From NCBI GenBank assembly GCA_025453655.1, contig JALOPX010000009.1, positions 1 to 35,381 of the forward strand: a DNA stretch of 35,381 bases, in the 5' to 3' direction. This document shows, one piece after another, positions 1 through 35,381 of this stretch. Position numbers and translations under genes: made by a program. The notes beneath the pieces were generated by a model. That model made no database searches and was not told the origin of the DNA. It saw nothing but the letters and a program-made list of their open reading frames with translations. How positions within the stretch are numbered: the first letter of the stretch is position 1; each line of letters starts with the position of its first letter. The stretch comes from Candidatus Krumholzibacteriia bacterium (GTDB lineage: Bacteria; Krumholzibacteriota; Krumholzibacteriia; Krumholzibacteriales; Krumholzibacteriaceae).

Positions 1-4
1 AAAA

Positions 5-10
5 TATAGA
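5..10 (+). promoter_or_regulatory. Possible -10 element for the structured RNA
   Basis: TATAGA matches the sigma70 -10 consensus at four of six positions. It would place a transcription start at about 16-18, right where the closing helix of the candidate RNA begins. The -35 box would lie outside the window, so this is half a promoter at best. It mainly supports reading the RNA on the plus strand. Confidence 0.3.
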
Positions 11-18
11 AGGCTTTT

Positions 19-208
19 TTGCCGCCTGGTTAATGGGGGTCTTTTCCATCCTACCAAACCCCATCTCTTCCCCTAGGAGATGAGCCGCTTATCTGGAAGA
101 GACCTCCGCCTGACTCGTCAGGTTCGACTGTCAACGCTCCGGTAAGAGTCCCTTAGGATCGCTTTCCACTTCTTAGGAGCTGTAGTTGAATACAGGCGGC
201 AATTTTTA
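19..208 (+). ncRNA. Candidate structured non-coding RNA, family not recognised
   Basis: No convincing ORF fits here, but base pairing is extensive. A closing helix joins 19-28 to 193-202 (core GCCGCCTG with CAGGCGGC). A 14-bp helix joins 35-48 to 94-107 with two G-U pairs, and contains a 6-bp hairpin (62-67 with 77-82). A small hairpin is at 109-122 (CCTGA/TCAGG). A long bulged hairpin spans 136-180 (GCTCC..TAAGA with TCTTA GGAGC). ATCCTA at 48-53 could pair with TAGGAT at 154-159 as a pseudoknot or an alternative helix. AATTTTTATT follows the closing helix, as expected for a plus-strand intrinsic terminator. I looked for signatures of tmRNA, RNase P, SRP, 6S and common riboswitches and found none. 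It could be a standalone sRNA or the leader of the downstream gene. Helices are seen in the sequence; function is unknown. Confidence 0.5.
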
Positions 209-215
209 TTGTAAT
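186..215 (+). promoter_or_regulatory. Possible sigma70 promoter of the barrel-like protein gene
   Basis: TTGAAT (186-191) and TGTAAT (210-215) are separated by 18 bp. They match the -35 and -10 consensus at four and five positions. The start would be near 222, about 60 nt before the ATG at 284. The -35 box overlaps the 3' end of the candidate RNA, so the RNA and the gene may be separate units. Confidence 0.4.
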
Positions 216-283
216 CGGCGCGCCGGAAGAGATATCATCCGGCCTCGTAACGGGGCGCCACGAACAGTGATCGCGGTGATTCG

Positions 284-1096
284 ATGAGAAAAGGGTTCTC
301 GACAGCGGCAATACGGATCGGCGTCGTGACTTTCCTGGCCTTCTGCGCCGGCGAAGGCAGGGCGGCGCGCCCCGCCCACATGGAATTCCCCATCAAGCTG
401 ATGAACCTCGAGACGGGATACGTTCTGGGCAACGGCGCTGGCGTAAGGCTCGGGATCGGCGATTCGGGGTTCGGGATAATGAACACCGTTCAGCTCACGA
501 CGAACACCCTTCTCGACATGGCCACCCTCGTGAACGGGCAGTTGAAGGTCAGGCTGATCCCCGAGACTGAATTCCTTCCCTCGATAAGCACGGGAGCCGC
601 CTACTACAACCTCGTGTCGTCGGGGTATATAGCGGAGGCGGTCGTCGAGGAGGCCTTCAGCGGTGAGGAGATGGATCTGGACTCCGGGCTCGATGTGATC
701 TCCTGGTTCGTTTCCGCGAGCAGGAGGATAAACGGGAGATTGAGGGCCCACGCCGGGTATCAACTGAGGCATGTCAGGGGCGACTTCGAGACGAAAAGCC
801 CCGTTTTCATGGAATCGGAGGAGGATTCCATGGGAATCGACGCCGACTTCGACGAGTCGGTCACCCAAAGATGCCTCGTCTTCGGCGCGGACTTCGACCT
901 CTTGGACCATTTCAAGCTGATGTTGGAACTGGGACGGGATTTCACGAGCGGCAGGGCGAGGGGGGGCGCGGGCGCGAGACTCGGCGTCGGCGGCTCCTTC
1001 GCGATCCAGGCCGGCGTCCTGTGGCCCGGGGCGGAACTCGACGAGGATATCGACATCCCCGTGCTGCCGCATTTTTCCATCTTCTGGAGATTCTAG
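284..1096 (+). CDS. Exported outer-membrane beta-barrel-like protein, hypothetical
   Basis: 270 residues. The N terminus looks like a signal peptide: basic MRKG, then a hydrophobic stretch (IRIGVVTFLAFCAG), with cleavage likely after GRA at about residue 27. The rest alternates short amphipathic strands with glycine- and aspartate-rich turns. The chain ends in HFSIFWRF, with the terminal phenylalanine typical of BAM-inserted barrel proteins. No specific family is recognised. ATG at 284 is the only start that includes the signal peptide, but its ribosome binding site is weak. The lipoprotein gene begins 15 nt after the stop, so the two are probably co-transcribed and may work together at the outer membrane. 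Barrel topology is inferred from composition and the C terminus, so a soluble periplasmic protein is possible. Confidence 0.75.
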   Translation: MRKGFSTAAIRIGVVTFLAFCAGEGRAARPAHMEFPIKLMNLETGYVLGNGAGVRLGIGDSGFGIMNTVQLTTNTLLDMATLVNGQLKVRLIPETEFLPSISTGAAYYNLVSSGYIAEAVVEEAFSGEEMDLDSGLDVISWFVSASRRINGRLRAHAGYQLRHVRGDFETKSPVFMESEEDSMGIDADFDESVTQRCLVFGADFDLLDHFKLMLELGRDFTSGRARGGAGARLGVGGSFAIQAGVLWPGAELDEDIDIPVLPHFSIFWRF

Positions 1097-1111
1097 CGAA
1101 AGGAGTCCGGG

Positions 1112-1684
1112 GTGAAGCGTCTCGCGGTCCTGTTGCTGGCGGTTTCCCTCGCGTCCGGATGCAAATCCACGCTCAGGGTCAACAATCAGTCGGACCCCAA
1201 GGATTTCGCGCCGATCGATCTCCCCGGGGGGGGATACACGGGCTCAGCCTTCGCCGAGCTCGAGTACTCGGTTCCGGAAGAGTTGTCGAACGAGGAATTC
1301 GACATAGTCCGGGTCGATATCTTCGGCGACGTCTTCGTCGAGGAGATCGCGGCGGCGGGCGAAATGGAGATCGAAATCGACATCTACCTGGGCCTCGAGG
1401 CCGGTGAGGAAGACCTCGACGATCCCGAGATCAACACCTTCCTCACGACGATCACGATTTCCGATCCGGATGAACGCCATCACGTCGAGATAAGCAATCC
1501 CCGCCTGTTGGAAAAGGGCCTGAGGCAGGGCCGGTTTTTCATCAAGGTGGAGGCTGAGATCATTACCAATCCGACGACCGGCTCCGATCCAAGGCTCGGA
1601 GTCCTTCGCATAACCGATATATATTTCAACGCCTTTCTCGAGAGGGAGACCTCGGGCCTCCTCGCATTCCTCAACATGTTCTAG
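1112..1684 (+). CDS. Predicted lipoprotein, hypothetical
   Basis: 190 residues with a GTG start supported by AAAGGAG about 6 nt upstream. The N terminus MKRLAVLLLAVSLASGC is a clear lipoprotein signal, with lipobox LASGC and the acylated cysteine at residue 17. Residue 18 is Lys, so there is no inner-membrane-retention Asp and outer-membrane sorting is likely by E. coli rules. The mature part is acidic and looks beta-rich, with no recognised catalytic motif. The gene follows the barrel-like gene in the same operon and is closed by a terminator. A role in surface or envelope structure is inference. The gene is well supported; the function is unknown. Confidence 0.75.
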   Translation: MKRLAVLLLAVSLASGCKSTLRVNNQSDPKDFAPIDLPGGGYTGSAFAELEYSVPEELSNEEFDIVRVDIFGDVFVEEIAAAGEMEIEIDIYLGLEAGEEDLDDPEINTFLTTITISDPDERHHVEISNPRLLEKGLRQGRFFIKVEAEIITNPTTGSDPRLGVLRITDIYFNAFLERETSGLLAFLNMF

Positions 1685-1690
1685 GGGCGC

Positions 1691-1712
1691 CGGCCTCGCG
1701 GCCGTTATTTTT
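1691..1712 (+). terminator. Rho-independent terminator after the lipoprotein gene
   Basis: A CGGCC-TCGC-GGCCG hairpin (1691-1704) is followed directly by TTATTTTTC. It lies 7 nt past the lipoprotein stop. It separates this two-gene unit from the pepD promoter. Confidence 0.65.
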
Positions 1713-1761
1713 CGCCAGCCTTCGCGGTGGATATCGTCCCCAGGAGCCGCGAATGGAGGGC

Positions 1762-1790
1762 TTGACCCCCGCGGGGATGTCGGGTATACT
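1762..1790 (+). promoter_or_regulatory. Sigma70-type promoter of pepD
   Basis: TTGACC (1762-1767) and TATACT (1785-1790) are separated by exactly 17 bp, each one mismatch from consensus. Transcription would start near 1797, giving a leader of about 120 nt. That leader contains a strong GC hairpin (1853-1876, CGGCGGC with GCCGCCG) shortly before the ribosome binding site. The hairpin has no U tract, so it is not a terminator. Confidence 0.65.
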
Positions 1791-1915
1791 GCCCTTTCCG
1801 GCATTTCATGGGAAACGCCAGTAAAATCGAGTAAATATCTCTCGGGCGGGCGCGGCGGCGCTGCCGCAGGCCGCCGGGAAAAAGGGAAGGGTCCAGTTCA
1901 AGGAGGTAGGATTTC

Positions 1916-3367
1916 ATGTCAGTCAGCGGATTCGAGCCGAAAGCCCTGTGGAAGCAATTCGAAAAGATTCTCAGCATACCGCACTGTTCGGGGAACGAGA
2001 AACAGATGGGCGAATACCTGCTTTCATTTTCGAAAAACAGGGGTCTCGAGGCGGAAAGGGACGCGGCGGGGAACGTCGTGGTGAGGATTCCCGCTACCCC
2101 CGGCCACGAGAAGGCGCCGACGATCGTTCTGCAGGGGCATCAGGACATGGTCGGGGAGAAGAATTCCAACGTCGATTTCGATTTCTTCAAGGATCCCATA
2201 CAGGTCGAGGTCAAGGGCGAATGGCTGACGGCGAAGGGGACGACGCTCGGGGCCGACAACGGCATAGGCCTTGCCGCCGCGCTGGCCATAGCCGATTCTC
2301 CCGACGTGGTGCACGGCCCGATAGAGGTCCTGGCCACGGTCGACGAGGAGGTGGGCCTTACGGGGGCCGGGAAGCTCCAGCCGGGATTCGTCAAGGGCTC
2401 GATCATGCTGAACCTCGACAGCGAAGAGCTCGGGGCTGTCTACATAGGGTGCGCGGGCGGCGGGGACACCACGATAAAGTTTCCCGTTAAAAGGATGGAC
2501 GTCCCGGCGGGAACGAAGGCTTTCACGCTGAAGGTCACGGGGCTCAGGGGAGGCCACTCCGGGATCGACATCATCGAACAGAGGGGAAACGCGATCAAGA
2601 TACTGGCGAGGCTCCTCCACAGGGCGACGAACGCGCAGCCGTGCCATCTCGTCGAGCTCAGGGGCGGGAACAAGAGGAACGCCATTCCCAGGGAAGCCTT
2701 CGCCGAACTGATGATTCTGGATACCGCCGTCGATGAAGTCGCCCCCCTTCTCGAGGCCGAAGCGGAGAAGATAAGGATCGAGCTCGGCGGAAGGGAGCGC
2801 GACCTCGCCGTGACGCTCGAGCCCTCCGACGCCGGCCACACGAAGGTCATGGACGAAAAAACGAGGAAGACGCTGATCGCGCTTCTGCTTGCGATGCCCC
2901 ACGGCGTCCACGCGATGAGCTACGATATACCGGGGCTCGTGGAGACTTCGAACAACCTCGCCACGATATCGACCGGCCCGAGGGAGGTCGTCATCGGAAC
3001 CTCCACGAGAAGCTCGATAAAGAGCGCTCTTCAGGCTCACAGGGACAGGATCGCGGCGGTGTCGAGACTCGCCGGAGCGACGGTCGAGGAGAACGATCCC
3101 TATCCGGGATGGAAACCGAACCTAGATTCCAGGATCCTGAGCATCGTCAGGAATGTGCACGCGAAGACCTTCGGCAGGGAGCCGGAGATGAAGGCGATAC
3201 ACGCCGGCCTTGAATGCGGCATCATCGGCGAGAAATTTCCCGGGATGGACATGGTGTCATTCGGCCCGTGGATCGAGCATCCGCATTCGCCGGAGGAAAG
3301 GGTCAATATCCCCTCGGTGGAATCGTTCTGGAAACTGCTGACGGCGGTGCTTGCCGAAATGGCGTGA
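1916..3367 (+). CDS. pepD: Aminoacyl-histidine (Xaa-His) dipeptidase, peptidase M20C family
   Basis: 483 residues, the usual size for PepD (carnosinase-like). It is a cytosolic dizinc dipeptidase that cleaves dipeptides such as Xaa-His and takes part in peptide turnover. Family landmarks appear in order: LQGHQDMV (metal His and Asp), GTTLGADNGIGLA (bridging Asp), ATVDEEVGLTGA (catalytic Glu pair), LRGGHSGIDI (lid/dimerisation domain) and, near the C terminus, GLECGIIGEKFPGMD with EHPHSPEE (metal-binding Glu and His). There is no signal peptide. The start is fixed by a very good ribosome binding site (AAGGAGG). The gene has its own promoter and is followed by the tRNA-Trp promoter, so it appears monocistronic. 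No anomaly was seen. Confidence 0.95.
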   Translation: MSVSGFEPKALWKQFEKILSIPHCSGNEKQMGEYLLSFSKNRGLEAERDAAGNVVVRIPATPGHEKAPTIVLQGHQDMVGEKNSNVDFDFFKDPIQVEVKGEWLTAKGTTLGADNGIGLAAALAIADSPDVVHGPIEVLATVDEEVGLTGAGKLQPGFVKGSIMLNLDSEELGAVYIGCAGGGDTTIKFPVKRMDVPAGTKAFTLKVTGLRGGHSGIDIIEQRGNAIKILARLLHRATNAQPCHLVELRGGNKRNAIPREAFAELMILDTAVDEVAPLLEAEAEKIRIELGGRERDLAVTLEPSDAGHTKVMDEKTRKTLIALLLAMPHGVHAMSYDIPGLVETSNNLATISTGPREVVIGTSTRSSIKSALQAHRDRIAAVSRLAGATVEENDPYPGWKPNLDSRILSIVRNVHAKTFGREPEMKAIHAGLECGIIGEKFPGMDMVSFGPWIEHPHSPEERVNIPSVESFWKLLTAVLAEMA

Positions 3368-3396
3368 CAGGGCGAAGTCACGGTTTTTCAAAGACC

Positions 3397-3425
3397 TTGA
3401 CATTGCCCGGTGAAGTTTTTATTAT
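3397..3425 (+). promoter_or_regulatory. Strong sigma70 promoter for tRNA-Trp and probably trpS
   Basis: A perfect -35 box TTGACA (3397-3402) is separated by 17 bp from TATTAT (3420-3425), which is one mismatch from the -10 consensus. The start would be near 3432, about 20 nt before the mature tRNA 5' end. No terminator is evident between the tRNA and trpS, so the transcript may continue through trpS and the lyase gene. Confidence 0.75.
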
Positions 3426-3451
3426 TCGGCGACAAAAATAGAATGGTCTAA

Positions 3452-3524
3452 AGGGGTGTAGCTCAACTGGTAGAGCATCGGTCTCCAAAACCGGGGGCTG
3501 CGGGTTCAAGTCCTGCCACCCCTA
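3452..3524 (+). tRNA. tRNA-Trp (anticodon CCA)
   Basis: A complete cloverleaf can be drawn. The acceptor stem is AGGGGTG/CACCCCT, the D stem GCTC/GAGC, the anticodon stem TCGGT/ACCGG with loop CTCCAAA, and the T stem GCGGG/CCTGC with loop TTCAAGT. The anticodon CCA (3485-3487) reads UGG, so this is tRNA-Trp. The 3' CCA tail is not encoded (the next bases are CAT), so it must be added after transcription. The base in discriminator position 73 is A, whereas bacterial tRNA-Trp normally carries G73. The gene lies 73 nt upstream of trpS, the synthetase that charges it. Confidence 0.97.
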
Positions 3525-3597
3525 CATTCTTTTCGCCTGTAAACACCTTGTTAATCATCCATACAGGTAATCTACAACCGGTCGCAGGGGGCGGATA

Positions 3598-4623
3598 ATG
3601 GGCAGGAAAAGGGTCACGAGCGGGATGCGGCCCACGGGCGGCATGCATCTCGGGAATCTTCTCGGAGCGCTCGAAAACTGGGTCCGGCTCCAGGACGATT
3701 ACGACTGCTTTTTCTTCATCGTCGACTGGCACGCGCTGACCACTCCCGGGGGCGGGACCGCCGTCGGATACGAGAACGTGGGGGATTTGAGGAACAGGGT
3801 CCGCGAGATCGCCGTCGACTGGATCGCAGCTGGACTCGATCCGGGAAAATGCTCGATATTCATTCAGTCGCACGTGCCCGAAGTCGCCGAGCTTCATCTT
3901 CTTTTTTCCATGATAACGCCGCTCGGGTGGCTCGAGAGGAACCCTGCCTACCGCGACATGGTCCAGAGCTACAGGATCGAGTCGCCGAGCTACGGGTTGC
4001 TCGGGTATCCGACGCTTCAGGCGGCCGACATACTGGCCTACAAGGGCGATTACGTGCCCGTCGGCAAGGACCAGGAAGCCCACGTCAACATGACGAGGGA
4101 CCTCGGCCAGCGGTTCAACAGCCTCTACGGGAAAAAGGTTTTTCCCATCACCGAAACCCTTTTGACCCCGGTTCCCAGGGTGCCCGGCCTCGACGGCGTG
4201 GACAGGAAGATGAGCAAGAGCTCGGGCAACTATATAGCCGTTTCGGACAGCTCCGAGGAGACCGTCGCCAAAATCAGAAGCATGTACACGGACCCGGTCA
4301 AGATCAGGAAGGACGATCCGGGGCATCCCGACGGATGTGTCGTCTTCGCTTTCCACAATATCTACAACAAGCCCGAAGCGTCGATCGTCCGCGGCGAATG
4401 CGAGAACGGGGGACGGGGCTGCGTGGCCTGCAAGGCCCAGCTAGCGGCCGCGATGAACGGCGCGCTCATGCCGATAAGGGAGAAGCGCCGTGAACTCGAG
4501 GGGAATCCGGCGGTCATAGGCGAGATATTGTCGGCGGGGGCTCTCAAGGCGGAAAAGATAGCCGCGGAAACGCTGAGGGAAGTAAGGGACGCGATGAATC
4601 TTCCTCGGAGGGGGGACTTTTGA
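3598..4623 (+). CDS. trpS: Tryptophanyl-tRNA synthetase, with possible Fe-S cysteine motif
   Basis: 341 residues, normal for this class Ic synthetase, which activates tryptophan with ATP and charges tRNA-Trp in the cytosol. The HIGH-type signature is PTGGMHLGNLLG (residues 12-23). GKDQEAHVNMTRDL (156-169) is the conserved block after it, and the KMSKS loop is at 204-208. The anticodon-binding region has cysteines at 247, 268, 275 and 278 (C-x20-C-x6-C-x2-C). This closely resembles the [4Fe-4S] site of Thermotoga maritima TrpRS, whose first gap I recall as 22 residues. ATG at 3598 has an AGGGGG ribosome binding site. The stop codon overlaps the next start (TGATG), so translation of the lyase gene is probably coupled. 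The adjacent tRNA-Trp supports the assignment. Confidence 0.96.
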   Translation: MGRKRVTSGMRPTGGMHLGNLLGALENWVRLQDDYDCFFFIVDWHALTTPGGGTAVGYENVGDLRNRVREIAVDWIAAGLDPGKCSIFIQSHVPEVAELHLLFSMITPLGWLERNPAYRDMVQSYRIESPSYGLLGYPTLQAADILAYKGDYVPVGKDQEAHVNMTRDLGQRFNSLYGKKVFPITETLLTPVPRVPGLDGVDRKMSKSSGNYIAVSDSSEETVAKIRSMYTDPVKIRKDDPGHPDGCVVFAFHNIYNKPEASIVRGECENGGRGCVACKAQLAAAMNGALMPIREKRRELEGNPAVIGEILSAGALKAEKIAAETLREVRDAMNLPRRGDF

Positions 4624-6263
4624 TGACCGATATCACCGATTTTTTCATCGACGAATTCAGGAAAAAGATCGGCAGCGCCGACGACGCGCCCCGATTCTAC
4701 CGGCCGCGGCCCTACAGGAACGCGGCGGTCCGCTTCAGAAAATGTTCGATCGAGGATTTCGAAACCAGGAGGGATATCCTGGTGAGGGAGGCGGGGCTCA
4801 ACGTCTTTCTCTTCAGGGCCGACATGATCCCGGGGTGCGACCTTCTCTCCGACAGCGGCACGACGACGATGACGATGGAACAGTGGGCCGCGATGATGCT
4901 GGGAGACGAGGCGTACGGATCCAACGAGGGGTATTTCGAGCTGAAGGACCAGATCGCGGAGACCTTCGGGCCGGACTGGGTCGAGACGGGGACGGCGTCG
5001 GGGGGCTTTTCGGAGAGCCTTTTCCTGTTCCACCAGGGAAGAGCCGCGGAAAACGCCTTTTTCACGATACTGGCCCGCGAGCTGAGGGAAATGCCCGCCC
5101 CCACGCCAGTTCTATCCGGGGGGCTGCTTCCGGAGCTCAGGGAGCGCATCGAGGCGAGGGCGTCGGCGCTGCCGGGACGGAAACGCTCGATCGACGATTC
5201 GATGTTCATCATACCGAGCAATTCGCATTTCGACACGACGCAGGGCAACATCGAGGACAAGAGGATGATCCCGCTCAACCTTCCGTGCAGGGAACATCTT
5301 GAAGGCAGGGAGGATTTCCCGTTCAGGGGGAACATGGACCTCGACGAGCTCGAGAATCTTCTTTCGACCCAGAAGGAAAGGGTTCCCCTGGTCTACCTGA
5401 CCATAACGAACAACACGGGCGGAGGGCAGCCGGTATCGATGGAGAATATCCTGGGCATACGGCGCATCACGAAGAGGCACGGGGTGCCTTTCTTCTTCGA
5501 CGCCTGCAGGTTCGCGGAGAACGCCTGGTTCATAAAGCGCGGCGAGAAGGAATATGCTAAAAAATCGATCGGCGAGATCGTTCACGCGATGTTCGCCTGC
5601 GTCGACGGATTCCACATAAGCCTGAAGAAGGACGGGCTCGTCAACATGGGCGGGGCCCTCGTCATACGCAGGGGCGGCGCCTTCTACGAAAAATTCCCCG
5701 GCATCAGGGAGGGACTGACCGATTACCAGATAATGGCGGAGGGCCATCCCACCTACGGCGGGCTCCCCGGCAGGGATCTTAAGGCGGTCGCCGAGGGACT
5801 TCGCACGATCGTGCGCCCCGATTATCTCGACGCCAGGATCCTTCAGGTCCGCGGGTTCGGGGCGAGGCTCTCCGAAATCGGCATCCCCGTCATAAAACCG
5901 GTGGGGGGGCACGCGGTATATATCGATCTCGACAGGTTCTTCGGAGACGGCGCCGTGGACGGGGATTTCAAGGGGATATCCTTCGCGGCGCTGATGCTGA
6001 TAGCCGGCCACAGGGTTTGCGAGCTCGGCGTCTACGCCTTCGGAAGCTATGACGGCGTCCGGGAAAATCCGCCCGTTCCGAGGGTGAACTGCATTCGGGC
6101 GGCCGTGCCGAGGCTCGCCTACGAGGACAGGGACCTCTCCTCGATGGTCGAGGCCGCCGGCGTCCTCGCCGAGCACAGGGACCGCATACCGGCTGTGAAG
6201 GTCGAGTACGGAAGGGAACTGAGCATGAGGCATTTCAAGAGCAGGTTCGCCTTCCGGAAGTAA
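4623..6263 (+). CDS. Tryptophanase / tyrosine phenol-lyase family PLP enzyme
   Basis: 546 residues from the ATG at 4623. The ORF track starts one codon earlier at a TTG, but GGAGGGGGG and the TGATG overlap with trpS favour the ATG. These enzymes use pyridoxal phosphate to split tryptophan to indole (or tyrosine to phenol) plus pyruvate and ammonia. Family blocks are present: SDSGTTTMTMEQWAAMMLGD, HQGRAAE, HFDTTQGNI, NTGGGQPVSM, FFDACRFAENAWFI, SLKKDGLVNMGG with the PLP-binding lysine (335/336), and EGHPTYGGLPGRDL. At 546 residues it is about 75 longer than typical TnaA. Part of the excess is a proline/arginine-rich insert of about 35 residues between RELRE and SMFIIPSNSHFD. Coupling to trpS suggests tryptophan as substrate, but sequence alone does not separate tryptophanase from tyrosine phenol-lyase or a related lyase. 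Confidence 0.88.
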   Translation: MTDITDFFIDEFRKKIGSADDAPRFYRPRPYRNAAVRFRKCSIEDFETRRDILVREAGLNVFLFRADMIPGCDLLSDSGTTTMTMEQWAAMMLGDEAYGSNEGYFELKDQIAETFGPDWVETGTASGGFSESLFLFHQGRAAENAFFTILARELREMPAPTPVLSGGLLPELRERIEARASALPGRKRSIDDSMFIIPSNSHFDTTQGNIEDKRMIPLNLPCREHLEGREDFPFRGNMDLDELENLLSTQKERVPLVYLTITNNTGGGQPVSMENILGIRRITKRHGVPFFFDACRFAENAWFIKRGEKEYAKKSIGEIVHAMFACVDGFHISLKKDGLVNMGGALVIRRGGAFYEKFPGIREGLTDYQIMAEGHPTYGGLPGRDLKAVAEGLRTIVRPDYLDARILQVRGFGARLSEIGIPVIKPVGGHAVYIDLDRFFGDGAVDGDFKGISFAALMLIAGHRVCELGVYAFGSYDGVRENPPVPRVNCIRAAVPRLAYEDRDLSSMVEAAGVLAEHRDRIPAVKVEYGRELSMRHFKSRFAFRK

Positions 6264-6358
6264 TCCGCCCCGGATTATTGCCTTGAATGGAATATTTCCT
6301 GCATCAATAGACTGTCCTGAAGGATGATACATCCCTGCGTGGCGGAAAGGATGCGGGA

Positions 6359-8113
6359 GTGACCGACCATCTCGACAGCTTGGAATCCTGCGGGGCCGGC
6401 GAATATCCGGTCCCTGAAACGTCTTCCACCCCTGAAAAAGACGGCGGCTGCGAAAAAAGGCAGTTATCGGCGGTTTTCGAGATCGCCAACATGATCAATT
6501 CGCAGATCGATCTTGACCAGATTCTATCCAGTATCTCGAGCGCGTTCTCGAGGATCCTCGATTTCGACCTCGGGTGCGTCGCCATCCACGATAAAAGCGA
6601 AGGGTGCCTGTATATAAGGCATGTCTACCGCCGGAACGGCGACAACACGGCCGAGGGCAGATACGTGCCTCTCGAGGAATCCAACCTGGTCGGGTGGGTG
6701 GCGATCAACAGGAAACCGATCCTGAGGAGGAACATCCGGTCCGACGAAAGGTTCAGGGAGATCATGAGGGAGGATTCGCTCGGTTCCGACATCGTGGTCC
6801 CCCTTTTCGCCAAGGGTGTGTTCATCGGAACGCTCAACTTCGGGAGCTATGAGCCCGATCATTACACCGAATACGACCTTCGGCTCGTCAACGATTTCAG
6901 CAAGCTGATTTCGATCGCCATCGAAAAAGCGCAGCTTCTCGAGGAGCTCAACGAACTGGGCGAGAAATTTCGAAATCTCATGAGGTCGGCAAACGACCTG
7001 ATCATGATGCTCGACATGTCCGGCGACATCGTCGAATGCAACGACGCGGTGGCCAGGATCCTCGGATACGGCAAGGACGAGGTGACCGGAAAATCTCTTT
7101 CCGATCTCGCCCCCCCGGTCGACAGGGAAATCGTCAAGATGAATTTCGGGAGGATTGTGCGGGGAGAGATAACGAGAGAGATGGAAGTTCCCTACGTGAC
7201 CAGGGAGGGCGGGGTTGTTTACCTGGATCTCAACCTGAATATCGTGAGGATGAGGGAACATCCCTATATTTTCGTGGTCGGGCACGACGTGACCGAAAGA
7301 AAGATGCTCGAGGAGAAGATAACGGTCCAGAACAGGGAACTGCAGGAGAACAACAGGAAGCTTCTCGAGGTCGACCGGCTCAAGAGCGAATTTCTGGGCA
7401 GGATAAGCCACGAGCTTCGCACCCCGCTCTCCGTGATCATGGCTTACGCCGGGACCCTCCTGGAGGATTCGGACAGCTCGATCGACCAGGAGACGCGGAG
7501 CGATTTCCTCGAGGTGATCGAAGACCAGTCGAACAAGCTTCTGGTCCTGATCAACGACCTGCTCGATCTTTCCAAGGTGGAAGTATCCGACACGATGCTA
7601 AACCTGACCGAGGGCAACATAAACGACATGATCAAGGGATCGATGGCGATCGTCACGCGCCTGTCGCAGCGGCACGGCGTTGAGATAATCTCCAGTCTCG
7701 ACCGTTCCATGCCCCTCACCCGTTTCGATCCTTTGAGAGTGAGGCAGATATGCATCAATCTTCTGAACAACGCCATAAAGTTCACGCCGCGCGGGGAGAG
7801 GGTGCTCGTTTCATCGACGCACACCAGCGGCGAGGTGATCGTCTCGGTCAGCGACATGGGCCCGGGAATCGACTGCGACAAGCTGCCCATGATCTTCGAG
7901 AACTTCACGCAGGTCGACGGCGGAGCCACGAGAACCAATAACGGCATGGGAATAGGATTGAGGCTCGTGAAACACTACGTCGATCTTCACAGGGGCAGGA
8001 TATGGGTGGAGAGCGAAAAAGGGAAAGGTTCGACCTTCCATTTTGCCATTCCGCTGGTTTCAGAGATCGCCGCCGCTCCCGAAGTCGATTACGGCGTGAT
8101 GCCGGCCGTCTGA
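6359..8113 (+). CDS. Soluble GAF-PAS sensor histidine kinase, orphan
   Basis: 584 residues from a GTG start with AAAGGA upstream. No membrane segment is visible, so it should sense a cytoplasmic signal. Domain order: a short N-terminal tail, GAF (about 50-190), PAS (about 200-315, FRNLMRSANDLIMMLD), a linker coiled coil (about 315-340), then HisKA with the H-box GRISHELRTPLSV (phosphorylated His351). The HATPase_c domain shows an N box (LLNNAIKFT), G1 (DMGPGI), F box (FENFTQVDGG) and G2 (GMGIGLRLVK). All kinase landmarks are intact. No response regulator gene is adjacent; the nearest receiver proteins are CheB and CheY in the downstream operon. The partner is unknown. Confidence 0.93.
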   Translation: MTDHLDSLESCGAGEYPVPETSSTPEKDGGCEKRQLSAVFEIANMINSQIDLDQILSSISSAFSRILDFDLGCVAIHDKSEGCLYIRHVYRRNGDNTAEGRYVPLEESNLVGWVAINRKPILRRNIRSDERFREIMREDSLGSDIVVPLFAKGVFIGTLNFGSYEPDHYTEYDLRLVNDFSKLISIAIEKAQLLEELNELGEKFRNLMRSANDLIMMLDMSGDIVECNDAVARILGYGKDEVTGKSLSDLAPPVDREIVKMNFGRIVRGEITREMEVPYVTREGGVVYLDLNLNIVRMREHPYIFVVGHDVTERKMLEEKITVQNRELQENNRKLLEVDRLKSEFLGRISHELRTPLSVIMAYAGTLLEDSDSSIDQETRSDFLEVIEDQSNKLLVLINDLLDLSKVEVSDTMLNLTEGNINDMIKGSMAIVTRLSQRHGVEIISSLDRSMPLTRFDPLRVRQICINLLNNAIKFTPRGERVLVSSTHTSGEVIVSVSDMGPGIDCDKLPMIFENFTQVDGGATRTNNGMGIGLRLVKHYVDLHRGRIWVESEKGKGSTFHFAIPLVSEIAAAPEVDYGVMPAV

Positions 8114-8124
8114 CCGGTTCCCCC

Positions 8125-8142
8125 GGGCGGATTCTTCCGCCC
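8125..8142. terminator. Hairpin between convergent genes
   Basis: GGGCGG-ATTCTT-CCGCCC forms a perfect 6-bp stem in the 58-nt gap between the kinase and the PhzF-family gene, which end toward each other. No T tract follows on either strand, so it is either a weak bidirectional terminator or an mRNA-end-protecting hairpin. Confidence 0.4.
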
Positions 8143-8171
8143 GCCATTCAATCCGCATGTGAAGGATTTCT

Positions 8172-9155
8172 TCAGGAAACGCTCACCGATCCGGCCTCGA
8201 TGTTCAGGGTTCTGAATATCGATGTGACGGCAAGCCCGCCGATCCTCACGAGCCCGCGGCCGTTATCCGCGTCCTGGACTTCGACCAGTATGCGGGCAAG
8301 CCCGGACGTTTCCTTCCCCTGCTCCATGACCATCGTTTCCGAGGCGGAAATGCCGTGCCTGAAGAGGTACACGCCGAGCCCGGCCGCCGCCGTGCCGGTG
8401 GCCGGATCCTCCCACATGCCCACCGCCGGCGCGAAATGTCTCGCGTACGAGATGCACTCCTCGCTGTACGTGTCGAGGGAGAAGATATGGTTGGTGTGTA
8501 TGCCGTATTTCCTGTTCATGAGCCCCAGCTTGATGAGGTCGGGATGGAGGTTCATGATCTTTTCCTTGTGCTTGAGCGGGACTAACAGCTGATCCAGCCC
8601 GGTGGACACGATCTCGACGGGCAGCCCGGTTCCGGCGATCTCCCCGGCGTCCACGCCGAGAATCGCGGCGATCTCGCCTGTCGGCACCGTCGCCTTCCTG
8701 GTGCCGGTTATCGCCTGTTGCATCATTATCTTGTGCAGGGTCCCGCCGGTTCCGCCGGGCAGTTCCATCCGGATCCCTCCCGGCGCCACGTCCCTGTCTG
8801 CCTCCGAGAAGTGAATATCCACCGGGATGATCCCGACCCTGGTCTCGAACGGGACCGTCGTGACCCCCCTTCCGGGCTCTATCCTGCCCTCTTCGATCAG
8901 GGCGAAGCAGGACGCGATCGTGACGTGCCCGCTGAGATCGACCTCTTCGGTCGGGGTGAAGAACCTGATCCTGAACATCGCGTCGGGACGCGATGGCATC
9001 GTCACGAAGGAGGTCTCGGCAAGGCTCATTTCGCCGGCTATCATCAGCATGTCCCGGGAGGCTATGCCGTCGGCGTCGGTTATGACGCCGGCAGGATTTC
9101 CTGCAAAAGGCGTCGTCGTGAAGGCGTCAACCTGCCTTATCTTCAATCTGCTCAT
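8172..9155 (-). CDS. PhzF-family isomerase-like protein
   Basis: 327 residues on the minus strand. The start is set at the internal Met reading MSRLKIRQVDAFTTTPF, because AAGGGG sits 7 nt upstream; the track's 12-residue extension has no family counterpart. PhzF-type proteins have a diaminopimelate-epimerase-like double fold. The landmarks are PFAGNPAGV, the catalytic-Glu block MSLAETSF, DLSGHVTIA (family usually DLCGHAT) and EDPATGTAAAGLGVYL. PhzF itself isomerises a phenazine precursor, but no phenazine gene is nearby and most family members have unknown substrates. The family call is firm; the reaction is not assignable. The gene stands alone, convergent with the kinase and divergent from cheR. 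Confidence 0.9.
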   Translation of the reverse strand: MSRLKIRQVDAFTTTPFAGNPAGVITDADGIASRDMLMIAGEMSLAETSFVTMPSRPDAMFRIRFFTPTEEVDLSGHVTIASCFALIEEGRIEPGRGVTTVPFETRVGIIPVDIHFSEADRDVAPGGIRMELPGGTGGTLHKIMMQQAITGTRKATVPTGEIAAILGVDAGEIAGTGLPVEIVSTGLDQLLVPLKHKEKIMNLHPDLIKLGLMNRKYGIHTNHIFSLDTYSEECISYARHFAPAVGMWEDPATGTAAAGLGVYLFRHGISASETMVMEQGKETSGLARILVEVQDADNGRGLVRIGGLAVTSIFRTLNIEAGSVSVS

Positions 9156-9177
9156 GTCGAACCCCTTTTCCCTCGTG

Positions 9178-9192
9178 ATTGCAAAAAGCAAT
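9178..9192. promoter_or_regulatory. Inverted repeat upstream of the PhzF-family gene
   Basis: ATTGC-AAAAA-GCAAT is a perfect 5-bp inverted repeat 22 nt upstream of the phzF-family start. A weak minus-strand promoter (GGGACA at 9227-9232, 17 bp, TAGATA at 9204-9209) would place it just downstream of the transcription start, where an operator could act. This is suggestive only. Confidence 0.3.
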
Positions 9193-9259
9193 TTGCCTGT
9201 GCATATCTACCTGTCGCTCCCCGTTCTGTCCCGTTTTCCCTTCCTGTTTCCGGTCGATT

Positions 9260-9276
9260 CCCGGAGTTTCTCCGGG
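9260..9276. other. Perfect 7-bp hairpin in the phzF-cheR divergent region
   Basis: CCCGGAG-TTT-CTCCGGG is a perfect stem with a 3-nt loop in the 327-nt intergenic region. No T tract follows immediately on either strand, so it is not a standard terminator. It may be an operator or a leader structure. Confidence 0.4.
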
Positions 9277-9322
9277 CCCGTAACTCCATTTTATTCATAC
9301 AGGTTGCCGGGCGGAACGCGCA

Positions 9323-9428
9323 CGGGGCGACACGGGCGCAAGGCCTTTGGTCCCGTCGCGGTCATGGTACAGCATTTGCAAAATCGATTCCCGACGGAAT
9401 CCCCCATCGCTTTCAGCGGGATTATTTT
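9323..9428 (+). promoter_or_regulatory. Possible structured, attenuator-like leader of the che operon
   Basis: Two structures lie upstream of cheR. The first pairs GCGAC..GGG with CCCGTCGC (about 9328-9359) around the loop sequence CGCAAGGCCTTTGGT. The second (9398-9423) pairs AATCC/GGATT and CGCT/AGCG with a one-sided bulge and is followed by ATTTTC, resembling a weak intrinsic terminator. It ends about 47 nt before the ribosome binding site. The arrangement could be a riboswitch or attenuator. No known riboswitch consensus fits, and helices this short can arise by chance. Confidence 0.3.
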
Positions 9429-9482
9429 CGGAATATTCAGCATTTCGAACATAAAGGGGGAGGTTTTTGCAAGGAGAGCGGA

Positions 9483-10334
9483 TTGAACCTGGAACCGACC
9501 ATCACTGAACCTGACATGAGGGAACTAGCCTGGTTCGTGCATTCAAGGTTCGGCGTCAACCTGTCCATGTACAGATCGACCTGCATGCGCAGAAGGATAA
9601 TGCACAGGTTGAACATGGTCGGATGCGACAGCATTGAAGAGTATTTCATGTTCATAGGCAGCAATCCCGAGGAGATCGAGAAGCTGATGGACATAATCAC
9701 CATTCATGTCACCGGATTCTTCAGGGACAAGGACGTCTTCTCGAACCTGGAGAGAACCGTGCTGCCTGCGATGATATCGGCCAGGGCCGAATCACACCAG
9801 AACTCGATCCGCGTATGGAGCGCGGGGTGCTCGACCGGAGAGGAGACGTACAGCCTCGCCATTTTGCTGAATCACCTGATCCAGAGATCGGGGTCCGGCC
9901 TCGTCATGGAGGTGTTCGGCACCGATTTGTCGGAGGAATCGTGCAAAACGGCGCGATCCGGGCTCTATTCGGCGGAAAAGATCGAGGAAGTGCCCTCGCA
10001 GATGAAGAGCGACGCCTTCGAGCCGGAAGGATCCCTGTACAGGATATCCGCGGGGATAAGGAAGAAAGTCAGATTCATCGTTCACAACCTTTTTTCCCCG
10101 CCGCCGTTCTCGATGCTCGATCTGATCGTCTGCAGAAACGTCCTGATCCATTTCGAGCCGGACGGCAGGGGCAGGATAAACAAATATTTTCACGAGAGCC
10201 TGAGGGACGGCGGCCTGTTGATGCTGGGAAAAAGCGAGGCTCTGGGTTCGGACGCCCTCGATATGTTCGAGCTCGTTCATCCGAGAAGCAAGATCTATAG
10301 AAAGACCGGAGAATCAAATGTCAAGGAGGATTGA
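9483..10334 (+). CDS. cheR: Chemotaxis receptor methyltransferase CheR
   Basis: 283 residues from a TTG start at 9483, chosen because AAGGAG lies 6 nt upstream and the protein then has normal CheR length. The ORF track extends to 8718, but that extension is antisense to the PhzF-family gene. CheR transfers methyl groups from S-adenosylmethionine to receptor glutamates for adaptation. The N-terminal helical domain has the [10 protein letters not shown] basic patch; TGFFRD and the SAM-binding [15 protein letters not shown] follow. [11 protein letters not shown] and [11 protein letters not shown] match the C-terminal methyltransferase core. There is no C-terminal pentapeptide-binding extension of note. 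It is the first gene of the operon, and the mcp ribosome binding site lies inside its 3' end. Confidence 0.94.
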
Positions 10335-10335
10335 G

Positions 10336-12009
10336 ATGGGCCTTTTCAGAATCATGAGAACGCTCAGCGGCAGGGTCTATTTCGCCATGTCGATCATCGC
10401 GATAGTCATCTGCGGGCTGATGTCTTTCTCCATCGTCAGGATAGTCGAAAAAAATTCGCGGGAAACGTTCGAGTCGGGATTCGGCGCCTGGCAGGGCTGC
10501 CTGTCCGGCCCGCTTTCGTCCGTGACCGGCATGGAGGGCCCGGCGGAATTGAATCACAAATTCGACCTGTTGAAAAAGGATTGCCCATATCTTCGGAAGA
10601 TCGAGCTGCTCGACGGGAACGGCCTTGTAACGGCCCTGGCGCCGGGCAACCCGGCGGGGAATCCGGACGCGGCCGGCGTGGGCGGATGGTCGGAAAAAGC
10701 CGGAGCGGACGGTCGAAACGTAAGGTCGCTTACGGTTCCGATTCCGGGACAATCGGGCGGATCGATGAGAATCACCGTCGCCGACAAATCGGCCGGCGCC
10801 GTCTCCAGGTCGGCCGGGATGGGCATTCTGGCGGTGACCTCCGTATCGATCCTGTCCATATTCGTACTCTTTTACTGGTTCATCCACTACATCATAAAGA
10901 AACCGGCGCGGCAGCTGCTCGAGGCCAGCAGGGTCCTCGCCAGCAACGCGGGGGATCTCACCGCGAAGATAAACATCGATTCGGACGACGAGCTCGGAAG
11001 GCTCGGGACCACCCTCAACGAGATGTTCTCCAACATCTCCGGGATCATAAACGTCATAAGGAACACGTCGGACAAGGTCAATTTTTCGGCGCAAAGCCTC
11101 TCGGCTTCGACCGAACAGATGAATTCGATAACGGAGGAGACGTCGCTGACCGTGCAGAACATCGCGAAGTCTACCGACGTCCAGGCCCAGAAGGTCGAAG
11201 ACATGATCATGGAGATCAGAAACATGGAACGGTCGGTCAAGCAGGTCGCCAACAGCGCCGAGCTGGCCGCTTCGGCCGCGACCAACGCCTCCGAGACCGC
11301 CATCAAGGGCGGGGATTCGGCGAAGGAGGCGGTCCAGAAGATCAACAAGATATACGACGTCACGGCGGAATCGGCCGTCATCATACGCCACCTGGGCGAA
11401 CGGTCCAACCAGATCGGCGAAATCGTGGACGTCATCACCGACATAGCGGACCAGACGAACATGCTCGCCCTCAACGCGGCGATCGAGGCGGCCAGGGCCG
11501 GCGAGGCGGGCAGGGGATTCGCCGTGGTCGCGGACGAGGTGAAGAAACTGGCCGAAGGCAGCGCGAAGGCCGCGGAAGAGATAGCGGCCCTCATACAGAA
11601 GACGCAGGAGGACACGCAGACCGCGGTCAGAAGCATCGAGCTCGGATCCAAGGAAGTGACCGAAGGCAAGGAGGTCATAACGCGGACCGGGCAGTCCCTG
11701 GACGAGATCGTCGAGGTGCTCAAGAGCTCCAGCGACATGGCGCGGCGCATCTCGGCGGCGACGAAGGAACTGAGCCGCGGGATGAAAAACGTGATCAGTT
11801 CCATCGACGAGATATCCTCTAGCGCCGAGAAGAACGCTTCGGCCACGCAGGAAACCGCCGCATCGATGGAGCAGATGACGTCGAGCATGGAAGACGTCGC
11901 TTCGTCGGCGCAAAAACTCAGCGACATGGCGATTCAGCTCAGGGAGCACGTAGGGCGGTTCAAGATAACGATAATCGACAAAGTGGATGAAGTTGCCGTC
12001 ACGAAATAG
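10336..12009 (+). CDS. Methyl-accepting chemotaxis protein
   Basis: 557 residues. The ATG at 10336 is preferred to the upstream ATG at 10318 because AAGGAGG is 6 nt before it. Topology: TM1 at about 14-36, a short periplasmic sensor of roughly 120 residues, TM2 at about 162-187, HAMP at about 188-240, then a long signalling coiled coil. The hairpin tip [19 protein letters not shown] (about 372-390) is the conserved CheA/CheW contact region. The sensor region is too small and diverged to name a ligand. The C terminus lacks an NWETF-like CheR tether. It is the only receptor in this operon, so it is probably dedicated to this signalling array. Confidence 0.95.
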
Positions 12010-12035
12010 CCGGAAATAAAAGGGAGAGCGATACC

Positions 12036-12542
12036 ATGAATATCGAAGAACTGACCGGCAGGGAAAACCAGGGGATACAGCTGGTCACTTTCCGGCTGGG
12101 GGACGAGAGCTACGCGATCCCGGTCTGGAAGGTGAAGGAGATCATAAGGCCGATGAAAGCCTACCCCATCCCGGGGATGGCCGGACCGGTCGAGGGCGTG
12201 ATCAATCTCAGGGGGGAGATCATCCCGGTTCTCATGATTCATTCCGTGCTCGGCGTGGCACGCCCGGGCGCGGCCAGGAACGGGAGGAAAAAAAGGATAA
12301 TCATCCTCGATACCGGAGAGGGCGGATTCGGATTCGTCGTGGACGAGGTGATGGATGTGTCGCGGGTGAATCCGGGCGACATAAGGCAATCGCCCGAGGT
12401 GAACAGGGATCATTCGTGCGAGGACGCCATCCTGGGTATCGTGCAGGTGGCCGGGAACATGGTCATATGCATAGATCCGGCCCGGCTGGTGTCGGAGTGC
12501 CTCTCCGTGAGGGATCTGATGAGTTCGTGCGCGGTCGGTTGA
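12036..12542 (+). CDS. cheW: CheW coupling protein
   Basis: 168 residues, a single CheW (SH3-like double barrel) domain that links receptors to CheA at the inner membrane. Typical blocks are QLVTFRLGDESYAIPVWKVKEII, PMAG-like PGMAGPVEGVINLRGEIIPV and FVVDEV. ATG at 12036 follows GGGAG. The gene sits directly after the receptor, which is the expected partner. The last ~10 residues carry two cysteines and are not conserved in the family as far as I know. No anomalies affect the core domain. Confidence 0.94.
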   Translation: MNIEELTGRENQGIQLVTFRLGDESYAIPVWKVKEIIRPMKAYPIPGMAGPVEGVINLRGEIIPVLMIHSVLGVARPGAARNGRKKRIIILDTGEGGFGFVVDEVMDVSRVNPGDIRQSPEVNRDHSCEDAILGIVQVAGNMVICIDPARLVSECLSVRDLMSSCAVG

Positions 12543-12616
12543 ACTCCGGCTCTTTGAGAAATATTGCAGCGATTTAAGCGAAACCGGGAACGAAAAGATT
12601 CCGGGGGAGACATCGA

Positions 12617-13123
12617 ATGGTTTGCATCAGGGAAACTGGGCCGGTCGCCAAGATAGGCATGGCGCAGTTCAGGGTCGGGACGGCGCCGATGAAAATGGTG
12701 ACGATGGCGCTCGGGTCGTGCGTCGGCATTGTCATTTATGACGCCGCGCGGCGCATCGGAGGGCTCGCCCACGTGATGCACCCGAGCAGGGAGAGGGTCA
12801 GGAACAACAGCAACAGGGCGAAGTTCGTCGATACGGCAGTGGAGCTTATGATCGCGAGAATGTTGAAGAACGGCGCGAATATGAACAGGATGACGGCGAA
12901 GATATTCGGCGGGGCGAGGATGTTCGAACACATCACGGGGGCTGAGGGGATAATACAGATCGGAGACGCCAATATCGAAGCCGCGCGCGGGGAACTCGCG
13001 TCGCGGGGCATACCGGTGGTGGCGGAGAGGGTGGGGGGCGCCTGCGGAAGAACCGTTCTGTTCGATCTTTCGGATGGAAGCGTGAGGGTCAGGGACTCTC
13101 ACGACAACGAGGAGATTCTCTGA
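12617..13123 (+). CDS. cheD: Chemoreceptor glutamine deamidase CheD
   Basis: 168 residues. CheD deamidates receptor glutamines and, in organisms with CheC, forms a CheC-CheD pair that tunes adaptation. The catalytic triad is visible with the same spacing as I recall for the T. maritima enzyme: T29, C35 (in LGSCVGIVIYD) and H52 (in GLAHVMHP). KIFGGARMF and GGxxGR-type GGACGRTVLFDL motifs follow. GGGGGAG supports the ATG at 12617. The stop overlaps the cheB start (TGATG), so the two are translationally coupled. CheC is encoded three genes downstream, consistent with a CheC-CheD feedback loop. Confidence 0.95.
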   Translation: MVCIRETGPVAKIGMAQFRVGTAPMKMVTMALGSCVGIVIYDAARRIGGLAHVMHPSRERVRNNSNRAKFVDTAVELMIARMLKNGANMNRMTAKIFGGARMFEHITGAEGIIQIGDANIEAARGELASRGIPVVAERVGGACGRTVLFDLSDGSVRVRDSHDNEEIL

Positions 13124-14217
13124 TGGCCGGCAACCGCGGCAGGGATAAAAACAGGATCAGTGTGCTGATAGGGGAGGATTCCCCCTTCATGCGCAGGATG
13201 ATAGCGGATTCGCTCGAAACGGCTCCGGATATCGAAGTCGCCGGCACCGCCGCGAACGGCAGGGAAGTTCTCAGGAAGCTGGTCGAATTGAAGCCGGACT
13301 GCGTCACCCTCGATCTCGAAATGCCGAGGATGGACGGGCTCGAGACGCTCAGGTACATCATGAGCGAGTGGCCGACGCCGGTGGTAATACTCAGCGGCCA
13401 CACGGCCGACGGAGCCAGGATGGCTCTCACCTGCCTCGAATACGGGGCGGTGGACTTCATCGCGAAGACCATGAACGGAAGCCGGTTCCCGGTCGACGAG
13501 CTGATATCCAAGGTCAGGATGGCGGCCGGAGTCGACGCCGGAAAGGTGAGGTTCGCGCCCTCCGCTTTTGATTTGAAGGTCGCGCGCCCCCCCGCGACGG
13601 GGAAGCGCGTCGATTCCATGGTAATAATCGGGGCGAGCACCGGCGGCCCGCAGGCGGTCATGGAGGTCATACCGGGCATCCCGGCGGACCTCGACGCCGG
13701 AGTCCTTCTGATACAGCATATGCCACCGAATTTCACGAAGTACCTCGCCGAAAGGCTCGATGCCAGGTCCTCGATCGCCGTCAAGGAGGCGGAGGAGGGC
13801 GATCTGCTCGTTCCGGGCCAGGTCCTCGTGGCGCCGGGAGGGATGCATCTTCTGATCGAAGAGGAAATGGGCCGGCCGAGGATAATGCTTCTTCCCAGAA
13901 ACGAACTGCAGAGAAGCGCCTGCCCCTGCATCGATTTCGCCCTGACTTCGGCCGCTCCCATTTTCAGGAAGAATCTCGTGGGAGTGATCATGACCGGAAT
14001 GGGCAGGGACGGAACGGCCGGCAGCGTGGCCGTGAGGAAATACGGCGGCAGGGTTCTGTGCCAGGACAGCGAAACCAGCATGATATTCGGAATGCCCGGG
14101 GCCGTCGTGGCGGAAGGGCTCGCCGGCGAGGTCGTGCCGCTCGGCGACATCGCCTCCAGAATCGTGGAACACGTAAACGGAAGAATACCGGCGGGGGCCG
14201 ATTATGAAAACCAGTGA
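13123..14217 (+). CDS. cheB: Chemotaxis response regulator methylesterase CheB
   Basis: 364 residues. The N-terminal receiver domain has the acidic pair E18/D19, phosphoacceptor D64 (TLDLEMPRMDG) and K115. The C-terminal methylesterase domain carries the Ser-His-Asp triad in GASTGGPQ (S172), LIQHMPP (H199) and MTGMGRDGT. When phosphorylated by CheA it removes receptor methyl groups, opposing CheR. The usual linker joins the domains at about 135-165. It overlaps cheD by one base and cheA by 14 bases, typical of tight coupling in this operon. Confidence 0.96.
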   Translation: MAGNRGRDKNRISVLIGEDSPFMRRMIADSLETAPDIEVAGTAANGREVLRKLVELKPDCVTLDLEMPRMDGLETLRYIMSEWPTPVVILSGHTADGARMALTCLEYGAVDFIAKTMNGSRFPVDELISKVRMAAGVDAGKVRFAPSAFDLKVARPPATGKRVDSMVIIGASTGGPQAVMEVIPGIPADLDAGVLLIQHMPPNFTKYLAERLDARSSIAVKEAEEGDLLVPGQVLVAPGGMHLLIEEEMGRPRIMLLPRNELQRSACPCIDFALTSAAPIFRKNLVGVIMTGMGRDGTAGSVAVRKYGGRVLCQDSETSMIFGMPGAVVAEGLAGEVVPLGDIASRIVEHVNGRIPAGADYENQ

Positions 14218-15907
14218 TTACAAGGAGCTTTTTAAAAGCGAAGCGGACGAGATACTCCAGGGGCTCGAGGAAGGCGTGATGAACCTCGAGAGAGGGAGCG
14301 ACCGCGAACCTGTCATAGAGGAATTGTTCAGGCACGCCCATAACCTAAAGGGCATGTCAGGAGCCATGGGATACGATCTGGTCGTCGAAGCAAGCCACGC
14401 GCTGGAAAACATTCTTGACGGCTGCAGGCGCGGGACGCTCGACATCGACTCCGCCGGGACGGACGTTCTTCTTAAGGTCGTCGATCTTCTCGGGGCGCTG
14501 GTGCGGTGGACGATCGAGGAAGAGGCGGGCCCCGGCGGCAACGAGTTGCTGGGAGAGATTCTCGCCCTTCTTGACCCGATGGCCGGCGGAAACGATGGGC
14601 GCTGCCGCGGCGATCAGGCCGGGGAGGACGGCGGATCCGCCGCGGAGCCGGAATCGAAGGAGACGCCGGCGGAGGAAGCGGGTTGCGCCGGAACGCCCGC
14701 AGGGATGAATAGCGGGATAAAATCGACCAAGGTGGATCTCGAACGGCTCGACAAGTTGATGGACCTGGTGGGCGAATTGATAATAAGCAGGATCAGGCTC
14801 GGGAGCCTCGCCGCCGAAGCGGGCTCGAGGCGCCTCTCGGAGGAACTGACCTCTTCAGGACGGCTCATATCGGAAATTCAGAAGGAAGTCATGGAAGCGC
14901 GGCTCGTGCCCGCGGGCCAGGTATTCCACAGGTTCAAGAGGCTCGCCAGGGAAGCCGCCAGGGAACTGGGCAAGAACGTCGATTTCAGGATAGAGGGATC
15001 CGAGATAGGGCTCGACAGGACCGTGCTGGAAAGCATGGTCGATCCGCTCGTTCACCTGATAAGGAACGCCATAGACCACGGGGTTGAGAGCCCGGAAGAA
15101 AGGGCCTGCTCGGGCAAGAATGAGACGGCGTCGGTGGTATTGAGCGCCAGGCGGGAAAGAAACCGCGTCATACTGGAGGTCAGCGACGACGGCAAGGGGC
15201 TGGACTTCGAGAAAATAAGGCAGAACATATCCTCCTCGGGGCAGGCCGTGGATCGAAACGCGGAACTCACCGAGGAGGAACTCTGCAGGATATTGACCGC
15301 CCCCGGCTTCAGCACCAGGGAAAACGTCAGCAGGTACTCGGGCAGGGGCATCGGGATGAATGTCGTAATGAAGGTGATCGATTCCCTCGGCGGTTCGCTT
15401 CACGTAAAGAGCGTTCCGGGCAGCGGGACGTCGATCTCGATGCATCTGCCCATAAACCTGTCCATCATCAAGGCGCTGTTGTTCCACGCGGGGGGCAACA
15501 TTCACGCGCTGCCGATAGAATGCATAAAGGAAACCGCCAGGGTTGAGGAGGGTTCGTTCCGGACGATCAGGGGCCGCGACGTGATGGAGACGATAAACGG
15601 CCCCGTACCGGTGATCAGGCCGGGGGAGATTTTCGGACTGGATCAGGAAAAGGCGGAAATCCGTTTCATAAAGGTGATTCTCGCGGACACGGGAGAGGGG
15701 GACGTCTGCCTGGTGGTAAACCGGATCCTCGGCCAGCAGGACGTCGTCGTTAAAAGCCTGCCGAACATGATCAGGGGGATCAGCGGAATATCCGGCGCGA
15801 CCATTCTCGGCAGCGGAAAGATAGCTTTCATATGGGATCCAAGAGTTTTATTTCACGGAAGGAGTACGCATGAGTCCGATAAAGAGACCGTCGTATCTCA
15901 GAATTGA
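14204..15907 (+). CDS. cheA: Chemotaxis histidine kinase CheA
   Basis: 567 residues. The N-terminal HPt (P1) domain has the phosphorylated His46 in HAHNLKGMSGAMG. After a Gly/Glu/Ala-rich linker (about 125-170), the P3 dimerisation segment starts at KSTKVDLERLDKLMDLVGE. The P4 ATPase shows the N box (LIRNAIDHGVES), G1 (DDGKGLDF) and the GFSTRE..SGRGIGMNVV block. P5 is CheW-like. No clear P2 (CheY/CheB-docking) domain is visible between P1 and P3, which explains why it is shorter than E. coli CheA (654). The gene overlaps cheB at its start, and its last 38 bases overlap cheC. Confidence 0.96.
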   Translation: MKTSDYKELFKSEADEILQGLEEGVMNLERGSDREPVIEELFRHAHNLKGMSGAMGYDLVVEASHALENILDGCRRGTLDIDSAGTDVLLKVVDLLGALVRWTIEEEAGPGGNELLGEILALLDPMAGGNDGRCRGDQAGEDGGSAAEPESKETPAEEAGCAGTPAGMNSGIKSTKVDLERLDKLMDLVGELIISRIRLGSLAAEAGSRRLSEELTSSGRLISEIQKEVMEARLVPAGQVFHRFKRLAREAARELGKNVDFRIEGSEIGLDRTVLESMVDPLVHLIRNAIDHGVESPEERACSGKNETASVVLSARRERNRVILEVSDDGKGLDFEKIRQNISSSGQAVDRNAELTEEELCRILTAPGFSTRENVSRYSGRGIGMNVVMKVIDSLGGSLHVKSVPGSGTSISMHLPINLSIIKALLFHAGGNIHALPIECIKETARVEEGSFRTIRGRDVMETINGPVPVIRPGEIFGLDQEKAEIRFIKVILADTGEGDVCLVVNRILGQQDVVVKSLPNMIRGISGISGATILGSGKIAFIWDPRVLFHGRSTHESDKETVVSQN

Positions 15908-16487
15908 CGCCTTGAAGGAACTCGGAAACATCGGGTCGGCCCACGCGATCACGGGGCTTTCGGAGCTGCTCAAGAAGAGGATCGACGTCTCCATAACGAA
16001 CGTTGACATCATTCCCCTGCAGATCATCTACACCCTCTTCAACGGGCCAGAGTCGATGGTTTCCGTCGTCTATCTGGAGGGGTACAGCGAGGACTTCAGG
16101 GGCATGATGTTCCTGATATTCCCGCATCCCGAAGCGCAGAAGATGGTCGAGATGGCGACCGGCAGCAAGGTCAAGGAGCTTGTCGTTTCCGACGAAATGG
16201 CCCTCTCCTCGCTCAAGGAGATAGGGAATATAATGTGCGGTTGTTACCTTAACACCCTCGCCATGTTCATCGGGCGAAGGATCATGCACTCCGTGCCCCA
16301 GATCTCGAACGACATGCTGGGAGCGGTGATGGATTCGATCCTGGTGGACCTGAGCCTGGAATCCGACTACGCGATCGTCCTGGAAACGGCGTTCTCGCTG
16401 ACGCAGAACGAATGCAAGGGATTCCTGTTCTTCATCCCGACTTCGGAGTCGATAGACACGATCTTCAACGCAATCAACGTGGAGTAG
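15870..16487 (+). CDS. cheC: CheY-P phosphatase CheC
   Basis: 205 residues. CheC dephosphorylates CheY-P and is stimulated by CheD. Two copies of the D/S-x3-E-x2-N active-site pattern are present: D13/E17/N20 (DALKELGN) and S113/E117/N120 (SSLKEIGN). The second also has the proline 23 residues later (P143). Both sites therefore look competent. The start lies inside the 3' end of cheA but is firmly supported by GGAAGGAG just upstream. cheY follows immediately, so phosphatase and substrate are co-produced. Confidence 0.93.
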   Translation: MSPIKRPSYLRIDALKELGNIGSAHAITGLSELLKKRIDVSITNVDIIPLQIIYTLFNGPESMVSVVYLEGYSEDFRGMMFLIFPHPEAQKMVEMATGSKVKELVVSDEMALSSLKEIGNIMCGCYLNTLAMFIGRRIMHSVPQISNDMLGAVMDSILVDLSLESDYAIVLETAFSLTQNECKGFLFFIPTSESIDTIFNAINVE

Positions 16488-16506
16488 ACGCGAAAGGAGC
16501 CGAATA

Positions 16507-16884
16507 GTGAAACCGAAAGTACTGGTGGTAGACGACGCAATTTTCATGAGAAAGATGATTTCCGACATCCTCGTGAGCCATGGGATGGAGGTCGTCGGCG
16601 AGGCCGAAACCGGGGCCGGTGCGGTGGAAAAATACGCTCAGCTTCAGCCCGACCTTGTGACCATGGACATCATAATGCCGGAGATGAACGGCATCGACGC
16701 GGTGAAAAACATCATTGCCGCCGATTCGCAGGCCAAGATAGTGATGTGCAGCGCGCTCGGGCAGCAGGCTCTCGTTCAGGACGCCCTCGCGGCTGGAGCG
16801 AAGGATTTCCTGATCAAGCCGTTCAACCCGTCCAGGGTGATCGAGGTTGTTTCGAAGATCCTCAACCAGGTTCCGGTGGTATAG
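16507..16884 (+). CDS. cheY: Chemotaxis response regulator CheY
   Basis: 125 residues, a single receiver domain. Residues D9/D10 (acidic Mg site), D54 (phosphoacceptor in VTMDIIMPEMNG), S82 (switch Thr/Ser position) and K104 (IKPF) are all present. The GTG start is preceded by AAAGGAG. It lacks an output domain, so it acts by protein contact. In flagellated bacteria the target is FliM, but no flagellar gene is in view here, so the target could instead be a surface-motility motor or a downstream TPR protein. The next gene begins about 20 nt later. Confidence 0.95.
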   Translation: MKPKVLVVDDAIFMRKMISDILVSHGMEVVGEAETGAGAVEKYAQLQPDLVTMDIIMPEMNGIDAVKNIIAADSQAKIVMCSALGQQALVQDALAAGAKDFLIKPFNPSRVIEVVSKILNQVPVV

Positions 16885-16906
16885 CGAGGCAACGAAAGGA
16901 CCGATG

Positions 16907-18733
16907 ATGCCTGAACTCAAAGGAAAAGAACGGGATATTCTCCTGAGTTTCGCCTCGAGAGTGGACCGGAACGACCCGGGCGCGTTGAACAATCTGGGAG
17001 TCCTGTACTACAGGAAGGGCATCTACGACGAGGCAATCGTTCAGTTCAAGGAAGCCCTGAAGATCGATTCCAGATTCGACCTGGCGCGGGAGAACCTGCA
17101 CTATCTCTTCGCCGAGACGAAAATGGAAGACCCGGACGTGTGCAGGTGGCAGAAGGAAGTGGAGAAGGATCCGGGGAATCAGGAGGCGATCCTGCGGCTC
17201 GGCACCAGCTACCAGAACATGGGCAGGCTCAAGGAAGCCTCCGACATGCTCGGGAAGGTGGTTTCCGCGAACCCGGACAACTATATGGCCAGGATACACC
17301 TCGGTTCGGCCCTCAAGGCGATGGGGCTGCATCAGCAGGCGCTGGAGCATTACCTGTGCGCGCAGGACCGGGTCGGCAATTCGGCCGTGTTCCACACCGA
17401 TCTCGGGGAGATCTATTACAACCTGGGCAGAACGGACGAGGCGATAACAGAACTGCTGGCTTCGATAAAACTCGACGCCGATTACTGGAGATCCCATTTC
17501 CTTCTTTCCTTCGCGTACGGAGACATAGGGCATCTTCAGGAGGCGCTCGAAGAAAGCCGCACGGCATCGAGGCTTAATCCTTCCTTCCAGAACACGGAAG
17601 CCAACCTCGCTCTTTCGAACGATTCGGGCGAGGGAAACGATCCGACGGCGTCGAGGAACATGGCCAAGGAGGTCCCGAGCCTCGAAAGCGTCTCGTTCAC
17701 CCTGGGAGCCGCCTACAGGGAACGCGGATATTACAAGGAAGCTTTGAAGGAACTGAAAAAAGCCCTCCTCGACATGCCCGAAAAAGACAGGGTGTACATA
17801 GAGATCGGCAAGGTCCACCTTTCGGAGGGCGCCGAGACGGAGGCGTTGAAATCCTTTTTGAAGGCTCTCGAGGAAAATCCCGAGAACGCAGAGGGATTCG
17901 GGCTGTGCGGGTGCATTTATCACCTTCAGCAGCAATACAGGAGGGCGGGCATCTGCTATCTGCAGGCCTTCAGGTTGAATTCAGCCGACGCGGATATCAT
18001 GAACAACCTCGGGGTTCTTCTCTACCAGGCCGGACTTCTGGAGGACGCCGAAAGGATGTTCAAGAAGGGATTGAACCTCAGCCTCTACAACCTCGAATTG
18101 AACTACAATTTCCTCGAGTGCAATCTGCTCAAGGAGGAGTACCTGATGGCGGAGAACCTCATTCAGAGGCTCGAAGCCTTCGTGGGCAAGAGCGCGATTC
18201 TTTACGAGAAGCGGGCGATACTTCATTACAAGCTGAACAGGATGACCCTCGCGCTGTTCGATATCGAAAGCGCGCTGACCTTCGACCGGAATTACGCCGA
18301 CGCCCTTTATCTGAAGGGCCTGATATGCCTGAGGGAGGAAAATTTCGACGGGGCGATAGAAGCCGTGCTGGAAGCCGGGAAAATATGCCCGAAGTACAAG
18401 GGATTCCATTTCTTCCTTGCCGTCGACGAGCACATCAAGTCCGATCCGGTAAGGGTGCCCAACACTCTTCCGGTAGAGCCGGACGACGAGCTTATCGAAA
18501 TTCTGCAGGCCGGCGTGAATAGAAGGTTCGACAAGATAAAGGATTTTCTTCTGTCCATAGTCGAGGAGGGAATCAGGGAAGTCGACAACGTCGACAATAT
18601 GAGCGAAGGCAAATCCGCCGAAGAAACCGGCTCCGCCCGTCCCGCGGCCAACGGCGCGAAGACTGGCAAGGTGCCGGCGGCGGGGGAAACCGGCAACGTC
18701 GATCTTCTCGAGGAAATAAGATTCGATCTGTGA
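16907..18733 (+). CDS. TPR-repeat protein in the chemotaxis operon
   Basis: 608 residues. The ATG at 16907 is preferred to the tandem ATG at 16904 because AAAGGA is then 6 nt away; the track's longer ORF overlaps cheY. Nearly the whole chain, to about residue 530, is tetratricopeptide repeats: ALNNLGVLYYRKGIYDEAIVQF is a clear first unit, and AIITELLASIKL-like, ALKELKKAL and EDAERMFKKGL units follow. The last ~70 residues are charged and low in complexity. There is no signal peptide, so it should be cytoplasmic. TPR arrays bind other proteins; its position right after cheY suggests a scaffold or output adaptor for the Che pathway, which is inference. Confidence 0.9.
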   Translation: MPELKGKERDILLSFASRVDRNDPGALNNLGVLYYRKGIYDEAIVQFKEALKIDSRFDLARENLHYLFAETKMEDPDVCRWQKEVEKDPGNQEAILRLGTSYQNMGRLKEASDMLGKVVSANPDNYMARIHLGSALKAMGLHQQALEHYLCAQDRVGNSAVFHTDLGEIYYNLGRTDEAITELLASIKLDADYWRSHFLLSFAYGDIGHLQEALEESRTASRLNPSFQNTEANLALSNDSGEGNDPTASRNMAKEVPSLESVSFTLGAAYRERGYYKEALKELKKALLDMPEKDRVYIEIGKVHLSEGAETEALKSFLKALEENPENAEGFGLCGCIYHLQQQYRRAGICYLQAFRLNSADADIMNNLGVLLYQAGLLEDAERMFKKGLNLSLYNLELNYNFLECNLLKEEYLMAENLIQRLEAFVGKSAILYEKRAILHYKLNRMTLALFDIESALTFDRNYADALYLKGLICLREENFDGAIEAVLEAGKICPKYKGFHFFLAVDEHIKSDPVRVPNTLPVEPDDELIEILQAGVNRRFDKIKDFLLSIVEEGIREVDNVDNMSEGKSAEETGSARPAANGAKTGKVPAAGETGNVDLLEEIRFDL

Positions 18734-18754
18734 CCGGTGAAAGGATAATTTAGT

Positions 18755-19882
18755 ATGGCCATCCAGTCGTCAATACAGGAACTGGGACTGTTCGATCTCT
18801 TTCAACTGCTGCACATGAACGGCAAAACGGGCAGGCTCATCATCACCGATACCGGGGGGAACAGGGAGGCGCAGGTTCTTTTTCAGTCCGGCTCGGTGTG
18901 CATGGCTTCCGTTCACGATCGTTCACCCAAAACCGTGGACATGCTCCTTGAGGAGTGGGGAGTGGTGGACCAGACGAGCATGCAGGTCGTGGCGCGGACG
19001 ATCGACAACCACAAGAACCTTCTGGATTGCCTCGTGGCCGCCGGGATCTCATCCAGGACGCACCTTGAAAGCTTTTTCTCGGCGCGGATACGCGAATGCG
19101 TCTACGGCGTGTTCAAGTGGGAATCGGGGGACTGCCGGTTCCTCGAGGAGGAGCTGGACTCCAGGCGCGAAGTGCTCGCGCTTCTTAATACCGAGAACCT
19201 CATAATGGAAGGCGCCCGCAGGATAGACGAATGGTCGAATATAATGAACAAGGTTCCGTCGAGGCATTCGGTCTTCCGGATATGCCTCGGCAACGAACAG
19301 GACCAGAAGCTCAATCTGAAGCCCAAGGAGTGGGAGATACTCTCGCTGATCGACGGCAACCGGTCGGTCCATGAAATCAACAACATCGTGGGCGAGGATC
19401 TTTTCACGACGAGCAAGCTGATCTACGGCCTTGTCGTGATGGGGGTGATAGAGCTGGCGGTCGACGAGACCAATGCCGAAATTCCCGCGAACAACGAGGA
19501 ACGCATCGACGAGCTGGTACGCAAGGGGAGAAACTATTACAGCCATCTCAACCTCGAGAAGGCGGCCGCGGAATTCGAAAAGGCGCTGCAGGTCGATCCC
19601 GAATGTTTCGAGGCCATGAGGATGCTCGGGGAGATCTACTACAAGCTCGACAGGCTCAGCGAGGCGGCCGTTTATCTTCGCAAGGCGAGAACACAGCGTC
19701 CGCAGAATCAGAAAACGATGTTCATAAAGGGGTATCTGCACGCAAGGCTAGGAGAGGTGGAGATGGCGATAAAGGAGTGGGAGGAGCTCAGGGAAAAGGC
19801 CAGGAACCCCAAAATCATAGACCTTGTGAAACACCGGATCGGCGTCGCCAGGGAATGGGAGAAGGTCCTCCAGGAGTACTAG
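18755..19882 (+). CDS. DUF4388 (PATAN-like) and TPR protein
   Basis: 375 residues. The N terminus (MAIQSSIQELGLFDLFQLLH, then GRLIITDTGG and QVLFQSGSVCMASV) matches the DUF4388/PATAN pattern, a small domain found in bacterial signalling and gliding-related regulators. The middle (about 180-245) looks like a winged-helix-like segment (EWEILSLIDGNRSVHEI). Two to three TPR-like units (about 250-345, ARKGRNYYSHLNLEKAAAEF region) finish the protein. It appears cytoplasmic. It is the last gene of the che operon, 21 nt after the previous TPR gene. PatA-like proteins in other phyla work with receiver domains, so a partner role with CheY is plausible but inferred. Confidence 0.88.
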   Translation: MAIQSSIQELGLFDLFQLLHMNGKTGRLIITDTGGNREAQVLFQSGSVCMASVHDRSPKTVDMLLEEWGVVDQTSMQVVARTIDNHKNLLDCLVAAGISSRTHLESFFSARIRECVYGVFKWESGDCRFLEEELDSRREVLALLNTENLIMEGARRIDEWSNIMNKVPSRHSVFRICLGNEQDQKLNLKPKEWEILSLIDGNRSVHEINNIVGEDLFTTSKLIYGLVVMGVIELAVDETNAEIPANNEERIDELVRKGRNYYSHLNLEKAAAEFEKALQVDPECFEAMRMLGEIYYKLDRLSEAAVYLRKARTQRPQNQKTMFIKGYLHARLGEVEMAIKEWEELREKARNPKIIDLVKHRIGVAREWEKVLQEY

Positions 19883-19905
19883 AGCCCCGTTCCCGGCCCC
19901 GCGAA

Positions 19906-19926
19906 GCGGCTCGGGGAAAGAGCCGC
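19906..19926 (+). terminator. Possible terminator hairpin after the che operon
   Basis: GCGGCTC-GGGGAAA-GAGCCGC is a perfect 7-bp stem 24 nt after the last che-operon stop. There is no T run directly after it, so intrinsic termination would be weak. The 163-nt gap to the transporter gene otherwise holds only a poor promoter candidate (TTAAAT at 19966, 17 bp, TAGTAT at 19989). Confidence 0.35.
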
Positions 19927-20045
19927 CCGCCGGGGGATATTCTTCCGGACCGTTAAAACTATCCTTTAAATCGAACCTTCGCGCGTGGTAGTATCCCGTC
20001 TCGCCGATCTTTGCCTGTTCGGCGTTTTGACAAAGGACGCGGTAC

Positions 20046-20924
20046 ATGGGAGAAATTTACGCCCTGACAACAGCCGTCATCTGGTCTTTCGCGGTGATCC
20101 TTTTCAAAAGGTCGGGCGAGAGGATTCCTCCGTTCGCCCTGAATTTTTTCAGGGTCGGCCTCGCTTCGCTATTCTTCGCCGCCACGCTGCTCGTGATGAG
20201 GGAGCCGATCCTGGGGGTGGCGCCCCTGGGGGATTACCTGATCCTTATAGCGAGCGGAGTGATCGCGATAGGGATATCGGACACCCTTTTCCACAAATGC
20301 CTGAACATGGTCGGGGCCGGAATAAACGCCATCGTCGACTGCCTCTATTCCCCCATGATCATCTACTTCGCCTACATCCTCCTCGGCGAGAGGCTGAGTT
20401 TCTGGCACTACATCGGGATGGTGACGATCCTCGCCGGAGTTCTCCTTACGACCAGGGTCGAGCCGCCCGGGGGCAGCTCGAGAAAACGGCTGGTGGCGGG
20501 GATATTCTGGGGAGTCTGCTCGATGGTGACCCTGGGGTTCGGGATCGTCATCGCAAAACCGGTCCTCGACAGGTCTCCGGTCATATGGGCCACGGCGGTC
20601 AGGCAGATCGGCTGTTTCCTGGCGATGGTGCCGGTTGCCCTCCTTTCGCCGAAGAGAGGCGAGATCTTCGCGACATTCCTGCCGCAGAGGCACTGGAAGT
20701 TCATGATTCCCGGGACCTTTCTCGGATCGTATCTCGCCCTCATATTCTGGATAGCCGGGATGAAATACACACAGGCGGGCATTGCCGCCATCCTGAACCA
20801 GACCAGCTCGATACATATACTGATTTTCGCGTCGCTCTTCCTGAAGGAGCCGTTCACCAGATTCAAGCTCGCCGCCGCGATTCTCGCCATCGGCGGCGTG
20901 TTGATGGTGACCATCGGGACGTAA
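20046..20924 (+). CDS. EamA/DMT-superfamily transporter
   Basis: 292 residues, the standard length for ten-helix drug/metabolite transporters of the inner membrane. Two repeated EamA halves are visible. The first begins EIYALTTAVIWSFAVILFKR and ends GVLLTT; the second begins GIFWGVCSMVTLGFGIVIAK and ends GGVLMVTIGT. The signature-like SSIHILIFASLFLKEPFTRFK occurs near the end, as in typical members. Substrate cannot be predicted; homologues export amino acids, nucleotide derivatives or other small metabolites. AAAGGA lies upstream of the ATG. It is a single gene, ending tail-to-tail with the protease. Confidence 0.9.
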   Translation: MGEIYALTTAVIWSFAVILFKRSGERIPPFALNFFRVGLASLFFAATLLVMREPILGVAPLGDYLILIASGVIAIGISDTLFHKCLNMVGAGINAIVDCLYSPMIIYFAYILLGERLSFWHYIGMVTILAGVLLTTRVEPPGGSSRKRLVAGIFWGVCSMVTLGFGIVIAKPVLDRSPVIWATAVRQIGCFLAMVPVALLSPKRGEIFATFLPQRHWKFMIPGTFLGSYLALIFWIAGMKYTQAGIAAILNQTSSIHILIFASLFLKEPFTRFKLAAAILAIGGVLMVTIGT

Positions 20925-20949
20925 AAAGGGCGCGCCGGCGCGCGCCCTT
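20923..20949. terminator. Bidirectional rho-independent terminator
   Basis: AAGGGCGCGC-CGGC-GCGCGCCCTT is a 10-bp perfect stem between the convergent transporter and protease genes. On the minus strand it ends in TTTTT, making a strong terminator for the protease. On the plus strand only TTA follows, so it is weaker for the transporter. Confidence 0.75.
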
Positions 20950-20980
20950 AATGGCGATGGCGGGAGAGTCCGCGCCCTGA

Positions 20981-23900
20981 CTATCTCAGATATACGATCT
21001 TCCTCGTCTGCCTGTAATCGCCCGCGACGAGTCTCATGAAGTAGACGCCCGAGGCGACCCCCCGCGAGGAGTCGTCCTTCCCGTTCCATACGCTCACGTG
21101 GCTCCCGGTATCCATCTTCCCGCTCTCCAGCGTCCTCACGAGCCTTCCCGCCGTGTCGTATATCTTGAGGCTCACCCGCGCCGGCGCGGCTATCGACCAG
21201 GCGATGGTCGTCGTGCCGTTGAACGGGTTCGGATAGTTCTGGCTCAGTTCGTTCAAGAGGGTCGGGATGTCGGGCGAATCGGTCGTGTTCTCCTCGATGC
21301 AGGCGCCGCCGACGTTGGAATACCCGCCCGCGTACCCCGAGTCGTCGACGATGTTGACGCGGTAGTAGCGGCATCCCGACACGGGGCTGTGCTCGAACCC
21401 CTCGGCCGACGCCTCCACAGTCCCGATGAAGTTCGCGATGTCGGGGACGAAACCCTCGGTCGTGTCCGAGTATATCGCGTAGTAATCGAACCCGCCGGGT
21501 ATCCTCGCCTCCCATGAGAGCCCGAGGGTCGTGTCGTTCAGCGCAGCAACGGAAAGGCCCTGGACGTACGACGGAGCGAAGGTCCGGGCAAGGGGCCCGC
21601 CGAAGGCCCCGACGTCGGACCTCGAGCCGTCAGTGTCGGGGATCGCAGGATCCCCCCTGTCGATCCCGCCCGAATGAACGCCGAGCTGGTAATTGAAAGT
21701 TCCAGGGTTTGAGTACCGCGGATCCCTGCTGAAGTTCGTCGAGTCCGCTACAATGGTGACGATGTCGACCGGGAGGTTCCCGAAGCAATCGTTGAACCGG
21801 AACTCGATATTGTTCGCGGTTGTTGCGTGGAAGCCGCTCGGCGAGCCGCCCGTTATCATATTGTTCCTGACGCCGCAGGAGACCGCGCCCGACATGAAGA
21901 CGTTCCCGCCCGCGTAGAGGCTGCTGTTTCGGTCGATCGTGTTGTTCGCCCATCCGCCCCACGAGCTGTCGGCGTAAATCCCCCCTGCCACCGTCCCCGC
22001 TTCGTTCAGCGCCACGACCGAGTTCCCGAGGTCGAAGGCGGCGGCCCTGTGATATATCCCGCCGCCCATGGAGGCCGCGTAGTTGCCTTCAAGGACAGTG
22101 TTGCCGATCGACAGGGAGGAACGCTCGCTGTAAATGCCCCCGCCGTTTGTGAGGCATTCGTTCGAGAGTATCGAATCGCCGTCGGTGGAAAGCGGAGAGA
22201 ATTTCGCGTAAACGCCGCCGCCGTCCCTGTACCCCGAAGAGCCGTTTATCACGTTCCCGGACATCGTGACGGTCGAATGGAGGGCGTAGATCCCCCCGCC
22301 GTTCCTCGTGCCGGCATATTCGAGGTGCGGGACCGACCCCGATATCGTGTTGCCCGAAACAGTCGCGCCGGCCTGGTAAAGGTAGATGCCCCCGCCGCTC
22401 TGGGCGCGGCACCCCGATATCGTGTTGCCCGATATCGTCACGTTGCCGTTATAGCAGGCGATCGCGCCGCCCGCGCTGAAAGCGCCGACGCTCGTGTACC
22501 CGCAGTTGTCGAATACGTTGTTCTTGATGATGGCCGGGGCGTTGTAGGTGAAAACGCCTCCGCCGTAGACCCCGCTCGCCGGGATCGCGGCCGCCGTGCC
22601 CGTCCCGTTCCGGATCGTGAAACCTTCTATCCCCGGCGTTCCCGATCCGATCGTGACGAACGAAACCACGCTTCCGTTGTGCGATATGACCGACGGCCAG
22701 GTTTGGGGATCCCTCGCGGTGAACGAGGCGTTCCATCCTCCCAGAAGGTAAATCGATTTTACGATCCCCACCGATTCGTAATATGTTCCCTCGCTCACCA
22801 TGATGGAATCGCCCGCGGCTGCCGCGCCCACCGCGTCCTGGATCGTCAGGGCGGCCCAGGCGGGGGTCGTGTAGGGATGGATGTTCCCGCCCGCGGGGGA
22901 GACGTAGCGGTACGGTTTCCCTGCTATGGTGAAATCGCCGTCGCTCGTGTCGTACCCGCCGACCTCGCCCTCGTACCAGGCGATCACCTTGATCCTCGCC
23001 GTAGTGACCGGCAGGTCTTCGACGTTCCATGTAAAGGAGCTCGCCGCGCCCGAAAGGCCCGAGGCGATCGTGTAATCGTAATTGCTCCCGCCGTCGATGC
23101 TGAGAAGAACGCTGATCGAGTCGGGCACGACGCGGCTCGTGGTCCAGAGAATGTCGTAATCCCCGCCGACCTCGAGCTCCTCCCCGCCGTTCGGGGCGTC
23201 GACGTGGACGTAGACGGTTCCGGGGATATACGTTATCTGCCTCGTTCCGGATCCGATTCCGTTGTTACCGTATTTGATGTAGCCGAAACCGTCCTGTCCC
23301 CAGTCCTCGCCCCAGCTGTTCTTTATTATCCAGGCCCCTTCCCCCCCGCACTGATTGTCGTCCCATCCCACGATGAGGACGGCATGATACCCCACAACCT
23401 CGTCCTCCCAGCTGAAGCAGCCCGACAGGTAATCGTAGAACCTGTCGACGATGGTCAGGGTCGTGTAGACGGGCCCGGAGAGCAGGGCCTCCTTGATCGA
23501 GTTGACGTTGTTCGTAACTCCGGTATGGCTGGCGATCCAGGCAACGGGTTCGCAATTCCCCTGGGTGCAGGGAAGATCGTCGCGCCCCTCATAGGGGATG
23601 CACGATTCGAGCACCTGCCCGTAATTCATCATTATATAATAGGCCGAGTAGCTGGTCCCGCCGCCGCACCCGTCGTCGTAGGGATTGCAGTAAAGGGTCT
23701 GCGCCTCGGAAAGGTCCTCGATCCTGTCGTCATATATCCTTATATGCGACTCGAGCTGACCGACCGCCGCGAATGCCCAGCATGAGCCGCAGCTTCCCTG
23801 GTTTCTGGCGGGGGTCGTCCCGCCGAGCAGGCGCCAGTCGAAAACGGGATCATATGTCGCCCCTTCCGGAGCCTCGATCATCGGACGCCCGCTGTCGACT

Positions 23901-24142
23901 CCGGGCGGCATCGGGATCACCCCGCAGAGCGCCCGTTTCTCCGCCGCCGAGAGTTTCGACACGGAGGTGGTTCCCGCCGTCCAGTGCAGCCCCTTCTCCT
24001 GAATCTCCCTGTTGATCCTCTCTATTCGAAGGCTTTCCGCCTCATCCGGGGTCTCGGTCGGGGTCGACACGGGGCCGAGGGAGACGATCAGCACCATCGC
24101 TGAAACGGATATGAAAAAACGAAGCGCGGCTCTTATTCCCAT
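20981..24142 (-). CDS. Secreted papain-family (C1A) protease with beta-helix and C-terminal sorting domain
   Basis: 1053 residues. The Met at 24142 is chosen over the track's 24196 because AGGAG precedes it and a signal peptide (MGIRAALRFFISVSAMVLIV) then starts the protein. The papain domain (about 95-310) has all catalytic residues: Q115, C121 (NQGSCGSCWAF), H253 (GYHAVLIVGW) and N275 (IIKNSWGEDWG). A Kre9/KNH-like Ig segment (NGGEELEVGGDYDILW) follows. Then comes a right-handed parallel beta-helix of about 350 residues with GGGIY/SGNTISG repeats. A fibronectin-III-like domain is next, and the end is a FlgD/Por-type domain (YPNPFNGTT..LKIYDTAGRLVRTL..GVYFMRL). It is probably exported across the outer membrane and may be surface-attached. 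It has its own strong promoter. Confidence 0.93.
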   Translation of the reverse strand: MGIRAALRFFISVSAMVLIVSLGPVSTPTETPDEAESLRIERINREIQEKGLHWTAGTTSVSKLSAAEKRALCGVIPMPPGVDSGRPMIEAPEGATYDPVFDWRLLGGTTPARNQGSCGSCWAFAAVGQLESHIRIYDDRIEDLSEAQTLYCNPYDDGCGGGTSYSAYYIMMNYGQVLESCIPYEGRDDLPCTQGNCEPVAWIASHTGVTNNVNSIKEALLSGPVYTTLTIVDRFYDYLSGCFSWEDEVVGYHAVLIVGWDDNQCGGEGAWIIKNSWGEDWGQDGFGYIKYGNNGIGSGTRQITYIPGTVYVHVDAPNGGEELEVGGDYDILWTTSRVVPDSISVLLSIDGGSNYDYTIASGLSGAASSFTWNVEDLPVTTARIKVIAWYEGEVGGYDTSDGDFTIAGKPYRYVSPAGGNIHPYTTPAWAALTIQDAVGAAAAGDSIMVSEGTYYESVGIVKSIYLLGGWNASFTARDPQTWPSVISHNGSVVSFVTIGSGTPGIEGFTIRNGTGTAAAIPASGVYGGGVFTYNAPAIIKNNVFDNCGYTSVGAFSAGGAIACYNGNVTISGNTISGCRAQSGGGIYLYQAGATVSGNTISGSVPHLEYAGTRNGGGIYALHSTVTMSGNVINGSSGYRDGGGVYAKFSPLSTDGDSILSNECLTNGGGIYSERSSLSIGNTVLEGNYAASMGGGIYHRAAAFDLGNSVVALNEAGTVAGGIYADSSWGGWANNTIDRNSSLYAGGNVFMSGAVSCGVRNNMITGGSPSGFHATTANNIEFRFNDCFGNLPVDIVTIVADSTNFSRDPRYSNPGTFNYQLGVHSGGIDRGDPAIPDTDGSRSDVGAFGGPLARTFAPSYVQGLSVAALNDTTLGLSWEARIPGGFDYYAIYSDTTEGFVPDIANFIGTVEASAEGFEHSPVSGCRYYRVNIVDDSGYAGGYSNVGGACIEENTTDSPDIPTLLNELSQNYPNPFNGTTTIAWSIAAPARVSLKIYDTAGRLVRTLESGKMDTGSHVSVWNGKDDSSRGVASGVYFMRLVAGDYRQTRKIVYLR

Positions 24143-24175
24143 GCGTGAGACTCTCCTTGTAAGTGCGTTCCCGTG

Positions 24176-24204
24176 ATTATACCACACCCGCCACATTATG
24201 GCAA
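24176..24204 (-). promoter_or_regulatory. Strong sigma70 promoter of the protease gene
   Basis: On the minus strand TTGCCA (24204-24199) and a perfect TATAAT (24181-24176) are 17 bp apart. Transcription would start near 24169, about 27 nt before the chosen ATG at 24142. This also argues against the longer ORF start at 24196, which lies upstream of the transcription start. Confidence 0.75.
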
Positions 24205-24250
24205 TGCTAAGAATATGACAGACAACAAGTTAATCACTTCATAAATTTCC

Positions 24251-24290
24251 GGCGATTCCCTGTCGTTCCCTGACGCTCCCCATCGCTCCC
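24251..24290. repeat. Four 10-bp phased repeats (consensus nnnCGyTCCC)
   Basis: Four successive 10-bp units each end in TCCC: GGCGATTCCC, TGTCGTTCCC, TGACGCTCCC, CATCGCTCCC. The period matches one DNA helix turn, so the repeats face the same side. They lie about 80-120 bp upstream of the protease transcription start and about 100-140 bp upstream of the moxR promoter. TGTCGCTCCC also occurs at 9212-9221 before the PhzF-family gene. A multi-site operator is a possible reading. Confidence 0.5.
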
Positions 24291-24321
24291 GAGCCGCGGG
24301 CCGCGCCGGGCCGCCCGGTGG

Positions 24322-24347
24322 AACTTTCCGGGGGAGGAAGGTTTTAA
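24322..24347 (+). terminator. Terminator-like hairpin upstream of the moxR promoter
   Basis: AACTTTCC and GGAAGGTT form an 8-bp stem (one G-U pair) around GGGGGA and are followed by TTAAAA. No plus-strand gene lies upstream, so it may insulate moxR from readthrough starting in the divergent region, or it may be chance. Confidence 0.3.
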
Positions 24348-24390
24348 AATGACTCGTGGAAGATCGGGCGGGCAGCAGAGGCGTTTGCCC

Positions 24391-24419
24391 TTGATAGGAA
24401 ACGCCGGATCGTGTAACAT
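24391..24419 (+). promoter_or_regulatory. Sigma70-type promoter of the moxR-bat operon
   Basis: TTGATA (24391-24396) and TAACAT (24414-24419) are 17 bp apart, matching the -35 and -10 consensus at five and four positions. Transcription would start near 24426, about 40 nt before the moxR ATG. No other clear promoter is seen before the end of batE. Confidence 0.6.
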
Positions 24420-24467
24420 GCGCGTTTCAAGGGAGATAAAGGCTTATTTAAACGGGAGTATGGCGGA

Positions 24468-25457
24468 ATGTCTATCGACGTGAAAAAGATCGGGGAAAAG
24501 GTCGAGAGGGAAAGCGCCGTCCTGGCGAGGGTTCGTTCGGAGATAGGGAAGGTCATCATCGGACAGGAGTACATGATAGAGCGCCTGCTGGTGGGGCTGC
24601 TGTGCAACAACCATGTGCTTATAGAAGGGGTCCCGGGGCTGGCGAAGACGCTCGCCGTCACGACCCTGTCGAAAACGCTGGGCGCCTCGTTTCGGCGCAT
24701 TCAATTCACCCCCGACCTGCTGCCGGCGGACCTTGTCGGCACGCTGATCTACAACCCCCGTTCCGGCGAATTCACGACCAGAAGGGGCCCCCTCTTCGCG
24801 AACATCATCCTCGCCGACGAGATAAACAGGGCCCCGGCCAAGGTCCAGAGCGCCCTTCTCGAGGCGATGCAGGAACGGCAGGTCACGATCGGCGAGGAGA
24901 GCCACAAGCTGGACGATCCGTTCCTCGTGCTCGCCACCCAGAACCCGATCGAACATGAGGGGACGTATCCCCTCCCCGAGGCGCAGGTCGACAGGTTCAT
25001 GCTGAAACTCAAGGTGACCTATCCGAACAAGGCCGAGGAGAAGAAGATACTCGGCAGGATGGCCACCTCTTCGCCGAACCTCGCGGTCGAGACGGTGATA
25101 AGGCCCGAGGACATCTTCAGACTTCGCGAGCTGACAGACGAGATCTACATGGACGAAAAGGTCGAGGACTACATCATCGACATCGTCCAGGCTACGAGGG
25201 TGCCGGCCGAATACGGGCTCGACGTCGCCGGCCTGATCCAGTACGGCGCCTCCCCCAGGGCGACGATCTTCCTGGCGATGGCGTCGAAGGCCCACGCCCT
25301 TCTGCAGGGGCGCGGGTACGTCACCCCCCAGGACGTCAAGTCGATCGGGATGGACGTGCTTCGACACAGGGTGATCGTCACTTACGAGGCCGAGGCCGAG
25401 GAAAAGACATCCGAGGACGTGGTGGCCGCCATATTCGACAACGTGGCCGTGCCCTGA
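24468..25457 (+). CDS. moxR: MoxR-family AAA+ ATPase
   Basis: 329 residues, typical for MoxR. These cytoplasmic AAA+ ATPases act as chaperones for the assembly of VWA-domain proteins encoded beside them. Walker A is GVPGLAKT, Walker B is ILADEINRAPAKVQSALLEAMQE, sensor 1 is LATQNP, and the helical lid has GASPRATIFLAM (sensor 2 Arg). ATG at 24468 is preceded by GGGAG; another ATG eight bases upstream is out of frame. It is the first gene of the bat operon, with the DUF58 gene 29 nt later. Confidence 0.95.
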   Translation: MSIDVKKIGEKVERESAVLARVRSEIGKVIIGQEYMIERLLVGLLCNNHVLIEGVPGLAKTLAVTTLSKTLGASFRRIQFTPDLLPADLVGTLIYNPRSGEFTTRRGPLFANIILADEINRAPAKVQSALLEAMQERQVTIGEESHKLDDPFLVLATQNPIEHEGTYPLPEAQVDRFMLKLKVTYPNKAEEKKILGRMATSSPNLAVETVIRPEDIFRLRELTDEIYMDEKVEDYIIDIVQATRVPAEYGLDVAGLIQYGASPRATIFLAMASKAHALLQGRGYVTPQDVKSIGMDVLRHRVIVTYEAEAEEKTSEDVVAAIFDNVAVP

Positions 25458-25486
25458 TCGCCGGGGTTCCCCCAGGCAGGCTGAAA

Positions 25487-26362
25487 ATGATTCCTGAAGA
25501 GCTTGTAAAGAAGATACGCATAATTCAGATAACGACGCGCAAGGTCGTCAACGACGTCCTGGCCGGCGAATACGGAAGCGTGTTCAGGGGCCGCGGGATG
25601 GAATTCGACGAGGTGCGCGAATACATGCCTGGCGACGAGATACGCTCGATCGACTGGAACGTGACGGCGAGGACCGGGACGCCCTACGTTAAAAGGTACG
25701 TCGAGGAAAGGGAGCTTACGGTGATCTTTCTCGTCGACCTCTCCGCGTCCGGGACCTTCGGCAGCGTCAGCAAGCTCAAGAACGAGGTCGCCGCGGAGCT
25801 CTGTTCGCTCCTCGCCTTCTCGGCGGTCAAGAACAACGACAAGGTCGGCCTGATCGTTTTCACGGACCAGGTCGAGATGTTCATCCCGCCGAAGAAGGGA
25901 ACGCGGCACGTCCTGCGGGTCATACGCGAGCTTCTCAATTTCAGGCCCAGGCAGGCGAAGACCGACATCGTCGGCGCCCTCGACTACCTCGGCAAGGTGA
26001 ACAAGAAACGCGCCGTGGTTTTCCTCGTCTCCGATTTCCAGGCGGAAGGGTTCGAGAAATCGATGAGGGTGATCGGAAGGCGGCACGACCTGGTGGCCGT
26101 CACGATAACCGATCCGAGGGAGGTGAGCCTCCCCGACGTCGGGCTGGTGGAGCTCGAGGACGCCGAAACGGGGGAGCTCGTGCTGATCGACACTTCGAGC
26201 GCGGGCGTGAGGAAGAATTACGAGAGGCTCGGCAGGGAGCAATCGGAGCATTTCAGGGAGCTGTTCGCCTCGATGGGCGTCGACCAGATCGACGTCCGGA
26301 CCGACAGGGACTACGTGCCGAGGCTGGTGCAGTTCTTCAGAACGAGGGAGAGAAGGTATTGA
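25487..26362 (+). CDS. DUF58-family VWA-like protein
   Basis: 291 residues. The N-terminal half contains the DUF58 signature block (GRGMEFDEVREYMPGDEIRSIDWNVTAR, residues 35-62). The VWA-like core follows, with a DxSxS MIDAS motif at D84/S86/S88 (VDLSASGTFG). No membrane segment is evident, so it is cytoplasmic. DUF58 proteins regularly sit between moxR and batA and are probable MoxR partners. It ends in a short arginine-rich tail. The exact role is unknown in any organism as far as I know. The spacing to the next gene is 26 nt. Confidence 0.92.
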   Translation: MIPEELVKKIRIIQITTRKVVNDVLAGEYGSVFRGRGMEFDEVREYMPGDEIRSIDWNVTARTGTPYVKRYVEERELTVIFLVDLSASGTFGSVSKLKNEVAAELCSLLAFSAVKNNDKVGLIVFTDQVEMFIPPKKGTRHVLRVIRELLNFRPRQAKTDIVGALDYLGKVNKKRAVVFLVSDFQAEGFEKSMRVIGRRHDLVAVTITDPREVSLPDVGLVELEDAETGELVLIDTSSAGVRKNYERLGREQSEHFRELFASMGVDQIDVRTDRDYVPRLVQFFRTRERRY

Positions 26363-26388
26363 CATGATATTACCGTGGGGGATCCGCC

Positions 26389-27447
26389 ATGGCCGACGAT
26401 CTTAAATTGAGCCTCGGCCCCGTAAGGCCGGAGAAACGGGGGGGCAAAGCCGTAATAGTGCTGCTGGCCGCGGTCGCGGTTCTCGCCGCCGCGAACCTGG
26501 CGCTTTCGATATTCGGCGGGCCTTCCACGAACGGGACGGGAGACGGCCTTTCCGCCGCGAAACTCGAGGAGCTGGCGCTGAAGCTCGAGGGTCGGCAGCT
26601 TCACGGCGCCGCGGCCGCTGCGTGGACCGATTACCTCGGCGCAGCCTCCCTTCCCCGGGCGGAGAGGGCCGCTATATGGTACAGGATCGGCAAACTTCGC
26701 CAGGACGGCGGCGATTTCGAAGGCGCGCTCGACGCCTACTACAGGAGCGAGGCGATCGAAGAGCTGAAGGAAACGGCTCCGGACATCGGGATGAGGGTCT
26801 CAGAATGCCTGGAGAGGCTGGGGAAATTCTCGGCGCTGAGAAGCGAGCTGGAAGGCAGGACCGCTGTGGACCGCGGCGCGGCCGGCAGCGGCGAAGTCCT
26901 GGCGGAGATAGGCGCGTGGAAGATAGACAGGCCCGAGCTTCACAGGATGATCGAGGCGGAAATCGGCGCCCAGCTTTCGTCGGTCGCAGGCTCGCTCGCC
27001 CCGGGGCGGCTCGCGGAAGAGAAGGACAAGCTTCTGGACGAGGCTCTCAAGAAGGGGGGCGAGGAGGAGTGGCTCGCGCGGTTCGTCGCGGAGGAGCTCC
27101 TCTATCGGATGGCGATGGACGGCAGGGTATACGATTCTCCGGAGTACAGGGAGCTCGCGAGAAACGTCGAGAGAAAGCTCCTTGTCCAGAAGGCGCTTGA
27201 TAAGGAATATGCCGCGAAGATAACTATAACGGAGGAGGAACTTCGCGCCTTTTATGAATCCGACAAGGCCAGGTTCGGCGAGGGCGGGGAGTCGAAGGAT
27301 TTCAGCGAAGTCTCCTCGCAGGTGTACGCCGCCCTCAGGGCGCGGAAGGAAGCCGAGGTGCAGTCGGCCCTCATCGAAGAGCTAAGGCAAAAGTACGACG
27401 CGGTGATCCACAGGTCCGCCGGGCAGGCGGGCGGAGGACGCGATTAA
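26389..27447 (+). CDS. SurA/PpiC-like protein lacking its PPIase domain
   Basis: 352 residues. A single N-terminal membrane anchor lies at about 19-42 (GGKAVIVLLAAVAVLAAANLAL); then there is a periplasmic TPR-like region (about 55-145, AIWYRIGKLRQDGGDFEGALDAYY). From about 165 it follows the SurA/PpiC plan: LAEIGAWKIDRPELHRMI, a helical N domain (ARNVERKLLVQKALDKEYAAK), and the linker ITITEEELRAFYESDKARF. In ordinary members a PPIase domain of about 100 residues comes next. Here the chain passes straight to the final helix (FSEVSSQVYAALRARKEAEVQ) and VIH. The rotamase domain therefore seems cleanly missing, leaving a chaperone-like shell. The function is inferred to be periplasmic holdase or adaptor for the Bat proteins. 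Confidence 0.8.
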   Translation: MADDLKLSLGPVRPEKRGGKAVIVLLAAVAVLAAANLALSIFGGPSTNGTGDGLSAAKLEELALKLEGRQLHGAAAAAWTDYLGAASLPRAERAAIWYRIGKLRQDGGDFEGALDAYYRSEAIEELKETAPDIGMRVSECLERLGKFSALRSELEGRTAVDRGAAGSGEVLAEIGAWKIDRPELHRMIEAEIGAQLSSVAGSLAPGRLAEEKDKLLDEALKKGGEEEWLARFVAEELLYRMAMDGRVYDSPEYRELARNVERKLLVQKALDKEYAAKITITEEELRAFYESDKARFGEGGESKDFSEVSSQVYAALRARKEAEVQSALIEELRQKYDAVIHRSAGQAGGGRD

Positions 27448-27459
27448 CGGTATTTCGTC

Positions 27460-28458
27460 ATGAACGGGAAAAAGATCGCAATATACGTTTCGTTGCTCCT
27501 TCCCGGAGTGGTCGGGTTCTCGTCCTGCGGCGGGGAAACGCCTTCCGGCGGCAAGGATCAATACGAGATAGACCGCACCTTCACGCGGGGCCCGGTCGAC
27601 CTGCGAGTGGCCGTCGGCAGGAAGAAGATAACGATCGCCGAGCATGTCGACCTCCTCGTCGAAACGAAGGCGAGGGACGGTTATGTCGCCGAGCTCCCGA
27701 AATTCGGCGACAAGCTCGAGCAGTTCGGGATCGTCGACTACTCCCTCGATCCTCCGAGGCTCGAGGCGGACGGCGCGGTGGTGACCAGGCGCGTCTATGA
27801 GCTCGAACCCTTTCTCTCCGGCGAATACATCATCCCGCCGATGACCGCGACCTTCAGGCAGGAGGGGGACTCCGTCCTCCACGGCGTCGAGTCGGACACG
27901 CTGAGGGTCTCCGTGCTCTCGATCCTCCCGGCGGATATGGCCGAGCTCGAGCTTAAGGACATCGCCCCCCCGGAGTCCCTCCCGGCGGGCCGGCTCTGGA
28001 TATATATCGCGGCGGCAGCCCTGGTCGCCGGAGCGGCGGCAGCACTTCTTATAATGCGGGCGCGGCGCCGCAGGGAGACCCTGGCCAGGGTACTCCCCCC
28101 CCACGAGATCGCCTTCATGAGGCTCGAGAAACTGCTGGCGGAGGGCCTGATCGATCAGAAGCGGTACGCCGAATTCACCGAGAGGGTTTCCGACATCCTG
28201 AGGCACTACATAGAGGACCGCTTCGGCCTTAAGGCTCCCGAGAGGACCACCGAGGAGTTCATCGTCGAGGCCGGGAAGGGCCTTCCGGTGGACCAGGACC
28301 GTAAAGGGATTCTGAAGGATTTCCTGACTCATTGCGACATGGTCAAGTTCGCGGCCTTCGAGCCGGGCGCGGAAGACGTGAAAAAGACCTTCGAGACATG
28401 CAGGGATTTCGTCGAAACCACGAAAACGAGGGAGGAGGCGAGCGGAGAGGCCGCCTGA
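27460..28458 (+). CDS. Membrane-anchored BatD-like / DUF4381-like protein
   Basis: 332 residues. The N terminus (MNGKKIAIYVSLLLPGVVGFSSC) is a signal that may be a lipoprotein signal with Cys23, although the residue at -3 is Phe, so the lipobox is imperfect. A beta-rich domain (about 40-165, RVAVGRKKITIAEHVDLLVETKA) resembles the Ig-like domains of BatD. One transmembrane helix lies at about 182-198, followed by basic RARRRRE. The cytoplasmic part (about 205-320) is helical and resembles the DUF4381/BatD C-terminal region (YAEFTERVSDILRHYIEDRFG). It acts as a smaller relative of the BatD encoded further down. The ribosome binding site is weak. Function is unknown beyond the operon context. 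Confidence 0.75.
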   Translation: MNGKKIAIYVSLLLPGVVGFSSCGGETPSGGKDQYEIDRTFTRGPVDLRVAVGRKKITIAEHVDLLVETKARDGYVAELPKFGDKLEQFGIVDYSLDPPRLEADGAVVTRRVYELEPFLSGEYIIPPMTATFRQEGDSVLHGVESDTLRVSVLSILPADMAELELKDIAPPESLPAGRLWIYIAAAALVAGAAAALLIMRARRRRETLARVLPPHEIAFMRLEKLLAEGLIDQKRYAEFTERVSDILRHYIEDRFGLKAPERTTEEFIVEAGKGLPVDQDRKGILKDFLTHCDMVKFAAFEPGAEDVKKTFETCRDFVETTKTREEASGEAA

Positions 28459-28475
28459 CGGCCCGACCGGGGACA

Positions 28476-29540
28476 ATGATCAGATTCGCTTCGCCATGGG
28501 CCTTCCTCCTCCTTCTCGTCATCCCGGCGATCATACTTTACAAGGCGCGCAGGGGCGGCGGCGGGAGCATTAGATTTTCGTCCCTTGCGAACGCCCGCGG
28601 GGCCGGAGTGTCGGCTCGCCGAAGGCTCGCCGCGCTGCCGTTCTACATGAGGCTGGCCGTCCTGGTCCTCGTGATCACCGCCCTGGCGAGGCCCCAGACC
28701 GGGCGGGAAAAGGTGAAGGACGTCACGAAGGGCGTCGCGATGCAGATGGTGATCGACAGGTCCGGGAGCATGGGCGCCGAGATGGATTACATGGGCCGGA
28801 GGCTCAACAGGCTCGAGGTCGTGAAGAAGGTCTTCGAGGAATTTCTCGTGGGGAACGGGCAGACGCTCAAAGGGCGCCCGAACGATCTCGCCGGCATGAT
28901 CGCCTTCGCGAGGTACGCCGACACGATGGCGCCGCTCACCCTCGGCCACGGCGCGCTTATGAGGTTCCTCGAAACGGTGGACATAGTGACGCGAAGAAAC
29001 GAGGACGGCACGGCGATCGGCGACGCCATCGCCCTCGCGGCGGCAAGGCTCAAGACGGCCGAGGAGGACCTCGCAAAATTCGCTTCAGAGACCGGCGGCA
29101 GTGAATATGACATCAAGAGCAAGATAATCATCCTCCTGACCGACGGTCAGAACAACTTCGGGGAGAGATCGCCCGAGGAGGCGGCGCGTCTCGCCGCGTC
29201 GTGGGGGATAAAGATTTATACGATCGGGGTCGGGAGCGACGAGAGCGTAAGCACGGTCAGGACGCTTCTCGGCAACTTCAAGATGCCCTCGGCTAACCGG
29301 GTCGACACGAGGCCGCTCGAGGCCGTGGCCGGCATCACCGGCGGCATATTCAGGCTCGCGGAGAACGAGCAGTCCCTGAGGGAGATATACGAGGAGATCG
29401 ACCGCCTCGAAAAGAGCGAGATCGAATCGGTAAGGTACGTCGACTACAAGGAGGCCTATTTCCGGTTCGCCGTCGCGGCGCTGTGCCTTCTCGTCCTGGA
29501 AGCGATCCTTTCGACCCTCGTCTTCAGGAGGATACCCTAG
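28476..29540 (+). CDS. batA: BatA-like VWA membrane protein
   Basis: 354 residues from the ATG at 28476. The track's extension to 28332 lies inside the previous gene and is discarded. An N-terminal membrane helix (MIRFASPWAFLLLLVIPAII) and a second one at about 57-72 precede a VWA domain. Its MIDAS motif is D94/S96/S98 (IDRSGSMG), with the metal Thr in NEDGTAIG and Asp in LLTDGQNN. A final helix (FAVAALCLLVLEAILSTLVF) anchors the C terminus. BatA/BatB-type proteins are proposed to form a periplasmic metal-dependent complex tied to oxidative and envelope stress. The six-nt gap to batB indicates tight co-expression. Confidence 0.92.
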   Translation: MIRFASPWAFLLLLVIPAIILYKARRGGGGSIRFSSLANARGAGVSARRRLAALPFYMRLAVLVLVITALARPQTGREKVKDVTKGVAMQMVIDRSGSMGAEMDYMGRRLNRLEVVKKVFEEFLVGNGQTLKGRPNDLAGMIAFARYADTMAPLTLGHGALMRFLETVDIVTRRNEDGTAIGDAIALAAARLKTAEEDLAKFASETGGSEYDIKSKIIILLTDGQNNFGERSPEEAARLAASWGIKIYTIGVGSDESVSTVRTLLGNFKMPSANRVDTRPLEAVAGITGGIFRLAENEQSLREIYEEIDRLEKSEIESVRYVDYKEAYFRFAVAALCLLVLEAILSTLVFRRIP

Positions 29541-29546
29541 AACGCC

Positions 29547-30560
29547 ATGCATCTGATGAACGTGAAGATGCTCCTTTTCCTCTGGCTGGTGCCGGTCCTG
29601 GCCCTTCTGTACGGCTTCGCCGCGTACAGGCGAAGGGCCGCGCTCAAGGTTTTCATAGAGGCCGGGCTCCTCGACCGCGTGTCGATGTCGGTCAATCCCG
29701 CGGGCCGGAGGATGAAGGAGATACTCGCTCTGACGGCTGTGGCGCTGGTCGTGGCGGCGCTCGCGAGGCCCGCGTGGAACCCGCGGCCTCAGACCGTGGA
29801 GCGGCGGGGGAGGGACATCCTGTTCGTGCTCGACGTTTCGAGAAGCATGATAGCGGAGGATCTCGCGCCCAACAGACTCGGTCGGGCGAAGCTCGCGATC
29901 GGGGACATGATCTCCCGCCTCGCGGGGGACCGGATCGGCCTCGTGGTCTTCGCCGGCACCGCGGCGCTGAAGTGCCCCCTGACGCTCGACTACGGATTCT
30001 TCAACCTGATGCTCGACGACGTCGACACGGAAAGCATCGCCCGCGGAGGGACGATGATCGGCGACGCCATAAGAAAGGCCATCGACGACGGCTTCGACGA
30101 CCAGGAGAAGAAATACAAGGATATAATATTGATAACGGACGGGGAGGATCACGACTCGTTCCCCGTCGAGGCGGCGGAGGAGGCGGGAAAAAGAGGGATA
30201 AGGATCATCGCCATAGGGCTGGGCGACGAGCACCAGGGGCAGAGAATACCGGTCACCGACGAGCGCGGCAACAGGGCCTTCCTGACCCACGACGGGCGGG
30301 AGGTGTGGAGCAGGCTCGACGCCGCCACGCTGAGAAAAATGGCCAACGCCACGCCGGGGGGCAGGTATCTCAACGTCGCCACCGGCACGATAGACCTCGG
30401 CGACGTCTACACGAAGCTTATTGCGGGCGAGGAGAAAAGGGACGTCGAATCGCTGACGGTCAAGCTCTACGAGGAAAAATTCCAGATATTCCTTTCGATG
30501 GCGCTCGTCGCGCTGGTCGCGGAGATGTTCATCTCGGAGAGAAGGAGGCGGGCGGCATGA
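29547..30560 (+). CDS. batB: BatB-like VWA membrane protein
   Basis: 337 residues with the same architecture as its neighbour batA. There are helices at about 8-26 and 57-73 and a C-terminal helix (FLSMALVALVAEMF). The VWA domain MIDAS is D96/S98/S100 (LDVSRSMIAEDL), with GGTMIGDAI and ITDGEDHDS as the other metal-site segments. The two proteins probably arose by duplication and likely form a pair. ATGA overlap links its stop to the batC start at 30557. Confidence 0.92.
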   Translation: MHLMNVKMLLFLWLVPVLALLYGFAAYRRRAALKVFIEAGLLDRVSMSVNPAGRRMKEILALTAVALVVAALARPAWNPRPQTVERRGRDILFVLDVSRSMIAEDLAPNRLGRAKLAIGDMISRLAGDRIGLVVFAGTAALKCPLTLDYGFFNLMLDDVDTESIARGGTMIGDAIRKAIDDGFDDQEKKYKDIILITDGEDHDSFPVEAAEEAGKRGIRIIAIGLGDEHQGQRIPVTDERGNRAFLTHDGREVWSRLDAATLRKMANATPGGRYLNVATGTIDLGDVYTKLIAGEEKRDVESLTVKLYEEKFQIFLSMALVALVAEMFISERRRRAA

Positions 30561-31696
30561 GGAAAACAGCGCTCATCCCGTGCGCCTTCGCTGCGGCTAT
30601 TCTGCTGGCCGCTCCGCCGGGGCGCGTTCTCGCAGCCTCGGCCGGAAGCCTGATCGCGAAGGGGAACAAGAGCTACAAGGCCGGCGAGCTGGACAGGGCG
30701 GCGGAGTATTACGGGAAGGCCTCCGTGAAACTTCCCGAATCCCCGGTCGTCGCCTTCAATCTCGGCGACGTGCAGTACAAGCAGGGGGATTTGGAGAAGG
30801 CGAGGGCCTCCTTCGCCGACGCGGCGCTCAAATCGAAGGACCTCGGGCTCGAAGCCAGGGCCTGGTACAACTCGGGCAACTGCGCATTCGCCCAGGGGCA
30901 GAGGCAGGCGGACAGCGACATCGAGAAGGCGATGGCGTATTACAGGGAGGCCGTTGAATTCTACGCGACGGCCCTTGAAAAGGATCCGGAACTCGGAGAC
31001 GCCGCCCACAACATGGAAATAACGCGGCTCGTGATAAAGGATCTTCTCGACAAGCTTCAGAGGCAGAAGGAGCAGATGGAGCAGCAGCAGGAGCAGATGA
31101 AGGAGGTCGTCGATTCGCTTCTCGCGGCGATGGACAGGCAGCAAGAGGTCATGGACCGGACAGGCGAGCTCGCCGCTGATCCGGGGAAGGGCTCTTCGCG
31201 GTGGGATGACGCGGCCGATCGTGCCGGAGACTCGCAGAGGAAGGTGAAGGACTCGACGTCGAAGGTTCGTGATAAGCTCGATTCCCTCTTCCCGGGCGAA
31301 AAGCCGCAACCGGTGGAGCAGGCTTCATCTCACCTTGACACGGCAGCGGCGAGGCAGGATGATGCCCGCAGGAACCTCTCTGAAAGATCGGCGGAGCGGG
31401 CCGGCGACAGACAGGAAGAAGCGCTCGACCAGATGCAGAAGGCGCTCGAGCTGCTCGCGAAGGGGGAAGGCGGGGACAAGGGGCAACAAAAGGAAAAGGA
31501 CGGGCAGCAGGAGCAGAAGCAGCCGAAAAACGAAGATCAGCAGAATCAGCAGGAACAGCCCGGGAAGCAGGATCAACAGCAGATGAAGGCGAGAAACGAG
31601 ACGGCCAGGGCGATCCTCCAGGAAGAGAAGGATAACAGGAAGAAGCGCAGGGAGGAGGCGTCGGGCGGGTACAGGAAGGTGGACAGGGACTGGTAG
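30557..31696 (+). CDS. batC: BatC-like TPR protein with Gln/Lys-rich tail
   Basis: 379 residues. The true start is the ATG at 30557 (AAGGAGG upstream, ATGA overlap with batB). The track's 737-residue ORF begins inside batA in another frame. A signal peptide (LIPCAFAAAILLAAPPGRVLAA) precedes TPR-like repeats (about 30-155, AFNLGDVQYKQGDLEKARASF). Then comes a predicted coiled coil (KLQRQKEQMEQQQEQMKEV, about 168-200) and a low-complexity Gln/Lys/Glu/Asp tail (about 300-345). This TPR plus charged tail design matches BatC, a periplasmic partner of BatA/BatB. Confidence 0.88.
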   Translation: MRKTALIPCAFAAAILLAAPPGRVLAASAGSLIAKGNKSYKAGELDRAAEYYGKASVKLPESPVVAFNLGDVQYKQGDLEKARASFADAALKSKDLGLEARAWYNSGNCAFAQGQRQADSDIEKAMAYYREAVEFYATALEKDPELGDAAHNMEITRLVIKDLLDKLQRQKEQMEQQQEQMKEVVDSLLAAMDRQQEVMDRTGELAADPGKGSSRWDDAADRAGDSQRKVKDSTSKVRDKLDSLFPGEKPQPVEQASSHLDTAAARQDDARRNLSERSAERAGDRQEEALDQMQKALELLAKGEGGDKGQQKEKDGQQEQKQPKNEDQQNQQEQPGKQDQQQMKARNETARAILQEEKDNRKKRREEASGGYRKVDRDW

Positions 31697-31717
31697 GGTT
31701 CGATTTCAGGCGTTATC

Positions 31718-33682
31718 ATGACGAAGGCGATACAAATGACCCGGTCAATAAATGACACAAAGCGCGCGGACGGCAGACGGGGCTTTCTTCCGGGAACCGC
31801 GCAGGCGCGCGCCCGGGCGGCGGGCCTTCCCGCCGTCCGAATAGGCATCGTGGCGTTCCTTCTCGCCGTTTCCCTCGCCGGCGCGGCGCCCGCGTCGGAC
31901 GTGCGCGTCATCACGAACGTCGAGTCGCGCGACGTCTACGTCGGGGAATCCTTCCTGATGCAGATAACGATAGACGGCTCGAGCGAGGCGTCGGAGCCCG
32001 ATTTCTCCGCGGCCGACGGATTTATCGTGGAATATCTCGGGGGATCGAACAACTCGAGCGAGTCGATTTCGATAATAAACGGAAGGGTCCAGAGACAGGT
32101 GCACAAGGGCTTCGTCTTCACCTACAAGCTCACGCCCCAAAGGCAGGGGCGCCTCCTGATCCCGGCCGTCGACATAGACGTGGGGGGGACGGTATTCAAG
32201 TCCGATCCCGTTGCGATATCGGTCAAGAAGCCGGAGGAATCGGAGGATTTCAAGCTCAGGATCGCCCTGTCGAGGGAAACATGCTACGTCGGAGAGCCGG
32301 TCGTGTTGAGCGTCGTCTGGTACCTGAGGCGCGACGTCGAGAGTTTCAATTTCACGGCTCCGGTCCTCGACACGGGAGCCTTCGATTTCGAGGTCCCGGA
32401 GGTGAAGATTGACCCGGCCAAAAAATATTTCAGGATACCGATCGCGAACGGCGAGGTCATTGCGGAGAAGGGCGAGGGGATGCTGGACGGCGAGAGTTTC
32501 GTGACCCTGACATTCAGGCTCGCGTTGATTCCGAGGAAGGCCGGCCGATTCGATATCCCGGAGTTCATAGTGGCGTGCGAGTCCGGCACAGGCATCCGCA
32601 GCCAGCGCGATTTCTTCAACGATTTCTTTTCCGACAATTACAACGGGAGGTGGAGGGGGACGCTGAAGAAATTCGTCGTCCCGTCCAACGCGCTGAGCCT
32701 CGCCGTCAAAAACCTGCCCGTCGAGGGAAGGCCGGAAGGGTTCGCCGGTCATGTGGGCGAACTGAGGATCTCGGCGAAAGCGGAACCGGTCGAGGTGAAC
32801 GTGGGCGATCCGATTACCCTTTCGATAACCCTAGAGGGCCCGGACTATCTCGGCAAGGTCGAGCTCCCACCACTGTCGGAGCAGGAGAGCATAACGGAGA
32901 ATTTCAAGGTGCCCGACGATATGGCGGACGGCAGGATCGAAGGCAGGAAAAAGATATTCACCCAGACGCTCAGGGCGAAAAGCGCCGACGTCACCGCCAT
33001 CCCGCCGATCAGGATCTCATATTTCGACACGCAAAAGGGAAAATACGTCATCGCCTCCTCGGAGCCGATACCGTTGACCGTTCACGCGACGAGGGTCGTG
33101 ACCGCCGTGGACGCCGAGGGGATCACGCCGGCGTCGACGGGCTCCCCGCTGGAGAAATGGAAAGAGGGGATAGCGTACAACTACGAGGGCCCCCATTTGC
33201 TCGTGTCGCGCGAGACGGGAATGGACGCGGCTGCTTCGGGTCGGGGCGGGCTGATCCTTCTCGTCCTCCCGCCGCTCGTCTTCGCGGGGGCGGCGGCTGC
33301 GAGAACGGCCGCGAGAAGAAGATCGTCAGATCCCGCCGGGGCCAGGGCGAGGGGGGCGCTGAAGCGGCTCGAGAAATCCGTCCACGCGCTCTCGGGGAAA
33401 AAAGGGCTTTCCGAGAAGGAATTCAGCCAGGAGGCCCTCGAGCTTCTCAAGGGGTACATGGGCGACAGGCTCGGCCGGAGCGGCGCCTCGCTCACGGCGG
33501 CGGAGGCCGGCGTAATGCTGAAGAACGCCGGCGTCGAGCCGGATCTCGCCGGGCTCGTCCGCGAGGTCTTCGAGACCTGCGAGATGTGGGCGTACGCGGG
33601 GCACACAGGCGCCGGGGATTCGAGGGAGAAGCTTCTCTCCGGGATCCGCGAGGCGGCCCGAAAGCTGGATAAAAGGATATGA
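31718..33682 (+). CDS. batD: BatD-like oxygen-tolerance membrane protein
   Basis: 654 residues. The N terminus is ambiguous: ATG at 31718 gives about 40 residues before the signal helix (VRIGIVAFLLAVSLAGAAPAS), and a later start such as 31736 is possible. Immunoglobulin-like periplasmic domains follow (about 60-480), beginning VITNVESRDVYVGESFLMQITI, a typical BatD opening. One transmembrane helix lies near 515-540, and a helical cytoplasmic tail ends the protein (FSQEALELLKGYMGDRLG). BatD is a structural partner of BatA/BatB complexes. The stop overlaps the batE start (ATGA). It is larger than, and similar in plan to, the 27460 gene product. Confidence 0.9.
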   Translation: MTKAIQMTRSINDTKRADGRRGFLPGTAQARARAAGLPAVRIGIVAFLLAVSLAGAAPASDVRVITNVESRDVYVGESFLMQITIDGSSEASEPDFSAADGFIVEYLGGSNNSSESISIINGRVQRQVHKGFVFTYKLTPQRQGRLLIPAVDIDVGGTVFKSDPVAISVKKPEESEDFKLRIALSRETCYVGEPVVLSVVWYLRRDVESFNFTAPVLDTGAFDFEVPEVKIDPAKKYFRIPIANGEVIAEKGEGMLDGESFVTLTFRLALIPRKAGRFDIPEFIVACESGTGIRSQRDFFNDFFSDNYNGRWRGTLKKFVVPSNALSLAVKNLPVEGRPEGFAGHVGELRISAKAEPVEVNVGDPITLSITLEGPDYLGKVELPPLSEQESITENFKVPDDMADGRIEGRKKIFTQTLRAKSADVTAIPPIRISYFDTQKGKYVIASSEPIPLTVHATRVVTAVDAEGITPASTGSPLEKWKEGIAYNYEGPHLLVSRETGMDAAASGRGGLILLVLPPLVFAGAAAARTAARRRSSDPAGARARGALKRLEKSVHALSGKKGLSEKEFSQEALELLKGYMGDRLGRSGASLTAAEAGVMLKNAGVEPDLAGLVREVFETCEMWAYAGHTGAGDSREKLLSGIREAARKLDKRI

Positions 33683-34617
33683 CGATATTCAAGGCAAAGA
33701 ATGCGATAAAGACGATCCTGCTCGCGACTGAAACGGGGAGCCGCCCGCTCGTTGCGATGTCACAGAGAACCGTTGCCGCGGCCGCCGCCGCAATCGCCGC
33801 GATTTTCCTGATTGCGGGCCCGGCGCAGGAATTGACGGCGGGCGAGGCCGTAAGGGGATCGGGCGCCGCGAGCGCCGGGTTGAGCGAATACCTCAACCGG
33901 GGCGAGAGCGCGTTTCGCGCCGCCATGGAGCTCGACAACTCCGATCCCGAAGCCGCCCGGGATCATTACCGGAAGGCCATCATGAATTTCGAGCTGATAA
34001 CGCGCGAAGGGGGGATCCGAAACGGCGAGCTTTATTACAACATCGGGAACGCGTGGTTCAGGCTCGGGGACACGGGCCGGGCGATCCTGAACTACAGGCG
34101 GGCCGCTCTCTATCGCCCCGGCGACCGGAATCTCGCGCAGAACCTCGAATTCGCGAGAAGCAGGCGGTCGAGCAGCATCGAGGCGGCCGAGAGGGACAGA
34201 GTCTTCAAGACGCTGTTTTTCCTTCACTACGACATACCTTCGAGGATAAGGCTGGCGATTTTTATAGTCTCGTTCGCCCTTGCGTGGGCGGCGGCGACGG
34301 CATATCTATTCTTCAGGAAAAGCTGGGTGAGGTCGCTCATCATCGTATCCGCGATTTCGTGCGCGGTTTTCTTCGCCTCGCTGGCCGTCGAAAGATCGGG
34401 GTGGACGAGAAAGCCCCCGGGCGTGATGATCGCCGACGGCGCGATCGCCCGAAAGGGGGACGCCGAAACCTACCAGCCGACCTTCACCGAGCCTCTTTCC
34501 CCGGGAACGGAGTTCAGGCTCGTCGAAAGAAGAGCCGACTGGTGGCAGATAGAGCTCGAAGATGGAACAAGGTGCTGGGTGCCGTCGAACGCCGGCGAAC
34601 TCGTAGTCAACTGGTGA
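33679..34617 (+). CDS. batE: BatE-like TPR/SH3 membrane protein
   Basis: 312 residues. A hydrophobic N-terminal segment (about 31-52) may be a signal or anchor. TPR-like helices follow (about 70-155, ELYYNIGNAWFRLGDTGRAILNY). Two transmembrane helices lie at about 190-212 and 214-236, and a C-terminal bacterial SH3-like domain ends the protein (GTEFRLVERRADWWQIELED, about 275-305). This TPR-TM-SH3 order is the BatE plan. The start overlaps batD by four bases. It closes the moxR-bat operon; no terminator is obvious in the 98-nt gap that follows. Confidence 0.88.
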   Translation: MTIFKAKNAIKTILLATETGSRPLVAMSQRTVAAAAAAIAAIFLIAGPAQELTAGEAVRGSGAASAGLSEYLNRGESAFRAAMELDNSDPEAARDHYRKAIMNFELITREGGIRNGELYYNIGNAWFRLGDTGRAILNYRRAALYRPGDRNLAQNLEFARSRRSSSIEAAERDRVFKTLFFLHYDIPSRIRLAIFIVSFALAWAAATAYLFFRKSWVRSLIIVSAISCAVFFASLAVERSGWTRKPPGVMIADGAIARKGDAETYQPTFTEPLSPGTEFRLVERRADWWQIELEDGTRCWVPSNAGELVVNW

Positions 34618-34715
34618 GGTGCGGGGGGACAGCCGGGAGATGTGCTGAAAAACGGCCCGGGAAAAATCGACCCGGATAATCCGGATCCGATGAAATCAGA
34701 AAGGGATGGTGACTC

Positions 34716-35381
34716 ATGAAAACCTGCCGCATCGCGATTGTCGTCGCCTGTATCGCCGCTATTTCCGCCCTGTCCCCCGCGAAGGCGCCGGCGGGTGACC
34801 GGCAGGGGCTTGGCAAGACGGCGCTCGGAGAGATAAAAGGCTCCTTCCCCGCCGACCCGGCGAACAGGGCCCTGATGAACGCCGTATCGAACAACGATCT
34901 CAAGGATCTCTCCTACAACAGGGAGATTTACAACAGGTACAACGACATCTTCAGCGACAACGTGACGGCGAAGGGAATCACCAACCAGAAGAGCAGCGGA
35001 AGATGCTGGATGTTCGCGGCTTTTAACATGATGAGGCCCGTCGTTATCGAAAAGTTCAAGCTCGAAAGCTTCGAGTTCTCGGAGAATTACCTCTTCTTCT
35101 GGGACAAGCTCGAGAAGGCGAACACATTCCTCGGCGCCGTCATAGAGACCGCCGGGAGGGACATAGACGACAGGGAGCTGCAGGCGCTTCTCGTCTCGCC
35201 GGTCCCGGACGGAGGATGGTGGAACTACGCCGTCGATCTCATAGACAAGTACGGAGTGGTCCCGAAGGAATTCAGCCAGGAGACGAAGCACACAAGCTCG
35301 ACGGGAAGGATGAACGCGGTTCTGGATCGGATGGCGAGGGCCGACGCGGCGGAGCTGAGGAAAATGGCCGCCGGCGGCGCG
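34716..35381 (+). CDS. Exported bleomycin-hydrolase/PepC-type (C1B) aminopeptidase, 3' truncated by window
   Basis: 222 codons are visible from the ATG at 34716 and no stop is reached before the window ends. That is why the ORF track misses it. A signal peptide is clear (MKTCRIAIVVACIAAISALS, then PAKAPAGD). The mature part follows the C1B plan: DLSYNREIYNRYNDIFSDNV, the catalytic-Cys block ITNQKSSGRCWMFAAFN (C97) and FEFSENYLFFWDKLEKAN. PDGGWWNYAVDLIDKYGVVPK is also typical. The usual total length is about 440-460 residues, so about half lies outside. Most PepC proteins are cytosolic; the signal peptide makes this an exported variant. A weak GGGATGG site precedes the ATG. Confidence 0.93.
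   Translation, partial: MKTCRIAIVVACIAAISALSPAKAPAGDRQGLGKTALGEIKGSFPADPANRALMNAVSNNDLKDLSYNREIYNRYNDIFSDNVTAKGITNQKSSGRCWMFAAFNMMRPVVIEKFKLESFEFSENYLFFWDKLEKANTFLGAVIETAGRDIDDRELQALLVSPVPDGGWWNYAVDLIDKYGVVPKEFSQETKHTSSTGRMNAVLDRMARADAAELRKMAAGGA

Follow-up and report, generated by a model that had tools for sequence, protein, structure and literature searches.

The left edge of the window (the whole stretch of 35,381 nucleotides analysed here) holds a segment that folds into several helices and lies in front of genes for surface proteins, which raises the question of whether it encodes a functional RNA and what such an RNA would do. An earlier note had proposed an unrecognised structured RNA of about 185 nt, either a new sRNA or a cis-regulatory leader of the surface-protein genes. 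The evidence presented below is wholly comparative, and the genomes compared are mostly MAGs.

A structured RNA at the left edge of the window

All the helices of the earlier note, including a 14-bp helix and a closing helix, and the U-rich tail were present in window 1-215. The minimum free energy of this segment was -77.1 kcal/mol, against a mean of -56.9 (SD 4.1) for dinucleotide shuffles (z = -4.96), and none of 200 shuffles was as stable. The parts of the RNA are listed here by window coordinates.

1-19, + strand: 3' end of a variable 5' leader; contig C13 (locus L075) carries the remaining leader, the promoter and the regulator gene, all further upstream
20-207, + strand: structured noncoding RNA body of about 190 nt, from P1 to the terminal U-tract, recognised by fold z, order-wide homologues and covariation
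20-29/192-201, + strand: closing helix P1; both sides change in 5 of 10 pairs, and 95.9% of cells are paired
35-47/95-107, + strand: helix P2, 13-14 bp; both sides change in 8 of 13 pairs, and 94.4% of cells are paired
50-55, + strand: invariant single-stranded CCTACC, overlapping one strand (48-53) of a proposed pseudoknot with 154-159
59-91, + strand: invariant core CCCCATCTCTTCCCCTAGGAGATGAGCCGCTTA, 33 successive unvarying columns in 22 sequences, holding hairpin P2b
62-69/75-82, + strand: inner hairpin P2b, inside the invariant core; unvarying, so that its pairing has no covariation test
108-113/118-123 (span 108-123), + strand: hairpin P3; both sides change at 2 pairs
125-129/184-188, 136-140/176-180 and 144-147/163-166 (span 125-188), + strand: branched arm P4; both sides change in all 5 outer pairs
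145-156, + strand: invariant P4 loop AGAGTCCCTTAG, unvarying in the 22-sequence alignment
203-207, + strand: U-tract directly 3' of P1, a probable intrinsic terminator

As judged by eye from the alignments, no reading frame was conserved across this stretch, in agreement with the earlier view that no protein accounts for it. An open reading frame from AUG 81, within the core, was rejected, its frame being lost across indels.

The RNA was not recognised as a member of any known family. The sole match to Rfam 15 (4227 families) at the gathering score in the whole window was a tRNA at 3452-3524; with relaxed thresholds, positions 1-400 gave chance matches only (E of 3 or more). Neither 6S RNA (RF00013) nor RNase P RNA (RF00010) matched in the window, and both candidates were rejected; the genome has its own copies at G000:C153:3727-3911 (6S RNA, 84.9 bits) and G000:C121:2700-3066 (RNase P RNA), and both RNAs are also present in most relatives. 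The RNA described here resembles 6S RNA in its length of about 190 nt, its single copy and its closing helix, but its fold is multibranched and the 6S model does not recognise it.

Distribution among genomes

By BLAST, a homologue was found in 24 of the 25 genomes of the order (two families), one copy each, with 76-89% identity. A covariance model (R1) found the same 24 genomes of the order and zero homologues in 55 other Candidatus Krumholzibacteriota genomes. The sole genome of the order without the RNA, G012, has a fragmented assembly and also lacked, at the cut-off used, the response regulator described below. Near the most similar response regulators encoded outside the order, the best R1 score was 12.8 bits and the core sequence was absent, compared with scores of 65-216 for real members. 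An exact scan for the core in 85,462 species genomes hit 15 contigs, labelled Candidatus Krumholzibacteriota/Krumholzibacteriia, UBP1, Latescibacteria/Latescibacterota or just 'bacterium', several of which seemingly belong to genomes of the order already found. The core pattern matched nowhere in viral contigs.

Compensatory changes in the helices

Twenty-two full-length members were aligned by sequence with MAFFT (alignment A3; mean pairwise identity 76%, 89 of 225 columns invariant). The consensus fold consisted of P1, P2 with P2b, and the branched P4, to which P3 was added by hand. Over the 56 pairs counted, 95.0% of cells were paired; the figure was 91.1 +/- 0.3% for shuffles and fell to 39-56% once the helices were shifted out of register. 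Both sides changed at 21 pairs (P1 5, P2 8, P3 2, P4 6) against 10.1 +/- 1.8 in shuffles, counts that do not represent independent events, the alignment rows being related. The figure for P3 is an undercount, as the alignment slips at this hairpin: by eye, CCTGA..TCAGG was replaced by CCCGGAAACGGG or CCTGGCAACAGG in relatives, that is, CCUGA..UCAGG in the RNA became CCCG-GAAA-CGGG and CCUG-GCAA-CAGG. Because compensatory changes were found in P1, P2, P3 and P4, we conclude that selection has acted on RNA pairing. Most inner P4 pairs are, like P2b, unvarying and therefore provide no test of pairing. With neither strand of P2b altered in any of the 22 sequences, the rigid invariant core looks more like a site for protein binding or tertiary contacts than like a simple antisense seed.

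For the pseudoknot that had been proposed between 48-53 and 154-159, the 6-base complementarity does exist; the alignment, however, contained zero compensatory changes at these positions, and 3 of the 22 sequences break an outer pair. It is a possible element unsupported by covariation.

On comparative grounds, these results established that the RNA is real: it is order-wide, single-copy and structured. With no Rfam match, with covariation and with conservation throughout the order, the earlier proposal of an unrecognised structured RNA is strongly supported. Neither of the two outcomes that the earlier note had named as refuting it, a match in Rfam or helices free of compensatory changes, was observed.

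The RNA lies downstream of a response-regulator gene

The window begins at a contig edge (C196), and its first 99 bp recur at a terminus of contig C13 (G000:C13:1-99). Through this 99-bp assembly overlap, the sequence upstream of the RNA could be read on contig C13. Positions 1-99 are thus at an assembly break, and the promoter of the RNA and the response-regulator gene are missing from the window.

Directly upstream of the RNA, on the same strand, is a gene for a REC-LuxR (LuxR/NarL-type) response regulator (PF00072 and PF00196). An orthologous regulator (50-71% identity) precedes the RNA wherever the upstream sequence could be read and is its sole constant neighbour. In family f1, the regulator gene is itself preceded by a gene for a PAS/GAF/HisKA_3 histidine kinase; in family f2, no kinase was found beside the regulator gene. 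The link between regulator and RNA is therefore tighter than that with the kinase.

The downstream gene, in contrast to the constant regulator, is of three unrelated kinds: the type found in the window (284/1112), a B106-type gene (106 aa), or an M20 peptidase gene directly. The window genes at 284-1096 (270 aa) and 1112-1684 (190 aa, with a lipoprotein-like signal) showed no Pfam match, and at the equivalent place in other genomes they are swapped for unrelated ones. These data bear on the suggestion that the RNA is a cis-regulatory leader of the surface-protein genes. Acting on the surface or lipoprotein genes that follow, such a leader, or conditional terminator, would halt transcription at P1 and the U-tract unless a ligand or protein remodelled the fold; the terminator-like end of the RNA and the same-strand gene that often begins within a few hundred bases 3' would fit this arrangement. 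With three unrelated kinds of gene in this position, however, a surface-gene leader is unlikely. The RNA does not vary with the gene that follows, and loci L023 and L024 carry, beyond P1 and the U-tract, a second strong terminator-like hairpin before the next gene. Taken together, we regard a cis-acting leader as quite improbable.

A conserved promoter-like element between the regulator gene and the RNA

Between the regulator gene and the RNA, the sequence AAATRRGK-N-CCYATNG or a close variant was present at every readable locus. It shows imperfect dyad symmetry (p = 0.01, column permutation) and in each of the 22 aligned sites a TANNNT -10-like box follows after exactly 20 bp; the site of locus L019, which is outside the 22-site alignment, also fits this spacing. 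When genomes were searched with the full promoter pattern, 15 of them had a match at the RNA locus and 5 matches lay elsewhere; a reversed-pattern control gave a similar number, 7. The architecture of dyad plus -10 box is almost absent elsewhere in these genomes. A transcription start about 7 nt after the box would put the centre of the dyad near -43, a typical activator position.

This promoter revises two details of the earlier description. The -10 box that had been marked within the window is not conserved in relatives, and the conserved promoter is found beyond the edge of the window, about 150 nt farther 5'. Transcription from it would give a primary transcript longer than the earlier figure, about 280-380 nt instead of about 185 nt, of which, in relatives, 90-177 nt before P1 would be a variable leader counted from the predicted start. 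At the other end, a U-rich run follows P1 in 22 of 22 aligned homologues. Start and end of the transcript are both placed by inference.

Two patches recur in the otherwise variable leader. A polypurine GGAGG-like patch lies about 42-56 nt before P1 in most members (e.g. L012, L017 and L004), and a GGGAC-like patch lies about 20-30 nt past the predicted start in most members, without a consistent partner. Three explanations for such sequences were rejected. As the Shine-Dalgarno sequence of a small ORF, GGAGG lacks a start codon at a consistent distance (by eye); its pairing with the RNA body was inconsistent across sequences; and pairing of leader GGGRYU with AGUCCC in the P4 loop, attractive by eye, gave duplex energies no better than those of dinucleotide shuffles (mean z -0.16).

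The promoter also bears on whether there is a separate RNA at all. The regulator gene lies directly 5' on the same strand at all loci, as would be expected if the conserved sequence were the 3' UTR of the response-regulator mRNA or regulatory DNA. Against either stand the compensatory changes, which indicate selection on RNA pairing, and the conserved promoter element, with its fixed -10 spacing, between regulator and RNA. We consider this reading very improbable.

A different possibility is a global RNA of the RNP type, or a 6S-like housekeeping RNA, that merely adjoins the regulator gene, with the core as a protein-binding or catalytic centre; this would include a scaffold, an RNA that binds polymerase or ribosomes, and a ribozyme. 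Single copy, near-universal presence in the order, 33 consecutive invariant nucleotides and a multibranched fold are all consistent with such a role. It is nevertheless unlikely in our estimation: the RNA has a dedicated promoter with a regulator-type dyad, true 6S and RNase P RNAs are encoded elsewhere in the genome, and restriction to one order is unlike known housekeeping RNAs.

In genome G006, a second promoter of the same type was noticed at G006:C1:3077381-3077531 (L100:1501-1651), with the dyad AATAAGGGATATTCCCTATAG followed by a -10-like box. Behind it lies a candidate RNA about 100 nt long, a compact hairpin with a U-tract (-39.3 kcal/mol) that was seen in G006 only and may also be controlled by the same regulator.

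Comparison with the Gac-Rsm circuits

In the GacA-RsmY/RsmZ and UvrY-CsrB systems, a LuxR/NarL-type regulator acts at a palindromic activator site 5' of a noncoding RNA whose transcript ends at a terminator. The locus described here shares this layout in its type of regulator, its palindrome and its terminator end, binding by the regulator being putative here. Unlike RsmY/RsmZ and CsrB, the RNA adjoins its regulator gene; it is a single multibranched molecule whose invariant core spans 33 nt, in place of repeated GGA hairpins; and CsrA is missing in this genome and in most carriers. The GacS/GacA-RsmY/Z circuit is described in PMC4866733.

Specifically, CsrA (PF02599) was found neither in this genome (G000) nor in G006, a genome assembled as one contig, and most carriers of the RNA lacked it too; it was present in 6 of the 21 genomes of the order tested. 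An RNA that sequesters CsrA/RsmA as a sponge, in the manner of RsmY/Z or CsrB, could be imagined from the adjoining LuxR-type response regulator, the several GGA triplets in the RNA and the similar circuit layout, but the missing CsrA largely refutes it. In addition, invariant positions extend beyond the GGA loops, and no csrB or rsm family of Rfam matched. This reading is barely credible: by Rfam match, CsrA partner and predicted structure, the RNA is not a member of the Rsm/Csr family. An Hfq-dependent base-pairing sRNA was likewise rejected, PF17209 being found in 0 of 25 genomes while controls were detected.

Discussion

We think it reasonably likely that the locus encodes a noncoding regulatory RNA of this order that is activated by the adjacent response regulator and acts in trans. 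According to this proposal, the phosphorylated regulator, with the PAS/GAF kinase encoded beside it in most genomes, would bind the dyad at about -43 and activate transcription. The resulting RNA, about 280-380 nt long, would end at P1 and the U-tract, and its folded 3' body would act in trans via the invariant C-rich and AGAGUCCCUUAG segments by binding a protein or target RNAs. The response regulator probably switches the RNA on, as judged from gene order and promoter architecture; the dyad could equally serve in repression. Near-absolute conservation of both strands of P2b goes beyond the need of a simple base-pairing sRNA and counts against our preferred reading, as does the failure to find the chaperone Hfq.

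More tentatively, and on the doubtful side, the locus may represent a new class of regulatory RNA, in which a two-component system has a dedicated, rigidly conserved RNA machine that works without Hfq or CsrA and is neither an antisense nor a sponge sRNA. An RNA machine in this sense could be a protein scaffold, a ribozyme or a ligand sensor.

Candidate structured RNAs have been collected by comparative genomics before, as in a set of 104 motifs (PMC2864571). Like those candidates, the RNA reported here is lineage-restricted and structured and shows covariation; unlike them, it can be linked to a particular candidate regulator and promoter, and it matches none of the 4227 Rfam 15 families. In the literature searched, we found no report on RNA biology from Krumholzibacteriota. 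The RNA thus represents an undescribed family with strong comparative support in a little-known phylum, and its defined candidate regulator, operator and promoter make its function testable. If the proposal is true, a two-component output RNA that has a near-invariant core and works independently of CsrA and Hfq would add to the ways in which bacteria are known to link signalling to RNA.
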